Below are positions 1 through 64,000 of a stretch of DNA of 64,000 nt, piece by piece. The stretch is from Maribacter sp. HTCC2170. GTDB taxonomy: Bacteria; Bacteroidota; Bacteroidia; Flavobacteriales; Flavobacteriaceae. The translations under genes were made by a program, and so were the position numbers. Below the pieces are notes generated by a model. The model searched no databases. It had not been told where the DNA came from and worked only from the letters and a program-made list of their open reading frames with translations. The stretch lies in assembly GCF_000153165.2 (NCBI RefSeq), contig NC_014472.1:1361501-1425500 (forward strand), written 5' to 3'. Every line of letters starts with the position of its first letter. Position 1 is the stretch's first letter.

Positions 1-335
1 GCTCCTTGATCAACCCAACATTTAATAGCATCTTTCTCGACCTCGGTCAAGCTGCCATTTTTTGGCATGCGACCACTTTGGGTTACATCCTTTATCAAAC
101 TGGCAATTCCCTGCACCGAATTGTAATTCGTTAAATCCGGTGCAAAAGGAGTATTGCCATCACCATTATGACAAGGCATACAATTTGAATCAATCAATGG
201 TCGTATGACATTGCCATATGAGACCTCTGTTTCACAAGGATCTATCACCACATCTTCATTTTCAACGTTGTATTCACAGGATGACAAAACAAATGCCAAA
301 GCCGTAATGGTTATGAATAATTGTATCTTCTTCAT
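1..335 (-). CDS. c-type cytochrome-like lipoprotein (partial, 3' end beyond window)
   Basis: Reading the minus strand from the ATG at 335 gives an open frame to the left edge (about 111 codons), so the gene is truncated by the window. The N-terminus is a lipoprotein signal ending in LSSC (Cys20), predicting an outer-membrane or periplasm-facing lipid-anchored protein. A heme-binding CMPCH motif lies at residues 52-56, preceded by DPCETEVSYGNVIRP, typical of small Bacteroidota cytochrome c-like lipoproteins. A later GRMP segment could supply the axial Met. It follows the PF03640-like lipoprotein gene on the same strand after a 54-nt gap, so the two are probably co-transcribed. The partner electron donor or acceptor cannot be told from the sequence. 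Confidence 0.8.
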   Translation of the reverse strand, partial: MKKIQLFITITALAFVLSSCEYNVENEDVVIDPCETEVSYGNVIRPLIDSNCMPCHNGDGNTPFAPDLTNYNSVQGIASLIKDVTQSGRMPKNGSLTEVEKDAIKCWVDQG

Positions 336-389
336 ATTTACTGTTTCTCCTAAACTAAGAAATAATTCTAATTAATATAGTTAACTTCT

Positions 390-1997
390 CTACTCCAATG
401 GGGGAGAATCAACATTAAGAATTGGCCATACGCCAGGTGCGGGGAAACTAATACCCTTATTATCACCACGTGCCTCATCTTGCCCAAAATAATAAAGTGG
501 CCATCCTTTATAAGTAACTTGTGTTCTACCAAAAACATCTATACTTCCAAAATCTGCAGGGTCAAGGATACTTGGTATTTTATCAAGATCCATCTCAAAA
601 ATGGGCCATACACTGTCATTTGAAAAATCAGAAGAGGTATAATTATTTGTGTCCTTTGTATCTGCTATAAAACCGTATAGCGTTCTTCCTTCAATGTCGG
701 TTATATAAAATGTCGACCCATCACCTTCTGTGTAATCTCCTAAATAATTTAATCCATCATGACCCATCAGTTGAGCTCTGACATACATTAAAGAATAATC
801 TGGTTTGGCAATATACCATACATCATTGACCTTATCCCCACTAGTATCTCCAGCAGCATTGTCGCCGGCAAAATAATAAAGTGGCCATCCTTTATAAGTC
901 GTCTGCATAGCCCCGTCAGTTCTTTCGATTGTAGCAAAATCAGCGGCATCCAATCCGGCGTCAACTATGATGTCTTCTTGGTAAAAAACGGGCCATGCCC
1001 CTAAACATCCGGCACTGGTGCAAGCTGAGTTGTCCTTAGTATCCAACGAGAAGAAATAGAGCGAATTCCCTTCAGCATCGGTCAAAATATTACCAAATGT
1101 GCCATCCTCGGCCAATTTCACGGTACTTTCCGGCTCTGGTGCCATAGGGGTGTCAACATTTGCAATTGGCCATGCTCCAGGGAATGGAAAACTAATTCCC
1201 TTATTGTCTCCACGCGCCATATCTTGTCCAAAATAATACAGTGGCCACCCTTTATAAGTTACTTGTGTTCTTCCAAAAACATCTATACTTCCAAAATCTG
1301 CCATATCCAAAATACTCGGTATTTTGTCAAGATCCATTTCAAAAATGGGCCAAGCCCCGTCATTGGAAAAATCTGAATTTGTAAAGTTATTGGTGTCCTT
1401 TCTATCGTTTATAAATATATATAGCGTATTCCCATCGATATCGGTAATATATGATGTGGCACCATCACCCTCTGTATAATCCCCCAAATAGTTCAAACCA
1501 TCATGGCCAACTAATTGTGTACGTACATACATTAAGGAATAATCTGGTTTGGCCACATACCATACATTGTTAACGTCTTCGCCATTTGTTTCACCCGCTG
1601 CATTATCATTTACATAATAATAAAGAGGCCAGCCTTGGTAGGTAGTTTGTTTTGCCCCATCGGCACGATCGATCGTCCCAAAATCTGAAATTTCCAAACC
1701 AGCGTCAACTGTTATGGTTTCCTCATAGAAAATTGGCCATGCATCTAAGCATGCCGAACTCGTACACTCCGAAGTTTCTTTCGTGTCTAAAGAAAAGTAA
1801 TAAAGAGACATTCCATTAGAATCGGTAAGTATTTTACCTAAAGTGGCATCATCTCCAAGCTGTACTGAATTGACTTCTGGTACAGGGTCATCCATTTGTA
1901 TTGGGTCATCATCGATTTTGGGTGCCGGGTCGTCATCGCTGCTACAACTTTGAAGTAAAAAGGCAGACACAAACAATACTAAAAATATATTTTTCAT
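390..1997 (-). CDS. Internally duplicated secreted-repeat lipoprotein (PF03640/COG4315-like)
   Basis: This 535-aa protein has a lipoprotein signal (lipobox LLQSC, Cys18) and an acidic linker to about residue 45. Two nearly identical halves follow, at residues about 46-284 and 294-535. Each half holds units with the pattern DxxGxxLYxF...DTK...WPIF...T.YKGWPLYYF, characteristic of the 'secreted repeat of unknown function' family. One unit per half carries a close Cys pair (78/83 and 326/331). The family has no firmly assigned biochemical role; some members sit near redox proteins, as here, where a cytochrome c-like lipoprotein lies directly downstream. The gene diverges from a Cache-LytTR regulator gene that may control it. 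The halves share long identical stretches, which suggests recent internal duplication. Confidence 0.85.
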   Translation of the reverse strand: MKNIFLVLFVSAFLLQSCSSDDDPAPKIDDDPIQMDDPVPEVNSVQLGDDATLGKILTDSNGMSLYYFSLDTKETSECTSSACLDAWPIFYEETITVDAGLEISDFGTIDRADGAKQTTYQGWPLYYYVNDNAAGETNGEDVNNVWYVAKPDYSLMYVRTQLVGHDGLNYLGDYTEGDGATSYITDIDGNTLYIFINDRKDTNNFTNSDFSNDGAWPIFEMDLDKIPSILDMADFGSIDVFGRTQVTYKGWPLYYFGQDMARGDNKGISFPFPGAWPIANVDTPMAPEPESTVKLAEDGTFGNILTDAEGNSLYFFSLDTKDNSACTSAGCLGAWPVFYQEDIIVDAGLDAADFATIERTDGAMQTTYKGWPLYYFAGDNAAGDTSGDKVNDVWYIAKPDYSLMYVRAQLMGHDGLNYLGDYTEGDGSTFYITDIEGRTLYGFIADTKDTNNYTSSDFSNDSVWPIFEMDLDKIPSILDPADFGSIDVFGRTQVTYKGWPLYYFGQDEARGDNKGISFPAPGVWPILNVDSPPLE

Positions 1998-2129
1998 AAT
2001 TTGTGGTGTGTTAGATTATTTATGGAAGTAATTTAACCCCACACTTATCCCTATTTCAAATAAATTTATGTGAATAAGGAAAAAATGCACTTGAAAAGGA
2101 AAAATTAACTTTAAAGGTTTTATCGTTTT

Positions 2130-3239
2130 TTGAAAAAAGACAATCTATATCTGTTTACCCTTCTGGCCATATCGACCATTGTGTTTATCATCGGTTATTT
2201 TAGTATGTCCTATATGGTAAAGGTCAGTACCAATCAATTTCTTGAAATCCAAATTGAATCAAGTAAACGAGAGGCCCGAGAATTTGCTGAATTGGTGTCT
2301 TCACAATTGGCCAACGGAATAGCACGTGAAACTGTAGTCAATAATATTCAAAAAAGCATTGAAGGTACCGATATAGAATCTGGATTCGTTTGTATGTTCG
2401 ATTGGTCGGGTGTCGAAATCTGCCATCCAGATCCACAGAAAATTGGAAAAAAAACAAATCCAAATGAATCCTATGTTAGATCTATTGATAATGAAATAAA
2501 TTCAGAGGATTTTTATGGCCTATTGACCAATAAAAAACAAAAAGGGGGAATAAGGGACTTTCCAAATGAAGATAGAAACTCAGAGATAATTTATCTGTAC
2601 CCTGTCAAGAATTCTGATTGGATTATTGCAGCCCATGCTAATATTGATAAAATCGAAAAACAAATAGATAAGCTAAAGTTCAATTTTCTGTTGGTCTACT
2701 TACTTTCAAGTGCTACAATAGTTTTGTTATCTCTTTTGACCGTTCGGTTTTTAGGCAGTTATTATGAAAACACCCTAGAGCTAAAAAACGAAAAACTATC
2801 GGAGGAAGTGATTAACCTTTCAAAAATGAATAGTGATCTGTACAATTTAAAGAATAAGATCAGTAAAAACATTGAGGAGGATAGTGAAGAAAACACTAAA
2901 ATCAAAAACCGATTATTGACCTATTCTAGAGATAAATTGAAATCTGTTAAGGTTGATGAAATAGCATTTATAAATACTCAGAATTCTTTGACAACTATAA
3001 CCTGTGTTGACGGTCAAAGGCATTCGAGTAACTCGAGTCTAGATGAACTTTATGGCAGTCTTGACCCAATGTTTTTCTTTAGGGCAAACAGGCAATATAT
3101 TATCTCTGTGAAAGGGATTGATGAAATATTAAGATATGGCAATAATCAATTAAAAATTGAATTGAACCCTCCTTCTGAGAATTCTATAATAATTAGCAAA
3201 AACAAGGCTTCTGAATTTAAAAAGTGGCTTGACATTTAA
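2130..3239 (+). CDS. Membrane-bound LytTR transcriptional regulator with Cache-like sensor
   Basis: The 369-aa protein has a membrane segment at residues 7-27 and an extracytoplasmic region at about 30-184. That region contains FVCMFDWSGVEICHPDP, a pattern seen in Cache-type sensors. A second membrane segment lies at 185-208 and a charged coiled coil at about 212-255. A C-terminal LytTR DNA-binding domain spans about 266-368 and includes the conserved FFRANRQYIIS. There is no receiver or kinase domain, so it looks like a one-component regulator that senses a periplasmic ligand and binds DNA from the membrane. The start is a TTG, chosen because MKKDN... gives a normal signal anchor; the first internal ATG would remove the first membrane helix. 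It diverges from the PF03640/cytochrome genes (132-nt gap), its likely targets by inference. Confidence 0.82.
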   Translation: MKKDNLYLFTLLAISTIVFIIGYFSMSYMVKVSTNQFLEIQIESSKREAREFAELVSSQLANGIARETVVNNIQKSIEGTDIESGFVCMFDWSGVEICHPDPQKIGKKTNPNESYVRSIDNEINSEDFYGLLTNKKQKGGIRDFPNEDRNSEIIYLYPVKNSDWIIAAHANIDKIEKQIDKLKFNFLLVYLLSSATIVLLSLLTVRFLGSYYENTLELKNEKLSEEVINLSKMNSDLYNLKNKISKNIEEDSEENTKIKNRLLTYSRDKLKSVKVDEIAFINTQNSLTTITCVDGQRHSSNSSLDELYGSLDPMFFFRANRQYIISVKGIDEILRYGNNQLKIELNPPSENSIIISKNKASEFKKWLDI

Positions 3240-3380
3240 AACTGAAGTAACTTCTTTCATTTTCAATTCATATTGTCGCTAAAGAATTACGCATCTGCCT
3301 CACCTAGAATAAAACAATCAGAAAAAATCAAATTTAGGATTTGTAGAGGAAATTAAGCTTCAAAAAGTTTAATCAACGCA

Positions 3381-4724
3381 TTAAATTTCTATACCCTTGA
3401 TTTTTCGATGCAAGAGAATCGCAGCACTATCAGAGAGGCTTGCCACATAACAACAGGTATTCAACAATATATTATATAAAGGCAACTCCGTTCGCTGATA
3501 AAATTTGGGAAGAGTGTTGACCATTAGTTTGTCATAATTTGAGGCTTTCCCTTTATTAGTCCTTACCAGTGCTGTTGTATAAACATCCAACAAATCTGAA
3601 ATTATTCTGTACCCTGCAATCTCTTTTTCTATAACTTCTTGTGATCTGTATATTTTGTCAACGCTCAATGCTATAATATCGGCAGTTTGAGCTTCATATT
3701 TACTTTTGTCCAGTAGAGAAACATCAAAGGAACCAGCTAAAATAGCTTCTTCATTCTTTGTGAAAACATCAATAGCATCAGTTATTAAAGTATTAATGGC
3801 CAACGCTCGTAAATAACTCAATCTATCCTCTTTATAGGCTAATGCATTATATTTTTTAGTGTTAATGCGATCCTTTACCAGTTTAATTAAATATTCCAAA
3901 GCATAATCTTCTGAAATAAGACCCAAGTTAATCCCATCTTCGAAATCAATAATTGTATAGCAAATATCGTCCGCTGCCTCTACCAAAAAAGTAAGTGGAT
4001 GCCTTGAGAAAGAAACATCATCACCATTCCTGGTTTGCTGCAGACCCAATTCTTTGACAACATCCAAAAAAGTGTTTTTCTCTGCCTGAAAAAATCCAAA
4101 CTTTTTATCAGCAATATGGCCAGACGGCTTTTTGGGAAGAGATTCTTTTGGGTACTTCATAAAAGCCCCCAATGTTGCATAACTTAACCGCAAACCACCC
4201 TCAACCCCTAGTCGAGATTCAGTCAATAACTTAAAGCCATTGGCATTACCTTCAAAATCGATAATATCTTGATACTCCTTTGCTGATAAAACTTCTTTAA
4301 AGCGTTGCCCCAAGCCAGTTTTAAAATACTCGCCAATCGCTTTTTCGCCACTATGACCAAAAGGTGGATTTCCAATGTCATGCGCCAAAGCGGAGGCAGC
4401 AACAATAGCTCCAAAATCATTGAATTTATACCCGTGGACCTCACTCAGATGAGGATGTTTTTCCAATATTTTTTTTCCAGCAATCCTACCTAAGCTTCTA
4501 CCAACTACAGATACTTCCAAACTATGCGTAAGGCGTGTATGAACAAAATCGGTCTTGGAAAGTGGTATTACTTGCGTCTTATCCTGAAGGCTTCTGAAAG
4601 CCGATGAAAAGATGATCCTATCATAATCAACCTCAAAACCCAAACGAGTTTCATCCTGTTCTTTTCTTATTCTTTTATGTGAATCGCCATGGCGTTTAAG
4701 AGAGAGTAATTGTTCCCAGTTCAT
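3381..4724 (-). CDS. dgt: Deoxyguanosinetriphosphate triphosphohydrolase (dGTPase)
   Basis: HD-superfamily dNTP triphosphohydrolase of about 447 aa that hydrolyses dGTP (and possibly other dNTPs) to the deoxynucleoside and triphosphate in the cytoplasm. From the chosen start, the metal-binding residues are visible as RLTHSLEV (His67) and ALAHDIGNPPFGHSGE (His115-Asp116), followed by the family's LVEAADDICY segment. The open frame extends 7 codons further to a TTG, but the ATG at 4724 (MNWEQLLSLKR) matches the normal start of this family. It is monocistronic, between the LytTR gene (convergent) and the phosphate porin (divergent). The length suits the longer, E. coli-like Dgt group. Confidence 0.92.
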   Translation of the reverse strand: MNWEQLLSLKRHGDSHKRIRKEQDETRLGFEVDYDRIIFSSAFRSLQDKTQVIPLSKTDFVHTRLTHSLEVSVVGRSLGRIAGKKILEKHPHLSEVHGYKFNDFGAIVAASALAHDIGNPPFGHSGEKAIGEYFKTGLGQRFKEVLSAKEYQDIIDFEGNANGFKLLTESRLGVEGGLRLSYATLGAFMKYPKESLPKKPSGHIADKKFGFFQAEKNTFLDVVKELGLQQTRNGDDVSFSRHPLTFLVEAADDICYTIIDFEDGINLGLISEDYALEYLIKLVKDRINTKKYNALAYKEDRLSYLRALAINTLITDAIDVFTKNEEAILAGSFDVSLLDKSKYEAQTADIIALSVDKIYRSQEVIEKEIAGYRIISDLLDVYTTALVRTNKGKASNYDKLMVNTLPKFYQRTELPLYNILLNTCCYVASLSDSAAILLHRKIKGIEI

Positions 4725-4836
4725 AGTAGAATTTTGTTGGCACAAGATACATTATTACCCAGTATAAAATGAGGAAAAATGGCGCTTATTCATTAACTTT
4801 ATATAAGAATATATGCCGGTTAAAAATGATTAAAAA

Positions 4837-4881
4837 TTGACGTTTAAAAAACATTAAATTAACATTGGTTTTGGTTATTTG
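4837..4881 (+). promoter_or_regulatory. Candidate Pho box and promoter upstream of phosphate porin
   Basis: Three 8-mers at exact 11-bp spacing read TTGACGTT (4837), AAAACATT (4848) and TTAACATT (4859). A TTTG-ending -7-like element (4874-4881, GTTATTTG) starts 12 bp after the last ACATT. Spacing and direct-repeat architecture match PhoB boxes; the motif itself is deduced here by comparing five phosphate promoters in the window. Confidence 0.6.
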
Positions 4882-4904
4882 CACCGATAAAACTAAATAA
4901 CACA

Positions 4905-6110
4905 ATGAAAACCAAACTCATTACTTTAGCATTGATCCTTTCAGGGATCATCACTTCATTTTCACAAGAAACGAATGCGCCTAAATTTGGAAAAGGCCTT
5001 TTCAACCTCGTTGGTCAAGATAGCACTTGGACCATGAAAGTTGCTGCACGTATGCAATTTCTGTCCACCAGTACTTGGGATGAAGGAGCAGATGGAGGTT
5101 GGGTTAATCCCAATCAAAACTTTTTAGTACGCAGAGCACGATTGAAATTCAATGGTTTCGCCTACACTCCTAAACTTAAATACAAATTGGAACTAGGGTT
5201 GTCCAACAGGGATATTTCAGGAGCTTCAGCTTTCACAAGTAATGCACCAAGATATATTCTTGATGCGGTAGTCATGTGGAACTTTCATGAAAACTTTGAA
5301 TTGTGGGTTGGGCAGACCAAATTACCCGGCAATATAGAACGTGTTATATCTTCAGGGAACCTACAGCAAGTAGACCGTTCTTTGTTGAACAGTCGATTTA
5401 ATATTGATCGCGACCTAGGTATTCAACTGAGACACCATTTTAACTTATCCGATAAATTCTTGGTTCGTGAAAAGTTTGCCATTTCACAGGGTGAAGGAAG
5501 AAACATAACAAGTGGTAATATTGGTGGACATCAATATACTGCGAGATTAGAACTTTTGCCTTTTGGCAAGTTCGAAAGCAAAGGAGAATATAGCGGCAGT
5601 GATTTAAAAAGGGAAGAAAAACCAAAATTAATGCTTGCCGCAACCTATGATATCAATAAAAATGCAGTAAAGAACAGAAGTAATCAGGGGTCCTATATGA
5701 TCAATGACACAGGATTTTTTGAGACCGACGTCAATACTTTCTTTTTGGATGCCATGTTCAAATACAATGGCTTTTCATTAATGGGGGAATATGCAAAAAG
5801 GGATGCAGATGATCCTTATGCTAAAAACACTGATGGTTCTTTAACAGGTGCTGAAGTTCAGGTAGGAGATGCATTGAACCTACAAGCAGGTTATCTATTT
5901 CCTAGCAATTGGGAGGTCTCCGCAAGATATACCGATATCAACCTTGATGAAGTCATTACAGGAAGAGATCCTGTAGAGCAATATACCTTAGGGCTTTCAA
6001 AATTTATTGTAGGGCATAAATTGAAAGTTCAAACCGATTTGAGCTACCTATCAGTTGATGGAAGCAATGATGAATTAATGTACCGCTTGCAATTGGATGT
6101 ACATTTCTAG
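4905..6110 (+). CDS. Phosphate-selective porin, OprO/OprP family
   Basis: The 401-aa protein has a signal peptide (about residues 1-20, cleavage after SFS/Q). Its body alternates amphipathic strands and ends in an aromatic residue (QLDVHF), as expected of an outer-membrane beta-barrel. LVRRARLKFNGFAYTPKLKY and the central WVGQTKLPGNIERV segment are typical of the porin O/P family (PF07396). The family lets phosphate or polyphosphate cross the outer membrane. It stands directly upstream of pstSCAB-phoU, with a terminator between, and has its own Pho-box-like promoter, so induction by phosphate limitation is likely. The substrate is inferred from family and neighbours. Confidence 0.9.
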   Translation: MKTKLITLALILSGIITSFSQETNAPKFGKGLFNLVGQDSTWTMKVAARMQFLSTSTWDEGADGGWVNPNQNFLVRRARLKFNGFAYTPKLKYKLELGLSNRDISGASAFTSNAPRYILDAVVMWNFHENFELWVGQTKLPGNIERVISSGNLQQVDRSLLNSRFNIDRDLGIQLRHHFNLSDKFLVREKFAISQGEGRNITSGNIGGHQYTARLELLPFGKFESKGEYSGSDLKREEKPKLMLAATYDINKNAVKNRSNQGSYMINDTGFFETDVNTFFLDAMFKYNGFSLMGEYAKRDADDPYAKNTDGSLTGAEVQVGDALNLQAGYLFPSNWEVSARYTDINLDEVITGRDPVEQYTLGLSKFIVGHKLKVQTDLSYLSVDGSNDELMYRLQLDVHF

Positions 6111-6132
6111 AAAACGCATTCTTTTAAATGAT

Positions 6133-6162
6133 AAAAAGAGGGCCATTATAGCCCTCTTTTTT
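6133..6162 (+). terminator. Rho-independent terminator after the porin gene
   Basis: A-tract plus stem GAGGGC/GCCCTC with a 7-nt loop and a run of six T (6133-6162), 22 nt after the porin stop. It separates the porin transcript from pstS. Confidence 0.85.
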
Positions 6163-6189
6163 CGTTTGTGTTGATTTAATGTAAGTACG

Positions 6190-6267
6190 TTAACACATTA
6201 ATAACCTTAAAGTAGTAGTTTCTTCATTTTGCCTTAACTCCAACTTAACCTTCCCATTATTTCTTTG
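6190..6267 (+). promoter_or_regulatory. Candidate Pho box and promoter of pstS
   Basis: TTAACTCC (6234) and TTAACCTT (6245) are 11 bp apart, and a TTTCTTTG -7-like box (6260-6267) begins 12 bp after the last ACCTT, the same phase as in the porin promoter. A further 11-bp pair, TTAAC (6190) and ATAAC (6201), lies upstream. The element is assigned by comparison with the other phosphate promoters here. Confidence 0.5.
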
Positions 6268-6289
6268 TATAAAATAAATTAGACAAAAA

Positions 6290-7249
6290 ATGAAAAGAAT
6301 ATTGGTTATTGCGTCATTGGCATTGGCAATAGTTGCATGCGGTGATAAAAAAGAAAAAAAAGGTGGTGATGCTTCACAAGAAACTACATCTCTTTCCGGA
6401 ACAATCAAAGTGGATGGATCCAGTACTGTATTTCCGATTACTGAAGCAGTAGCAGAAGAATTTAGAGGAGTACAACCCAAGGTGAAAGTTACCGTTGGCG
6501 TTTCAGGTACTGGTGGCGGGTTCAAGAAATTTTCTCGAGGAGAAACCAATCTTTCAAACGCCTCAAGACCAATCAAAGACAAAGAAAAAGCGGCCTGCAA
6601 AGAAAACAACATCAAGTATTTAGAGTTGGAAGTTGCTTATGATGGTCTTGCAGTTATTGTTCATCCTGAAAATAACTGGGTAGACCATTTCACAGTGGAA
6701 GAACTTAAAAAGATTTGGGAACCTGCCGCTCAAGGAAAAGTTATGAAATGGAATCAAATTCGACCGGAGTGGCCAAATGAGGAAATACATTTGTTCGGCC
6801 CTGGAGTAGCCTCCGGTACATATGATTATTTCACTGAAGCTGTTGTTGGAAAAAGCGGTTCAAGTAGAGGGGATTTTACAGCAAGTGAGGACGACCACGT
6901 TTTGGTGCAGGGAATTGCTGGTGATAAATATGCTTTGGGCTTCTTTGGCCTTGCTTACTACGCTGAAAACAAGGATCGATTACAGCTGATTGGAGTTCAT
7001 AATGGCGAATCAATTGTAAAACCATCATTGGAAACCGTGAAAAACGGAACTTACAAGCCACTTTCCAGGCCTTTGTTCATCTATGTGAACAGCACCTCCG
7101 TTTCCGCTCCCGAGGTTATTGAGTTTGTAGATTTTTATATAGACAACGCAGGCGAACTGTCCAAAGATGTTGGATATATTCCGCTTCCTGATGAAAATTA
7201 CAAAGTGCAAAAAGAGAATTTCCAAACTTTTGTTGAAAGTAACAAATAA
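6290..7249 (+). CDS. pstS: Phosphate ABC transporter substrate-binding lipoprotein PstS
   Basis: The 319-aa periplasmic phosphate-binding protein has lipobox IVAC (Cys17), so it is lipid-anchored. Phosphate-binding signatures are visible: GSSTVFPITEAVAEEF near residue 44, GVSGTGGGFKKF and NASRPIKDKE, and later GPGVASGTYDYF. It captures phosphate for PstCA-PstB. It is the first gene of pstSCAB-phoU. The 69-nt gap to pstC holds a strong hairpin, which may let pstS be expressed above the membrane subunits. A Pho-box-like promoter lies just upstream. Confidence 0.96.
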   Translation: MKRILVIASLALAIVACGDKKEKKGGDASQETTSLSGTIKVDGSSTVFPITEAVAEEFRGVQPKVKVTVGVSGTGGGFKKFSRGETNLSNASRPIKDKEKAACKENNIKYLELEVAYDGLAVIVHPENNWVDHFTVEELKKIWEPAAQGKVMKWNQIRPEWPNEEIHLFGPGVASGTYDYFTEAVVGKSGSSRGDFTASEDDHVLVQGIAGDKYALGFFGLAYYAENKDRLQLIGVHNGESIVKPSLETVKNGTYKPLSRPLFIYVNSTSVSAPEVIEFVDFYIDNAGELSKDVGYIPLPDENYKVQKENFQTFVESNK

Positions 7250-7263
7250 ACAAAGGTTGGTTT

Positions 7264-7300
7264 AGGAAAGCCAGATGCCTTCTCGGGCATCTGCTTTCCT
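7264..7300 (+). terminator. Strong hairpin between pstS and pstC (attenuator or mRNA stabiliser)
   Basis: AGGAAAG-C-CAGATGCC pairs with GGCATCTG-CTTTCCT around a short loop, giving about 15 base pairs with one bulge. It ends in CTTAATAG rather than a T-run, so it is more likely a processing/stabilising hairpin or partial attenuator than a complete terminator. pstC begins 18 nt later. Confidence 0.6.
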
Positions 7301-7318
7301 TAATAGAATTAAAGTTCG

Positions 7319-8197
7319 ATGCGAAAGATAAAAGAGTTAATCATTGAGAAATCGCTCTTATCAAGTGCCCTTGTAACCATTGCGGTTACAGTTGGAATCA
7401 TTCTTGTGCTGTCTATTGAGGCAGTGCGCTTCTTTAGTGAAGTTTCCATTATCCATTTCTTTACCGATTCACAATGGACTCCCCTCTTTACCGAAAAACA
7501 TTTTGGCATTTTACCATTGCTTTCTGGCACCCTTCTCACATCATTCATCGCTATAGCGTTTGCACTGCCCATTGGCCTGTCAATAAGCATTTATTTAAGC
7601 GAATATGCGCCTAAAAGTTTTCGAAAATCGGTTAAACCTCTTCTAGAATTGTTGGCAGCTGTCCCTACAGTGGTTTATGGCTTCTTTGCCCTAGTGGTAG
7701 TAACTCCCTTCTTGCAAGAAATAATTCCAAATCTATCAGGTTTCAACTCTTTATCGGCAGGATTGGTCATGGGAATAATGATTATACCCTATATCTCTTC
7801 AATTAGCGAAGATGCTTTGCATTCGGTCCCGGACTCACTTAGGGAAGCTTCTTATGGTATGGGATCAACAAAATTTCAGACTGCATTTAAGGTCATTGTT
7901 CCAGCTGCCTCCTCAGGTATAATTGTCTCCATTATACTGGCGATTTCAAGAGCTATTGGTGAAACAATGATTGTAGCTGTAGCGGCTGGCCAACAACCTA
8001 GGTTGACTCTTGACCCCACGGTGCCAATAGAAACTATTACAGCTTATATTGTTCAGGTCAGCTTAGGTGATGTACAACATGGTTCGCTCGAGTACCGTAC
8101 AATTTTTGCTGCAGGAATTACTTTATTCGCTTTCACATTTTTGTTGAACACCCTGAGCTATAGAATCAGGAAAAAATATCAAGAAAAATATGAATAG
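7319..8197 (+). CDS. pstC: Phosphate ABC transporter permease PstC
   Basis: The 292-aa inner-membrane permease has about six hydrophobic helices and the binding-protein-dependent transport fold. The segment LPIGLSISIYLSEYAPKSF followed by LLAAVPTVVYGFFALVVVTP is diagnostic of PstC/PstA. The cytoplasmic EAA-like loop is SLREASYGMGSTKFQTAFKV, which contacts the ATPase. It pairs with PstA to form the channel. Its stop overlaps the pstA start by 8 bp, indicating translational coupling. It sits second in pstSCAB-phoU after the intergenic hairpin. Confidence 0.95.
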   Translation: MRKIKELIIEKSLLSSALVTIAVTVGIILVLSIEAVRFFSEVSIIHFFTDSQWTPLFTEKHFGILPLLSGTLLTSFIAIAFALPIGLSISIYLSEYAPKSFRKSVKPLLELLAAVPTVVYGFFALVVVTPFLQEIIPNLSGFNSLSAGLVMGIMIIPYISSISEDALHSVPDSLREASYGMGSTKFQTAFKVIVPAASSGIIVSIILAISRAIGETMIVAVAAGQQPRLTLDPTVPIETITAYIVQVSLGDVQHGSLEYRTIFAAGITLFAFTFLLNTLSYRIRKKYQEKYE

Positions 8198-9044
8198 TCT
8201 TATAAAAAACAGGCTCAAGGATAATGCATTTAAGTATTGGGGCATTTTTTGTACTGCAATTGGTTTGGTACTGCTTTCTGTATTCATAGGCGACATTTTA
8301 ATTGATGGTCTACGACGAATAGACTGGGGCTTTATTTCAAGTTTACCTTCGAGAAAACCAGAAAAATCTGGGATCTATACAGCTCTAATGGGCAGTATCT
8401 GGATTTTACTTCTAACAACAGTCATAGCATTTCCTTTGGGCGTAGCTGCTGGTATTTACTTAGAAGAATATGGTAAAAAGAACAGATTTGCCGGAATTCT
8501 GGAAATCAACATTTCAAATTTGGCAGGAGTTCCTTCGATTATATACGGTCTCTTGGGACTTGAGGTATTTGTAAGAATAATGAATTTGGGCGCCAGTGTA
8601 CTTGCCGGGAGTTTAACACTTTCATTGTTAATACTTCCTATTGTCATTGTAGCAACAAGAGAAGCCATAAAAGCCGTCCCAACTACAGTTAAGGATGCTT
8701 CTTATGCACTTGGAGCATCAAAATGGCAAACAATTTGGCATCAGATACTACCTGCCTCAAGCGGTGGTATTCTTACTGGCGTAATATTGGCACTTTCTAG
8801 GGCCGTTGGTGAAACCGCGCCTTTGATTGTTGTTGGAGCCTTGGCTTACGTTCCATTTGCTCCAGAAAGTCCAATGGATGAATTTTCTGTACTACCAATC
8901 CAAATTTTCAACTGGATTTCGAGACCCCAACACGGTTTTATTGAAAATGCAGCCGCCGCTATCATAATCTTGTTATTAATCACATTTATAATGAACGGCA
9001 TCGCAGTTTATTTTAGAAATAAGTGGCAAAAGAAATGGAAATAA
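8190..9044 (+). CDS. pstA: Phosphate ABC transporter permease PstA
   Basis: The 284-aa inner-membrane partner of PstC starts inside the last codons of pst[19 protein letters not shown] followed by [20 protein letters not shown] marks the PstA half, and [19 protein letters not shown] is the EAA-like loop for PstB. The C-terminal part has [18 protein letters not shown], common in PstA proteins. Five to six helices are apparent. Gene order and overlaps support one transcript with pstC, pstB and phoU. Confidence 0.95.
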
Positions 9045-9046
9045 TT

Positions 9047-9862
9047 ATGGAAGAACTTGTTAAAGAGCCTAAGATAGTGGATAAAATAATTGATCCCTCA
9101 CTAAAGAGAAAGGTAAAAATCGAAGTCACTGGTTCCAAAGTATGGTATGGTGATTTTCAAGCTATTAAAGGGATCGATATGTGCATAAAAGCCAATTCTG
9201 TAACGGCATTTATTGGGCCTTCAGGTTGTGGAAAATCTACTTTTCTTCGTTTATTCAATAGAATGAACGATTACGTGGATAGCTATAAAATGGAAGGAAA
9301 GATTAAAATTGATGACAAAAACATTTACAAGAAAAAAGTAAATGTTGAAGAACTTCGTAAAGAAGTCGGCATGGTCTTCCAAAAACCCAACCCCTTTCCA
9401 AAATCCATCTTTGACAATGTAGCTTATGGTTTAAAAATCCAAGGGATAAACGACAAAAAGTTCATACGCGAGAGGGTAGAAAAAGCTTTAAAACAAGCTG
9501 ACCTTTGGAATGAGGTCAAAGACAATCTGAAAAAATCTGGTCTTGCTTTGTCTGGAGGACAACAACAACGTTTATGCATTGCACGAACTTTAGCAGTAGA
9601 ACCATCCATTATCTTGATGGACGAACCAACCTCAGCACTGGACCCCATCTCAACAGCCAAAATCGAAGATCTTATTTTTGAATTGAAAAAGAAGTACACC
9701 ATAGTTATTGTTACTCATAATATGCAACAGGCCAGTAGAATCAGTGATTATACAGCATTTTTCTATATGGGTGAACTTATAGAATTTGGAAAGACAAAAA
9801 CAATTTTCACGAACCCAGATAAAAAACAGACCGAGAATTACATAACAGGTCGATTTGGCTAA
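9047..9862 (+). CDS. pstB: Phosphate ABC transporter ATP-binding protein PstB
   Basis: ABC ATPase of about 271 aa that drives phosphate import through PstCA. It shows Walker [11 protein letters not shown]-loop [20 protein letters not shown], signature LSGGQQQR, Walker [12 protein letters not shown] and the H-loop VTHNM. The FQKPNPFP segment is specific to PstB. Three starts are possible: GTG 9023, ATG 9035 and ATG 9047. I chose 9047 because it follows the pstA stop by 2 nt and keeps the whole domain, but the earlier ATG cannot be excluded. phoU follows after 11 nt. Confidence 0.95.
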
Positions 9863-9873
9863 AATAAAAAGAC

Positions 9874-10536
9874 ATGGATAACGCAGAATACCAGCAAGAA
9901 TCTTTGAACCAATCGGCATTTGACATGCTTAACTTATGCACATCGCAATTGGAAAAATCAATTGAGGCTTTTGTAAACCACGATAGTGATCTATCAGAAG
10001 AAGTTATACATAAAGAGAATAGAGTCAATGCAATGGATATCAAAATCGAAAAGGATTGCGAAAAATTTCTGGCCTTATTTACCCCAGTAGCAGTTGATCT
10101 TCGTTTTGTTATGGCCATTCTAAAGATTAATTCTGATTTAGAAAGAATTGGAGACCACGCCTTTAACATTGCCAATTATGTGGTGGAAGAAGACAAAGCT
10201 ATACCCTCACAATTATTTGAGGCAGTGAACTTTGACAAAATGATGGAAACGATTAAGCTTATGTTGAATCATATTACCATTGCCTTTGAAGACAAAGACG
10301 TGAAAATAGCACGGAAAGTATTCAAAAAGGACAAGGTTCTTGACAAAATCAATATTAAATCGTTCCAAATTCTGGAGATGGAGATTCAAAAAGACCAAAC
10401 CCTAATCAAGGAAGCCTTGTTCTTGTTTTCTGTTATAAAAAAGTTGGAACGTGTTGGAGACCTGATCAAGAACATAGCCGAGGAAATTATTTTTTATACC
10501 GATGCAGAAATCCTGAAACACAAAAGAAAAAAATAG
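9874..10536 (+). CDS. phoU: Phosphate signalling/transport regulator PhoU
   Basis: The 220-aa all-helical protein has two PhoU repeats. It carries the metal-binding patterns of the family, LKINSDLERIGDHAFNIANY in the first half and IKKLERVGDLIKNIAEE in the second (E/DxxxD motifs). PhoU links Pst transport to the PhoR kinase and damps Pho-regulon expression. It is the last gene of pstSCAB-phoU. No phoR or phoB is present in this window, so the signalling partners must be elsewhere. Confidence 0.95.
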   Translation: MDNAEYQQESLNQSAFDMLNLCTSQLEKSIEAFVNHDSDLSEEVIHKENRVNAMDIKIEKDCEKFLALFTPVAVDLRFVMAILKINSDLERIGDHAFNIANYVVEEDKAIPSQLFEAVNFDKMMETIKLMLNHITIAFEDKDVKIARKVFKKDKVLDKINIKSFQILEMEIQKDQTLIKEALFLFSVIKKLERVGDLIKNIAEEIIFYTDAEILKHKRKK

Positions 10537-10569
10537 GGGTTTTTCCAAAATTCAACAGCTCCTTTTAAT

Positions 10570-10625
10570 TTAACGCTTTCATAATGTTTACTTAACATTG
10601 ATTGTCCAAACATAAATTATGTTTA
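10570..10625 (+). promoter_or_regulatory. Candidate Pho box and promoter of the first PiT gene
   Basis: TTAACGCT (10570), ATAATGTT (10581) and TTAACATT (10592) are spaced by 11 bp. TATGTTTA at 10618-10625, one base off the Bacteroidota TAnnTTTG -7 consensus, starts 23 bp (12+11) after the last ACATT. If this is the promoter, the PiT mRNA has a leader of nearly 190 nt. Confidence 0.5.
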
Positions 10626-10819
10626 CGACGTTACTTTCAACAGTTATAAATTGTTCATAAATCATTAGTTCAAATTGGATTAGATTGTCAATCTGTATAA
10701 TTACATATTGATGATCAGAATGTAACACTGATTCGAATGTGCATGTTTTACTGATATAAGTCATATTTTTTATCAACATATTTCGTCAATTTTATATCTT
10801 ATACCAACTAAATTATATT

Positions 10820-13087
10820 ATGGACAATATTTACTTTTTAATGATTATAGCGCTTGCCGTATTAGCAATCGCAGACCTTGTCGTAGGTGTTAGTAATGAT
10901 GCCGTGAATTTTTTGAATTCCGCCCTAGGTTCTAAAGCCATTTCTTTTAAAACCATCATGATTGTTGCCAGTTTAGGTATTTTTTGTGGTGCTGTTTTCT
11001 CTAGTGGACTTATGGAAGTTGCCCGGAAAGGAATTTTTGTTCCTGGGGAGTTCATGTTCAATGAAATCATGATCATATTCATGGCCGTGATGATTACCGA
11101 CATTCTTCTGCTTGATTTTTTCAACACTCTTGGGATGCCAACTTCAACAACGGTTTCCATCGTTTTTGAACTTTTGGGAGCAGCTGTAGCCATGGCATTG
11201 ATTAAGATTGGTGCCGCAGGAGGTTCGTTCTCTGAAGTCGTTAATTATATCAATACAACTAAGGCAACAGAGATTATCTTGGGTATTTTACTTTCGGTGG
11301 TCGTCGCCTTCTCAGTAGGGGCATTGGTGCAATATGTATCACGACTGTTACTCTCCTTTAATTTTGAAAAGAAAGCCAAATGGGTAGGTGCTGTATTTGG
11401 AGGATTTGCTTTAGCAGCAATCACCTATTTTATCTTTATCAAAGGATTAAAAGGCACAGATTATTATGCTGAAATAAAACCTATGATTGAGGGTAAGACT
11501 GCTATCATCGTAACCATTAGTTTTGTGATATGGAGCTTGTTGTCATATTTAGTAGTAGCGGTGTTTAAAAAGAACATTTACATACTCATTATTGGCGTGG
11601 GTACATTTGCGTTGGCATTGGCATTTGCAGGCAATGATTTGGTGAACTTTATAGGTGTGCCTATTGCAGCTTATCAATCTTATGAGGCATGGACCGCTTC
11701 TGGTGTCCCAGCAACAGAATTTGCCATGGACGTTCTTGGAAAAAAAGTTCCGACTCCGACCTTTTTCCTTTTAGTTGCTGGTTTGGTTATGGTCTTGACC
11801 TTATGGTTCTCAAGTAAAGCCAAAAGAGTGGTAAAGACTTCAATTGATTTATCTAGTCAAAGTGACACAAAAGAACGGTTTAACCCTAATTTTTTGTCTA
11901 GAAACTTAGTTCGTATTACCATGTTGGCAGCGAAATACACTGCCACAGTAATACCAAATTCTATTCAAACTAAGATTGAAAACCAATTTCAAAAACCTGT
12001 AATTGAACTCCCTAAAGGTAAGACGCATGAGCTACCAGCTTTTGATTTAGTGCGGGCTGCTGTAAACCTGATGGTCGCAAGTGTATTGATCTCAATTGCA
12101 ACTTCGATGAAATTGCCATTATCAACTACTTATGTAACCTTTATGGTTGCGATGGGTACTTCTTTGGCAGATAGGGCCTGGGGAAGTGAAAGTGCGGTTT
12201 ATAGAGTTGCTGGAGTCCTTAACGTAATCGGGGGATGGTTCTTTACGGCAATCAGTGCTTTTATTGCGGCAGGAACGGTTGCGTATCTAATTCATTTAGG
12301 AGGTGGCGCAATGATTTCCGTTCTATTACTATTGGCGGTATTACTATTGGTAAGAAACTATATTAGCCACACGAAGAAAACCCGCGAGGTAAAGGCCGAA
12401 GACAGTTTAAATAAAGCCGAAAGTCAATCAATCCACGGTGTTATTGAGGAAAGTGCCGATAATATCTCAAAAGCATTGAAAAGGGTAAGTAAAATAAACC
12501 AGGTCACAATAAATGGATTGATAAATCAAGATTTAGATGGCCTTAAAAAAGCCAAAAACAATGTAGTTAAATTAGAAAATGAAATTGAGGACTTACAGAA
12601 CGATATTTTCTATTTCATTAAAGACCTTGATGACTCTTATTTAGGAGCCAGTAAGTTTTATATTGACGTCATCGGCAGTATACAAGATGTTGCCCAATCA
12701 TCAAGTTTGATCGCAAAAGTGAGCCATAAGCATGTAAACAATAATCATAAGAAGCTAAAGAAAAAACAAGCAGAAGAATTATTGGACATCAACGACAAGT
12801 TGGTTCATCTTTTTGGTGAAATCAGAAAGATTTTTGATGCACGTACATTCCACGAAATTGTTCCTGGAATACTTGAAGAAAAACAGACCTTGTTAAATAG
12901 TGTTCAAGAATCTATTCAAAAACAGGTTGTACGTACCAGAACTGAAGAATCAAGTCCAAAAAACACAACACTTTACTTTAGTATTTTGTTGGAAACACAG
13001 GATTTGATTAAAGCGAATATGAATATTCTCAACTTGTATTTTGAAGAACACAACAATACGAATATGAGTAAAGAGTTGACTGAATAG
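10820..13087 (+). CDS. PiT-family inorganic phosphate transporter with PhoU-like C-terminal domain
   Basis: The 755-aa inner-membrane protein belongs to the PiT (PF01384) phosphate/cation symporter family. The two signature segments are VGVSNDAVNFLNSALGSKAIS near the N-terminus and FAGNDLVNFIGVPIAAYQSY in the middle. About ten or more helices are followed, from roughly residue 520, by a cytoplasmic helical tail (SADNISKALKRV...) resembling a PhoU/DUF47 domain. A paralogue at 16974-19262 is highly similar along its full length, including the end (RTRTEESSPKNTTLYFS). The tail may regulate transport by phosphate status; that is inference. Pho-box-like repeats upstream suggest low-phosphate control. 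Confidence 0.92.
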   Translation: MDNIYFLMIIALAVLAIADLVVGVSNDAVNFLNSALGSKAISFKTIMIVASLGIFCGAVFSSGLMEVARKGIFVPGEFMFNEIMIIFMAVMITDILLLDFFNTLGMPTSTTVSIVFELLGAAVAMALIKIGAAGGSFSEVVNYINTTKATEIILGILLSVVVAFSVGALVQYVSRLLLSFNFEKKAKWVGAVFGGFALAAITYFIFIKGLKGTDYYAEIKPMIEGKTAIIVTISFVIWSLLSYLVVAVFKKNIYILIIGVGTFALALAFAGNDLVNFIGVPIAAYQSYEAWTASGVPATEFAMDVLGKKVPTPTFFLLVAGLVMVLTLWFSSKAKRVVKTSIDLSSQSDTKERFNPNFLSRNLVRITMLAAKYTATVIPNSIQTKIENQFQKPVIELPKGKTHELPAFDLVRAAVNLMVASVLISIATSMKLPLSTTYVTFMVAMGTSLADRAWGSESAVYRVAGVLNVIGGWFFTAISAFIAAGTVAYLIHLGGGAMISVLLLLAVLLLVRNYISHTKKTREVKAEDSLNKAESQSIHGVIEESADNISKALKRVSKINQVTINGLINQDLDGLKKAKNNVVKLENEIEDLQNDIFYFIKDLDDSYLGASKFYIDVIGSIQDVAQSSSLIAKVSHKHVNNNHKKLKKKQAEELLDINDKLVHLFGEIRKIFDARTFHEIVPGILEEKQTLLNSVQESIQKQVVRTRTEESSPKNTTLYFSILLETQDLIKANMNILNLYFEEHNNTNMSKELTE

Positions 13088-13107
13088 TTGCGAATTAAAC
13101 TTCATAA

Positions 13108-13141
13108 ACAAAAGCCCTTCAATGAAGGGCTTTTGTTTTAA
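13108..13141. terminator. Bidirectional terminator between convergent phosphate transporter genes
   Basis: ACAAAAGCCCTTC pairs with GAAGGGCTTTTGT around a 4-nt AAT(G)-type loop, with T-runs on both strands. It serves the PiT gene (+) and the Na/Pi gene (-), whose stop codon lies at its right edge. Confidence 0.88.
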
Positions 13142-14901
13142 CTGGCCTTTTCAAGTAATGAATCTTTTTCGCCATATAGTAGTTCAGCAACCTGTATCAA
13201 TTTCTTAATTGTATCATTAACATTATCATTATCGTTCACTAATGAAGATGCCATTTCAACGGTAATCAAACCATCTCTTATCAACTTATTTATTGAATCA
13301 TTTCCCTGGCGCATGGCCTCTTTAGCTTCTTGCTTAAGAAGAATCAGCTTTGAATAATACTGTTCTTTCTCGTCCTGTGTTCTAAACAAATAAATAACCC
13401 TTAACACCTTGGCTATTTTTTTTCGAAATTTATCATACTCCTTACTAATGTATTCGTTATCAGAATCTAAATAAAAAGAAACATTTTTATTCAATTCTCT
13501 CACATCACGAATTATCTCTACCATTTTACGGTTTGCAACAATTATCTCAGATATTTGATTATTCTGCTTGTTGGACAGTTTTAATCTACTTTGAGCTGTA
13601 GTAGCATATTTAATGATTTGACCATATATGGTCTTTACCTTAGTATAATAGAGTTCCTCTACATCAGTATTCATATCTTCTTGAGATCTCTTTACGACTT
13701 TCTTAAGCTTAAGATTTGACTTTATATCTTCACGATGAATATTCAATGCATGGGCAACAATTTCAAAAATTGCCTTTTTAAATAGATATTTAGATTCCTT
13801 TCTCAATGCCCAAATGGCCGAAGCAGGGAATTCCAAAACAGATTCAGTCAAGAATTTAGGTTCACTAATATCTTTTTCTTCATCTTTTTCCTTGAATACC
13901 TTAATCAATAGTTTTTCCATTTTTTTAATGAACGGAATCATAAGAAGAACCCCTATTATGTTGAATATCGTATGAAATAGTGCAAGTTTTAGGGTGTAAT
14001 CAGTAGTGGAAATTCCAAAGGAATCTGATAATATATTCACTAAATCAGCTAAAGGGTAAATAAAACCCAGTGCTACCAACCCTGTTACCATGTTAAAAAT
14101 CAAATGGGCACCGGCCAATCGTCTCCCTGCCACATTTGAGCTTAATGACCCTAAAACTGCGGTAATCGTTGTTCCCACGTTTGCACCAATAGCTAATGCC
14201 AAAGCATTTTCATAATCTATTTGCCCTGCGGATAAGGCCGTTAAAATTAGAGCCAATGTGGCACTACTTGATTGAAGAATGGTTGTTATAAGAATACCAA
14301 CGCCGGTATAGATTACAACCCCTAAAAAACCTGGGACAGCATATTGGGTCAAATCAATGTATTCCTTAAAGACATCGAACCCCTCTTTCATATAATGTAC
14401 ACCTAGAAAGAAAAAACCTAATCCCGCCAATACATTTCCTATTCCTTTTAATGAAGCCTTCTTTTGAAATGAAAAAATTATTCCGAAAACCAACATGGGC
14501 ATCGCAAGTGCTGAAATCTTTATTTTCAATCCGAAACCTGCAACAAGCCAGGCTGTTGCAGTAGTACCAATATTGGCACCAAAAATAAGTCCTAACCCGC
14601 CTGCCAAGGATATTAAACCTGCACTAATAAATGAAATGGTAATTACCGATACCAGGGAACTGGATTGAATTAAAGCAGTTACTAATGCCCCAACCGAAAT
14701 ACTCTTATATAGCTTATCTGTTGCTTTTTTAAGTAGATTTTGAAGTGGTCCTTTTGTGAATACCCTAAAACCTTCTTCGAGCATGATCATTCCAAAAAGT
14801 AGTATTGCCACACCAGCCGCAATAGTCTTAAAATTTGGATTATAAATCAGTACAATGGCCAGTGCCAATAAGAAAAGATAAAACAGAGATTTTCTGAACA
14901 T
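13138..14901 (-). CDS. Na/Pi-cotransporter family protein with PhoU-like C-terminal domain (NaPi-1)
   Basis: The 587-aa inner-membrane protein has two inverted Na/Pi-cotransporter (PF02690) repeats, each with the QSSS motif and a GANIGTT or GANVGTT motif: QSSSLVSVITISF/GANIGTTATAWLV and QSSSATLALILTA/GANVGTTITAVLG. A cytoplasmic helical tail from about residue 350 is PhoU-like, with TDVEELYYTKVKTIYGQIIK and REDIKSNLKLKKVVKRSQED. It lies 50 nt downstream of a closely related gene (NaPi-2) and is probably co-transcribed with it, since no separate Pho box is visible. Direction of phosphate movement cannot be read from sequence, because some homologues export phosphate. Confidence 0.9.
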   Translation of the reverse strand: MFRKSLFYLFLLALAIVLIYNPNFKTIAAGVAILLFGMIMLEEGFRVFTKGPLQNLLKKATDKLYKSISVGALVTALIQSSSLVSVITISFISAGLISLAGGLGLIFGANIGTTATAWLVAGFGLKIKISALAMPMLVFGIIFSFQKKASLKGIGNVLAGLGFFFLGVHYMKEGFDVFKEYIDLTQYAVPGFLGVVIYTGVGILITTILQSSSATLALILTALSAGQIDYENALALAIGANVGTTITAVLGSLSSNVAGRRLAGAHLIFNMVTGLVALGFIYPLADLVNILSDSFGISTTDYTLKLALFHTIFNIIGVLLMIPFIKKMEKLLIKVFKEKDEEKDISEPKFLTESVLEFPASAIWALRKESKYLFKKAIFEIVAHALNIHREDIKSNLKLKKVVKRSQEDMNTDVEELYYTKVKTIYGQIIKYATTAQSRLKLSNKQNNQISEIIVANRKMVEIIRDVRELNKNVSFYLDSDNEYISKEYDKFRKKIAKVLRVIYLFRTQDEKEQYYSKLILLKQEAKEAMRQGNDSINKLIRDGLITVEMASSLVNDNDNVNDTIKKLIQVAELLYGEKDSLLEKAS

Positions 14902-14951
14902 GCTATTATTTATATATAATTAGTTTAACTATTCCAATGGTAATAAGTACT

Positions 14952-16730
14952 CTAAAGATTAACTGTTTCTTCTTGCACGCTTTCTACACCTCCATTTTCT
15001 AACAAAGAATCCTTTTCGCTATAAAGTAGTTCCGCGACATCAATCAATTTTTTGGTAATATTATTTACATTGTCATTATCATTCACTAATGAGGATGCCA
15101 TGTCAACAGTAATCAAATCCTCTCGGATGAGTTTATTTATAGATTTATTGGATTGATTAGCGCCTTCCTTAGCTGCTTCTTTAAGTTTCAAAAGCTTTAC
15201 GTAGTATTGTTCTTTGTCTTCCTTAGTTCTAAACAAATAAATAACGCGCAAAGTCTTGATTATCTTTTTGCGGAATTTATCATATTCTTTACTTACGTGT
15301 TTATTTTCAGAGTTTAAGTAAAAAGAAACGTTTCTGCCAAGTTCTCTTACATCATTAACAATTTCAACCATTTTACGGTTTGCTATTTTGATTTCCGAAA
15401 CCCGTTGGTTTTGTATTTCATTCAACTTTAAGGCAGTTTGCGCTGTTGTAGCATACTTTATTATCTCGCCATATATTTTTTTCACCTTGGTATAGTATAG
15501 TTCACGCACATCCGTTTTAAAATCTTCTTTTGACCTTTTGACTATTTTCTTGAGTCCAACATCGGAAGTAACATCTTCACGATGTATGTTCAATGCATGT
15601 GAAACTATTTGAAAAACAGCATTTTTATAAAGATATTTTGATTCATTAACCAATGAGATAAGTAAAGTTTCAGGATATTTTAAAACCTTTTCATTCAAGA
15701 ATTTTGGCTCATCAATTTCTTTTGAAGGCTCAACTCTTGCTTGGACTAATCTTTCAACAACAGCTGCAATTGGTTTAATGAACCAAACCAAAACAAACGT
15801 ATTGATAATATTAAAGCTGGTATGAAAAAGTGATAATGCAACAGGTATGGCCGCGGCACTCATATAAGGTGATTCAGACCCTGTTAAACTAACAAGCCAT
15901 TCTACAAACCTCAAGAATGGATAGAACAACAACAGAACCCAGATTACCCCAATTACATTGAAAATAAGATGTGCCCGTGCTGTTCGTTTTGCGTGAAAAT
16001 TCGCCACCAGAGCTGCTAAATTAGCAGTAATAGTTGTTCCTATATTTTCTCCCAAAACCATTGCCGCCGCAAGTGGAAAAGGAATCCATCCTTGAGCGGT
16101 CATAATCAATGTAAGGGCCATAGTAGCACTTGAGGATTGAATTATTACTGTCAAGATAGTTCCGATTGCAAGAAAAAGAAGCACAGACCAAAACCCTAAA
16201 TCAGTATATCTGCTTAAAAATTCAAGTATTTCCGGGTTTTGTCTGATATCAGGAACAGCATCTTTTAAAAATTGTAGTCCTATGAACAAAACTGCAAATC
16301 CGATTATAAACCCTCCCCAATTCTTTAAATTTTCTTTTTTTGCAAACGTAAATAAGAATCCAAGTCCAACCAACGGCAGCGCAATCACACTCATACTAAC
16401 TTTAAATCCTAAAATAGTAATCAACCATGCGGTAATGGTTGTACCTATATTGGCACCCATGATTACACTTATCGATTCCATTAATGTGAGTAAGCCCGCG
16501 TTTGAAAAGCTTACAACCATTAATGTAGTAGCCGATGAAGATTGAATAACCGAGGTAATAAAAAAACCGGTGAAAATCCCTAAAAATCTATTGGAGGTCA
16601 TTGTCGCCAAAATCTTCCTCATTTTATCTCCAGCAAGGCTCATTAAAGCGTCGCTCATCACCTTCATCCCAAATAAAAACAGTCCTAAAGACCCAAATAA
16701 TTGCAATATTTCGTATAACCCGTAATCCAC
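14952..16730 (-). CDS. Na/Pi-cotransporter family protein with PhoU-like C-terminal domain (NaPi-2)
   Basis: This 592-aa paralogue of NaPi-1 has the paired QSSSATTLMVVSF/GANIGTTITAWLI and QSSSATMALTLIM/GENIGTTITANLA motifs. Note GENIGTT in the second repeat where NaPi-1 has GANVGTT. The C-terminal PhoU-like helical tail is strongly conserved with NaPi-1 (TDVRELYYTKVKKIYGEIIKYATTAQ, split here as family marker). The start is a GTG giving MDYGLYEILQ then GLFLFGMKVMSDAL, a normal Na/Pi N-terminus. The Pho-box-like triple repeat lies only about 20-45 bp upstream, so the mRNA leader would be very short. It is first in a two-gene operon with NaPi-1 and divergent from PiT-2. Confidence 0.9.
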   Translation of the reverse strand: MDYGLYEILQLFGSLGLFLFGMKVMSDALMSLAGDKMRKILATMTSNRFLGIFTGFFITSVIQSSSATTLMVVSFSNAGLLTLMESISVIMGANIGTTITAWLITILGFKVSMSVIALPLVGLGFLFTFAKKENLKNWGGFIIGFAVLFIGLQFLKDAVPDIRQNPEILEFLSRYTDLGFWSVLLFLAIGTILTVIIQSSSATMALTLIMTAQGWIPFPLAAAMVLGENIGTTITANLAALVANFHAKRTARAHLIFNVIGVIWVLLLFYPFLRFVEWLVSLTGSESPYMSAAAIPVALSLFHTSFNIINTFVLVWFIKPIAAVVERLVQARVEPSKEIDEPKFLNEKVLKYPETLLISLVNESKYLYKNAVFQIVSHALNIHREDVTSDVGLKKIVKRSKEDFKTDVRELYYTKVKKIYGEIIKYATTAQTALKLNEIQNQRVSEIKIANRKMVEIVNDVRELGRNVSFYLNSENKHVSKEYDKFRKKIIKTLRVIYLFRTKEDKEQYYVKLLKLKEAAKEGANQSNKSINKLIREDLITVDMASSLVNDNDNVNNITKKLIDVAELLYSEKDSLLENGGVESVQEETVNL

Positions 16731-16748
16731 CCTAATACAATTTAAACT

Positions 16749-16778
16749 ATTGTTAAATTAATGTAAATTTAATGTAAA
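16749..16778 (-). promoter_or_regulatory. Candidate Pho box upstream of the Na/Pi operon
   Basis: Read on the minus strand: TTTACATT, TTTACATT and TTAACAAT at exact 11-bp spacing (ends at 16778, 16767, 16756). This is the clearest triple repeat in the window. No convincing -7 box was found before the GTG at 16730. Confidence 0.6.
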
Positions 16779-16905
16779 CTACAAGTAAAATCATCAAAGA
16801 TTTTTTTACCCCATACCGTTGTCAAAAGCTCTTTTTCAGTTGATTGCCAAAAAATATTCCAAGAATTGAAATGTAATTGAGTTAAATAGATTATTGCCCC
16901 AATTG

Positions 16906-16950
16906 ATAACATTTAGGTTACATTCATTTATCGAAATTAAAGTACGTTTG
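16906..16950 (+). promoter_or_regulatory. Candidate Pho box and promoter of the second PiT gene
   Basis: ATAACATT (16906) and GTTACATT (16917) are 11 bp apart. A perfect TAnnTTTG element (TACGTTTG, 16943-16950) starts 23 bp (12+11) after the second ACATT. No TTG-type -33 element is seen, consistent with an activator replacing it. Confidence 0.62.
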
Positions 16951-16973
16951 CATGTTACTTTCAATTAAAAGAA

Positions 16974-19262
16974 ATGGATAATATTTATCTTCTAATGATC
17001 ATCGCGTTGGCGGTTCTTGCCATAGCTGATTTAGTTGTAGGCGTAAGTAATGATGCCGTGAACTTTCTTAACTCGGCCATTGGCTCAAAAGCGATTTCAT
17101 TTCGAACAATTATGATCGTCGCAAGTGTAGGAATCGCATGCGGAGCAATTTTTTCAAGTGGAATGATGGAGGTTGCCAGAAAAGGAATATTCAACCCTGG
17201 TGAGTTCATGTTCAATGAAATCATGTTCATCTTCATGGCAGTTATGATAACCGATATACTTCTATTGGACTTCTTCAACACACTGGGCATGCCCACTTCT
17301 ACAACTGTTTCTATCGTATTTGAACTTTTGGGTGCTGCTGTTGCTATGTCAATGATTAAAATTTGGAATGCTGGAGGTGAAATGGCCGAACTGGTAAATT
17401 ATATAAACACCTCAAAAGCATTTCAAATAATCATGGGAATTCTTCTCTCGGTAGTTTTTGCTTTTACTATTGGTGCTTTGGTACAATGGATAACAAGATT
17501 ATTGCTTTCCTATAATTTTGAAAAAAAGCCTAAATGGGTTGGTTCAATATTTGGTGGCGTTGCCCTTTCGGCCATTACTTATTTCATTTTAATGAAAGGT
17601 ATAAAAGGAACTGCATATGCCAGTCAAAGCTTTCATATTATAGGCGGCCTGACCATTAAAGACTTTCTTGAAGATCAAGTCTGGAGCCTTATTCTTGTAA
17701 ATTTTGTGATATGGTCATTTTTATCTTTTATACTCATGACCTTGGCTAATATCAACATTTATAAGCTGATTATCGGCGTTGGCACATTCGCCTTGGCACT
17801 CGCATTTGCTGGTAACGACCTGGTGAATTTTATTGGTGTTCCCATTGCAGCATTTCAGTCATACGAGGCTTGGAATGCCTCTGGAATTCTAGCATCGGAA
17901 TTCAGTATGGACATACTTGCCAAAAAAGTACCCACACCAACATTATTACTGTTCATTTCTGGAATGATAATGGTGGCAACTTTATGGTTTTCGAAAAAAG
18001 CAAGATACGTTGCTGATACAGAGATTAATCTTTCAAGGGAAGGTGAAGCCAAAGAACGTTTTCAACCCAATGTACTTTCAAGGGGAATAGTAAGACTTTC
18101 TGTTGCCCTATCTAGGATTTCATTGCTTTTCCCTAAGACGTTTGCGAATAAAATAGATGCGCAGTTTGAGAGACCTGTTATTGTACTTTCAAAGGAGAAA
18201 ACCTATGAAATGCCTGCCTTTGATATGGTTAGGGCTGCAGTCAATTTAACTGTGGCGGGTATATTGATTTCTATCGCTACCTCTTATAAATTACCTTTAT
18301 CAACTACATATGTCACATTCATGGTGGCAATGGGTACTTCTTTGGCCGATAGGGCCTGGGGAGCAGAAAGTGCTGTTTATCGGGTGGCAGGGGTTTTAAA
18401 TGTAATTGGTGGTTGGTTCGGTACTGCGGTAATCGCATTTATTGTTGCCGGTACGATCCTAACCCTAATTAGTTTTGGCCAAGGTACGGCAATCGCCATT
18501 CTATTATTTATAGCCATCTTATTGTTGGCAAGAAATTATATCTCATATAATAAAAAATCAAAGGAAATAAAGGCGGAAGACAGTTTAAGAAAAGCCGAAA
18601 GTAGTTCTATTCAAGGAGTAATTGAGGAAAGTGCGAATAATATTGCTAGGGTAATCAAAAGAACAAACAAGATTTATACTAACACCATCAATGGTCTTGC
18701 AAGGCAGGATTTGGATCAATTAAAAAAGAATAAAAAGCAGGTTTCCAAACTTACAGGCGAAATAGATGAATTACGCGACAACCTTTTTTATTTTATCAAA
18801 AACCTTGATGAATCCAGTATTGGGGCAAGTGATTTCTATATCACCATTTTAGGCTATTTAACCGATATTGTTCAGTCGTTAGGGTACATCGCCAAAATAA
18901 GCCATAAACATATCAATAACAATCACAAGAAATTAAAATATAACCAGATCAAGGAATTAAAACAGTTAGATTTTGAATTGGAGGATCTACTCGGTAAGAC
19001 CAAAAAAGCGTTTGACAACAGGTCATTTGAGGAAATTGGAGTAATACTTAAAAGAAAACAAGAATTATTTAATCTAGTAACTGAAAAAATTCAAAAACAA
19101 GTAACAAGAACACGAACTGAAGAATCAAGCCCAAAGAATACCACATTATATTTTTCTTTGCTTTTAGAAACAAAAGATCTAATGACCGGTACTATGAACT
19201 TGATAGAATCATACTACAATGAACACGATAGTAGTATAGAGCCAACACGGGCGGAAGAATAA
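16974..19262 (+). CDS. PiT-family inorganic phosphate transporter with PhoU-like C-terminal domain (paralogue)
   Basis: The 762-aa paralogue of the 10820-13087 product starts almost identically (MDNIYLLMIIALAVLAIADL) and has both PiT signatures, SNDAVNFLNSAIGSKAIS and FAGNDLVNFIGVPIAAFQSY. A short extra loop around residues 215-235 (ASQSFHIIGGLTIKDF region) distinguishes it. The C-terminal PhoU/DUF47-like helical tail begins near residue 530. It probably imports phosphate with protons or sodium at the inner membrane. It is divergent from NaPi-2 with a shared 243-bp regulatory region that carries Pho-box-like repeats for both directions. Confidence 0.92.
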   Translation: MDNIYLLMIIALAVLAIADLVVGVSNDAVNFLNSAIGSKAISFRTIMIVASVGIACGAIFSSGMMEVARKGIFNPGEFMFNEIMFIFMAVMITDILLLDFFNTLGMPTSTTVSIVFELLGAAVAMSMIKIWNAGGEMAELVNYINTSKAFQIIMGILLSVVFAFTIGALVQWITRLLLSYNFEKKPKWVGSIFGGVALSAITYFILMKGIKGTAYASQSFHIIGGLTIKDFLEDQVWSLILVNFVIWSFLSFILMTLANINIYKLIIGVGTFALALAFAGNDLVNFIGVPIAAFQSYEAWNASGILASEFSMDILAKKVPTPTLLLFISGMIMVATLWFSKKARYVADTEINLSREGEAKERFQPNVLSRGIVRLSVALSRISLLFPKTFANKIDAQFERPVIVLSKEKTYEMPAFDMVRAAVNLTVAGILISIATSYKLPLSTTYVTFMVAMGTSLADRAWGAESAVYRVAGVLNVIGGWFGTAVIAFIVAGTILTLISFGQGTAIAILLFIAILLLARNYISYNKKSKEIKAEDSLRKAESSSIQGVIEESANNIARVIKRTNKIYTNTINGLARQDLDQLKKNKKQVSKLTGEIDELRDNLFYFIKNLDESSIGASDFYITILGYLTDIVQSLGYIAKISHKHINNNHKKLKYNQIKELKQLDFELEDLLGKTKKAFDNRSFEEIGVILKRKQELFNLVTEKIQKQVTRTRTEESSPKNTTLYFSLLLETKDLMTGTMNLIESYYNEHDSSIEPTRAEE

Positions 19263-19312
19263 TTTTTTGAGTACCAAGAAAAGGGCTATCTTAGAAATAA
19301 ATTATTTCGGGT

Positions 19313-20032
19313 ATGCTTCGGTATTTTATTCTATTACTTGTATTTATTATTTTCTATGATGCTAAGGCACAAGATTTGACCGCAACTCAGTTATTGGACA
19401 AGTCAATTGAATATCATGATCCCAACGACCTTTGGGATATTTTTCAAGGAAAATTATTCATAACCATGAGCTATCCCGATGGCAGGGAAAGACTTAGTGT
19501 GGTAGAAATAGATTTACCAAAAGAATCATTTAAACTCACCACAACAACCAAAGATGATGTAATTGAACAGTCACTTTCTAATGGTGATTGTACACTTAGG
19601 TTGAATGGAAATACTGATATTTCCGAGGAGGACAAAAAAGAACATCGTATTAGTTGTGAGCGCGTTCATGTCATGAAGAATTACTATACCTATCTATATG
19701 GACTTCCCATGAAACTAAAAGATCCAGGTACACATCTTGATCCAACTGTTCAAACCAAGAAATTCAAAGGAAAAGAGTATTTGGTACTAAAAGTGACTTA
19801 TGATGAAGATGTTGGCAAGGATACTTGGTATTTTTATTTTGATCCTGAAACATTCGCTATGGAAGTATATCAGTTTTTTCATGACGAATCAAAAAACGAT
19901 GGTGAGTATATTCTTCTTAGTGGAATTGAAAAAGCCGCAAGTATAAAATTGCCGAAAACACGTGCTTGGTATTTCAATAAAGATGATAAGCATCTGGGAA
20001 CTGATGAACTTACCAAAGCATCACATCTTTAG
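19313..20032 (+). CDS. Secreted DUF6503-family protein
   Basis: The 239-aa protein has a signal peptide (cleavage near AKAQ, residue 20). The opening LLDKSIEYHDPNDLWDIFQGKL and the later YYTYLYGLPMKLKDPGTHLD resemble the DUF6503 family common in Flavobacteriia. These look like LolA/outer-membrane-lipoprotein-type beta sheets, with no known reaction. It starts 50 nt after PiT-2 on the same strand and lies 43 nt before the deacylase gene, so it may belong to either unit. No catalytic motif is recognised. Confidence 0.7.
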   Translation: MLRYFILLLVFIIFYDAKAQDLTATQLLDKSIEYHDPNDLWDIFQGKLFITMSYPDGRERLSVVEIDLPKESFKLTTTTKDDVIEQSLSNGDCTLRLNGNTDISEEDKKEHRISCERVHVMKNYYTYLYGLPMKLKDPGTHLDPTVQTKKFKGKEYLVLKVTYDEDVGKDTWYFYFDPETFAMEVYQFFHDESKNDGEYILLSGIEKAASIKLPKTRAWYFNKDDKHLGTDELTKASHL

Positions 20033-20075
20033 TCAAATTCTGGCATCTATTAATTCATAAACCTGAAAGTTTGTT

Positions 20076-21632
20076 ATGCTCAAATCCAGGTCATCGCAAG
20101 TTTGGCTATTATTTATTATCCCTTTATTCTTTTCTTGTAAACAAGCTAAAGAAATTGATATTCTTATTGAGAATGGAATGGTCTATAATGGTGTCGATAG
20201 TATACCCCAAATGGTTTCAGTTGGTATTTCTGGGGATAAAATCAGTTTCATTGGCAGCAACATTGGATTAAAAGCTAAAAAAGTCATTAACGCAAAAGGA
20301 TTAATTGTTAGTCCTGGATTTATTGATCCACATACCCATTCGGATAGAGACCTCATAAATGCGGAAACATCTCACAATCAGCCGTTTTTATGGCAAGGTG
20401 TTACTACTGTCGCACTTGGCAACGATGGTAATAGTCTATACCCTATAAGCAAATACAAGCCTATTCATCAAAAAGTAGGTTTAGGCACAAATATAGTAAT
20501 GTTCGTAGGCCACGGAACTATCAGAAAAGAAAGTATGGGCGATAGTGATCGAGACCCAACCGAAGTAGAAATGGAGCAAATGAAACAACTGCTCCAAAAA
20601 GAAATGGATGATGGTGCAATAGGTATTTCAACCGGCCTTTTTTACAAACCGGGTAGTTATTCCAAAACTGATGAAGTTATTGAATTGGCCAAAATCGTGG
20701 CCAGAAATAACGGCATCTATGATACACATTTAAGAGATGAAAGTACATTCTCCGTCGGATTGATTCCAGCAATAAAAGAAGCCATTGAAATAGGTGATAA
20801 GACCAACATTCCAATACATATTTCGCATATTAAATGCCTGGGTGTTGATGTGTGGGAGGAAAGCGATACAATTATTGGACTAATAGAAGAAGCCAATGAA
20901 CAAGGCCTTAGAATAACCGCAAATCAATATCCATATGAAGCATCCGCTACAAGTTTGCAGGCCGCGGTGGTTCCTAGATGGGCGGAGAGCGGAGGAAAAG
21001 ATTCCTTGTTCATTAGATATAAGAATTCAGAATTAAAAGAAAGGATCTTAAAGGATACAAAGAACAACATTATACGTCGTGGAGGGGCTGATAAACTGCT
21101 CATGGTAAGAGCCGAAGATTCTACTCTGGTTGGCAACACACTTTTTGAAGTTGCAAACCTAATGGCTCTGAGCCCAGAGGAAACAGTACTTGAAGTATTG
21201 AAAGAGAATAATATAAAAGTAGCTTCATTTAATATGAACACCTCGGATATTACCAATTTCATGAAACAGGATTGGGTGGTAACAGGTTCTGATGGTGGTT
21301 CTGGCCATCCTAGAAAATATGGGTCTTTTCCGAGAAAGTATCGTAAATATGTGATGGAGCAAAAAATTATTCCATTATATCAATTCATCAACAACAGTTC
21401 GTCCAAAACCGCTGAGATTCTACAATTACCCAAAAGAGGAAAATTAATAGAGGGTTACTTTGCTGATATAATTTTATTTGACTCAAATTCTTTTACTGAT
21501 AAGGCTGACTATACAAATGCTTATGAGTACAGCCATGGAATAAAATACGCAATCATAAATGGGCAACTGAGTATTGATAATGCTTCTTATACCCAATTAA
21601 AGAACGGAAGAATCTTAACACATAAAAAATAA
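20076..21632 (+). CDS. N-acyl-D-amino-acid deacylase-like amidohydrolase, lipoprotein
   Basis: The 518-aa amidohydrolase-superfamily protein has a lipobox-like FFSC (Cys21), so it is probably lipid-anchored. The metal-binding FIDPHTHSD (His86, His88) follows the small N-terminal beta domain. THLRDES and IHISHIKC provide further metal ligands, and VVTGSDGGSGHPRKYGSFPR matches the D-aminoacylase/D-glutamate deacylase branch. Family members remove N-acyl groups from D-amino acids. It is separated by only 4 nt from the secreted sialidase gene, an operon that points to amide-bearing substrates from outside the cell, though the true substrate is unknown. Confidence 0.85.
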   Translation: MLKSRSSQVWLLFIIPLFFSCKQAKEIDILIENGMVYNGVDSIPQMVSVGISGDKISFIGSNIGLKAKKVINAKGLIVSPGFIDPHTHSDRDLINAETSHNQPFLWQGVTTVALGNDGNSLYPISKYKPIHQKVGLGTNIVMFVGHGTIRKESMGDSDRDPTEVEMEQMKQLLQKEMDDGAIGISTGLFYKPGSYSKTDEVIELAKIVARNNGIYDTHLRDESTFSVGLIPAIKEAIEIGDKTNIPIHISHIKCLGVDVWEESDTIIGLIEEANEQGLRITANQYPYEASATSLQAAVVPRWAESGGKDSLFIRYKNSELKERILKDTKNNIIRRGGADKLLMVRAEDSTLVGNTLFEVANLMALSPEETVLEVLKENNIKVASFNMNTSDITNFMKQDWVVTGSDGGSGHPRKYGSFPRKYRKYVMEQKIIPLYQFINNSSSKTAEILQLPKRGKLIEGYFADIILFDSNSFTDKADYTNAYEYSHGIKYAIINGQLSIDNASYTQLKNGRILTHKK

Positions 21633-21636
21633 GACA

Positions 21637-22797
21637 ATGTCAAAAACATGCTCGCAATTACTGCCTTATATTTTATTTATTGTATTTACAGGATTAGTTT
21701 TTTCCCAGAATACGAGAGACCTATCAAAAGATTCAAGTAATGTGACGACTCCGTTCTATTCAGGGCTAAATGGTTATTATTCTTATAGAATACCCACCCT
21801 AATAAAATCTAAAAAAGCGGTTATAGCTTTTGCCGAGGGGAGGAAAAATTCCACAAGTGATTTCGGAAACATTGATTTAGTATATCGTAGATCGCTTAAC
21901 AAAGGAAAGACATGGCAACCCATACAAATTCTTGTGGATGAGGATACCATCGCAGTACAGAATCCCGTCCCCATTTATGTAAAGTCACAAAACAAAATAG
22001 TCTTGCTTTTCAATATTACCCCACAAAGCGAACACGACATTCTTAATAAAGATTACGAGCCAAAAAATCAGCGTAGAGCATTGGTTATTCATTCAGTTGA
22101 TGATGGGAAAACATGGTCTACCCCAAAAGATATTACTAAAGACGTTAAGCTTCCCCATTGGCGATGGCATGCAATTGGCCCCGTGCATGGCATTGAATTG
22201 AAACAAAGTCCCCATAAAGGCAGATTAGTGGCCCCTGTCGCCATAAGTATCGAAAAAGGAAATAAGGCGTATTGTATGGCCCTCATATATTCTGACGACC
22301 AAGGTGAAAACTGGAAAATTGGCGCCATTGACAATAATTTAACTGATACGGTACAATCCAACGAAACGACCATTGTTGAACTGAACGACGGTTCTATTTA
22401 CGTGAACACCCGTGATCATTTAGGTGGCTCTAAAGAGAAAAATCGAGGAGAAACTTATAGCATAGACGGTGGCCTTTCATTTTCACAACCCATTGTTGAA
22501 TCCAGTAAATTCCCTAGTCCAATTGTACAATCAGCCTTATTAAGATGGGGCAGTAACCAACACGGAAAACAAAATTTGTTATTGTTTTCAACACCGTCCA
22601 ACAGAGATAAAAGAGTGAATCTAATTCTTATGGCAAGCAGCGATGAAGCTAAAACTTGGAAGTCGATTATTAAAGTTCATAATGGTTTTTCAGCATACTC
22701 AGATATGGTAAAACTTAATAAGAATATACTAGGGGTCATCTACGAAACAGATAATTACAAGAAAATCAAATTTAAGCGTATTAAACTGAACCATTAG
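21637..22797 (+). CDS. Secreted sialidase (exo-alpha-sialidase/BNR neuraminidase-like)
   Basis: The 386-aa protein has a signal peptide (cleavage near VFSQ, residue 24). The YRIP motif (Arg51) is the sialidase FRIP equivalent, followed by AFAEGRKNSTSDFGNIDLVYRRS, which supplies the usual acidic residues. Asp-box repeats SLNKGKTW, SVDDGKTW, SDDQGENW and SIDGGLSF mark a six-bladed propeller (GH33-like). It would release terminal sialic or related nonulosonic acids from glycans. No nanA, nanE or SusCD genes are nearby, so it is not a classic sialic-acid utilisation cluster. It is co-transcribed with the upstream deacylase. Confidence 0.88.
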   Translation: MSKTCSQLLPYILFIVFTGLVFSQNTRDLSKDSSNVTTPFYSGLNGYYSYRIPTLIKSKKAVIAFAEGRKNSTSDFGNIDLVYRRSLNKGKTWQPIQILVDEDTIAVQNPVPIYVKSQNKIVLLFNITPQSEHDILNKDYEPKNQRRALVIHSVDDGKTWSTPKDITKDVKLPHWRWHAIGPVHGIELKQSPHKGRLVAPVAISIEKGNKAYCMALIYSDDQGENWKIGAIDNNLTDTVQSNETTIVELNDGSIYVNTRDHLGGSKEKNRGETYSIDGGLSFSQPIVESSKFPSPIVQSALLRWGSNQHGKQNLLLFSTPSNRDKRVNLILMASSDEAKTWKSIIKVHNGFSAYSDMVKLNKNILGVIYETDNYKKIKFKRIKLNH

Positions 22798-22975
22798 TCG
22801 CCAGTCATACTATTTGCATTTGCCAAATACGGCAATCCTTCCTTATATAAATCGCATAGCAACCAACTGATTTACATCATTGTGCAGGGCATGGAATTAG
22901 ATTAAATTTATTGAACATAATGGTTAGATTATGGACGCTGGTCGACCAATTTATTAATCCTTAAATAATTTAATC

Positions 22976-23482
22976 ATGAAAAAGTTTCTAATTGGTTTAT
23001 TTGTAATTGGCTTAACAAGCCAAGTATTTGCCCAGATCCCTAAGGTTGAGGAGTTATCCGAAGTAGTTGTAACTGCCGTTAACTATAAATACCTCAATGC
23101 AATAGATTCTAAAGAGGTGGCTATTCCTGTAAAAATGTTAGAAAGAAAAGTAGCTGCTTATAACGTAAAGGATTCTGATTTTTACCAAGATGATTTCGGG
23201 TTTTACTATGTTTCATTCTATATTCCAGAAGGAAAAATAGTTGCAGCTTATAATACTAAAGGTGAAATAATCAGAACAATAGAAAGGTTTGAAGACGTTA
23301 AACTTCCAACTGCAGTAAGAAATGCCGTTGCTGAGAGATTCCCTAAATGGAAGGTTGTCAATGATGTATATCGAGTAACTTACAACCAAAAGAAAGGCGC
23401 TAACAAAAGCTATAAGGTTAAACTTAAGAACGGTGACAAAATAATGAGAGTGAAGATTGATGATACTGGTGAATTTCTTTAA
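22976..23482 (+). CDS. Secreted PepSY-like (DUF2874) protein
   Basis: The 168-aa protein has a signal peptide (cleavage near VFAQ, residue 20). The body contains LPTAVRNAVAERFPKWKVVNDVYRV followed by a YKVKLKNGDKIMRVKIDDTG hairpin, characteristic of PepSY-like putative beta-lactamase-inhibitor-like domains (PF11396). The function is not established. It is monocistronic, with 178 bp upstream and a bidirectional terminator downstream shared with nadD. Confidence 0.72.
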   Translation: MKKFLIGLFVIGLTSQVFAQIPKVEELSEVVVTAVNYKYLNAIDSKEVAIPVKMLERKVAAYNVKDSDFYQDDFGFYYVSFYIPEGKIVAAYNTKGEIIRTIERFEDVKLPTAVRNAVAERFPKWKVVNDVYRVTYNQKKGANKSYKVKLKNGDKIMRVKIDDTGEFL

Positions 23483-23501
23483 TTGATCTCATTCTGAAAA
23501 T

Positions 23502-23535
23502 AAGAGGCCCTATTTAATCTTAATGGGGCCTCTTT
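23502..23535. terminator. Bidirectional terminator between the PepSY-like gene and nadD
   Basis: AAGAGGCCC pairs with GGGCCTCTT around a 15-nt AT-rich loop, followed by TTATTAT on the plus strand. It lies between two convergent genes. Confidence 0.72.
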
Positions 23536-23544
23536 ATTATGTCC

Positions 23545-24129
23545 TTATCTATAAAAATTCATTTCATCCAAATATTTCCAAACTGAATCTGGCAGTAAAG
23601 GACGTATGTTCTTTCCCAGTTTATGATTCTTCCGAATAAATGTAGAGGAAACCTCCATAATCGGCGCATCTACTTTATACACCTTACTATGATTTTTAAA
23701 CTGGTGATCCACTGTACCCGATGATATCCTAGGATACACATAAATGGAATAATTCTCCAATATAGTCTCATAATTCTTCCATTTATGAAACCCTTTCAGG
23801 TTATCCTCACCCATTATCAATGAAAAATGATAGTCATCCCCGTATTCCTCATCCAATTGCACCAGTGTATTGACTGTATAATTGGGTTGTGGCAAATCAA
23901 ACTCAATCTTACTCGGCTTCAACTTTGGGTAGTCTTTTACAGCTTCATAAACCATTTGATAGCGATGATGATTGTCCAATAAAGACTTTTTAGTTTTAAA
24001 TGGGCTCATGGGCGTAATAACAAACCAAATCTCATCTAAATTCGAGAACTCAACCATATGGTTAGCAATGGCTAAATGGCCAATATGAATTGGGTTGAAC
24101 GTACCAAAATAAAGTCCAACTTTTTTCAT
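23545..24129 (-). CDS. nadD: Nicotinate-nucleotide adenylyltransferase
   Basis: The 194-aa nucleotidyltransferase makes deamido-NAD from nicotinate mononucleotide and ATP. The N-terminal GTFNPIHIGHLAIANHMV contains the HxGH motif. The C-terminal VSSTFIRK is the second nucleotide-binding signature (ISSTxIR). It is the last gene of yicC-gmk-nadD, with start and stop abutting gmk. This order is typical of Flavobacteriia. Confidence 0.95.
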   Translation of the reverse strand: MKKVGLYFGTFNPIHIGHLAIANHMVEFSNLDEIWFVITPMSPFKTKKSLLDNHHRYQMVYEAVKDYPKLKPSKIEFDLPQPNYTVNTLVQLDEEYGDDYHFSLIMGEDNLKGFHKWKNYETILENYSIYVYPRISSGTVDHQFKNHSKVYKVDAPIMEVSSTFIRKNHKLGKNIRPLLPDSVWKYLDEMNFYR

Positions 24130-24723
24130 TCACTCCTCGTTTATCGATTTATCAGCGCCAACAAAATCCGCGACCAGTGTATGGGCCTCATTAAGAGCCG
24201 TCTCCAAATCGTAATTATTTATTATTATATCAAATTGTGGTGCTGTGGCAAGCTCAACAGAGGCTTTAGCAATTCGCATATTTATCTTGTCATCACTTTC
24301 GGTACTGCGTTTTTTCAATCGAATCTTCAGTTCATCAACACTTGGGGGCTTTACAAATACTGCCAACGTTTCCTTAGGGAATTTCTTTTTTATTCGTAAA
24401 CCTCCGACCACGTCAATATCAAAAATCACATTTTTCCCTTCAGCCCAAAGGCGCTCAACTTCACTTTTTAACGTGCCGTAAAAGTTATCACGGTATACTT
24501 CTTCCCACTCTAAAAAGTTATCATTCTTAATATGTTTTTTAAATTCTGAAACATGAAGAAAATAGTAATGTTCCCCGTCTTTTTCTTTTCCTCTCCTAGC
24601 TCTTGAAGTTGCAGATACCGAGAAAGCCAAATTAAGTTCTGGCTGTTTTAAAAGATGCTTTACAATGGTCGTCTTGCCGCTACCTGAAGGGGCAGAAAAA
24701 ATAATTAACTTACCACCTTTCAT
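24130..24723 (-). CDS. gmk: Guanylate kinase
   Basis: The 197-aa cytoplasmic kinase phosphorylates GMP to GDP. The P-loop is SAPSGSGKTTIVKHLL near residue 10. The GMP-binding SATSRARRGKEKDGEHYYFL and DIDVVGGLRIKK segments follow. It overlaps yicC by 1 nt and abuts nadD, so the three genes are translationally coupled. The length is normal for the family. Confidence 0.96.
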   Translation of the reverse strand: MKGGKLIIFSAPSGSGKTTIVKHLLKQPELNLAFSVSATSRARRGKEKDGEHYYFLHVSEFKKHIKNDNFLEWEEVYRDNFYGTLKSEVERLWAEGKNVIFDIDVVGGLRIKKKFPKETLAVFVKPPSVDELKIRLKKRSTESDDKINMRIAKASVELATAPQFDIIINNYDLETALNEAHTLVADFVGADKSINEE

Positions 24724-25580
24724 TATAGCACGTTTAGCATTTGTTCCTTTATTTTTTCCAACTCATCTTTCATCTGCACTACTAGTTGCTGCATGGGGGC
24801 AAAGTTAGCCTTGGATCCAATAGTATTGATTTCCCGACCAATTTCTTGACTTATAAAACCTAGCTTCTTCCCATTGCTGTCATTTGAGTTTAAGGTTTTA
24901 CTAAAATAATCCAAATGATTGGCCAATCTTACCTTTTCTTCGGTGATATCGTATTTCTCGAGGTAATAAATAAGTTCTTGTTCAAATCTATTTTCATCGA
25001 CTTCGGTCTTAAGGTCATTTACTGCTTTTTCCAAGCGTTCACGAATTGTTGCCTGTCTTTCTGGATCTATGGTCTTAACCTTTTCCAACAACTCATTTAA
25101 AGTATTTAATCTTTGTACAAAATCCTTTTCGAGAACGGCACCCTCTTCAGACCGGAAATTATTGATTTCCTTTAAAGCTTCTTTGAGTGCCAATTGAATA
25201 GCTTCAAATTCTTCATCCTCAATATCTTCTCTCTCTGTTTTCATGGCATCCGGCAATCGCAAGGCCATTTCTAAAAGACGTAAATCATCTCCGTCCGCAA
25301 TGGCTCTTAAGTTGCTCATGTATTTCCTTACAACACCTTCGTTTACTTGTGTAGATGTCTCATCACCAGTTTCTTCAACGTAAAGACCAAAATCAACTTT
25401 ACCACGTAAAAGTGAATTGGCTATTGTTTTGCGAAGCTCAAGTTCTTTTGCTCTATAGGCAGAAGGCATTCTTGCATTTAAATCGAGGCTTTTACTATTG
25501 AGCGATTTAAGCTCTACTGTCACCTTCTTAGATGGAAGTTGTACAACATACTTCCCAAATCCTGTCATGGATTGAATCAT
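24723..25580 (-). CDS. yicC: YicC-family endoribonuclease-like stress protein
   Basis: The 285-aa protein begins MIQSMTGFGK, the invariant start of the YicC family. It ends with the DUF1732 region (NSNDSNGKKLGFISQEIGREINTIGSKA), also diagnostic. The family has been linked to RNA turnover. It is first gene of the yicC-gmk-nadD operon. The 146-bp stretch upstream to the isomerase gene contains no recognisable gene. Confidence 0.93.
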   Translation of the reverse strand: MIQSMTGFGKYVVQLPSKKVTVELKSLNSKSLDLNARMPSAYRAKELELRKTIANSLLRGKVDFGLYVEETGDETSTQVNEGVVRKYMSNLRAIADGDDLRLLEMALRLPDAMKTEREDIEDEEFEAIQLALKEALKEINNFRSEEGAVLEKDFVQRLNTLNELLEKVKTIDPERQATIRERLEKAVNDLKTEVDENRFEQELIYYLEKYDITEEKVRLANHLDYFSKTLNSNDSNGKKLGFISQEIGREINTIGSKANFAPMQQLVVQMKDELEKIKEQMLNVL

Positions 25581-25726
25581 AATTCAAAATTATTTTGACG
25601 CAAAGGTAAGTATTACGTGTAGATTGCCGTATTGCTGGGTTTTATAATCTCTTTTAAAATCAAAAACAAATCACCACTCTTACTAGACTCCGTAATTCCG
25701 CTAACTTGTATCGCTTGTCTGTCAAT

Positions 25727-26779
25727 CTAGACTCCGAGAATTTTCTTCAACACTCCCTTATCAATTTCAGCTCCAGCGAAATCGTCAAAAGTCTTTTCGG
25801 TGGCTTCGATAATATGATCTTGGATGAACACAGCCCCTTCTCTGGCTCCCTGTTCAGGACTTTTTATACAGCACTCCCATTCCATTACCGCCCAAACATC
25901 ACAACCATATTGAGTTAATTTAGAAAAGATACTCTTAAAGTCTATTTGACCATCGCCCAATGAACGGTAGCGTCCCGCTCTATCTCCCCAATCATTGTAC
26001 CCTCCAAAAGCACCTTTTTTTCCAGTTGGGTTAAACTCAGAGTCTTTTACATGAAAAGATTTTATGAACTCATGGTAATGATCTATATACGTAATATAAT
26101 CCAATTGTTGAAGAACAAAGTGACTTGGGTCGTAGAGTATATTCACTCTTTTATGATTGCCCGTGGCTTCTAAAAACCGCTCAAAAGTATCACCATCGTG
26201 AAGATCTTCTCCTGGATGTATTTCATAGCATACATCTACCCCTTGCTCATCAAAATGATTTAATATGGGCATCCACCTTTTCGCCAACTCCTCAAATCCC
26301 ATCTCCACCAAACCAGCTGGTCTTTGAGGCCAAGGATGCCATGTATGCCACAAAAGTGCTCCAGAAAATGTAGCATGGGCTTTAATTCCTAACCTTCGGC
26401 TTGCCGTAGCTGCCTTTTTTACCACATCAACAGCCCATTCGGTTCTTGCCTTAGGGTTGTTCTTGACACTGTCAGGGGCAAAATTATCGAACATCAAGTC
26501 ATAGGCTGGGTTTACTGCAACCAACTGACCCTGTAGGTGTGTTGAAAGCTCAGTAATCTCCAAACCGTATGAGTTTATTTTTCCTTTTAGTTCATCACAA
26601 TAAGTTTGACTATCAGCCGCTTTATCTATATCTATCAAAAAATTCTCCCAAGTTGGAATTTGAATTCCTTTATATCCCAAATCCGCAGCCCATTTACACA
26701 TTCCATCCAATGTATTGAATGGTGCTTTACTATCTACAAACTGAGCCAAAAATACCGCTGGTCCCTTAATTGTTTTCAT
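25727..26779 (-). CDS. Sugar phosphate isomerase/epimerase family TIM-barrel protein
   Basis: The 350-aa xylose-isomerase-like (AP_endonuc_2) barrel protein has no signal peptide and is thus cytoplasmic. Metal-site segments are visible: VCYEIHPGEDLHD (Glu/His), VNILYDPSHFVLQQLDYI (Asp/His), FIKSFHVKDSEF and AVMEWECCI. Family members isomerise, epimerise or, in keto-glycoside pathways, eliminate/hydrate sugars. It stands alone but only about 850 bp from the Gfo/Idh gene of the adjacent sugar locus, separated by the plus-strand ASCH gene, and probably belongs to that pathway. Confidence 0.85.
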   Translation of the reverse strand: MKTIKGPAVFLAQFVDSKAPFNTLDGMCKWAADLGYKGIQIPTWENFLIDIDKAADSQTYCDELKGKINSYGLEITELSTHLQGQLVAVNPAYDLMFDNFAPDSVKNNPKARTEWAVDVVKKAATASRRLGIKAHATFSGALLWHTWHPWPQRPAGLVEMGFEELAKRWMPILNHFDEQGVDVCYEIHPGEDLHDGDTFERFLEATGNHKRVNILYDPSHFVLQQLDYITYIDHYHEFIKSFHVKDSEFNPTGKKGAFGGYNDWGDRAGRYRSLGDGQIDFKSIFSKLTQYGCDVWAVMEWECCIKSPEQGAREGAVFIQDHIIEATEKTFDDFAGAEIDKGVLKKILGV

Positions 26780-27111
26780 TTCTTTATTTTTAATAAATTC
26801 ATTATCGCTTACATAAATAATTTGATTAAGGCCAAACCAGATACTTAATGATTTAAATAATGGTTATGTCTAAAAACCTTGATTTATAAAGATATGGAAT
26901 AGATCAGAAATTAAACAGGGTATCACATTGTTTTTGAACAGCGTAAGAATTTTACACTCGTTTTTTAATAAAAAAGCCGGTATAAAAAATTTGAAGTCTT
27001 GCTGCCAATCAATATTAAAGCACTAAACTAAAAGCTTTTTCGTTAAATTATTGTACATTTTTACAATACTATATTTAATAGAACCATAAACTTAAAATTT
27101 TCAATACAAAC
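26780..27111. other. Gene-free AT-rich divergent promoter region
   Basis: This 332-bp region lies between the divergent isomerase (minus) and ASCH (plus) genes. It is very AT-rich, with no open frame of note, no tRNA and no strong hairpin. It presumably holds both promoters, but no clear TAnnTTTG element was identified. Confidence 0.5.
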
Positions 27112-27582
27112 ATGGACAATGCATCAGCCAGAAACATGTGGGGAGATTATTTGGACAATCATTTAGAGGATGCTTTTGCAGAGGCTCCGAAAGCGATTCA
27201 TTTTTGCGATAACGAAAATGATGCTAATGAATGTGCTAAATTGGTAAAGAAAGGAATAAAACGTGCTACTTCTCACTCTCTCTTAGGTCTTCAATACCGA
27301 AAAGAACCTTTGCCAAAAATTGGCGATTTTAGTGTTGTTACAGATTGGGAAGGCAAAGCCCAGTGTATTGTTAAAACCACAGCAGTTAGAATAAAGCCTT
27401 TTTTTAGTATTGATAAATCATATGCTGAATTAGAAGGTGAAGGTGATAAGAGTTTAGAATATTGGAAAAAAGTACATTGGGATTATTATGAAAGAGAGTT
27501 GGAAGAATTTAACAGGGTTCCGAGAGACAGCATGATTATAGTTTGCGAAGAATTCGAGAAAGTATTCGAAAGAAAAAAATAA
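27112..27582 (+). CDS. ASCH domain-containing protein
   Basis: The 156-aa protein has an ASCH (PUA-like) fold from about residue 20. The segments VKKGIKRATSHSLLG, PKIGDFSVVTDWEGKAQCIVKTTAVRI and the C-terminal HWDYYERELEEF match the family. ASCH proteins are thought to bind RNA or modified nucleosides, and one member is an N4-acetylcytidine amidohydrolase; this protein's substrate is unknown. It is monocistronic, convergent with the Gfo/Idh gene and separated from it by a bidirectional terminator. Confidence 0.85.
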   Translation: MDNASARNMWGDYLDNHLEDAFAEAPKAIHFCDNENDANECAKLVKKGIKRATSHSLLGLQYRKEPLPKIGDFSVVTDWEGKAQCIVKTTAVRIKPFFSIDKSYAELEGEGDKSLEYWKKVHWDYYERELEEFNRVPRDSMIIVCEEFEKVFERKK

Positions 27583-27584
27583 AC

Positions 27585-27614
27585 AAAAAACGCCCTTATA
27601 TGAGGGCGTTTTTC
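27585..27614. terminator. Bidirectional terminator between ASCH and Gfo/Idh genes
   Basis: AAAAAACGCCCT(TATATG)AGGGCGTTTTT: a perfect stem with A- and T-tracts on both sides, starting 3 nt after the ASCH stop. Confidence 0.9.
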
Positions 27615-27633
27615 ATTATAGGTATTTCAACAA

Positions 27634-28770
27634 CTATCCCATTTTAACCCATACGTTTCCTCCTTTATGGGATTCAACTGTCGCTTCAATAAAATTCATT
27701 CCCCTTACACCGTCCAACATGGTCGGGAATTCGCCATCATTGTATTTTCGCCCTCTAATTGCCTTTGCAGCACCTTTATAAATATTGGCCATTGAATCGA
27801 AAATACCTTCTGGATGACCAGGTGGTAGTTTTGTGCCATCTAGCGATAGCTTTGTATTATAGGCATGTCCAGGTTTATAAACCTGTGTAGGTTTAGTATC
27901 ACTCAAAACATAAAGAAAGTTGGGGTTTTCCTGTTCCCAGCGGAAAGCTGCCTTTTCCCCATAAATTGAAATAGCAAGGCCATTCTCTTCTCCTGTTGCG
28001 ACTTGACTGGAGCGAATAACACCTTTAATATGGTCCCCCATGCGAATAAGCACCGTGCCGTCAACATCCATCTTATTATCCTTGTACAAGTAGTTGAAAT
28101 CGCTTAAGATTGACTTTACCTTTAACCCTGTGGTATATTCAACCATATTAAAGGCGTGTACCCCAATATCACCTATGCAAGAGCTTATTCCTGCTTTTTT
28201 AGGATCAAGACGCCATACCGAAGATCTTTTCTTTTTATCGTGAATAATGGTATTTATCCATCCTTGATAATACACTGCATCGACTTTATGGATTTTACCT
28301 AAAGCACCTTTTTTGATCATTTCCCGCATTTGACGAACCATAGGGTAACCTGTATAGGTGTGGGTCAAAGCAAATACTGCTCCTGCCTTTTTATGCGCTT
28401 TCTGAAGTGCTTTTGCTTCATCCAAAGACGTTGTCATTGGTTTTTCGCAAATTACATGGAAACCATTTTCCAGAAGCTTCAAAGCCATCGGATAATGTAA
28501 AAAATTTGGGGTAAGTACCGAAACAACTTGAATCCTTATATTTTCAGGAAGCTTCATTTCTTCGTCTATGAAAGTATCAAAATCTTCATAGATCCTATCC
28601 AAAGGCACATCTATCTCCCGAGCAAAGGCCTTGTTCAGTTTGAAATCTGGGTTAAAGACCGCCCCTACAATTTCATAATTATCATTTATCTGTGAAGCTA
28701 CACGATGTAAAATTCCGATTAGAGAATCCCCACCACCACCTATTACTCCAAGTCTTAATTTTTTTGGCAT
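27634..28770 (-). CDS. Gfo/Idh/MocA-family oxidoreductase
   Basis: The 378-aa NAD(P)-dependent sugar/inositol dehydrogenase has a Rossmann start LRLGVIGGGGDSLIGILHR and the hallmark CEKPMTTS motif near residue 113. The C-terminal alpha/beta substrate domain includes GDIGVHAFNMVEYTTG. With no signal peptide it is cytoplasmic. It is the last gene of a minus-strand unit (secreted isomerase, DinB-like, MFS permease, this gene), so it probably acts on the imported sugar, for example interconverting keto and hydroxyl forms. The exact substrate is unknown. Confidence 0.9.
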   Translation of the reverse strand: MPKKLRLGVIGGGGDSLIGILHRVASQINDNYEIVGAVFNPDFKLNKAFAREIDVPLDRIYEDFDTFIDEEMKLPENIRIQVVSVLTPNFLHYPMALKLLENGFHVICEKPMTTSLDEAKALQKAHKKAGAVFALTHTYTGYPMVRQMREMIKKGALGKIHKVDAVYYQGWINTIIHDKKKRSSVWRLDPKKAGISSCIGDIGVHAFNMVEYTTGLKVKSILSDFNYLYKDNKMDVDGTVLIRMGDHIKGVIRSSQVATGEENGLAISIYGEKAAFRWEQENPNFLYVLSDTKPTQVYKPGHAYNTKLSLDGTKLPPGHPEGIFDSMANIYKGAAKAIRGRKYNDGEFPTMLDGVRGMNFIEATVESHKGGNVWVKMG

Positions 28771-28822
28771 GATTGATTTAATTTAATATTAAGTATATCT
28801 ACTTTTAATTTATATAAAATTA

Positions 28823-30049
28823 CTAAGCTTTATAAGTAATCTTCTCGTTTTTAAAAAAAAGTGTGAAGAAAATGAATACAACAAAGGCAAATCCTGCAGG
28901 AAACAACCAAATACTGGCCCAATCATGACCTGCATTTTCATTCAAATATGAATCTGTTATCATACCGGAAACCCAAAAACCAATTAACATTCCTATGCCA
29001 TAGGTTGCAAGCGTTATCAGGCCTTGTGCTGCACTTTTATATTTTTTCCCAGCCTTGCTATCTGTATATATTTGGCCACAGACAAAAAAGAAGTCATAAC
29101 AAATACCATGAAGAAAAATACCCAAAACCAATAGTGAGAAAAGATCACCACTATTCCCAAATGAGAAAAGTATATAACGTGCGATCCATGCCAACATGCC
29201 CACTATTATCGTTTTTTTGAATCCAAATTTTTTCAAAAAGAATGGCAATAGTAATAAAAACATGATTTCTGAAAACTGGCCAATAGAAGACCAAGCCGTA
29301 GAATTGTCAACATTCGATTCCGTAAGAAATACGCTTAGATTTTGAAAATAAAATGCCAATGGAATACAAACCAATACGGAAGAAATAAAAAATAAAAGAA
29401 AATTTCGGTCCTTTAATAGAGCCAGAGCGTCCAACCCTAATATTTCAGAAAGTGAGGTTTTTTTATCTGAATTTTTTATTGGAGGTGTTCTTGGTAAAGT
29501 GAAGCTAAATACACCCAGAATTACAGAGCAAATGGATGCCATAAGAAAAGTATATTTTAACATACCTTCTGAGATACCTTTTGCCGAATCCCAGCTTAGA
29601 TAACTAATAAGTAATCCTGCAGCTATCCAACCTAGTGTACCAAAAACCCTTATAAAGGAAAACTCCTTTGCTGGATCCTTCATTTGATTGAACGAAACTG
29701 AGTTTACCAATGCCAGCGTTGACATATACATTATCATATAAAATAATAGATAAGGATAAAAAGTGGTATAATCTGTAGCACTATACAAGAGGTACATGAG
29801 AAGTGCCCCCAACAAATGTAAAACCCCTAAAATCCTTTCCGCATTAAAATACCTATCAGCAATTAATCCAATTATAAACGGAGCGAGAATCGCACCCCAA
29901 GATTGTGTTGAGTATGCCATGGCGGTTTCAGGGTCGGTTGTCCCTAAAGTATTCGGCAGATAAGTACCCATTGTCACATACCAAGCTCCCCAAATAAAAA
30001 ATTCCAGAAACATCATTACTGATAATTGAATCTGGATAATTTTTTTCAT
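28823..30049 (-). CDS. MFS transporter, nucleoside/sugar:H+ symporter-like (NupG family)
   Basis: The 408-aa protein has twelve predicted helices. The opening QLSVMMFLEFFIWGAWYVTMGTYL is typical of the Nuc_H_symport (PF03825) branch of MFS that is common in Bacteroidota sugar loci. It probably brings a mono- or disaccharide, possibly an oxidised one, across the inner membrane. It lies 12 nt after the DinB-like gene and 52 nt before the Gfo/Idh gene in the same operon. There is no evidence for nucleoside genes nearby, so a sugar substrate is more likely. Confidence 0.88.
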   Translation of the reverse strand: MKKIIQIQLSVMMFLEFFIWGAWYVTMGTYLPNTLGTTDPETAMAYSTQSWGAILAPFIIGLIADRYFNAERILGVLHLLGALLMYLLYSATDYTTFYPYLLFYMIMYMSTLALVNSVSFNQMKDPAKEFSFIRVFGTLGWIAAGLLISYLSWDSAKGISEGMLKYTFLMASICSVILGVFSFTLPRTPPIKNSDKKTSLSEILGLDALALLKDRNFLLFFISSVLVCIPLAFYFQNLSVFLTESNVDNSTAWSSIGQFSEIMFLLLLPFFLKKFGFKKTIIVGMLAWIARYILFSFGNSGDLFSLLVLGIFLHGICYDFFFVCGQIYTDSKAGKKYKSAAQGLITLATYGIGMLIGFWVSGMITDSYLNENAGHDWASIWLFPAGFAFVVFIFFTLFFKNEKITYKA

Positions 30050-30061
30050 GTCTTGTTGTTC

Positions 30062-30505
30062 TTATCTCTTATAAAAAGCATAGTCCATGTTAATGGGCTC
30101 TATGTCGTTATTACGAAAATCCATGGCAATTTGTCCTCGGTGATGGGTCGAGTGGTTGATTATCTGAAATAACAATTCCTGTAGGGTGTTGGTGAACAAC
30201 CTGCCTTCGGTATTCTCATAATCAATTCTTTTATCAAAATCCGTAGCATTGGTGACTATCTCAAACGAACTACGTTGATTTTCATAATGTATGTCTCCCC
30301 AATCCGAAACAGAGTGAATCTGCCATATACCGTATTCCATTGGTTTCGAAAGTATTCTTGAGTTCCATAAATGATGACAATTGAGAATATGACTAAAAAG
30401 TTCAATGCTTTTTTTAGGTGCATTATTCAACCTAATACATTCCTCAATTAATTTTTTATTGCAATAAAAATTGTAGTCGAACAAATGATTGAAAAATACC
30501 TTCAT
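30062..30505 (-). CDS. DinB-family protein
   Basis: The 147-aa four-helix-bundle protein has the family's histidine pattern: FNHLFDYNFYCN near the N-terminus and HSTHHRGQIAMDFR near residue 125, likely a metal site. DinB/YfiT-like proteins are metal-dependent enzymes or thiol-transferases of mostly unknown role. It is embedded between the secreted isomerase (12-nt gap) and MFS (12-nt gap) genes, so it is transcribed with the sugar genes. Whether it works in the pathway is unknown. Confidence 0.83.
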   Translation of the reverse strand: MKVFFNHLFDYNFYCNKKLIEECIRLNNAPKKSIELFSHILNCHHLWNSRILSKPMEYGIWQIHSVSDWGDIHYENQRSSFEIVTNATDFDKRIDYENTEGRLFTNTLQELLFQIINHSTHHRGQIAMDFRNNDIEPINMDYAFYKR

Positions 30506-30517
30506 AACTGTTTTACG

Positions 30518-31507
30518 TTACTTTATTTTCTGAGCCGCGTTTAATAGTAAATCACGGGTTGCGATTATTCCTTGCTCTTCGTTAAGTTCGCTCCCTTCAT
30601 ATTCAACACCAATAAAACTCTTATACCCAGCATCTTTGACCATTTGAAGAATTCTCACGTAATCTATTTCAGTCTCGTTCCCCAACTCATCAAAATTATT
30701 GGATTTTGCACTAACTGCCTTTGCATGGACCATTAACTCTTTTACCCCTTTGTATTTATCATATGCCTCTTCACATCCTGTCGGTGAACGTTTGATACAG
30801 AAATTTCCAAAATCTGGTAACGTCCCACAGTTATCCATATTCACTTTGCTCATTACCTCAGCCAACAAAGCACCATTTGATGACAAGCCTCCGTGATTTT
30901 CTACGATAACGTTGATATTCTTATCCTTTGCGTAAGTCGCCAATTGAGTTAATCCATCAACTGAATTGGCCATCCACTCTTCAGGTTCATCACTCCCAGC
31001 GAGGTTCACACGTATAGAATGACATCCCATGGATGCGGCAGCATCTACCCATTTGAAATGCCGCTCAACTGCAGCTTTTCTTTCTGCAGCATCGCTTACG
31101 GCCAAATTACCTTGTCTATCTATCATAATCAAAACGTTCTGCATACCATGTTTTTTTGCCTCAGCGTTTGATTTATCAATAAAGGTTTTCATGGCTTCCT
31201 TAGAATATTCATTATTCTCTAAATCCGCTGGATATAATTGACTGACATATTCTAATCCGGTAAAACCCCATTCTTTCGCTTTTTCAGCAAAGGAGTAAGG
31301 ATCGACCTTGTCATTACGAATCATCTTGTGTATGGACCATTGCGCCAATGACAATTTAAAAAATGGATCGCTTTGTTTGGCTTTCATTTCCGATGCTTCG
31401 CTATTTTTCGATGCCTCCTTTTTGGTTTCCCTGCATGAAATTATACAGGTCATAAAAAGTATTAAGGCTAAAAAGGTACTAGTGCGGTATACCATGGATC
31501 TTTTCAT
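30518..31507 (-). CDS. Secreted sugar phosphate isomerase/epimerase-like lipoprotein
   Basis: The 329-aa protein has a hydrophobic leader with IISC (about Cys25), predicting a lipoprotein. It then has a xylose-isomerase-like TIM barrel: FKLSLAQWSIHKMI, WGFTGLEYVSQLYP, VNVIVENHGGLSSN, TLPDFGNF and FIGVEYEGSE give the usual metal-site Glu/Asp/His residues. A periplasmic sugar 'isomerase' fits keto-glycoside processing outside the cytoplasm. It is first gene of a four-gene minus-strand operon and divergent from the GMC oxidoreductase gene (135 bp apart). Confidence 0.85.
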   Translation of the reverse strand: MKRSMVYRTSTFLALILFMTCIISCRETKKEASKNSEASEMKAKQSDPFFKLSLAQWSIHKMIRNDKVDPYSFAEKAKEWGFTGLEYVSQLYPADLENNEYSKEAMKTFIDKSNAEAKKHGMQNVLIMIDRQGNLAVSDAAERKAAVERHFKWVDAAASMGCHSIRVNLAGSDEPEEWMANSVDGLTQLATYAKDKNINVIVENHGGLSSNGALLAEVMSKVNMDNCGTLPDFGNFCIKRSPTGCEEAYDKYKGVKELMVHAKAVSAKSNNFDELGNETEIDYVRILQMVKDAGYKSFIGVEYEGSELNEEQGIIATRDLLLNAAQKIK

Positions 31508-31642
31508 AATCTTGATTTATAACGGAAATTTTGCTTTGACTAACTATAACGTTTGCGTTATTTTATTGGGGGAATGAATGAATTTTAAATTTAGAAAATT
31601 AATTTAATATTTAATACATTTAAAGGGTAAACAATTTAAAAT

Positions 31643-33355
31643 ATGGGTAAGTTTTATTACAACGACGAGCAATCATCTTATGATGCAATCGTCGTTGGAA
31701 CAGGTATTAGCGGTGGTTGGGCTGCAAAAGAATTATGTGAAAATGGGTTAAAAACATTGGTTCTAGAACGTGGTAGAATGGTAAAACATGTTGAGGATTA
31801 TACCACAGCACATAAAGACCCCTGGGATTTTCCCAATGCAGGGCAACCAACAAGGGAAATGATTGCCAAACAGGAAAAACAGAATAGGACAGGGTACACA
31901 GCACACGCAGCTAGCTCACAATGGTTTGTAAATGATCTAGAACACCCCTACAATGAAACCAAGCGTTTTGATTGGATGCGTGGTTACCATGTTGGTGGGC
32001 GTTCATTACAATGGGGCCGTCATAGCTATCGTTGGAGTGATATTGATTTCAAAGCCAATTCAATAGAAGGTATTGCAGTTGATTGGCCGGTAAGATATAA
32101 AGACATCGCTCCTTGGTATGATAAGGTAGAGTCCTATATCGGGGTCACTGGTGAAAAATTGGGACTTGAACAGCTCCCCGATGGGCAATTTGAACCAATG
32201 ATGGAATTAAATTGTCTTGAACAACATGTTCGTGAAAGTGTAGCTGAAAACTATGAAGATCGAGTAATGACAGGAGGTCGAATCGCTCATATAAACAGTG
32301 ATAAAGATTTTAAAGGTAGACAAAGATGTCAGTTTAGGGATCGTTGTATTAGAGGTTGTCCTTTTGGAGCTTATTTTAGTAGTCTTTCCTCCACGCTGCC
32401 GGCTGCTGAACGTACAGGGAATATGACGTTGAGACCTGATTCTATTGTTCATGAGGTAATTTATGACGCTGATACGAAAAGGGCGACAGGTGTAAAAGTT
32501 ATTGATAGAGAGACCAACGAAGAATTTGAATTCAAAGCAAAGGTAATTTTCCTTTGCGCTTCAGCAATAGCATCCACTTCTATTCTAATGCAATCAAAAT
32601 CAAATCGGTTCGAAAATGGCTTGGGAAATGATTCGGATCAATTAGGACGAAATATTATGGATCATCATTTAGGTGTAGGTGCTTCAGGGAAATTTGATGG
32701 ATTTCAGGACAAATATTATAAAGGAAGAAGACCCGGTGGAATATATTTACCACGTTTTAGAAATCTAGGTGGTGCCACAAATCGAAAAGAATACAAACGT
32801 GGTTTCGGTTACCAAGGAGGTGCCACAAGAGGAAATTGGGAGGAACAAATTGCCGAACTTTCTTTTGGAAAAGGTTTAAAAGACGCTATTTTAAAACCAG
32901 GAGGTTGGACCTTTGGTATGGGAGGTTTTGGAGAGGTCTTGCCTTACGAAGACAACCGAATGACCTTGGATTATGATAAACTGGATAAATGGGGATTACC
33001 TACCGTGACTTTCGATGCAGGATTCAAAGAAAACGAATGGGAGATGCGAAAAGACATGAAAGAATCTGCAGTTGATATGCTGGAAAAAGCGGGATTACGC
33101 GATGTACAACCCTTTGATAATCCAGGCGCATTAGGCCTAGGAATACATGAAATGGGAACTGCACGGATGGGAAGAAATAGAAAAACTTCGGTGCTTAATG
33201 GATATAATCAATTGCATGACGTGCCAAATGTGTATGTGACAGATGGTGCATTCATGACCTCAGCCAGTTGTGTAAATCCTTCACTAACCTATATGGCCTT
33301 TACTGCAAGAGCTGCTAACCATGCCGCTCAAGAACTTAAAAAAGGAAATTTATAA
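31643..33355 (+). CDS. GMC-family FAD oxidoreductase with predicted [3Fe-4S] cluster (glucoside/gluconate dehydrogenase large subunit-like)
   Basis: The 570-aa flavoprotein has an FAD dinucleotide-binding VVGTGISGG at residues 17-25 and LERG at 41-44. The C-terminal catalytic pair is likely His502 (GIHEMGTARMG) and Asn545 (SCVNPSLTYMAF). Cys229, Cys235 and Cys239 (CQFRDRCIRGC) have the C-x5-C-x3-C spacing known from the 3Fe-4S-bearing catalytic subunit of bacterial FAD glucose dehydrogenase. It has no signal peptide of its own and probably is exported with the Tat-signal small subunit, whose gene overlaps the stop by 1 nt. It would oxidise a sugar hydroxyl, possibly C3 of glycosides, and pass electrons to a cytochrome. 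Confidence 0.9.
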   Translation: MGKFYYNDEQSSYDAIVVGTGISGGWAAKELCENGLKTLVLERGRMVKHVEDYTTAHKDPWDFPNAGQPTREMIAKQEKQNRTGYTAHAASSQWFVNDLEHPYNETKRFDWMRGYHVGGRSLQWGRHSYRWSDIDFKANSIEGIAVDWPVRYKDIAPWYDKVESYIGVTGEKLGLEQLPDGQFEPMMELNCLEQHVRESVAENYEDRVMTGGRIAHINSDKDFKGRQRCQFRDRCIRGCPFGAYFSSLSSTLPAAERTGNMTLRPDSIVHEVIYDADTKRATGVKVIDRETNEEFEFKAKVIFLCASAIASTSILMQSKSNRFENGLGNDSDQLGRNIMDHHLGVGASGKFDGFQDKYYKGRRPGGIYLPRFRNLGGATNRKEYKRGFGYQGGATRGNWEEQIAELSFGKGLKDAILKPGGWTFGMGGFGEVLPYEDNRMTLDYDKLDKWGLPTVTFDAGFKENEWEMRKDMKESAVDMLEKAGLRDVQPFDNPGALGLGIHEMGTARMGRNRKTSVLNGYNQLHDVPNVYVTDGAFMTSASCVNPSLTYMAFTARAANHAAQELKKGNL

Positions 33356-34002
33356 TGGATAGAAGAAAAGCACTTAAAAATATGGGGCTATCATTGGGCT
33401 ATGTTGTGGCAACCCCAACATTGATAAGCATAGTTCAGAGCTGTAAATCTGAAAATGTTCTTGAATGGACACCTGACTTCTTTTCCAAAGAGGAAGGTTC
33501 TGTTCTTACACACCTAGTAGACATTATACTTCCGAAAACGGATACCCCTTCTGCCACTGAGGTACAAGTAAACCTTTTTATTGATCGCTTTGCTGATCAG
33601 GTAATGCTTAAAGAGCAACAAGACCTCTTTAAAATGGCCATGAACAAATTCATTGATAAAGCTCTTAGGGATAACGGCAAAGAAAATGCAGCTGATTTAA
33701 CCTCAAAACAACTAGAAAAGGTTTTGACCTCGGCGTTAAAAATTTCAAAAGTACAACAGACTACCTATGATGAGGCCTTGGAAAAATATATGGGTGCCTT
33801 GTCTGAAGGAACCAAGGTTGAACTTGATGATGAAGTAGCCAGAAATGCCTTTGCCAAAAATCTGCGAGGAATGGCGGTTTGGGGTTATAAAACCTCTGAG
33901 TATGTAGGAGAAAATGTTTTGGTATACTTGCCAGTCCCAGGGGAGTACATCGCATGTGGAAATCCAGAAGAATTAACCGGGGGCAAAGCTTGGGCCCTTT
34001 AA
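33355..34002 (+). CDS. Gluconate 2-dehydrogenase subunit 3 family protein (Tat-exported small subunit)
   Basis: The 215-aa protein has a twin-arginine-like leader (DRRKALKNMGLSLG) ending in a possible lipobox IVQSC (Cys30). The remainder, beginning FFSKEEGSVLTHLVDIILPKTDTPSATE, matches the PF13618 small subunit of membrane-bound sugar dehydrogenases. Such subunits act as hitch-hiker export chaperones and stabilisers for a leaderless GMC subunit. It overlaps the GMC gene by 1 nt (ATGA-type junction), supporting a 1:1 complex. Confidence 0.9.
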   Translation: MDRRKALKNMGLSLGYVVATPTLISIVQSCKSENVLEWTPDFFSKEEGSVLTHLVDIILPKTDTPSATEVQVNLFIDRFADQVMLKEQQDLFKMAMNKFIDKALRDNGKENAADLTSKQLEKVLTSALKISKVQQTTYDEALEKYMGALSEGTKVELDDEVARNAFAKNLRGMAVWGYKTSEYVGENVLVYLPVPGEYIACGNPEELTGGKAWAL

Positions 34003-34012
34003 AATAACTATT

Positions 34013-34933
34013 ATGAAAAGAAGAAACTTCATTCAAAAAACGGCAATGACCAGTGGGGCCATTGCAATTGGTGGTAATTTAGCCTTTGGTGCTAGCGATC
34101 AAACTGCTGTAAAGCATAAATTCAATCTAAAATATGCTCCACACTTGGGTATGTTCAAACATCACGCTGGTGATGACCCCATTGATCAATTGAATTTTAT
34201 GGCAGATCAAGGTTTTACAGCATTTGAAGACAATGGTATGAGGACAAGGACTATTGAACTTCAGGAAAGAATGGCACAAACCATGAAAGATAGAGGTTTA
34301 CAAATGGGAGTATTCGTGGCACATGAAATCTATTGGAGAGAACCTAATTTAGCGTCGGGCGACAAAACTAAAAGAGAAGAGTTTTTAGATTACATAAAAA
34401 AATCAGTTGACGTTGCAAAACGCGTTAATGCCAAATGGATGACAGTCGTACCCGGTCATGTGGATCTGAGACAACAACCTGGTTATCAAAGGGCCCATGT
34501 TATTGAAAGTTTAAAACAAGCTTCAGAAATATTAGAACCCCATAACTTGGTAATGGTACTGGAGCCTTTAAATTTTAGAAATCACCCCGGTTTGTTTCTT
34601 ACAGATTCGCCCCAGGCCTATGAAATCTGTAAAGCTGTTGACTCCCCTTCTTGCAAGATTTTGTTTGATATTTATCATCAACAGATTCAGGAAGGTAATT
34701 TAATTCCAAACATGGAAGCTTCTTGGGATGAAATCGCCTATATACAAATAGGGGACAACCCTGGTCGTAAAGAACCCACCACAGGCGAAATTAATTATAA
34801 AAATGTTTTTAAATGGGTTCACGATAAAGGATTCAATGGAATATTGGGTATGGAACATGGAAATTCCAAACCTGACCAATTGGGTGAGCAAGCTGTAATC
34901 GATGCTTATAAAGAGGTAGATTCCTTTCTGTAG
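34013..34933 (+). CDS. Tat-exported hydroxypyruvate isomerase-like / sugar isomerase TIM-barrel protein
   Basis: The 306-aa protein has a Tat-type leader MKRRNFIQKTAMTSGAIAIGG. The mature part is a Hyi-like barrel: KYAPHLGMFKHHAG, VFVAHEIYWRE, VMVLEPLNFRNHPG (Glu), CKILFDIYHQQIQEG (Asp/His), IQIGDNPGR and GILGMEHGNS (Glu/His). It follows the GMC-small subunit pair by 10 nt in the same operon. Co-export with the dehydrogenase suggests it handles the keto-sugar product in the periplasm; that role is inference. It ends 2 nt before the convergent fucosidase stop. Confidence 0.87.
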   Translation: MKRRNFIQKTAMTSGAIAIGGNLAFGASDQTAVKHKFNLKYAPHLGMFKHHAGDDPIDQLNFMADQGFTAFEDNGMRTRTIELQERMAQTMKDRGLQMGVFVAHEIYWREPNLASGDKTKREEFLDYIKKSVDVAKRVNAKWMTVVPGHVDLRQQPGYQRAHVIESLKQASEILEPHNLVMVLEPLNFRNHPGLFLTDSPQAYEICKAVDSPSCKILFDIYHQQIQEGNLIPNMEASWDEIAYIQIGDNPGRKEPTTGEINYKNVFKWVHDKGFNGILGMEHGNSKPDQLGEQAVIDAYKEVDSFL

Positions 34934-34935
34934 TT

Positions 34936-36261
34936 TTATTTTAGGGTTATCTCAATAATTGTATCAAAATCTGTTCTTTTACCTTTCGGTAGTTTGAGTA
35001 ATAAGCCATATTCATTAAGCTTATATTGTACCTTAGACTTATCGTTATAGAATTTTATATCCCTTATTTTTTGGTCGAATGGTTGAATAAGCAAAGCTTC
35101 TTTTTTCCAATCCAAAATATGGATATACAACTTTTTTCCTTTTTGAGTACTTACACCCCAATCTTCAGCCCCTATTATTCCTGCTCTAGTGCCATAAATA
35201 GTTTCTCCGTTTATTTCCATCCATTTACCCATAGCATCTAATGATGCTTTGTGTTCAGGCTGTATTTTTCCATTGGGCATGGGACCAACATTCAATAAAA
35301 GATTGGCGTTTCTTCCCGCTGCTTTTACAAGCATATGAACCAATTCTTTTGGAGTCTTATGTTTTTGGTCAATAAGATTAAATCCCCATGAACCATTGAT
35401 TGTCAAACACATTTCAAGCGGTAATTCACTTATGTGTGAACCCTGCCATCCTGTGGTGTTCTCACCAGGAAGATCTTGTTCAAACATCTGAAAATCTTCT
35501 CCAGGAAAAGGTTTAACATGATGATTGCTCCCAATCAAAGTTCCTGGCTGCAATTCATGAATAAGTTTATAAGTTTTGTCCAATTGCCAATTCTCATCAA
35601 TCTTATCCCACATACCATCAAACCAAATACCACCAATAGGCCCATAATTAGTTAATAGTTCATTTAATTGGGTATTCATGAAATTTAAATATGCATCCCA
35701 ATCTCCCTTTTCTTCTCTGCCCGTAAATCCTTGACCTGTTTTACCTCGAGGAAAGTAATCTGGATGATGCCAATCCAATTGAGAGTAGTAGAAAAAAAGT
35801 TTAATACCCTGTCTTCTGCTTTCCTTAGCCAATATTTTAATCACGTCCTTACCATAAGGGGTTTTGTCCACAATATTATAATCAGACACCTTAGAATCGT
35901 ACATGGCAAAGCCATCATGGTGCTTACTTGTAATGGTAATGTATTTCATACCAGCATTTTTTACCATAGTAACCCATTCTTCGGCATCAAAATCTATTGG
36001 GTTGAAAAAATCTGGAACCTTCTCATACTGTGAAATAGGTATCTTTTTGTTTTGCATAATCCATTCTGCAATGCCGGTATCACCACCACCGCCTAACACA
36101 CTATAAACACCCCAATGAACAAACATGCCAAATTTCGCATCTTGAAACCAGATCCTGTTCTCCAAATTCTCTGAAGTAGGTTCATATTTTTCTTGACTTT
36201 GAACAGTGCAAACAAGCAGTAAGGCCAGTGAAACTAGTACCCTTAAAATTTGATTTTTCAT
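34936..36261 (-). CDS. Secreted alpha-L-fucosidase (GH29)
   Basis: The 441-aa enzyme has a signal peptide (about 1-22). The GH29 catalytic nucleophile is Asp215 in GGIWFDGMWD. Other family markers are FGMFVHWGVYSV near residue 44, SKHHDGFAMYDS (His114-His115) and GRNANLLLNVGPMPNG. It hydrolyses terminal alpha-L-fucosides from glycans or algal polysaccharides. The general acid cannot be assigned without a structure-based alignment. It is convergent with the GMC operon and shares its region, suggesting that released or fucosylated glycosides are substrates of that locus. It has its own promoter region to the right. Confidence 0.93.
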   Translation of the reverse strand: MKNQILRVLVSLALLLVCTVQSQEKYEPTSENLENRIWFQDAKFGMFVHWGVYSVLGGGGDTGIAEWIMQNKKIPISQYEKVPDFFNPIDFDAEEWVTMVKNAGMKYITITSKHHDGFAMYDSKVSDYNIVDKTPYGKDVIKILAKESRRQGIKLFFYYSQLDWHHPDYFPRGKTGQGFTGREEKGDWDAYLNFMNTQLNELLTNYGPIGGIWFDGMWDKIDENWQLDKTYKLIHELQPGTLIGSNHHVKPFPGEDFQMFEQDLPGENTTGWQGSHISELPLEMCLTINGSWGFNLIDQKHKTPKELVHMLVKAAGRNANLLLNVGPMPNGKIQPEHKASLDAMGKWMEINGETIYGTRAGIIGAEDWGVSTQKGKKLYIHILDWKKEALLIQPFDQKIRDIKFYNDKSKVQYKLNEYGLLLKLPKGKRTDFDTIIEITLK

Positions 36262-36887
36262 GATTCTGGGTTTTATCGGGTAGAATAAAAAGATACCATA
36301 AAGATAAGGTGCAAAAAAGGCATATACATTTAAGTTTTCAGATATTTTTATAGAAAAAATTACACTTCATCGAATAAATGTAATCTTTTACCTACTTTTT
36401 CGTTTCATATATTATGATATCGTATTTGACAGTTCTAAGTGTTTATATCTCATTGCTTTTTCTTTCCAAAATAGGGTATCGACAATTTCTTAAACGCACA
36501 TTGAAAGAATAAATCCGTTCAAGACATTTTCATTCTCCTGGAGTTTTTTATTTATCTATCGCGCATACTTCATAATTTCATAAAATTGTCATAAAACGCG
36601 ATATTGTAAATATTTAACATGTATTATTGACAAATAAATAAAGTCAAGGGCAACTTTTTGAGCTTTTATTGCGTATATACATTATAGAATATTTTATCGG
36701 GGCATGGACAAATATATCATACTACTTCTTATTTATGTTGCAGCTTACATTTTTTCTGTTGCAATAAGACCTTATTACTTTAAAAAATAATAAGGTGACT
36801 TTATAAAAGTTGTTCCTGTCATGAATTTTTGAGAGGAATCATATTAGGTTTATTAAATAATAAATTAATCTTACATAAGAGTTGAAC
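36262..36887. other. Long AT-rich intergenic region upstream of fucosidase and downstream of nrdA
   Basis: About 626 bp without a gene longer than 60 codons. It contains the fucosidase promoter area at its left end. At 36571-36596, three CATAA units lie at 36571, 36579 and 36590; the last two are 11 bp apart with TTTCATAAAAT/TGTCATAAAAC sequence. A 28-codon hydrophobic micro-ORF sits at 36704-36790. No tRNA, insertion sequence or CRISPR pattern is seen. Confidence 0.5.
36704..36790 (+). CDS. Possible 28-aa single-membrane-span microprotein
   Basis: ATG to TAA encodes MDKYIILLLIYVAAYIFSVA plus a short basic/aromatic end (IRPYYFKK). The form is a membrane helix followed by positive charges, like known small membrane proteins, and it stands isolated on the plus strand in a gene-free region. 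There is no family match and no clear promoter. In AT-rich DNA such short frames can arise by chance, so support is weak. Confidence 0.25.
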   Translation: MDKYIILLLIYVAAYIFSVAIRPYYFKK

Positions 36888-36920
36888 AAAAAAAGCCCGG
36901 CAAATTGCTGGGCTTTTTTA
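36888..36920 (-). terminator. Terminator downstream of nrdA
   Basis: AAAAAAGCCCGGC(AAATT)GCTGGGCTTTTTT: a stem with one wobble or mismatch and A/T tracts on both sides. It ends 27 nt past the nrdA stop and could work in both directions. Confidence 0.85.
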
Positions 36921-36947
36921 ATACACATAGTCATGAATTTTGAATCA

Positions 36948-39425
36948 TTATGATCCGCACATTAAGCAATCATCATCAGCTTGCCCCTCTTTGGCTCGTG
37001 CAATCATTTCTTTCATCTCCTGTGGGCTCATTGGTTGAATATCCAATTCTTGTTGCGGTGCAACAGGGGTTGGTTTCACCTCAATTGCATTTGCCACCCC
37101 TGGTGCCGGTGTGGCAGCCAAAGGGACTTCAGCTTCGACAGGTTCCTCTTTCTTTTTACTATTGTCTAATGTGAATTTAATAGCATCAACAGCAGCCTTT
37201 GTTCTCAAATAATACATTCCTGTTTTTAAGCCACTCTTCCATGCATAAAAATGCATTGATGTCAACTTTGAATAGTTTGCATTTTCCATGAAAAGATTCA
37301 ATGATTGACTTTGATCAATAAAGTACCCTCTATGACGACTCATGTCAATAATATCTTTCATGCTAAGCTCCCAAACCGTTTTATACAAATCTCTTATATC
37401 CTGTGGAATAGTTTCAATATGCTGAATTGAACCATTGGCGCGCATAAGTTCTTGCTTCATATTCTCATTCCACATACCAAGATTAACTAAATCCTCCAAC
37501 AAATGTTTGTTAACTACGATAAACTCACCAGAAAGCACTCTTCGCGTATATATGTTCGAAGTGTAGGGTTCAAAACATTCGTTATTACCCAATATCTGAG
37601 AGGTCGATGCTGTTGGCATTGGCGCCACCAACAAAGAATTCCTAACACCGTTTTTCTTTACATCCTTGCGCAATTTGGTCCAATCCCAACGACCTGAGAG
37701 CTCTTCATCCTTAATTCCCCAAAGGTTATGTTGAAATTCGCCCTGTGAAATTGGGGAACCGTCATAAGATGAATATTTGCCTTCTTCTTTGGCTGCTTCC
37801 ATCGAAGCTGTAACCGCCGCGAAATATAAGGTTTCGAAAATTTCTTGATTCAATTTTTTAGCCTCATCACTCGTAAAGGGCAAACGCAATAAAATAAAGG
37901 CATCTGCTAAACCTTGGACCCCCAGTCCGATTGGTCGGTGCCTCATATTAGAGTTTTCAGCTTCTTTGACAGGATAATAATTTCTATCTATGACCTTGTT
38001 CAAGTTTTTGGTAACGCGTTTGGTTACCCTGAACAATTCTTTATGGTCAAATTCACCGTTCTTAATGAACATGGGTAGGGCAATTGAAGCCAAATTGCAA
38101 ACGGCAACCTCATCTGGAGAAGTGTATTCCATAATCTCCGTGCATAAATTTGATGAACGGATAGTGCCTAAATTCTTTTGATTGCTCTTACGGTTTGCTG
38201 CATCTTTATATAGCATGTAAGGAGTCCCCGTTTCAATTTGGGATTCCAATATTTTTTCCCAAAGCTCTCTTGCCCTAACCGTCTTACGGCCTTTATTTTC
38301 TGATTCATATTTTAGATAAAGCTTCTCAAACTCTTCACTATGGTTTGTAAAAAGCCCTGGACATTCATTTGGGCACATCAATGTCCATTCTTCATTGGCC
38401 TCAACTCTTTTCATGAATAAATCGGAAATCCACATAGCATAGAACAAATCACGTGCTCGCATCTCTTCTTTACCATGGTTCTTTTTTAGTTCAAGGAACT
38501 CAAAGATATCCGCATGCCAAGGTTCCATGTAAATAGCAAAGCTGCCTTTGCGCTTCCCGCCACCTTGATCAACATATCTTGCTGTATCATTGAAAACCTG
38601 TAACATGGGCACTATTCCATTGGATGTACCATTGGTTCCCGCAATATATGATCCAGTTGCCCTAACGTTATGAATAGATAATCCTATACCTCCTGCGGAT
38701 TGCGAAATTTTAGCGGTTTGTTTTAATGTATCGTAGATACCATCAATACTATCATCTTTCATTGCTAAAAGAAAACAGGATGACATTTGTGGTTTTGGAG
38801 TACCTGAATTAAAAAGAGTGGGCGTGGCATGCGTAAAATACTTTTTGGACATTAACTCGTATGTCTCTTTAACTGCATCTAAATCATCTAAATGAATTCC
38901 AATAGATACGCGCATTAACATATGCTGTGGCCTTTCTGCGATCTTTCCATTCAATTTCAAAAGATAGGAGCGTTCTAAAGTTTTAAAACCAAAATAATCG
39001 TAGCCAAAATCCCGATTGTAAATAATTGTGGAATCCAAGGCTACTGAATTTTCAGCAATTACTTTGTAGACTTCATCAGATAACAACGGAGCTTTCTTTC
39101 CCGTTCTTGGATTTACATAAGTATATAGATCCTCCATAGTTTCTGAAAAGGATTTCTTGGTGTTTTTATGTAGGTTAGAAACAGAGATACGAGCAGCCAG
39201 TTTTGCATAATCTGGGTGAGTGGTTGTCATGGTAGCAGCTATTTCCGCCGCCAAATTATCCAGTTCTGATGTTGTTACGCCATCATACAAACCTTCAATG
39301 ACGCGCATGGCCACTTTTAAAGGGTCTACAAGCCCATTTAGGCCGTAGCACAATTTTCGTACTCTCGCTGTAATCTTATCGAACATTATCAGCTCTTTTC
39401 TTCCGTCTCTTTTTACTACATACAT
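36948..39425 (-). CDS. nrdA: Ribonucleoside-diphosphate reductase alpha subunit, class Ia
   Basis: The 825-aa catalytic subunit reduces ribonucleoside diphosphates to deoxy forms. There is an N-terminal ATP-cone allosteric domain ([20 protein letters not shown]). The active-site cysteine regions are MSSCFLLAM and [10 protein letters not shown]...[12 protein letters not shown]. The C-terminal redox pair is CLMCGS, reached through a long Pro/Ala-rich linker (about residues 755-815), which should let the tail swing into the active site. It lies downstream of nrdB on the same strand after 149 nt. The single ATP cone suggests normal dATP inhibition. Confidence 0.96.
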
Positions 39426-39574
39426 GTGGCTACATTTGTTTTTTAGTGAACTATGGTTAGTCTATTAGTAATTACCCGAAAAGACATCCCAGTCTTGCAG
39501 GCATTTTGGTGTAGGTTAAATAATATTCGGGTGTCAACCAAGTTGATTTTTACATCCTCTTCGGTCTGAAAAAA

Positions 39575-40561
39575 TTAAAAATCAGCGTCGAAACTGATTT
39601 TTTGGGCATCTTCATCCTTATCCTTGTTCAAGACACCAGCTTTTTGATATTCTGATACTCTTTTTTCAAAGAAATTTGTTTTTCCTTGAAGGGAAATCAT
39701 ATCCATAAAATCAAATGGGTTACTTGAATTATATACTTTGTCACACTCAAGCTCTACCAACAATCTGTCAGTAACAAACTCGAGATATTGAGTCATAAGT
39801 TTTGAATTCATTCCAATTAAACTCACTGGCAAGGATTCTGTGATGAATTCACGTTCAATGTTCAGTGCATCGACTATTATATCAGTAATACGCTCTTTTG
39901 TTACTTTATTTACAATATGATTCTTGTGTAGATGCACGGCATAATCACAGTGCATACCTTCATCCCTTGAAATAAGTTCATTCGAGAAAGTTAATCCTGG
40001 CATTAGCCCTCTTTTCTTTAACCAAAAAATAGAGCAAAACGATCCTGAGAAGAAAATACCCTCCACCGCAGCAAAAGCAATTAATCTTTCCGCAAAACTT
40101 GGAGATTCTATCCATTTCAATGCCCAATCGGCTTTTTTCTTAATAGCAGGAAAGTTCTCTATCGCTTTAAAAAGAATATCTTTTTCCTTATCATCTTTAA
40201 CATACGTGTCAATCAACAAAGAATAAGTCTCCGAGTGGATGTTCTCCATCATTATTTGAAATCCATAGAAAAATTTTGCTTCAGAATATTGAACTTCATT
40301 CACAAAGTTTTCAGCTAAATTTTCATTTACAATACCATCGGATGCAGCAAAAAAGGCCAATATATGTTTGATGAAGTATTTCTCATCATCATTAAGTTTA
40401 GTATTCCAGTCAGTAAGATCTTGGTGAAGATCTATTTCCTCCGCAGTCCAGATACAGGCTTCTTGTTTTTTATACCATTCCCATAAATCATGATGTTGTA
40501 TTGGAAAGATAACAAAGCGGTCTTTGTTCTCCTGTAAAATGGGCTCTACGGCTGTGGACAT
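39575..40561 (-). CDS. nrdB: Ribonucleoside-diphosphate reductase beta subunit, class Ia
   Basis: The 328-aa ferritin-like radical subunit carries its di-iron ligands in [18 protein letters not shown] and [14 protein letters not shown]. By position relative to ENIHS, Tyr113 (SETYSLL) is the likely radical-bearing tyrosine, matching E. coli Tyr122, so a tyrosyl-radical enzyme is expected. It is upstream of nrdA, and the pair likely forms one operon reading leftward. A 632-bp gene-free region lies upstream. Confidence 0.95.
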
Positions 40562-41193
40562 ATTTCTGTTTATTTAAAAGTTAGCTATGTAAGATGATAA
40601 TTACCTTACTGTTGGGACTAACAAAGATGAAAAATAGTGCCCGATTTCTAGGGGTAGAATATTGAATTCAACCACAAAGTTTTTAACAGAAAATGTTGAA
40701 ATGTAGGTTCACTCACTATGTTTATTGCCTTTCTCAAAATTAATATTTTGGATAAAAAAGCGAACGAACAAAATAAACCAAAAAGTATATAACGTTATAC
40801 TATTTGGTTTAATATCAAGGTAATACATTGAAAATTCTTTTTGAAGAAGCTTGAAGTAATAATACTGCCAAACTGTACGGCTCCCCGATAAATCAAAATC
40901 AATTTGACCACATTTTGCGCTGATCCAGGTAGTTCCCCCGAAACCTATAATCGAGCCACACTTCAGTTAACGAATTAACTTAGGTGCCAATATGTAGCTT
41001 TTCATCAGACAGGCTGTTCTTTGAACAGTTACATGTTCTTTTTCTTTACATGTCCCTTGAGCCGTACCTTTTTGATTGGCAGTAATTTCAATAAACCTAT
41101 ATTCTAGATACAGATTTAGTTTTTTATTTAAGGAGCGTTATAAATACAAATAAAACCACATAAACAACCTATGTTTCAGTAACTTACATAGCA
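40562..41193. other. Gene-free, hairpin-rich intergenic region upstream of nrdB
   Basis: The 632-bp stretch has no annotated-quality ORF. A minus-strand frame of about 70 codons between roughly 40760 and 40970 lacks a good start and matches nothing I recognise. Between 40875 and 41067 there are several inverted repeats: outer GTACGGCTC/GAGCCGTAC, AGTTAA-cgaa-TTAACT (40965-40980), CTGTTC-ttt-GAACAG (about 41013-41027) and ACATG/CATGT (about 41030-41052). This part also looks less AT-rich than its flanks. It may be the remnant of a mobile element or a structured RNA. Confidence 0.5.
40875..41067. repeat. 9-bp inverted repeat pair enclosing a hairpin-rich 174-bp core
   Basis: GTACGGCTC at 40875-40883 is perfectly repeated inverted as GAGCCGTAC at 41059-41067. 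Flanking bases diverge, and I see no clear target-site duplication or coding capacity. The interior holds at least three smaller hairpins. Confidence 0.4.
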
Positions 41194-41742
41194 CTAATCA
41201 TGTTTAACCGCATGAAAATCCCCTTTAATAAATAATTTTTTGCCCTTATTACACATAAGGACAACACTAACGTACCCTTTTAAATCTATCTTGCTCTTTC
41301 GAGTAATGACCACTTTTCCTTTTGTTGTAAAAAAAGGTTTTTCCCCAGTCATTTTAATATTTGCATAGCCAAAAACACCATCAAAACCGTTTAGCAATCC
41401 TTCAATACTATTTGATACCTCATACTGTCCAACACCCAATTCTTGAGGTTGACCTTTTTTTGAAATAATAAGCTCTATTATATGCGCTTTTTCTTGTTTG
41501 TTGCTTTTGAATTTCAACGCTAAAGAAGAATAAGGGGAATCATCGCTATCAAACCCAGGAGTAGTTTCAAAGAAGGCCTTGCCTTGCAAAGATTGTTCTA
41601 CCACCCCACTGGTTTTTAAATGATAAAAGCCATCAAAATCATTAGGAACCTCAACTTTTTCTATACTAGTATCTAAGATGAGCAGCAAAGGAGCCAAAAA
41701 CCAAAAACCAATTTTAATGGACTTGAAGATATATTGATACAT
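41194..41742 (-). CDS. Hypothetical exported or membrane-anchored protein
   Basis: I do not recognise this 182-aa protein. A hydrophobic stretch at about residues 10-24 (IGFWFLAPLLLILDTS) suggests a signal peptide or N-terminal anchor. The rest alternates short beta strands (GFYHLKTSGVVEQSLQGKAFFET, ...VVLMCNKGKKLFIKGDFHA) and resembles small Bacteroidota secreted beta-sandwich proteins. It is followed upstream by a small peptide gene on the same strand (44-nt gap) and lies opposite a LytTR two-component system that might regulate it. Confidence 0.6.
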   Translation of the reverse strand: MYQYIFKSIKIGFWFLAPLLLILDTSIEKVEVPNDFDGFYHLKTSGVVEQSLQGKAFFETTPGFDSDDSPYSSLALKFKSNKQEKAHIIELIISKKGQPQELGVGQYEVSNSIEGLLNGFDGVFGYANIKMTGEKPFFTTKGKVVITRKSKIDLKGYVSVVLMCNKGKKLFIKGDFHAVKHD

Positions 41743-41786
41743 GGTCAGTGTTTAAATTAAATTCAATAATGGTTCTAATCAAACTT

Positions 41787-41930
41787 TTATTTGTCCAATG
41801 AAATGTTTTCAATACTGTTCTCGCTTAATAGCAATCCCTTATCAGATACAATTTCGGAATCATTTTCCAACAAAACTGCAACCACTAGGGCAAGAACCAA
41901 TAAAGTAAACATTAATATACATTTTTTCAT
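41787..41930 (-). CDS. Small hypothetical membrane or secreted peptide (47 aa)
   Basis: From the ATG at 41930 the frame gives a 47-aa product starting MKKCILMFTLLVLALVVAVL, a strong signal peptide or membrane span. A short acidic tail with little hydrophobicity follows. The frame extends 15 codons further upstream, but that extension lacks signal-peptide character, so the MKK start is preferred. It is unrecognised. It precedes the 182-aa exported protein gene and is divergent from the LytTR response regulator gene at 42256. Confidence 0.45.
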   Translation of the reverse strand: MKKCILMFTLLVLALVVAVLLENDSEIVSDKGLLLSENSIENISLDK

Positions 41931-42255
41931 GAGCTTGTTTTTTATTCCAACAATATGTGGGGGAAACAAAAACATAATTTAATTCCTCTAATTTATCCTA
42001 TGCCGTTTTATTACCATTCGCCTTATGTATAAATGGTGATAAAACGTGTATAATCGGCAAATTCATATTTTGACGAGTGACATTGCGCTAGCATATTGTA
42101 AGATTTTACCTTATTTTGAGCAGAGCCAAATGATTCTAACTGTCTTTCATATGAATAAGACCGATCATACTTAAAATACTTCCATTGACACAAATTCCCT
42201 TGAATACTCCGAACTTAATTCTAAATTTGAGTAACTTACTATACTACTATTTAAT

Positions 42256-42990
42256 ATGTTAGAAGCGGTAATTGTTGATGATGAGGTAAAAGCCCTCCAA
42301 AGCCTTTCTTGGGAATTGACCAATTTTAGTAATGAAATCAAGGTCAACGCGTCATTTACAAACCCTTTCGAAGCTTTGGAATATCTCGAAAAAAACACTC
42401 CAGATTGCCTTTTTTTGGACATAGAAATGCCGACAATGGATGGTTTTCAGTTTATACAAAAATTGACAAACAAAAATTTCCCCGTTGTCATTACGACCGC
42501 CTATAATCAATATGCCATCAAGGCCCTTAAGAATGAGGCAATTGATTATTTGCTAAAGCCAATAGACACTGATGATTTGAAAGAAACTATTGTCAAAATA
42601 AAGAAATATAATTCTAGAAACTATACTTCGGAAAGATTAGAGAAAATCCTTTTGAATTTTAATTCAAATACCCACAATAAAAAAATCACTTTCAATACTG
42701 ATGGCAAATTACTTTTCTTAGAAAGTGATGAAATCTTATATGCCGAATCCGATGGTAATTATAGCACCATTTATCTTACGGATGGCAATAAAATTGTCTT
42801 GACCAAAAAGTTAAAGGAAGTCAACGATCTTTTACCAGATGATTCCTTTTTTAGAATTCATAATTCATATATTATCAATCTACATAAAATCAAGGAGTTT
42901 TTAAAAACAGATGGTTATGTAGTACTCAGTTCTAATCATAAAATACCAGTATCAAGACAAAAGAAATCAGATTTCTTAGATATGATATAA
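42256..42990 (+). CDS. LytTR-family two-component response regulator
   Basis: The 244-aa regulator has a receiver domain with Asp8/Asp9 acidic pocket, phosphoacceptor Asp55 (CLFLDIEMP) and the Lys of LLKPID. It is followed by a LytTR DNA-binding domain from about residue 140, with DEILYAESDGNYSTIYL, FFRIHNSYIINLHKI and VPVSRQKK-like (IPVSRQKK) motifs. It lies 6 nt upstream of the TPR sensor kinase and forms a two-component pair with it. The target promoters are unknown; nearby small exported genes are candidates. Confidence 0.92.
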   Translation: MLEAVIVDDEVKALQSLSWELTNFSNEIKVNASFTNPFEALEYLEKNTPDCLFLDIEMPTMDGFQFIQKLTNKNFPVVITTAYNQYAIKALKNEAIDYLLKPIDTDDLKETIVKIKKYNSRNYTSERLEKILLNFNSNTHNKKITFNTDGKLLFLESDEILYAESDGNYSTIYLTDGNKIVLTKKLKEVNDLLPDDSFFRIHNSYIINLHKIKEFLKTDGYVVLSSNHKIPVSRQKKSDFLDMI

Positions 42991-42996
42991 TCATAA

Positions 42997-44970
42997 ATGT
43001 TCACCCAAAACTTCCACAATATAATTTTTAGATTACGTTTCATGGGTAAATGTAAATATGGTTTTTTCTTTTTCGCAGTCCTTTGTTTTTGCGTTGGGAG
43101 TAGTCAAAATATCCCGGATGATTTTAAAAGAATTTCTGATAGTCTAATAAATTCAGGTCCCACGACTTACGCTGAACTTGATGTGGTCTTAAGACCTTCA
43201 AGGAAAGATACCACTTTGATGAGGTATTTTTCAGATATAGCCGGTGAAAAAAAGTATTACAGTGGCCAAGCTTATGCCCTGAACCAACTTGGTCGAAGGT
43301 ATCGCGATATTTCACAATTTACAACGGCCATAAATTTGCACCAAAATGCATTAGAGGCGGCAACTACAGGTGAAAACTTAGAATTCAGGGTTTACAGCCT
43401 TAATATGCTAGGTGTTATTTATCGGAGAAAAGATGCTATAAATTCTGCCTTGGACTATACTCAGGAGGCTCTTGAACTGGCCGAAACCGTAAAAAACCCT
43501 TCAAAAGGGTTAAAGAGAAGCATCAATGTTTCTTTAAACGGACTGGGAAATATATATCAAATCCTAGGGCAATACGATTTTGCCATTGAGCAATTTCAGA
43601 GATCACTTGAACTTGAAGCGGATTTGGGCAACAAATGGGGGCTTGCCATCAATCATCAAAATATTGGGGAATGTTACGAACTTCAAGGTGATCTTGACAA
43701 GGCCTTAGAAGGTTACAGAACTTCGCTTGCGATTAATGAAGACATTAACAATGAAAAAGGCAAGGTCATTTGTAAAAACAGTGTTGCCAATGTATATATA
43801 CTTCAAGACAGATTGGATGAGGCTATTGACATACTTGAACCCGCCCTATTGGCGTCAAAAGAAATCGGAGATAAGCACATAACATCTGGAATTCATATAA
43901 ACTTGGGAGCAGCTTATTTAAAGCAAAAAAAACTCGTAAAGGCAGAAGACAATCTTAAGACCGGTCTTTCTTTGGCAAAGCAATATAATTTTCCCATGAA
44001 CATATCAATGGCAAATTCACATTTGTCGGGTCTCTCAGAAAATCGGGGCCAGTATAAAGAGGCTATGGAATATTACAAAATGGCCAAAGAATTCAATGAA
44101 GAAATTGTTAATGAGAGAAATCTGAGGTATGTAAATGATGTTATAAGTAGATATAAAACAGAAAAAAAGAATGAAGAAATCGAGGTTCTTGCAAAGGATT
44201 ATGAGATTGCGAAAATAAAACTACGTAAAAACAAAACCTCCCTTTTAATTGGCGGATTTGGGTTACTGCTGTTAGCGGGAATATTCTATATTCTTTACAG
44301 ACAATACCAGTTAAAGAATGATAAAAAACTACTAACTCTTGAACAATCGATGCTTCGCAGTCAAATGAACCCACATTTTTTGTTCAATTCTTTGAATTCC
44401 ATTAAGCTTTACATCATAAACAATGAAAAAAAGAACGCAGTTCATTATTTGAACAAATTTTCCAAATTGATTCGAAAAATATTAGAAGCATCTTCAATGA
44501 AAGAAATTCCTTTGGCCGAGGAGTTGGAAACGGTTGAGTTGTATATGAATATAGAAAACATTCGGTTCTCCAATGAGATTAATTTCACCATTGCCATTGA
44601 TGAAGATATTGATGTACATACCATAAAAATACCATCTCTTATACTTCAACCTTTCTTAGAAAATGCTTTATGGCATGGTCTTTCTCCGAAAGAAGGTGAA
44701 AAAAATATAGATCTGCACGTAAGCAGAGGAAGTAATAACTTTATTGACATAAGCATAACAGATAATGGCGTTGGAAGAGATGCAGCAGAAATCATTAAAG
44801 AAAGTAAAGTCTTAAAACGTAAATCTGTCGGCATTGAAATCACTAAAGAGCGACTTGCAAATTTTGCAAGGGATTACCAAAACACCTTTGATGTGACCAT
44901 AATTGATTTATTTGACAAAGAAAGTAACGCTACAGGCACCAGGGTAGTCCTACACATACCTACAGTTTAG
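42997..44970 (+). CDS. TPR-repeat sensor histidine kinase, LytS/His_kinase type
   Basis: The 657-aa membrane sensor starts with a signal or first helix, best from the ATG at 43042 (MGKCKYGFFFFAVLCFCVGSS); the earlier ATG at 42997 is also possible. A periplasmic region of six or so tetratricopeptide repeats (about 90-390) follows, then a single membrane helix at about 410-430 (SLLIGGFGLLLLAGIFYILY). A His_kinase domain has the phosphorylatable His in MNPHFLFNSLNSIKLY and an ATPase end with PFLENALWHGL and ITDNGVGRD. TPRs probably bind an exported protein or peptide. It is paired with the response regulator and overlaps the convergent DUF3109 gene by 11 bp. Confidence 0.92.
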   Translation: MFTQNFHNIIFRLRFMGKCKYGFFFFAVLCFCVGSSQNIPDDFKRISDSLINSGPTTYAELDVVLRPSRKDTTLMRYFSDIAGEKKYYSGQAYALNQLGRRYRDISQFTTAINLHQNALEAATTGENLEFRVYSLNMLGVIYRRKDAINSALDYTQEALELAETVKNPSKGLKRSINVSLNGLGNIYQILGQYDFAIEQFQRSLELEADLGNKWGLAINHQNIGECYELQGDLDKALEGYRTSLAINEDINNEKGKVICKNSVANVYILQDRLDEAIDILEPALLASKEIGDKHITSGIHINLGAAYLKQKKLVKAEDNLKTGLSLAKQYNFPMNISMANSHLSGLSENRGQYKEAMEYYKMAKEFNEEIVNERNLRYVNDVISRYKTEKKNEEIEVLAKDYEIAKIKLRKNKTSLLIGGFGLLLLAGIFYILYRQYQLKNDKKLLTLEQSMLRSQMNPHFLFNSLNSIKLYIINNEKKNAVHYLNKFSKLIRKILEASSMKEIPLAEELETVELYMNIENIRFSNEINFTIAIDEDIDVHTIKIPSLILQPFLENALWHGLSPKEGEKNIDLHVSRGSNNFIDISITDNGVGRDAAEIIKESKVLKRKSVGIEITKERLANFARDYQNTFDVTIIDLFDKESNATGTRVVLHIPTV

Positions 44971-45532
44971 CATATTCTGCGGCAACTTTCTCCAATTCTT
45001 TGTACCAATCTTCACCAAACTTTCTAATCAAAGCCTCTTTTACAAATTTAAACACTGGAACCTTGAGTTCTTTACCTAACGAACAGGCTGAATCACAAAT
45101 TTGCCATTTGTGGTAATTCACCGCTGTAAGTTCTGAATACTCCCTTACCCTTACTGGGTACAAATGACAAGAGACAGGCTTTTTCCAAGATACGGCCCCT
45201 TGATTATAAGCTTCCTCGATACCACATTTGGCCGTATTGTCATCACTATAAATCACATAAGCACATTCACTATTATTGATCAAAGTGGTTTCCCATTCAC
45301 CATCGTCACCTTTCACAAATGCTCCCTGCTCCTCAATTGCAGCAATACCCTCATCGCGAAGAAAGGGTTTTACATCTTTATATATGTCGACAAGGATTTC
45401 TGTTTCTTTATCCTCCAGCGGAGCACCGGCATTTCCATCAACACAACATGCGCCTTTGCAAGCACTAAGGTTACATACAAAATCGTTATCTATAATTTCC
45501 TCAGATACAATCGTCTTTCCCAGTTGGAACAT
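44960..45532 (-). CDS. DUF3109 family cysteine-rich protein
   Basis: The 190-aa cytoplasmic protein begins MFQLGKTIVSEEIIDNDFVC. It has the cysteine cluster CNLSACKGACCVDGNAG near residue 21 and a later CHLYPVRV motif, which fit a metal or Fe-S binding protein of the DUF3109/YkgJ-like type. It is common in Bacteroidota and its function is unknown. Its last codons overlap the 3' end of the sensor kinase gene by 11 bp, tail to tail. It diverges from the MarC gene. Confidence 0.87.
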   Translation of the reverse strand: MFQLGKTIVSEEIIDNDFVCNLSACKGACCVDGNAGAPLEDKETEILVDIYKDVKPFLRDEGIAAIEEQGAFVKGDDGEWETTLINNSECAYVIYSDDNTAKCGIEEAYNQGAVSWKKPVSCHLYPVRVREYSELTAVNYHKWQICDSACSLGKELKVPVFKFVKEALIRKFGEDWYKELEKVAAEYAKL

Positions 45533-45655
45533 TATATGCTATTTTTTGGTCAAAGATAGATCTAACTTCTTAAATGTTCGGATGATTTATTACTTCCGAG
45601 ATCCAAATACAGATTGATTAACGTAGATTTGTCGGCCATTTGAAAACTTATCACT

Positions 45656-46237
45656 ATGGAATTAAATTTAAACTTTAGGGAAATTGCAACATCGAGCATG
45701 GTTCTTTTTGCTGTAATAGATATAATAGGTAGTGTTCCCGTAATTATTGGGTTAAGAAAAAAGGTCGGGCATGTTCAATCTGAAAAAGCTTCGGTTGTAG
45801 CGGCAATTATAATGATCGCCTTTCTCTTTATTGGAGAAGAAATCTTGAAGTTGATAGGAATCGATGTTTATTCATTCGCTGTCGCGGGATCTTTTATTTT
45901 ATTTTTTCTTGCCATAGAAATGATCTTGGGCATTACACTTTATAAAAATGACGCTCCCGAAAGTGCCTCAATCGTACCAATTGCTTTCCCATTGATCGCT
46001 GGTGCTGGGACCATGACTTCTATTTTATCTTTAAGGGCTGAATTTCAGGTAGAAAACATTATTGTTGCAATATTGATAAACATTATCTTTGTATATATAG
46101 TTCTAAAATCCTCAAGTAAAATAGAAAAGGTACTAGGTAAGAACGGCATCAGTATCATAGAAAAAATATTCGGTGTGATTCTTCTTGCCATCGCGGTTAA
46201 ATTATTTGCTGCAAATATTAATGTGTTATTCAAATAG
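45656..46237 (+). CDS. MarC-family integral membrane protein
   Basis: The 193-aa protein has about six membrane helices. The family pattern is visible in LFAVIDIIGSVPVIIGLRKKVG near the N-terminus and AFPLIAGAGTMTSILSL in the second half. MarC proteins (UPF0056) were once linked to multidrug resistance, but no transport function is established. It is followed after 11 nt by a small membrane protein gene, so they probably form an operon. Confidence 0.9.
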   Translation: MELNLNFREIATSSMVLFAVIDIIGSVPVIIGLRKKVGHVQSEKASVVAAIIMIAFLFIGEEILKLIGIDVYSFAVAGSFILFFLAIEMILGITLYKNDAPESASIVPIAFPLIAGAGTMTSILSLRAEFQVENIIVAILINIIFVYIVLKSSSKIEKVLGKNGISIIEKIFGVILLAIAVKLFAANINVLFK

Positions 46238-46248
46238 ACAGATTACCA

Positions 46249-46452
46249 ATGAATAAAACCTTTATTCTTATATTGATTGTTCTGGCCATATTACTTATCG
46301 CCTACAATGTAACCTTAGTAGATTTCAACAACCCTTTTGAAGGAAATAGCTTCATTGCCCTTATAGGTATTTTGGCTGCTTTGTGCGCGATAGTCTTGTT
46401 GTTGATTTTTATGGTCTCAAAGAATATTCAAAAGAAAATAGATCAGGATTAA
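46249..46452 (+). CDS. Small two-helix membrane protein, hypothetical
   Basis: The 67-aa protein has hydrophobic segments at about residues 4-23 and 36-57, and a short basic tail (SKNIQKKIDQD). It is translationally close to marC (11 nt), so it may form a membrane complex with MarC; that is inference. Its stop codon overlaps the stop of the convergent S41 protease gene by 3 bp. No family was recognised. Confidence 0.68.
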   Translation: MNKTFILILIVLAILLIAYNVTLVDFNNPFEGNSFIALIGILAALCAIVLLLIFMVSKNIQKKIDQD

Positions 46453-48074
46453 TTTATCGCTTCTATTTTATCAGCTTCGGCCTGTTTTATCATCGGTCTA
46501 TCTAAATCTAAAACCTTTTTCAGCATTGCGTCCGCTGAACCCTTGATTTTTGCGTGGATGTTGGCCCCAAAAAGTTGTTCTGCCAAAGCCGCCTTTAAAT
46601 ACAGCTTTATTTGATCTTCAAAATCGTAGAAACTCATTTTTAATCCTCGAGCTACCGAATAATCTACAAATTTTTCGAAAAGAATATCATCTACCTTAAA
46701 GTCTCGAACGAACTCTGCTTCGTCAACATCATTAAATCTACTTCTATCTTCATCTAGATATTCAAATACAAAGAATGATAGAAACCCAAGGCTGTCCATA
46801 CTTTCTACCGCCTCTTCCTCATTAGTGCCTATCGGCACAAATACATCTGGAATAATACCGCCGCCGCCATAAACGATTCTGCCCTTCGGGGTTGTAAATT
46901 TTAACGAATCGGCCACTTTTATACTATCAACCGATACTAGTTCCCCGTTATGGTATCTGTCAGTAAATTTCTTATAATAATCTTTGTTCCCTTTTTCATA
47001 ATTTCGTTGAATACTTCGCCCAGTGGGGGTATAGTATCTTGAAACTGTCAAGCGTACTGCGGAACCGTCCCCCAGTTCCATTTCTCTTTGCACAAGACCC
47101 TTTCCAAAAGACCTTCTACCAACAATTGTACCTATGTCGTTATCTTGTAGTGCTCCGGCAATGATTTCACTTGCAGAAGCTGAACGTTCATTTATCAATA
47201 CGTAGACGGGCTTATCTTCAAAACTTCCCTTATCCGTGGCATAAATATTATCAATCTTACCTTTTTTGTTTTTTGTAAACAGTATTAATTTACCATCTTC
47301 CAAAAACTCATCGGCCATCTGCTCAGCAATTCCCAAATAGCCCCCAGGATTGTCCCTTAAATCCAAAGTAAGCTTCTTTGCTCCTTGCTTTCTCAGCTCC
47401 TTTAATGCTTTTTTAAACTCCTTAAATGTAGATTCGGCAAAACGATTTACTTTAATATAACCCATTGTTGGGGTCATCATAAAGTACGCCTCAACACTTT
47501 TAATAGGAACAACATCTCTCTTTATATTTACTTTAAAGGTTTTATCCTCACTTCTACGATAAACGGTGAGTTCAACATTGGACCCTCGTTCACCTTTAAG
47601 CTTTTCCACAATCTTTTCGCTTTCTAAATTCCGGCCAAACAGCGTGTCATTACCGGCCATTAGAATACGATCACCTGGTAAAATTCCTTTTAGGAAACTG
47701 GGGCCGTCGGTAACCGTTCTTATGACTGAAATCGTATCTTTGTACGGGTAAAAATTAACACCTATCCCAACAAAATCCCCTTTCATATTCTCTGAAACTT
47801 CATTCATATCCCGTTTTGGGATATAAACAGAATGTGGATCCAATTTTTCAAGAATATTGTTTACAGTAACATCAACAATACTATCGGTATCGATTTCATC
47901 TACATATTCGTAGTCTATGTAATCGATTAATCTATTTAGTTTGTCTTTTTTAGAGTTTGTGGTAAAAAGCTTTTCCGGCGAATCATTAAAATGAAGTTTC
48001 CCCCCGACAAATACTCCTAGTGCCAGAGCTGCGGCAATAATCGTTGGCAATATGTAATTGTGCTTTCTTTTCAC
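46449..48074 (-). CDS. Carboxy-terminal processing (S41) serine protease
   Basis: The 541-aa protein is membrane-anchored or exported (hydrophobic residues 9-25). It has a PDZ domain from about residue 95 (MKGDFVGIGVNFYPYKDTISV). The S41 catalytic dyad is Ser300 in NERSASASEIIAGAL and Lys325 in SFGKGLVQ. LDLRDNPGGYLGIA is the conserved oxyanion-region motif. It degrades or trims periplasmic proteins from the C-terminus. The start is a GTG that gives MKRKHNYILPT. It is followed after 12 nt upstream by a deaminase gene, so both may be co-transcribed (deaminase first). Confidence 0.94.
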   Translation of the reverse strand: MKRKHNYILPTIIAAALALGVFVGGKLHFNDSPEKLFTTNSKKDKLNRLIDYIDYEYVDEIDTDSIVDVTVNNILEKLDPHSVYIPKRDMNEVSENMKGDFVGIGVNFYPYKDTISVIRTVTDGPSFLKGILPGDRILMAGNDTLFGRNLESEKIVEKLKGERGSNVELTVYRRSEDKTFKVNIKRDVVPIKSVEAYFMMTPTMGYIKVNRFAESTFKEFKKALKELRKQGAKKLTLDLRDNPGGYLGIAEQMADEFLEDGKLILFTKNKKGKIDNIYATDKGSFEDKPVYVLINERSASASEIIAGALQDNDIGTIVGRRSFGKGLVQREMELGDGSAVRLTVSRYYTPTGRSIQRNYEKGNKDYYKKFTDRYHNGELVSVDSIKVADSLKFTTPKGRIVYGGGGIIPDVFVPIGTNEEEAVESMDSLGFLSFFVFEYLDEDRSRFNDVDEAEFVRDFKVDDILFEKFVDYSVARGLKMSFYDFEDQIKLYLKAALAEQLFGANIHAKIKGSADAMLKKVLDLDRPMIKQAEADKIEAIN

Positions 48075-48086
48075 TTCAAATCAAAA

Positions 48087-48530
48087 CTATTCAACAACTG
48101 ATTCTTCGATAACGGGCATATGAACCAAATCAACCCCTGCCTTTTCCAAAAATTCTAAACCAGAACCGTCTTTATAGGCCTTTTTATAAACCACACGTTT
48201 TATACCAGACTGGTGAATAAGCTTACTACACTCTCTGCAAGGTGAAAGGGTAATATACAGCGTGGCTCCTTCACAAGATTGGGTTGACGATGCTACTTTC
48301 GAAATAGCATTGGCTTCGGCATGAAGAACGTACCATTTGGTATAGCCTTCCTCGTCCTCACATACGTTTTCAAAACCAGTTGGCGTACCATTATATCCAT
48401 CCGAAATAATCATTCTATCTTTAACCACAATCGCCCCCACCTGCTTTCGTTCGCAAAAGGACAACTTTCCCCATTCCTGAGCCATTCGTAAATATGCCTT
48501 ATCGTATTTTTCTTGTTTGGTTTTCTTCAT
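48087..48530 (-). CDS. dCMP/cytidine deaminase family protein (ComEB-like)
   Basis: The 147-aa zinc enzyme has the HAEANAISKVA (His and catalytic Glu) motif and PCRECSKLIHQSGI (two Cys ligands). The N-terminal AYLRMAQEWGKLSFCERKQVGAIVVKDRMII is typical of the ComEB/dCMP deaminase type. It probably converts dCMP to dUMP for dTMP synthesis. It lies 12 nt upstream of the protease gene on the same strand. Confidence 0.92.
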   Translation of the reverse strand: MKKTKQEKYDKAYLRMAQEWGKLSFCERKQVGAIVVKDRMIISDGYNGTPTGFENVCEDEEGYTKWYVLHAEANAISKVASSTQSCEGATLYITLSPCRECSKLIHQSGIKRVVYKKAYKDGSGLEFLEKAGVDLVHMPVIEESVVE

Positions 48531-48594
48531 AAAATCACAAAACAGCTTTCATGGTAAAGGACTAATATACCTGCTTTAAAAAGGTTCAACAAAA

Positions 48595-48622
48595 CAATAG
48601 GCTAAATTTAACATAAGCCTAT
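48595..48622 (-). terminator. Possible terminator after the HupE/UreJ-like gene
   Basis: ATAGGCT (48597-48603) pairs with AGCCTAT (48616-48622) around a 12-nt AT-rich loop, followed on the minus strand by TTGTTTTGTTG. The stem overlaps the stop codon at 48619. It is a moderate-strength hairpin. Confidence 0.4.
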
Positions 48623-49203
48623 CTAGGGAACGTATCTATTAACATGGGTATTGTAATAAGCAGAATTAAAATCGAAGAAATTGCAATAAAATAGGTTTGT
48701 TTAAATTTTAGAACGGATTGCACAAGGTAAGCAACACATAATACTACCAATACAATCAAGACCTGTGACAATTCAATCCCAGTTGCAAAACCCAGTAATG
48801 GCGAAAGCTTTTCATCTTCCTCTGCCATAAGCATTTTAAAATAATTACTGAATCCAAAACCGTGAATCAGTCCAAAAAAAGCTGTTGCCAACATATGGAG
48901 TAAAATACTCTTGCTATTTTGATCAGATCGTATATAGAATAGATTGAAAATGGCGGTCAAGGCAATTGTCACTGGAATCAAGAACTCAATGAGTGCAACA
49001 TCAATCACCAAAACACCATACACCGACAAGGCCAAAGAAAGACAATGCGCAATAGTAAATATTGTCGCTAGTAACAATACCTTTTTCCAACTTTTAAAAG
49101 TGAAAGGTACACTCATCGCTGTTAAAAAAAGAATATGATCATAAGCGGCAAAATCCAATACATGGTTTAGGCCCAATTCTATATAAAATAAAAAACTATC
49201 CAT
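48619..49203 (-). CDS. HupE/UreJ-like family membrane protein
   Basis: The 194-aa protein has about six membrane helices. The N-terminal LNHVLDFAAYDHILFLTAMSVPFTFKSWKK and the central GLIHGFGFSNYFK with histidines are typical of the HupE/UreJ_2 (PF13795) group. Family members are often metal (nickel or cobalt) transporters, but this Bacteroidota subgroup is not functionally defined and no urease or hydrogenase genes are nearby. It lies 18 nt downstream of the TerB-DnaJ gene. Confidence 0.83.
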   Translation of the reverse strand: MDSFLFYIELGLNHVLDFAAYDHILFLTAMSVPFTFKSWKKVLLLATIFTIAHCLSLALSVYGVLVIDVALIEFLIPVTIALTAIFNLFYIRSDQNSKSILLHMLATAFFGLIHGFGFSNYFKMLMAEEDEKLSPLLGFATGIELSQVLIVLVVLCVAYLVQSVLKFKQTYFIAISSILILLITIPMLIDTFPR

Positions 49204-49221
49204 CTTTTTTATTGACTAAAT

Positions 49222-49959
49222 TTATGATATACCCCTCTCTTTTTGAATTTGTTCATAGGCTTTTTGTACTTCTTTAAACTTTTCCTCAGCTCCCTTCTTT
49301 ATTGCCTCGTTTTCAGTATTCACGCGATCAGGATGATATTTTTTGGCCATTGTCCTATAGGCTTTCTTAATTTCATCGTTTGTAGCGGTTTTATCTATCT
49401 CCAAAATCTTGTAAGCATTATCAGCCGATTTAATGAACATGGCCATAATACTTTCGAAATCTCGTATCGCTACTCGTAAATACCCGGCAATCTCACGAAT
49501 TTTAGATACTTCAGGATTACTGACAGACCCATCGGCCTGGGCTATCCCAAATAAGAAGTGCAATAATTGTAATCTTACCTCATACCTTGTTCTTTGATTT
49601 AGGTATGTGCATATTCGTTGTGCTGAAATCTCACGTTTTTTGTTGATATCATTGAAAGTCCTGAAAATAGCATTGGCTTTATCTTTTCCATAAGTAGCAA
49701 CAAAGTATTGCCGCACATAATCCATTTCACGCTGATTTACATTACCATCTGCCTTAATAACAATAGAACATAATGAGAGTAAATTCAATTCAAAATCAGC
49801 CGGAGTAACAGACTGTCTTGTCATATCTCCAAAAACAGTACTTGGCCCTTTACCTCCACCACTTAAGCTATCAAAAAAACTTCCAACGAGAAATCCCAGA
49901 ATTGCTCCTGAAAAACCGCGAATCGTAAATCCAATAAAGGCTGCAAACCATTTAATCAT
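49222..49959 (-). CDS. DjlA-like membrane-anchored TerB/DnaJ-domain co-chaperone
   Basis: The 245-aa protein has an N-terminal hydrophobic/glycine-rich anchor ([26 protein letters not shown]). A TerB-like acidic helical domain spans about residues 55-165 and includes [15 protein letters not shown] and [15 protein letters not shown]. The C-terminal J domain (about 178-243) has HPD in [10 protein letters not shown]. It should stimulate DnaK ATPase at the inner membrane. It precedes the HupE-like gene in the same orientation. Confidence 0.9.
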
Positions 49960-50095
49960 GCCCTAAATCAATTTTTTTGCCAAAGATATACTTTTACATC
50001 CCAATACAAGTGGTAACGAAAAGTTAAGGTAATCACACTAGCTACGACAAATTGGTTATCTTTGAAAACTTTTATAAATCGATAAAAAACAAAAT

Positions 50096-50506
50096 ATGTA
50101 TCCTCCTGAATTGGTAAAACCTATGAGAGACGACCTGGCTTCTGCTGGGTTTGAAGAATTATATACGGCTGAAGCAGTCGAGAGTGCCATTAAAAAAGAG
50201 GGCACGACCCTTGTTGTGGTTAACTCGGTATGTGGTTGTGCGGCTGCCAACGCTCGCCCTGCTGCCAAAATGAGTCTAATGAATGACAAAAAACCTGATT
50301 TTGCCGTTACGGTTTTTGCAGGCGTTGACACTGAAGCTGTTAATGCAGCTCGAGATTTAATGATTCCTTTTCCTCCTTCTTCGCCAAGTATGGCACTTTT
50401 TAAAGATGGTGAATTAGTTCATATGATCGAGAGGCATCATATTGAAGGAAGGCCGGCAGAAATAATTGCTGAAAATTTAACTGAAGCATATAACGAATTC
50501 TGTTAA
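50096..50506 (+). CDS. BrxA/BrxB-family bacilliredoxin
   Basis: The 136-aa YphP/YqiW-like (DUF1094) protein has the CGCAAANARPA redox-active segment near residue 46. The N-terminal MYPPELVKPMRDDLASAGFEEL and MALFKDGELVHMIERHHIEGR are highly conserved in the family. In firmicutes bacilliredoxins remove bacillithiol from proteins; Bacteroidota carry the homologue and may use bacillithiol or other thiols. It is monocistronic, ended by a strong terminator. Confidence 0.92.
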   Translation: MYPPELVKPMRDDLASAGFEELYTAEAVESAIKKEGTTLVVVNSVCGCAAANARPAAKMSLMNDKKPDFAVTVFAGVDTEAVNAARDLMIPFPPSSPSMALFKDGELVHMIERHHIEGRPAEIIAENLTEAYNEFC

Positions 50507-50530
50507 TCATTCTTCAAAAAAAGTTCTTAT

Positions 50531-50559
50531 AAAAACCACTCTTAAAAGAGTGGTTTTTT
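50531..50559 (+). terminator. Rho-independent terminator after the bacilliredoxin gene
   Basis: AAAAACCACTCTT pairs with AGAGTGGTTTTTT around a short AAA loop, 24 nt after the stop. Its T-tract overlaps the GTG at 50550 that would otherwise start the plsC frame, which argues for the later ATG. Confidence 0.9.
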
Positions 50560-50570
50560 ATTTTTGTAAT

Positions 50571-51308
50571 ATGCAAAAAATCATTGCCTATCCTCTTACT
50601 TTTCTATACTTCCTCTTGTTTGGATTGGCGCTTGCCATTTTTCACCCCATACAATGGATTTGTTTTAACGTTTTTGGTTACAATGCACATAGACTCAGTG
50701 TTGCTGCTTTAAACTGTGTTCTTATTAGATGCACCCATGTCTTGGGAACAACATATAAATTCAACAACTCACATAAGATACCTGCCGATAGACCTTTGAT
50801 CATGGTTTTGAACCACCAGAGCATGAACGATATTCCGCCCATTATTTGGTTCATGCGTAAGTACCATCCAAAATTTGTTAGTAAAATCGAGCTTGGTAAA
50901 GGGATCCCAAGTGTTTCTTACAATCTTAGGCACGGTGGTTCAGTCTTAATTGATAGAAAAGATAGCAAACAGGCTTTGATGCAAATTGCCAAACTTGGAA
51001 AGTATATTGAAAAACACGATAGAAGTGCTGTTATTTTTCCTGAAGGAACCAGAAGTAGAAATGGGCATCCAAAAAAATTCCAACCCACTGGATTAAAGAT
51101 TTTGATGAAAAATGCTCCTTCTGCTTTAATTGTACCGATTAGTATAAATAACTCCTGGGAAATGCTCCGATATGGCAAATTCCCATATGGATTGGGAAAT
51201 AGAATCACTTTTGATGTTCACCCACCTATAGAAAATGACGGTGATTTAGATGCAATAATTGCATTGGCAGAAGAAAAAGTAGTATCAGGCATTAACCTCC
51301 CAAAATGA
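50571..51308 (+). CDS. 1-acyl-sn-glycerol-3-phosphate acyltransferase (PlsC family)
   Basis: The 245-aa inner-membrane acyltransferase has an N-terminal helix (IAYPLTFLYFLLFGLALAIF). The catalytic motif is NHQSMND (HX4D) and the second motif is VIFPEGTRSRNG. It transfers acyl groups to lysophosphatidate in phospholipid synthesis. I take the ATG at 50571 (MQKIIAYPLTF) rather than the GTG at 50550, because the latter lies inside the terminator stem. It overlaps the following HD gene by 4 bp. Confidence 0.9.
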   Translation: MQKIIAYPLTFLYFLLFGLALAIFHPIQWICFNVFGYNAHRLSVAALNCVLIRCTHVLGTTYKFNNSHKIPADRPLIMVLNHQSMNDIPPIIWFMRKYHPKFVSKIELGKGIPSVSYNLRHGGSVLIDRKDSKQALMQIAKLGKYIEKHDRSAVIFPEGTRSRNGHPKKFQPTGLKILMKNAPSALIVPISINNSWEMLRYGKFPYGLGNRITFDVHPPIENDGDLDAIIALAEEKVVSGINLPK

Positions 51309-51964
51309 CAAATCAAGACATTATTGAGCAAACCAAAACCTTTGTTCAAAAGACATTACAAGGAGCTGAGGGCGGTCATGATTGGTTTCACATTCAAAGG
51401 GTATTTTTAAACGCTAAACAAATTGCCAAAACCGAAGAATCTAATGAATTAATTGTTTCCTTGGGCGCCTTATTACACGACATTGCTGATGCTAAATTTT
51501 ATGACGGTGATGAAACGGTAGGTCCAAAAATGGCCAAAGACTTTTTAAATTCTATCAACGTTGACCAAGATATTATAGATCAGGTTGTATATATCATCAA
51601 CAATATTTCATTCAAAAATAGTTTGTCAGAAAACCAAAATCAATTTAGTTCAATAGAACTTAGGATTGTACAGGATGCAGATCGACTAGATGCTATTGGG
51701 GCGATAGGAATCGCCAGGGCATTTAATTATGGTGGATTCAAAAATAGGGAGTTATATAACCCTGATATTGAACCAAATCTAAACTTATCGAAAGAGGAAT
51801 ACAAGAAATCGGCAGCCCCCACTATAAATCACTTTTACGAAAAGCTGCTTTTACTCAAAGAAAAAATGAATACTGTTGGTGGGAAAAATATGGCGCAGGA
51901 TAGACATGAATATATGCAGGGGTTTCTAGACCAATTCTACAAAGAATGGAATGGGGAATCTTAA
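51305..51964 (+). CDS. HD-domain phosphohydrolase (YpgQ-like)
   Basis: The 219-aa HD-superfamily protein has GGHDWFHIQRVF and LLHDIADAKFYDGDE, providing the metal-binding His/His-Asp. A further Asp lies in VQDADRLDAIGAIGIARAF, typical of the YpgQ/YedJ group. Characterised members of this type have nucleotide pyrophosphohydrolase or phosphatase activity; the substrate here is unknown. It starts at the overlapping ATGA with the acyltransferase gene, so the two are translationally coupled. Confidence 0.9.
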   Translation: MTNQDIIEQTKTFVQKTLQGAEGGHDWFHIQRVFLNAKQIAKTEESNELIVSLGALLHDIADAKFYDGDETVGPKMAKDFLNSINVDQDIIDQVVYIINNISFKNSLSENQNQFSSIELRIVQDADRLDAIGAIGIARAFNYGGFKNRELYNPDIEPNLNLSKEEYKKSAAPTINHFYEKLLLLKEKMNTVGGKNMAQDRHEYMQGFLDQFYKEWNGES

Positions 51965-51989
51965 TCATCATCGTGATTCATAGTATTAC

Positions 51990-53051
51990 TTAAAACAAGC
52001 TCATTTGACCTGTCTTAAACTGTTCATGCAGTTTTCTATTCAATGCCGGGAACTCCCTTTCTTTAAAATATGTTCGTTTTGCCAATCTAGCCAAATCATG
52101 TATTTGTTCAGCCACTTTACCCTCACCCCTACCTCTAATTCCTATTCTACTATCATTCAAAGTACCACCATGACAAGCTTTAATAAGGTTCAAGACTTTA
52201 TCTGCCCTATCGGGCATGGTCTTACGAATCCAATCAGTGAAAATATTGCCAATAGCCCCATTTAATCGCACGACCATCACTGCAAATGACAGTGCTCCAT
52301 TATCTGAAGCAGCTTTGGCCATTCCCATTATTTCATGACTGTTGATACCTGGGATTATGGGTGCCAACATTGCATTCACAGGTATTCCATTCCCAGATAA
52401 CACTCGAATCGTTTCCAAACGCTTTTTAATCGTTGCTGTTCGTGGCTCCAAAACTCTGCGCGTGTCTTCAGATAAGGTTGTGATTGATATATTGACGGCT
52501 ATTAATTGCTCTTTTGCCAATTCCTTTAAGATGTCCAGATCACGTAAAATCAAAGCGTTCTTGCTTATAATCCCGACAGGATGACGATACTTTAAAAACA
52601 CGCTTAGACATTCCCTTGTAATTTTGAATTTATTCTCCGCAGGCTGGTAGCAATCCGTATTTCCTGAAAGAACAATGGTCTCAGCCCTCCAGTTTTTATT
52701 TTTAATCTTTTCCTCCAACAATTTTGGAGCATCTCTCTTCACTAAAATCTGTTGTTCAAAATCCAATCCAGCCCCATATCCCCAGAATTCATGTGTATTT
52801 CTAGCATAACAATAAATACAACCGTGTTCACAGCCTTGATACGGATTTAAGGAATATTTCATACCCACGTCAATACTTGTAACTTTATTGACAACGGTTT
52901 TAGGAAAAATAGGAAGATAATTGGTCTTTAAACGATGGGAAGCTTCGCCTTCAATACGACAGAATTCAAGAAAATCATCTCGTAATTCATGCTTAAATTC
53001 AAAGAATTTATTTGAAACAAATTGCTGGGCACCCCTGCCCTTTGTATCCAT
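51990..53051 (-). CDS. PA0069-family radical SAM protein
   Basis: The 353-aa protein has the radical SAM cluster CEHGCIYCYARNTHEFWG near residue 75 (CxxxCxxC). A SPASM-like domain is not obvious. The N-terminal MDTKGRGAQQFVSNKF matches the PA0069 family start. The TTG four codons upstream is less likely than this ATG. The family is related to SplB-like proteins, but its reaction is unproven. It is convergent with the HD gene. Confidence 0.9.
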   Translation of the reverse strand: MDTKGRGAQQFVSNKFFEFKHELRDDFLEFCRIEGEASHRLKTNYLPIFPKTVVNKVTSIDVGMKYSLNPYQGCEHGCIYCYARNTHEFWGYGAGLDFEQQILVKRDAPKLLEEKIKNKNWRAETIVLSGNTDCYQPAENKFKITRECLSVFLKYRHPVGIISKNALILRDLDILKELAKEQLIAVNISITTLSEDTRRVLEPRTATIKKRLETIRVLSGNGIPVNAMLAPIIPGINSHEIMGMAKAASDNGALSFAVMVVRLNGAIGNIFTDWIRKTMPDRADKVLNLIKACHGGTLNDSRIGIRGRGEGKVAEQIHDLARLAKRTYFKEREFPALNRKLHEQFKTGQMSLF

Positions 53052-53118
53052 TTTCTTTTTCAAAATAGGATTTATTCCAAATTTATGGATTATTTCCTAT
53101 TCATGAATAATTATTTTA

Positions 53119-54675
53119 TTAATCTAGAGTAACTTTTACCAATTGCTTTTTGCTTCCTCTTTTGGCATAAAATACAATTTGGTTTTCAAGGGTATTTATC
53201 AATGGTATCGAAACCATTAGGGGTAAACGGGCATCCTTGTCATCAATCAATTTTTTGTAGCTCAAGTGTCCCTTATCATCAAGTTTAATGACGAATACAT
53301 TTCTATTTCTACTTAGTCCTTGCTTAAATAGCAGGCGGTCACCCGTTAATAGTTGCGGATTTTCAGCCGCAGTGCTTATAAAGAAATAGGTGCTCCCGTC
53401 CTTTGTATATGAGCTATACGAAGCATATGCCCCATCGCCCTGTGTTACTTCCGCTTTATTGATATTTCTTGCCCAGACCATATCTCCGGTAGCACTGAGT
53501 TTTGCGCTAACAATATCATTATGGTGATATCTTGTGACCTTAAGTCTGCCACCACTCGAATTTGCCTGTACGCTTGATGTTACAAAATACTCCTCGGCAT
53601 TAAAATGTATTGTGCCGTCGTTGGCAACATCAACATTTTTAAACACCAAGTTTTTAATCACCTTATCTTCCTCACGACCAAATTTATCCATCATGAACTG
53701 CTCCGAGAAAGGACTGTATTTTTTAGATTTTAGAACAAGTGATTTAGGATCTAGATTAAAATAAGCAAGCCCATTATATCGATTGTCCTTTCTATTTGCA
53801 TAAAACCCAACACATAACAGATCATCTCCGCTTACAATAGGAATCAAAGCCTCCGAAAACTTTCCAGGGCCATCAAAGTTCTGAATTTGAGCACCACTTT
53901 TGGAGACCTTTATTAACTCATATTGAAATTTGCGTTCAAGGGCTTGAAACCTTTTCTTTTTAAAATAAGCCTTGCCGACAATATATGCCTCGGTAAGGTC
54001 CTTAGAAAATGCTACATTCTCAAAAGCGTAGTTTTTCTCTTCAACCTCTGCAGAAAAATCGTGTTCAACTACCTTTTTCAAGCTTGAATTAAATAGATAT
54101 ATAAAATGTTTGTTCTTTTTTCCTTTCTTGAAATGGGTGCTGATAACGAAAGCATTCTTTTTATCATTAAAGAGCACGGAAGTTGTAAAGCCAGATGAAA
54201 AATTTCTGTTATAGTAATTTTTATCCAATGGATTGGAAACCTCTTTTGACTGAATGGTCAACAGTGATTCTCTAGTAAAACTCATTCCTGAAAGCGGACT
54301 CCTATGTACAGAATATTCATAGGTCAAAGCCTCATAGTCATAATCTAAAAAGATAAGATAAATTTGCCCGTTGGCGACATAGCCATCAACTAAATTAGCG
54401 TTTTTGAGTTTGTAATTATACTCATTTACCAATTGCATATTTGCATCATAATGTTCAATGAAATATCCTTTTGGTCGTAATATAACACCCGTGTAATAGG
54501 ACCTTACAAGAAAAGTTCCGCCAGTTCCATCTTCAGAAATGCTCAAAAGATTTGAGTATTTATACCTGTCGTTATATCTTTCTCCAATAGAAAAATCAAG
54601 AGGAATATCTTGTGCAGTCAATGTAAAAGATACCACAAGAAAAAGAAGTAGGGACATGCTTCTTCGTAGCTTCAT
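53119..54675 (-). CDS. Secreted hypothetical protein, possibly beta-propeller-like
   Basis: The 518-aa protein has a signal peptide (about 1-21, cleavage near LTAQ). The body is rich in short strands and polar turns with repeated patterns such as FSKDLTEAYIVGKAYFKKKRF and TGDRLLFKQG, consistent with a propeller-like all-beta protein. No family or catalytic motif was recognised. It is on the same strand 20 nt after the enoyl-CoA hydratase gene, so they may share a transcript. Confidence 0.65.
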   Translation of the reverse strand: MKLRRSMSLLLFLVVSFTLTAQDIPLDFSIGERYNDRYKYSNLLSISEDGTGGTFLVRSYYTGVILRPKGYFIEHYDANMQLVNEYNYKLKNANLVDGYVANGQIYLIFLDYDYEALTYEYSVHRSPLSGMSFTRESLLTIQSKEVSNPLDKNYYNRNFSSGFTTSVLFNDKKNAFVISTHFKKGKKNKHFIYLFNSSLKKVVEHDFSAEVEEKNYAFENVAFSKDLTEAYIVGKAYFKKKRFQALERKFQYELIKVSKSGAQIQNFDGPGKFSEALIPIVSGDDLLCVGFYANRKDNRYNGLAYFNLDPKSLVLKSKKYSPFSEQFMMDKFGREEDKVIKNLVFKNVDVANDGTIHFNAEEYFVTSSVQANSSGGRLKVTRYHHNDIVSAKLSATGDMVWARNINKAEVTQGDGAYASYSSYTKDGSTYFFISTAAENPQLLTGDRLLFKQGLSRNRNVFVIKLDDKGHLSYKKLIDDKDARLPLMVSIPLINTLENQIVFYAKRGSKKQLVKVTLD

Positions 54676-54695
54676 AGGTAGAATTTTTAAGATAC

Positions 54696-55478
54696 TTATT
54701 TACCCGGGAAATGTGCTTTTCTTTTTTCCATAAATGCTGTGGTTCCTTCCTTAAAATCGGCCGTTCCAAAGCACTTTCCAAAAGCATTAATCTCGGTAGA
54801 AAATCCGTTAACACTATTGTTAAAACATCCATTTATTGCTTTTATTGCATAGCCAATGGCAACAGACGAATTATTCGATATCTTACCAGCTAATTTTTGG
54901 CAAAATTCCAACAACCCATTTTGAGAAACTACGTGGTTAACAAGACCATAGTCCAACGCTCTTTGCGCATCGATCATATTGGCTGTCATAATCATTTCCA
55001 TTGCTCTGCCCTTACCAACTAATTGGGGTAAACGTTGGGTGCCGCCATAACCGGGAATGACGCCTAATGAAACTTCTGGTAAGCCCATTTTGGCATTATC
55101 ACTTGCAACCCTAAAGTGGCAAGCCATTGCCAACTCCAATCCCCCGCCAAGGGCAAATCCATTTATTGCTGCAATAACTGGGGTGGATAAATTTTCAACA
55201 AAGTCAAACAATATCTCTTGCCCTTTGGCAGCTAATTTTTTTCCTTCTTTGACCGAGAAATCGGCAAACTCCGAAATATCGGCGCCGGCAACAAAAGCTT
55301 TTTCACTACTACCAGTAAGAATTATGGCCAGAATATTTTTGTCTTTTTCCAATTTCGAAAAAGCCTGGTTTAATTCTTTAATAGTAACTCGATTGAGTGC
55401 ATTAAGTTTGGTTGGGCGATTTATGGTGATAGTTGCAATAGCTGCATCTTTCTCGACCAAAATGTTCTGATATTTCAT
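54696..55478 (-). CDS. Enoyl-CoA hydratase/isomerase family protein
   Basis: The 260-aa crotonase-fold enzyme has its oxyanion-hole segments in AFVAGADISEF (near residue 61) and NGFALGGGLELAMACHFR. The two glutamates expected for hydration are Glu115 and Glu135 (LPEVSLGVIPGYGGTQRLP). It probably hydrates 2-enoyl-CoA or crotonyl-CoA in beta-oxidation or amino-acid degradation. It is followed by the 518-aa secreted-protein gene and preceded by the sensor kinase gene (16-nt gap), all on the minus strand. Confidence 0.93.
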   Translation of the reverse strand: MKYQNILVEKDAAIATITINRPTKLNALNRVTIKELNQAFSKLEKDKNILAIILTGSSEKAFVAGADISEFADFSVKEGKKLAAKGQEILFDFVENLSTPVIAAINGFALGGGLELAMACHFRVASDNAKMGLPEVSLGVIPGYGGTQRLPQLVGKGRAMEMIMTANMIDAQRALDYGLVNHVVSQNGLLEFCQKLAGKISNNSSVAIGYAIKAINGCFNNSVNGFSTEINAFGKCFGTADFKEGTTAFMEKRKAHFPGK

Positions 55479-55493
55479 AAGATTAATTTTATA

Positions 55494-56957
55494 CTAGTTT
55501 TTGGACATTTGCTCTTTTGGAAAAACCACGGTAAATACCGTTCCTTTTCCTGGCTGGGAAGTGTAATCAATACTGCCATTATAAGTTTCAACAATGTTCT
55601 TTACCATACCAAGCCCCAGTCCCATTCCACTGGATTTGGTAGTGAACTTTGGCTCAAAAATCTTATCTGTATGCTCATCATCAATTCCTACACCATTGTC
55701 AGCCACTGATATCTTCACATTGTCACCCTCTGATGATACTGAAACTAAAATTCTAGGCGACTCTACTTCAGGTACTGCTTGGGTGGCATTCTTCACCAAA
55801 TTCGTTATTACCCTTATGAGTTGTGTTCTATCTAATTTTGCAATAATTTCCTCTTCATTTGAAATAAAGTGGATGTAAGGTTCATTGAATATGTCCAGTG
55901 CCAGTTTAACTATGCTAACCACATTTAAGGTTTCATTCTGCTGTGCAGGCATTTTAGCGAAATTCGAAAAGGCAGAGGCAATGCTGCTCATCGTATCTAT
56001 TTGTTGTATTAGGGTCTTGGAATATTCTGCGACCTTTGATTCTATATTTGGGTCAGCAGCATTGAACTTACGTTCAAAACTCTGTACGCTCAATCGCATA
56101 GGGGTTAATGGGTTCTTAATTTCATGAGCTACTTGTTTTGCCATTTCCCGCCAAGCCTGCTCCCTTTCGCTTCGCGCCAATTTTACTGCGCTTTGCTCCA
56201 ACTCGTCAATCATCGCATTATACGAAGTAACCAACTTCCCGATCTCAGAACCCGAATCTTCAATAAATATCTTTTTGTTGCGTTTTGTTAGGTCCGTTTT
56301 GAACATCATATCGGAAACCGTCTGTAAGGAACGAGTAATATATCTAGATATAAAATACGCAAGCCCAATCCCTATTAGTAGGATCAAGAAAAATGCCATC
56401 CCTAATCGAACCAGGAATTCCTTTAATTCCATATCATTGAAGGTAGAATCTTCGTAATAAGGTAAATTCAATATTCCTATAGGTTTAAACTTACTGTCAT
56501 TTATGTAGGTATACGCAGCCTGGTACCTGTCACCAGCGGCTGAATTCCTTTCTACATAGCGTCGAGATACACTAGACCCTAGATTATTAAGTACTTCAGC
56601 ATCCAGACAGTTTGAGTTTGCGTCAAATTCAAATCTTGGTTTGGAACTTTTTATTAATTGCCCTTCAAGGTCATAAATATTGAACGGAGTAGAAAGTACA
56701 TCTGAAATCTGATAAATATCATACTGGAAAATCAATCCTAAATTCTCTGTCGTCTGCGGATATGTTGTTCTTTTCAATGTATAAGCAACACTTTGTCGAA
56801 CTTGTTCCTCTTTACGGTCCAACCGATTGGAATGATAGTCCCTCAATTGCTCTCGAGATTGATAGATGGCCACTCCTGAAATTAATATCGAAGATATCAG
56901 CACTAGCATAACCATGCTGATTATTATTCGTGACCTAAGGGCAAGCTTATTGAACAA
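55494..56957 (-). CDS. NtrY-like sensor histidine kinase
   Basis: The 487-aa kinase has two membrane helices (about 11-32 and 172-192), with an extracytoplasmic sensor region between. A HAMP linker follows, with the HisKA-type motif AHEIKNPLTPMRLSVQSFERKF around residue 282. The HATPase_c domain has NLVKNATQAVPE, VADNGVGIDDE and KSSGMGLGLGMVKNIV. The Asn-Pro-Leu-Thr-Pro form is NtrY-like. No response regulator is adjacent, so it is an orphan here. The frame starts with TTG (MFNKLALRSR), plausible for this family; ATG at residue 15 is an alternative. Confidence 0.9.
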   Translation of the reverse strand: MFNKLALRSRIIISMVMLVLISSILISGVAIYQSREQLRDYHSNRLDRKEEQVRQSVAYTLKRTTYPQTTENLGLIFQYDIYQISDVLSTPFNIYDLEGQLIKSSKPRFEFDANSNCLDAEVLNNLGSSVSRRYVERNSAAGDRYQAAYTYINDSKFKPIGILNLPYYEDSTFNDMELKEFLVRLGMAFFLILLIGIGLAYFISRYITRSLQTVSDMMFKTDLTKRNKKIFIEDSGSEIGKLVTSYNAMIDELEQSAVKLARSEREQAWREMAKQVAHEIKNPLTPMRLSVQSFERKFNAADPNIESKVAEYSKTLIQQIDTMSSIASAFSNFAKMPAQQNETLNVVSIVKLALDIFNEPYIHFISNEEEIIAKLDRTQLIRVITNLVKNATQAVPEVESPRILVSVSSEGDNVKISVADNGVGIDDEHTDKIFEPKFTTKSSGMGLGLGMVKNIVETYNGSIDYTSQPGKGTVFTVVFPKEQMSKN

Positions 56958-57009
56958 TTTTATGGAATTTGAAGTTTAAAGATAGCAAATATCAAGCCAA
57001 GAAGATTGC

Positions 57010-57561
57010 CTATGCATTTGGATTCTTTTGTTGGGTTCGCCTGTACAATCTTATTCCCAACATCAACAAAACACCCAAAACGACAATGCCGATAACACCG
57101 AAAATCCAATTGAACGTGCCTTTGAGTATTACAAGGAAAACAACGGCGAACAAAATCAAAGTAGCACCCTCATTCCAAATCCTCATAAACCGCGATGTGT
57201 ACTTAATCTCATCTCGCTGCAATTGCTTATAAATCTGATGACACTTTAGATGGTATATGAAAAGTAAAAGCACAAATCCTAACTTTATAAGCATCCAAGG
57301 CATTTTTAAAAAACCAGGCATTAACACCAATAACCAAATGGCAAAAATCGTACACAAAATTGCTGAGGGCCAAGTAATTATGTTCCATAGCCTTTTGGTC
57401 ATCAATTTTAGTTGAGTCGTTAAAATTTCTTTCTCTGGAGATGATTTTTCCGATGCTTCAATATGATAAATGAAAAGTCTCGGAATATAAAACAAGCCCG
57501 CAAACCAGGTAACAACAAAAATGAGATGCAATGCTTTTATATAGTTGTAGTATTCTGACAT
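57010..57561 (-). CDS. hemJ: HemJ-type protoporphyrinogen IX oxidase (CopD/UPF0093 family)
   Basis: The 183-aa four-helix membrane protein begins YYNYIKALHLIFVVTWFAGLFYIPRLFIYH, the HemJ signature, with conserved His12 and Arg/Lys residues. The LMTKRLWNIITWPSAIL region completes the match. HemJ oxidises protoporphyrinogen to protoporphyrin IX in heme synthesis. The family is sometimes named CopD. It is monocistronic, 52 nt downstream of the sensor kinase start, in the same orientation. Confidence 0.9.
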   Translation of the reverse strand: MSEYYNYIKALHLIFVVTWFAGLFYIPRLFIYHIEASEKSSPEKEILTTQLKLMTKRLWNIITWPSAILCTIFAIWLLVLMPGFLKMPWMLIKLGFVLLLFIYHLKCHQIYKQLQRDEIKYTSRFMRIWNEGATLILFAVVFLVILKGTFNWIFGVIGIVVLGVLLMLGIRLYRRTQQKNPNA

Positions 57562-57764
57562 TTGAGTTGTAACGCGTTATGAATTGGAAATAACGTAAAA
57601 ATTAACTTCCTAAAGTTCAAAAATAAGAAGATTGTATGAAGTCTTGGAAGAGCCATTGACTAAATTATAATACTTTTACCCAATAATGAATCTTTACAAT
57701 CTATTGTTTAGATTATTGTCAACCCATACCAACATTTTAAATTGCAATAGCATTGCCCTCAATT

Positions 57765-58664
57765 ATGTCCGACATCAATAAAAAACTTCAAAAAAAATAC
57801 GAAGATTTAGGAGAAAATCACGAAACCTATTTGGAAGGACTTTTACAGGCCAAACCTATTAATTATTGGGATTATATTGAGGTTGACACTTTGCTATCAC
57901 TCCAAAAGCCGCGGACTTATTTTAAAGATGAATCTATCTTCATCATGTACCATCAGATTACTGAACTCACGTTAAAAATGATGGTGCATGAAGCGGAACA
58001 AATCGTAGAAGAAGAAAACATTACTGAAGAATTCATACAAACCAAAGTAAGTAGAATGAATCGGTATACTAAAATGCTGATCACTTCCTTCTCCATTATG
58101 AAAGATGGTATGAATTACGATGATTATAATACGTTCAGAACAACCTTAACTCCAGCCAGTGGGTTTCAAAGCGCACAGTTCAGATATCTTGAACTTCATT
58201 GTACCCCTCTTAAAAACTTAATAAACACCTCTGGCAAAAAGAGATTGCCCGACAATCCTACTGTAACAGATTATTTTGAAAACTTATATTGGAAAGATGC
58301 CGGGTATAATCGTAAAACAGGAGAAAAGAGCTTAACACTTATTGAATTTGAAAAGAGATATTTGGACAAGTTTAAAGGATTGGCAAAAAAAGTTGAAGGA
58401 AATACCATCGCGGATAAGATTTTAACCTTTTCCCCTATTTCTGAAGACCTTAAAGAAACACTTAGATCTTTTGATGAGCTGTACAATATAAATTGGCCAA
58501 TGACCCACCTAAATACAGCCAAGCACTACTTAAGTAAGAAAGGAGAACAGAAAGAAGCTACTGGTGGTTCTGATTGGGCCAAATACCTTCATCCAAAATA
58601 CCAGCAGCGTAAATTTTTTCCAACCCTATGGTCCAAGGCTGAAAAAGAGAATTGGGGAATATAA
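57765..58664 (+). CDS. kynA: Tryptophan 2,3-dioxygenase family protein
   Basis: The 299-aa heme dioxygenase family protein begins MSDINKKLQKKYEDLG, with HETYLEGLLQ, and has MYHQITELTLKMMVHEAEQIV near residue 67. The FRTTLTPASGFQSAQFRYLE region and the C-terminal LNTAKHYLSKKGEQKEATGGSDWAKYL carry the expected active-site and heme-binding residues. It opens the indole ring of tryptophan as first step of the kynurenine pathway. The reading frame opens at a TTG 4 codons earlier, but this ATG is preferred. It is convergent with the BNR-protein gene, with 6 nt between stops. Confidence 0.88.
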   Translation: MSDINKKLQKKYEDLGENHETYLEGLLQAKPINYWDYIEVDTLLSLQKPRTYFKDESIFIMYHQITELTLKMMVHEAEQIVEEENITEEFIQTKVSRMNRYTKMLITSFSIMKDGMNYDDYNTFRTTLTPASGFQSAQFRYLELHCTPLKNLINTSGKKRLPDNPTVTDYFENLYWKDAGYNRKTGEKSLTLIEFEKRYLDKFKGLAKKVEGNTIADKILTFSPISEDLKETLRSFDELYNINWPMTHLNTAKHYLSKKGEQKEATGGSDWAKYLHPKYQQRKFFPTLWSKAEKENWGI

Positions 58665-58670
58665 GCGGTT

Positions 58671-61600
58671 TTATAATCTAATTGCCCCTATTCCAGATTC
58701 CCATAGCTTTTTATTAAACTCAGGGATAGCCTTATTCATTAATCGCTCTGCTTCTGTATTAAGTGTTTTCCACTGGGCATCCAATTCGTTCTTACGGTCC
58801 TTTGAGGATTGATTCACTCTTGGAATACTGCTGTTCGTAGCATCAATCAAAAACAAATACTCAGCCGTGAATTTGTTCGGAAAGTTCTCAACATCATCAT
58901 AGGCTTTCGACTTACGTTGAACCATGTCTTTGTCCCAAGCATCCAATTGTTTCAGAAGTTCATTGCCTTCATTTTTCAATGCTTCATCCCCAATATCCTT
59001 TATTACTGATTTTAGCTGTTTTTGAGCTTTATACAATCCATTTAACCTGTTATGCATTGTGGTCAATTTCTTTTCCATTTCAGTCATAAAATCATCATAT
59101 GCATCATATTGCCCAGTTTTAGTTTGATAAGTAGGAACTTCAACAATGGTGCCTGCAGTAGTTGCAATCTTATCATTCACTTTTAACTTAAGGGCATAAT
59201 TGCCAGGGGGTACAGTATGCCCACTAAAACGAGATTCTATATAAACATTGGGAATTCCGGGTAAGAGGGATGTTTTCATATCCCAGACAAAACGATTCAA
59301 CCCCTCTTTTTTAGATAACAATGGCGCTTGCGACGGCCCACCTCCATTAAATCTAGGAGTTTCAATATCTCTTTTAGAACTAAAACTTCGTACCAGAACG
59401 CCTTTTGAATTTATGATATCCAAAGAAATATGAGTAGAATCAGAAAGCTTGGGTAACTCATAGTACATAACCATCCCATTGGCAGGGTTTACACCATTGA
59501 AAGGGTTAGTTCCCTTGAATTTATCTGAATTTCTACTTAATGGGCTTCGCCATGAACCGTTTAACGCATCATTGGGTCTATGAATTTTCAATTCTTTATT
59601 TAAAGGTTCATATTGCTCCAAGACACTCAAATCATCCAAAATCCAAAATGAACGGCCAGAAGTTGCCACGACCAAATTTCCTTTATGCACCTTTAAGTCA
59701 GTGATTGGAGTTTTAGGAAGGTTCAATTGAAAAGACTCCCAATTCTTACCGCCATTCCACGAAACATAAACTCCTTTTTCTGTACCTGCATATAGCAAGT
59801 CTTGTCGATTCTGATCTTCCCTCACAACTCTGGTAAATGCTCCGTTCGGAATCCCTGAACTTATATTGGTCCAACTCACTCCATAGTCAGTGGTCTTATA
59901 AATAGCTGGAGTATGATCATTGAATTTATATCTGGTAGCGGCAATATAGGCCGTCGCAGGATCGTGCGGTGATACTTCAATCGCATTGACCAGGCATTCT
60001 TTCAATCCTTTCGGAGTCACATTTTGCCAAGTAGATGCATTGTCCCTTGAAATGTGAACAAAACCATCATCACTACCTGTCCAGAACACTCCTTTTTCAT
60101 GGGGAGATTCAATCATATAAGCGATTGTCCCGTAATTCTCAGCACCAACCGCTTCATTAGTATACGGTCCTCCACCATTACCTTGTTTATCATCCATATT
60201 ACGTGTTAAGTCTGGTGACACTTCTTCCCAAGTAACTCCCATATCCTTTGTTCTAAGAACCAATTGGGCACAATGGTAAAATGTATTGGGTTCGTGCTGT
60301 GACTTAATAATCGGAGCATTCCAATTATAGAGGTATTTCATGTTTCGTGCTTCGCGCCCTAAATATTGAATAGGAGCGGCCATTATTTGGGTAGAGGCTT
60401 TTGAATCCATGTCTAAGGCTTCAATGGTCCCCAAATAACTTCCTCCTAAAACATACCTGGGATTATCTGGATCAAAGGCCAAAAAGGCGCTTTCACCCCC
60501 CGCGGCATAAGTCCAATCCTGTTCTGTAATGCCACCTCTTCCTAAAGAAAGACTAGCAATGCGAACTGAAGTGTTATCCTGTTGTCCTCCATAAATATTA
60601 TATGGAAATAGGTTGTCAACGCTAATTCTATAAAACTGGGCGGTTGGCATAATATCTTGCGAAGACCAAGTTTTGCCATAATTAAAACTAATGGCAGCAC
60701 CACCGTCATTAGCAATCACCATATTGTTTGAATTATCAGGATTTATCCATAAATCATGGAAATCACCATGTGTTCCTGACAATCGCTCCCAAGTTTTACC
60801 CCCATCAATAGAACGTAAGGCAGGAGCACTCATTACGTAGACGGTGTTTTCATTGTTTGGGTCGGTAAATACTTCTGTATAATACCAAGCCCGTTGTGTT
60901 AAGCGATTATCCCCACTAACCAAACTCCAACTTTTTCCTGCATTATTTGACACAAACAAACCGCCTTTATCTTGGTTGGAATCACTTTCAATTAAGGCAT
61001 ATACTTTATTGGAATTAGCCGGACTTACAGAAATTGCCATCTTTCCTTTTTCCTTTGGAAGACCTTTTTCAATCTTGAACCAATTATCTCCACCATTAGT
61101 CGATTTATAAACACCACTACCTTCTCCACCACTAATTACTATATTAGGTTTACGTTGATGCTCCCACATAGTTGCATACATTACTTCCGGATAGTTTGCA
61201 TCCATAGTTAATTCTGAACAACCAGTTAATTTATTAACAAATAAAACCTTTTTCCAATGTTCTCCGCCATCTGTAGACTTGTATATTCCGCGCTCTTTAT
61301 TTGGCCCGTAAAGTGCACCTTGAGCAGCAACATATACGATATCAGGATTGGTTGGATGAATTATTATACGGGAAATATGTTGGGTTGCTGCCAACCCCAT
61401 TTTTTTCCAAGTCTTCCCAGCGTCTGTAGATTTATACACTCCGTCCCCATAAGAAGTCATAACACCCCTAGGAGCATGTTCTCCCATACCACAATACAAA
61501 ATATTTGGGTTTGAAGCTGATGCCGCAATTGCTCCAACAGACCCTAATTCAAAAAAACCATCAGAAATATTTTCCCATCGTTGACCTGCATCCGAAGTCT

Positions 61601-61793
61601 TCCATAATCCGCCACCAGTAGTTCCCATATAATAAGTCAATGGGTCGCCAATTACTCCAGTAGCCATAACTGACCTACCCCCTCTAAACGGACCAATATT
61701 CCGATATTTTAAAGGTTTAAAATAAGTATCGGCTGTTTGAGTAAACGCAGATGTAGCTGTAAAAGTTAAAAATAGAAGAACAAGTTTTTTCAT
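58671..61793 (-). CDS. Large secreted BNR/VPS10-type beta-propeller protein
   Basis: The protein of about 1040 aa has a signal peptide ([19 protein letters not shown]). About ten Asp-box motifs are visible: [71 protein letters not shown] and SWNGGKNW. They indicate two beta-propellers of the sortilin/VPS10 type. A C-terminal beta domain and helical tail with many charged residues follow. It may be a glycosidase-like or scaffold protein; no catalytic residues are identifiable. The start at 61793 (signal-like MKK) is preferred over the frame start at 61838, which overlaps the sulfatase gene. It lies 17 nt downstream of the sulfatase gene. Confidence 0.88.
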
Positions 61794-61810
61794 TGTATAG
61801 GGAGTTGGTT

Positions 61811-63580
61811 CTAGTTTAATTTTTGAATTTCTACCCAAAATGGGAGTATTTTTTTATTGCCCAGCTTGTAAAAAGGAACTAAGTCACAATTCATCTTAGG
61901 TAAAGAGACATTAACCATTTCAATAATCTCAGTGTGGTCAAGCGTATTTTTCATTTGATTGATTCTTGCTCCTGTTTCAAGGTACATTTTACCTCCTTTG
62001 GGTACCGGTTTAATGAATCTGAACTTTATATTATAATAGCCTTCTTCGATTGCAACATTCCATTTACCATAAATCTCTTCTTGGTCCCAGATACCTCGCT
62101 CACCACCAGCATCGTTCCTATTGAGAAAAACCGGATTTTCAAACTCTGTACCGATTTTGATTTTTGGCTGTTCAATTATGTTTTCGGATGCTATTAACTC
62201 ATTGAACCTTAAATCCAATTCATTTCTTAATGAAGCTGCAATTTCATTATTGTCAGCAACCAAATTATGTTGTTCGTAAGGGTCATCCTTAAGATTGAAC
62301 AATTCAAAATCATTGAGTTGAGCATTATAATCCGTGTGCCCAACCAGCTTATAGGGTCCTTTTTGCAATGCCATATTTTGATACAATTCAGGGTAGCGTC
62401 GAGTCCAATAAAAGAATAAGGACCTGTCTTGCCACTCAGCTTCTTTTCCGTCAAAAAGAGCCGTGAAACTTTTACCATCAATCTTTCGATTTTCAGGTAA
62501 CTTAACATCGCAAATTTCTGAAAGGGTAGGAAGAACATCAATATGCGCCGTGGTGGTTTCTACATCTTGATTTCCTTGCCACTTTGAGGGATATCTTAAG
62601 TAAAAAGGAACTCGCACACCGCCTCTGTAAACACTGCCCTTTCTTCCTCGCATACCTGCCACATATCTTACCTGCTGCGGTCCATTGTCAGTCATAAAGA
62701 CAACTAACGTATTCTCGGCAATCTTGAGGTCATCAAGCTTACGCATCAACTTACCAATATTATCATCGATATTGGAAACCATGGCATATACCTTTCGGGC
62801 ATCTTCTTTGTTCTTCTTGGTCATTTCTACAAACGGCCTGGAATCATCCTCAAAACCAGAAGAAGGGTCTATGTCTTTATACTGTTGATAATACTTGTCC
62901 GGAACCTGAAGCGGCGTATGCGGGGCGTTAAAAGAAAGGTAACAGAAAAAAGGCTGATCATGATTCTTTTCAATAAAATCTATGGCATTTTCTGCAAATA
63001 TATCACTGCAATAACCCTCATATGATTCCCGCTCACCATTGTGCCATAATACTGGGTCAAAATAACTTCGTTCTTTTTGAAAATAAGTTGTAAAATCACC
63101 TACCTGTCCCATTCCGCCTGAAAGGTGAATCAATGATTCATCAAATCCTTGGTCATTGGGACGTGAGGGATAATTGTCACCTAAATGCCATTTGCCAAAA
63201 ACTCCTGTTTTATAATTGGCCTGCTTAAGCATTTCTGCTATTGTGACTTCGTTGGACGCCATTATTGCCCCACCATTGTATGTGTCCCTAATTCCTGTTC
63301 TGAGCGAATATCTCCCCGTCATTAAACTCGCCCTTGTAGGGGCGCAAACAGGTGAAACATAAAAGTTGTTCATACGAATACTTTCACTTGCAAAAGAATC
63401 AATGTTTGGGGTTTTTACATGTGGATTCCCTGTATAACCTAAATCACCATACCCTTGATCATCTGTTATGATGATGATGACATTAGGTCGTTTATTTTCT
63501 TGAGATAAGCTCACCAGGGGATAAAGGAACATCAATGAAGACGTCCAAAAAATAGTAAATAAAAACCTTTTGCTTTTCAT
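61811..63580 (-). CDS. Secreted arylsulfatase-type sulfatase
   Basis: The 589-aa type I sulfatase has a signal peptide (about 1-27). The formylglycine-forming motif is [12 protein letters not shown] with Cys79, the residue that is converted to FGly. Metal-binding Asp40-Asp41 lie in [16 protein letters not shown], and the [12 protein letters not shown] and FMTDNGPQ segments complete the site. A C-terminal beta domain ends the protein. It hydrolyses sulfate esters, probably on algal or host glycans, and requires a maturase not in this window. It is first gene of the operon with the BNR protein. Confidence 0.93.
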
Positions 63581-63603
63581 ATTTGTAACTCTATGTTCAA
63601 AGG

Positions 63604-63627
63604 TCTCGACTCCGCTCGACCAGACAG
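63604..63627. repeat. Left inverted repeat of the GIY-YIG unit
   Basis: TCTCGACTCCGCTCGA (63604-63619) is the exact reverse complement of 63981-63996. The shared GACAG follows three unmatched bases later (63623-63627). The repeat can itself fold as a short hairpin through its TCGA ends. Confidence 0.75.
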
Positions 63628-63630
63628 GAA

Positions 63631-63948
63631 TTAATGCTCACTTTTGTTTTTAAAGTGACTTTTATTTTTACATTCAGCCAACAATGGAGGAAGGTCATAT
63701 TTCCCTTCCGCCAAAGCCAACTTCTTTTTTCTACTCCACTTTTTAATTTTCTTTTCAAAATATTCAGCTTGAACAAACTGCATGAATTCTTGATGAAAAA
63801 TTAAATCTACTGGCCTTCGTTTTGCAGTGTATGAATTATCATTAATTCCAACATTATGTTCTTTTAATCTACGTTCTAAATTATTAGTGAGTCCTGTATA
63901 AATAGAATCATCCGAACATCTTACCATATACACATAATAAAACTTCAA
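63631..63948 (-). CDS. GIY-YIG nuclease family protein (UPF0213-like)
   Basis: The 105-aa nuclease has the YVY...YTG catalytic pattern (residues about 5-19: YVYMVRCSDDSIYTG), Arg in NNLERRLKEHN and Glu in AEYFEKKIKKWSRKKK. The family comprises small, single-domain putative endonucleases common in Bacteroidota; physiological role is unknown. The start is a TTG, because the later ATG would break the YVYM motif and the frame closes 7 codons upstream. The gene is bracketed by two perfect 16-bp inverted repeats, so it could be part of a repeat-associated mobile unit. Confidence 0.88.
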   Translation of the reverse strand: MKFYYVYMVRCSDDSIYTGLTNNLERRLKEHNVGINDNSYTAKRRPVDLIFHQEFMQFVQAEYFEKKIKKWSRKKKLALAEGKYDLPPLLAECKNKSHFKNKSEH

Positions 63949-63972
63949 TTTGGTGTTTGATTTATTAAACTA

Positions 63973-63996
63973 CTGTCACTTCGAGCGGAGTCGAGA
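63973..63996. repeat. Right inverted repeat of the GIY-YIG unit
   Basis: TCGAGCGGAGTCGAGA (63981-63996) is the exact inverse of the left copy, preceded by the matching CTGTC (63973-63977). It extends toward the window edge, and a wider element may continue past it. Confidence 0.75.
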
Positions 63997-64000
63997 AGAA

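Follow-up and report, generated by a model that had tools for sequence, protein, structure and literature searches.

The window, a 64-kb stretch of the Maribacter sp. HTCC2170 genome, carries a Porin_O_P gene (PF07396; 4905–6110) preceded by three repeat units in 11-bp steps (4837–4866), namely a weak TTGACGTT at 4837, AAAACATT at 4848 and TTAACATT at 4859. A TTTG -7 box (4878–4881) begins 19 bp past the start of the last unit. The next gene, pstS (PBP_like_2; 6290–7249), whose relatives we also compared, has two proximal units, TTAACTCC at 6234 and TTAACCTT at 6245 (6234–6252), and its TTTG (6264–6267) likewise lies 19 bp past the start of the last unit. It is followed by two BPD_transp_1 permeases, an ABC ATPase and PhoU (7319–10536), which by their order are pstC-pstA-pstB-phoU. 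All of these features lie on the forward strand, as does a distal pair, TTAACACA and ATAACCTT (6190–6208), placed 44 bp upstream of the proximal pstS pair and in phase with it. The distal units at 6190 and 6201 score 8.2 and 7.5 bits with the matrix described below, and a similar pair lies upstream of pstS in a second record from the genus (L035). This pair was absent from the original prediction, which had placed 11-bp repeats before five phosphate transport genes or operons and read them as a candidate flavobacterial Pho box.

Further along the forward strand, the first of two PHO4 transporter genes (PF01384), PiT-1 (10820–13087), is preceded by TTAACGCT at 10570, ATAATGTT at 10581 and TTAACATT at 10592 (10570–10599), with TTTA instead of TTTG 30 bp past the start of the last unit. 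Two Na_Pi_cotrans genes (13138–16730) occupy the minus strand, and their array (16749–16778, minus strand) consists of three strong units with 5' ends at 16778 (TTTACATT), 16767 (TTTACATT) and 16756 (TTAACAAT), flanked by weak ones at 16789 and 16745, and it lacks a phased TTTG. The second transporter gene, PiT-2 (PF01384; 16974–19262, forward strand), has units ATAACATT at 16906 and GTTACATT at 16917 (16906–16924) and a TTTG at 16947–16950 (within TACGTTTG), 30 bp past the start of the last unit. Repeats with an 11-bp period are thus present at all five places.

A weight matrix was trained on 21 pstS promoters, with a TWAC core demanded when the units were collected. The Maribacter sp. HTCC2170 genome and a second genome of the genus (G032) were left out; despite these exclusions, some of the training promoters (e.g. 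record L053) may come from the genus of the window. The consensus is TTAACATT. With this matrix from other genomes, all six two-unit matches of at least 13 bits in the window belong to the promoters of Na/Pi, PiT-2, porin and pstS, and a phased TTTG accompanies three of the six. Six matches at this threshold likewise turned up in a 400-kb sample of this genome, but no phosphate gene was recognised at them when ORF translations were inspected by eye; phased TTTG was found at none of the sample's matches of at least 10 bits (one at 9 bits, two at 8). The bare pair TTWACATT-N3-TTWACATT, allowing up to three mismatches, occurs 584 times genome-wide versus 644 for a reversed-pattern control, and the repeat without TTTG is not rare in this genome. 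Specificity lies in the array and the phased -7 box together. When the two are summed in a score S, which was used in both genomes analysed in this way and was devised after the inferred Fjoh_2478 promoter had been inspected by eye, pstS (29.1), porin (21.1) and PiT-2 (14.2) rank first to third of 360 ORF-called genes. These three phosphate genes are the only ones to reach a score of 10, and PiT-1 and Na/Pi score 0. The predicted enrichment at phosphate genes holds for the array with phased TTTG but not for the bare pair.

Arrays are also found in G032 at porin, pstS, PiT-2 and its own Na/Pi gene. The PiT-1 repeats are not conserved there and, at 7.0 bits (rank 22 in the window's list), score at background, and PiT-1 was dropped as a Pho box. 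The window holds three full promoters (pstS, porin and PiT-2) and a Na/Pi array without a phased -7 box, so that the five-promoter observation is confirmed in part. Exact TTWACAT pairs number three, one being Na/Pi. The other two were set aside: one (L001) lies between alkaline-phosphatase-like and TetR-like genes (named by eye) on a strand that points toward neither start, and the other (L003) faces a small ORF with no evident phosphate link.

We then compared spacing and phase in pstS promoters. By their record titles, 38 of 80 pstS loci were assigned to Bacteroidota and 40 to other phyla, and the remaining two, L084 and L132, did not enter the counts. The Bacteroidota set comprised 47 promoters, after L039 had been dropped as a duplicate of L059 and with L044 unused; these are not independent, since near relatives such as several Lutibacter records are included. 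The pstS sets contain no Bacteroides-type pst promoters, because the Bacteroides-type PhoB model NF053854 gave no match above its cut-off across 148 genomes of the phylum (one match at the E-value used). Spacing between TAAC cores peaks at 11, 22, 33 and 44 bp, in 23, 10, 10 and 5 of the 47 promoters (shuffle controls: mean 0.3–0.5, maximum 3), and the distance from TAAC to TTTG in Bacteroidota promoters peaks at 18, 29, 40, 51, 62 and 73. A single phase relative to TTTG is shared by 31 of 47 pstS promoters (shuffle mean 2.4, maximum 6), by 27 of 30 at porin genes (mean 1.8, maximum 8) and by 23 of 30 at PiT genes (mean 1.6, maximum 5). In the other phyla, the same phase occurs in 3 of 40 pstS promoters and 11-bp TAAC repeats in 10 of 40, both counted without a shuffle control. 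The element is not restricted to flavobacteria. Of the 47 promoters, 20 fall short of the array score in a count akin to S and, like it, devised post-inspection; in at least two of these, pstS lies directly behind the porin.

The same layout recurs in orthologous promoters from 30 genomes of 29 genera. An array with phased TTTG is present in 26 of 30 porin and 22 of 30 PiT upstream regions, our own genome included, and in none of the 30 of either family on the reverse strand or inside the gene; arrays alone at 9 bits appear on the reverse strand in six porin and three PiT cases, and inside the gene in none and one. Two placements are preferred, with the last unit either adjacent to the -7 box (porin, most pstS) or one 11-bp step further away (PiT). 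In a count akin to S, the first strong unit is adjacent in 22 of the 26 porins and one step away in 21 of the 22 PiT promoters. At pstS, porin and PiT-2, the matrix from other genomes and the orthologues in 30 genomes bear out the prediction of a Pho-box-like 11-bp repeat in the -33/-35 place. Among 13 upstream regions of Na/Pi homologues (L195 and L197 not included), four have arrays of at least 9 bits, our own two among them, and none of the 13 has a phased TTTG. PhoX genes (PF05787; without L231, L244, L245 and L248) show arrays of at least 9 bits in 7 of 17 upstream regions (reverse strand, 2 of 17), with a phased TTTG in 1 of 17, a poor result for the set as a whole; among five PhoX-like genes chosen post hoc, after the PhoX table had been seen, four are in phase. 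Within this subset, the next gene is CCP_MauG in L242 (tested there) and an antiporter in L246. The phoB upstream set covers 30 of 57 loci, and in 11 of these 30 divergent genes were read.

The Maribacter sp. HTCC2170 genome encodes a PhoB-type regulator (L046) outside the window, at 2011139–2011822. It lies below the curated PhoB cut-offs, with 212.4 of 296.2 bits for TIGR02154 and 207.5 of 270 for NF053854. At least two other full-length OmpR-family regulators are encoded, of which one, L045, matches the PhoB model equally well (TIGR02154 212.7, NF053854 197.2 bits); as it scores as well or nearly as well as L046, sequence family alone does not single out L046. In four of the 38 Bacteroidota loci (L068, L071, L078 and L086), some of the 38 having short flanks, an orthologue of the regulator (59–62% identity) and the kinase are found no more than 5 kb from pstS. 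Three of these four pst-linked phoB genes themselves carry a phased array.

In a genome inferred to be Flavobacterium johnsoniae, an orthologue (74%) occupies the position of Fjoh_0544, the published PhoB, and the regulator-kinase pair there corresponds in Pfam content and gene order to Fjoh_0543/0544. The accessible part of the low-phosphate study of this species (PMC8115612) supplies induced genes as an independent test set for the arrays; the terms 'Pho box', 'promoter' and 'motif' do not occur in its main text. Its table values, read as log2, are 8.02 for Fjoh_0545, 9.91 for 0546, 12.50 for 2478 and 11.56 for 4889. Fjoh_0541 (5.42) and 0544 (3.06) are induced as well, and the OprP porin Fjoh_0542 is not (-1.3, adjusted p 0.25; Table 1). 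A first scan of 658 kb, with settings fixed beforehand, returned 14 rows at 11 places, of which three are the Table 1 induced genes 0545, 0546 and 4889 and eight are not; neither 2478 nor 0542 was found. By the later score S, the genes taken for 4889, 0545, 0546 and 2478 rank 2, 3, 4 and 6 of 492, so that four of the top six array genes are strongly induced at low phosphate, the rank of 2478 not being independent because S was partly made after its inspection. Fjoh_0541 and 0544 lack an array in the forward direction (ranks 207 and 320 of 492), and the phytase, PUS cluster, PlcP and 3414 loci of Table 1 fell outside the array test. The best array of the 492 genes, with a score of 27.0, belongs to Fjoh_0542. 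Since this homologue is reported as not induced, low-phosphate induction of the window porin is in doubt. The porin is the window's own second-best scoring case.

Units of the TTAAC type have precedents. The cyanobacterial SphR Pho box, given in the accessible part of its description as CTTAACCT with 8-bp units and a 3-bp linker (PMC1906773), is very close, having a nearly equal unit with the TTAAC core, an 11-bp period and a position upstream of phosphate genes. Compared with the box as described there, the Bacteroidota units are phase-locked to TTTG (-7) and have a consensus that leans to TTAACATT rather than CTTAACCT. The PhoP box of Bacillus subtilis is TTAACA-like, close to the Bacteroidota element in consensus and spacing, and works with the usual sigma-A -10. 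Riemerella anatipestifer is itself a species of Bacteroidota. The DAP-seq motif of its PhoP, the partner of a PhoR, is given in the available sections of the report as TTTAACA, with core letters equal to those of the Bacteroidota unit (PMC9603813); 'Pho box' and 'direct repeat' do not occur in the main text. The E. coli PhoB box, as presented in the accessible part of a review, shares head-to-tail 11-bp direct repeats beside a core promoter element and differs, as originally noted, in its unit, CTGTCAT against TTAACATT (PMC4415409). This mismatch does not define the kind, because the same text states that Pho-box consensus varies by species (PMC4415409). E. coli boxes are placed 10 bp upstream of the -10 element in the portion available of another paper (PMC1906773), whereas the adjacent Bacteroidota unit ends 7 bp before TAnnTTTG and the second class lies one 11-bp step further. 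In B. fragilis, according to the accessible text, EMSA shows PhoB binding to the pstC promoter, and only a trace of low-phosphate pstC expression is left when PhoB is missing (PMC3547664). A previous computational study that described putative Pho boxes near plcP in marine bacteria, at plcP clusters, had flavobacteria among its organisms and may include flavobacterial genes; its available parts on the boxes give no sequence, spacing, -7 phase or box-bearing organisms (PMC4796936). In the papers on Pho boxes in Bacteroidota covered here, mostly outside subscription journals and in part seen as excerpts, no element of this form is described.

On these sequence comparisons, the window repeats are very likely a Bacteroidota type of Pho box (PhoB operator), phase-locked to a TTTG promoter, and their binder is probably a PhoB-type regulator. 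The Pho-box interpretation originally proposed is supported, in part also by low-phosphate genes of the inferred F. johnsoniae genome. An unlikely alternative assigns the arrays to another OmpR-family regulator, for instance a general envelope or redox regulator, with phosphate genes only some of its targets. The accessible part of the Riemerella work lends this some substance, reporting 583 PhoP peaks upstream of 764 genes, non-phosphate named targets (the Bat operon, dnaG, a TonB-dependent receptor and others) and a motif likened by its authors to that of ArcA (PMC9603813), as do the further OmpR-family regulators of our genome and the porin with the top array of the inferred F. johnsoniae genome, reported as not induced. 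Against it stand the strong low-phosphate induction of four of the top six array genes there and the phoBR-type pair that lies near pst genes and itself carries an array in three of four cases. It is highly improbable that the 11-bp TTAAC phasing reflects DNA structure (phased AT-rich tracts, curvature or a UP-like contact) aiding polymerase with no dedicated activator. AT-richness, helical phasing and the degeneracy of some units would fit such a feature, but array plus phased TTTG is absent from reverse strands and gene interiors, and ordinary genes are not picked by the score. The invariant C of the unit carries no weight here, because a TWAC core was demanded of the training units. Chance matches in AT-rich intergenic DNA, compatible with the unenriched bare pair and still likely for PiT-1, are the least probable source of the window repeats; at porin, pstS and PiT-2 they are refuted, as most orthologous promoters keep array and phase and G032 has arrays too.

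If the repeats are PhoB operators, a PhoR-like kinase would phosphorylate the PhoB-type regulator when phosphate runs short, and PhoB monomers would line up head to tail on TTAACA-type units with an 11-bp period. Bound PhoB would occupy the region of the primary sigma factor's -33 element and recruit polymerase to the weak TTTG-type -7 box, so inducing these genes in Maribacter sp. HTCC2170. As TAnnTTTG spans -12 to -5 relative to the transcript start in the accessible part of a promoter study (PMC9723704), the adjacent unit would span about -27 to -20 and its upstream neighbour about -38 to -31. Given the two fixed classes, porin adjacent and PiT one turn away, the rule could be helical register rather than contiguity. 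PhoB sites across Bacteroidota may be built as modular arrays that stand at discrete distances from the -7 box, differing by steps of 11 bp, and whose units can be skipped in phase, with register to the unusual TTTG promoter as the activator rule for this sigma factor; we see this generalisation as evenly balanced between holding and failing. The primary sigma factor of Bacteroidota is unusual, and to our knowledge few activator-site rules have been described for it. An operator with a fixed -7 register would, if true, make the Pho regulon readable from genome sequence in much of the phylum, and would give a clean handle on how activators engage the Bacteroidota polymerase.

The 11-bp-spaced direct repeats (TTAAC-type units) that the original prediction had assigned to five promoters are all present, and laying these promoters out in 11-mers confirmed their register. 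Gene calls on this genome (3.87 Mb, one contig, of which the window takes up 1361501–1425500) agreed with the predicted phosphate functions, returning a porin O/P, PstS, two PHO4 (PiT) and two Na_Pi_cotrans proteins, with two permeases, an ABC ATPase and PhoU lying 3' of pstS. A weight matrix was derived from 21 pstS promoters (50 units), excluding the genome itself and a second genome of the genus (G032). Within the 64-kb window it gave six two-unit matches of at least 13 bits; each of them lies in the promoter of Na/Pi, PiT-2, the porin or pstS, and three are accompanied by a phased TTTG, that is, a -7 box in fixed register with the units. Six such matches also occurred in 400 kb sampled from this genome, none with a phased TTTG. 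When the summed score required an in-phase TTTG, pstS ranked first, the porin second and PiT-2 third among 360 ORF-called genes, a set to which the window contributes 52. The Pho-box-like reading is upheld for these three promoters, both by this matrix and by the comparison with relatives. Their -7 boxes all keep TTTG and do not always keep TA (porin GTTATTTG, pstS TTTCTTTG, PiT-2 TACGTTTG). In G032, a second array (579–612 of locus L280) is found about 290 bp upstream of the porin array.

The prediction holds in part for the Na/Pi promoter, where the array is present and the phased TTTG is not. Directly before the Na/Pi start, at 16737–16744 on the minus strand, TAAATTGT fits by eye the TAnnTTGY box (SM5), a promoter type of Flavobacterium psychrophilum (PMC9723704), and is offset by 3 bp from the phase of the array. 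The proposed fifth promoter, PiT-1, had a two-unit score of 7.0 bits and a phased score of 0, and its repeats are absent from G032; it was therefore dropped as a candidate Pho box. Scanned genome-wide, the bare consensus pair was not enriched (584 versus 644 in the control).

PstS relatives were collected from 60 genomes of the family (match in 10) and from named genomes (80 loci retained), and 200-bp upstream stretches of 47 Bacteroidota pstS genes were compared using dinucleotide shuffles as control. By record label, the sample spans several orders (Flavobacteriaceae, Flammeovirgaceae, Chitinophaga, Bacteroidales MAGs and others), with gut Bacteroides lying outside it. TAAC recurs at 11 bp in 23 of the 47 upstreams, at 22 bp in 10, at 33 bp in 10 and at 44 bp in 5, the shuffles averaging 0.3–0.5 promoters per spacing, and TAAC-to-TTTG distances peak at 18, 29, 40, 51, 62 and 73 bp. 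A single TTTG phase is shared by 31/47 pstS, 27/30 porin and 23/30 PiT upstreams (shuffle means 2.4, 1.8 and 1.6), the porin and PiT sets each comprising 30 genomes, the present one and G032 among them. Array (at least 9 bits) and phased TTTG occur together in 26/30 porin and 22/30 PiT promoters, and in each set in 0/30 reverse strands and 0/30 gene interiors. The array alone reaches this score on the reverse strand in 6/30 porin and 3/30 PiT cases, and inside genes in 0/30 and 1/30, respectively. The last strong unit adjoins the -7 box in 22 of 26 porin promoters, with 19 bp from its start to TTTG, and lies one 11-bp step further out in 21 of 22 PiT promoters; 27 of the 47 pstS promoters pass the array score, 17 with the unit adjacent and 10 with it one to three steps farther, and the other 20 miss it.

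Several further features were seen in these promoters. TAAC also recurs at 5 bp (5/47 pstS promoters) and 6 bp (2/47), for example TTAACAATTACTTAAC, a half-step within the 11-bp period exemplified at pstS loci L053, L068, L073, L086 and L094. Most porin promoters (L198–L227) conserve a leader close to CAGCGACAAAAACTAATA after the -7 box. The -7 region of the PiT promoters (L153–L182) is mostly GATATTTGCAAA, not TAnnTTTG, and by eye AAACAC(T) stands in the preceding 11-bp gap in several of them.

Judged from sequence, the direct repeat itself is of a widespread kind, because TAAC pairs also stand upstream of pstS in other phyla (at 11 bp in 10/40 and at 22 bp in 9/40, a set without shuffle control). 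The cyanobacterial box CTTAACCT (PMC1906773) is likewise close to the Bacteroidota repeat. The TTTG phase was found in 3/40 of these upstreams, again without shuffle control, and within the sample of 47 Bacteroidota and 40 other pstS genes only Bacteroidota show the lock to TTTG.

Three full-length OmpR-family regulators head the PhoB search of the genome, in which the candidate, L046, lies outside the window at 2011139–2011822. In 4/38 Bacteroidota loci, orthologues of L046 (59–62% identity) and the kinase are found no more than 5 kb from pstS, and in three of these four a phased array stands at phoB itself. The order at the pstS locus L086 is trmB, a 244-aa ORF, phoR, phoB, porin, pstS, pstC, pstA, pstB, phoU, Na/Pi (named by eye from translations, except phoB and phoR by tblastn matches and the porin by Pfam); a trmB-like gene adjoins L046 as well. 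The orthologue is present in 57/60 family genomes, and an array of at least 9 bits lies upstream of it on the opposite strand at 28 of the 30 loci retrieved and on the phoB strand at 3/30. Nine of the 11 divergent genes read at these loci (L249–L278) resemble, on inspection by eye, small proteins with a T9SS sorting tail; two sorting-tail ORFs were confirmed by Pfam at L046, and in G340, a genome inferred to be Flavobacterium johnsoniae, the divergent gene is a low-phosphate TonB-dependent transporter taken for Fjoh_0545.

L046 falls below the curated cut-offs of the PhoB models, and L045, another OmpR-family regulator of this genome, fits them about as well, so that the name PhoB rests on neighbourhood and the expression link; the comparable fit of L045 also slightly lowers our confidence in the PhoB operator reading. 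The 55 chains matched by the DNA-binding part of L046 include 1gxp and 3t72 of the E. coli PhoB effector domain, neither of them the best match. PhoB of B. fragilis is reported to bind the pstC promoter and to be required for low-phosphate pstC expression (PMC3547664), and the Riemerella PhoP motif is given as TTTAACA (PMC9603813).

The expression link comes from the low-phosphate genes of F. johnsoniae listed in Table 1 of PMC8115612, whose FC column we took as log2; that study counts 95 transcripts above log2 4 at low phosphate. The genes at 574470–581978 of G340 agree with Fjoh_0541 to 0545 in their order and in their Pfam content, the one exception being PF14905 of 0545, for which no match was obtained. 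A scan of 658 kb of G340 at preset settings returned 14 rows at 11 places, three of which are the promoters of 0545 (8.02), 0546 (9.91) and a 0546 homologue taken for 4889 (11.56); the other eight correspond to no gene that could be named from that table. A second score, devised after the 2478 promoter had been laid out by eye, ranks 0542, 4889, 0545, 0546, a MarR gene and 2478 (12.50) first to sixth among 492 G340 genes; six genes reach a score of 16, shifted phases averaging 0.125. The gene taken for 2478 was assigned by 35–38% identity to a PhoX-like protein and by its MauG-like neighbour, with no Pfam match. A phased array of 17.7 bits belongs to a MarR-family gene of G340 (5908763–5909224, L353) that lies close to an FIII-like lipoprotein gene; no MarR gene was seen in Table 1 of PMC8115612. 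Against the operator reading, the porin gene 0542 has the best array of the 492 genes, yet is not induced in that table; 0541 and 0544 are induced at low phosphate without a forward array; and the phased TTTG occurs in 1/17 PhoX family upstreams. The 20 pstS promoters below the array score and the missing phased -7 box at Na/Pi count on this side as well.

Since TAnnTTTG spans -12 to -5 in F. psychrophilum (PMC9723704), adjacent units would cover roughly -27 to -20 and -38 to -31, which puts them over the -33 region. PhoB would, by analogy with E. coli, be phosphorylated, bind these units and contact sigma. The TTTG without a constant TA in the window's -7 boxes would be in keeping with weak promoters that depend on an activator. 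As a sequence feature, a Bacteroidota Pho box in fixed register with the -7 box is well supported, and this array is probably a PhoB operator. The best explanation of the repeats, and one that we hold to be likely, would be that they are PhoB operators (Pho boxes) of a Bacteroidota type.
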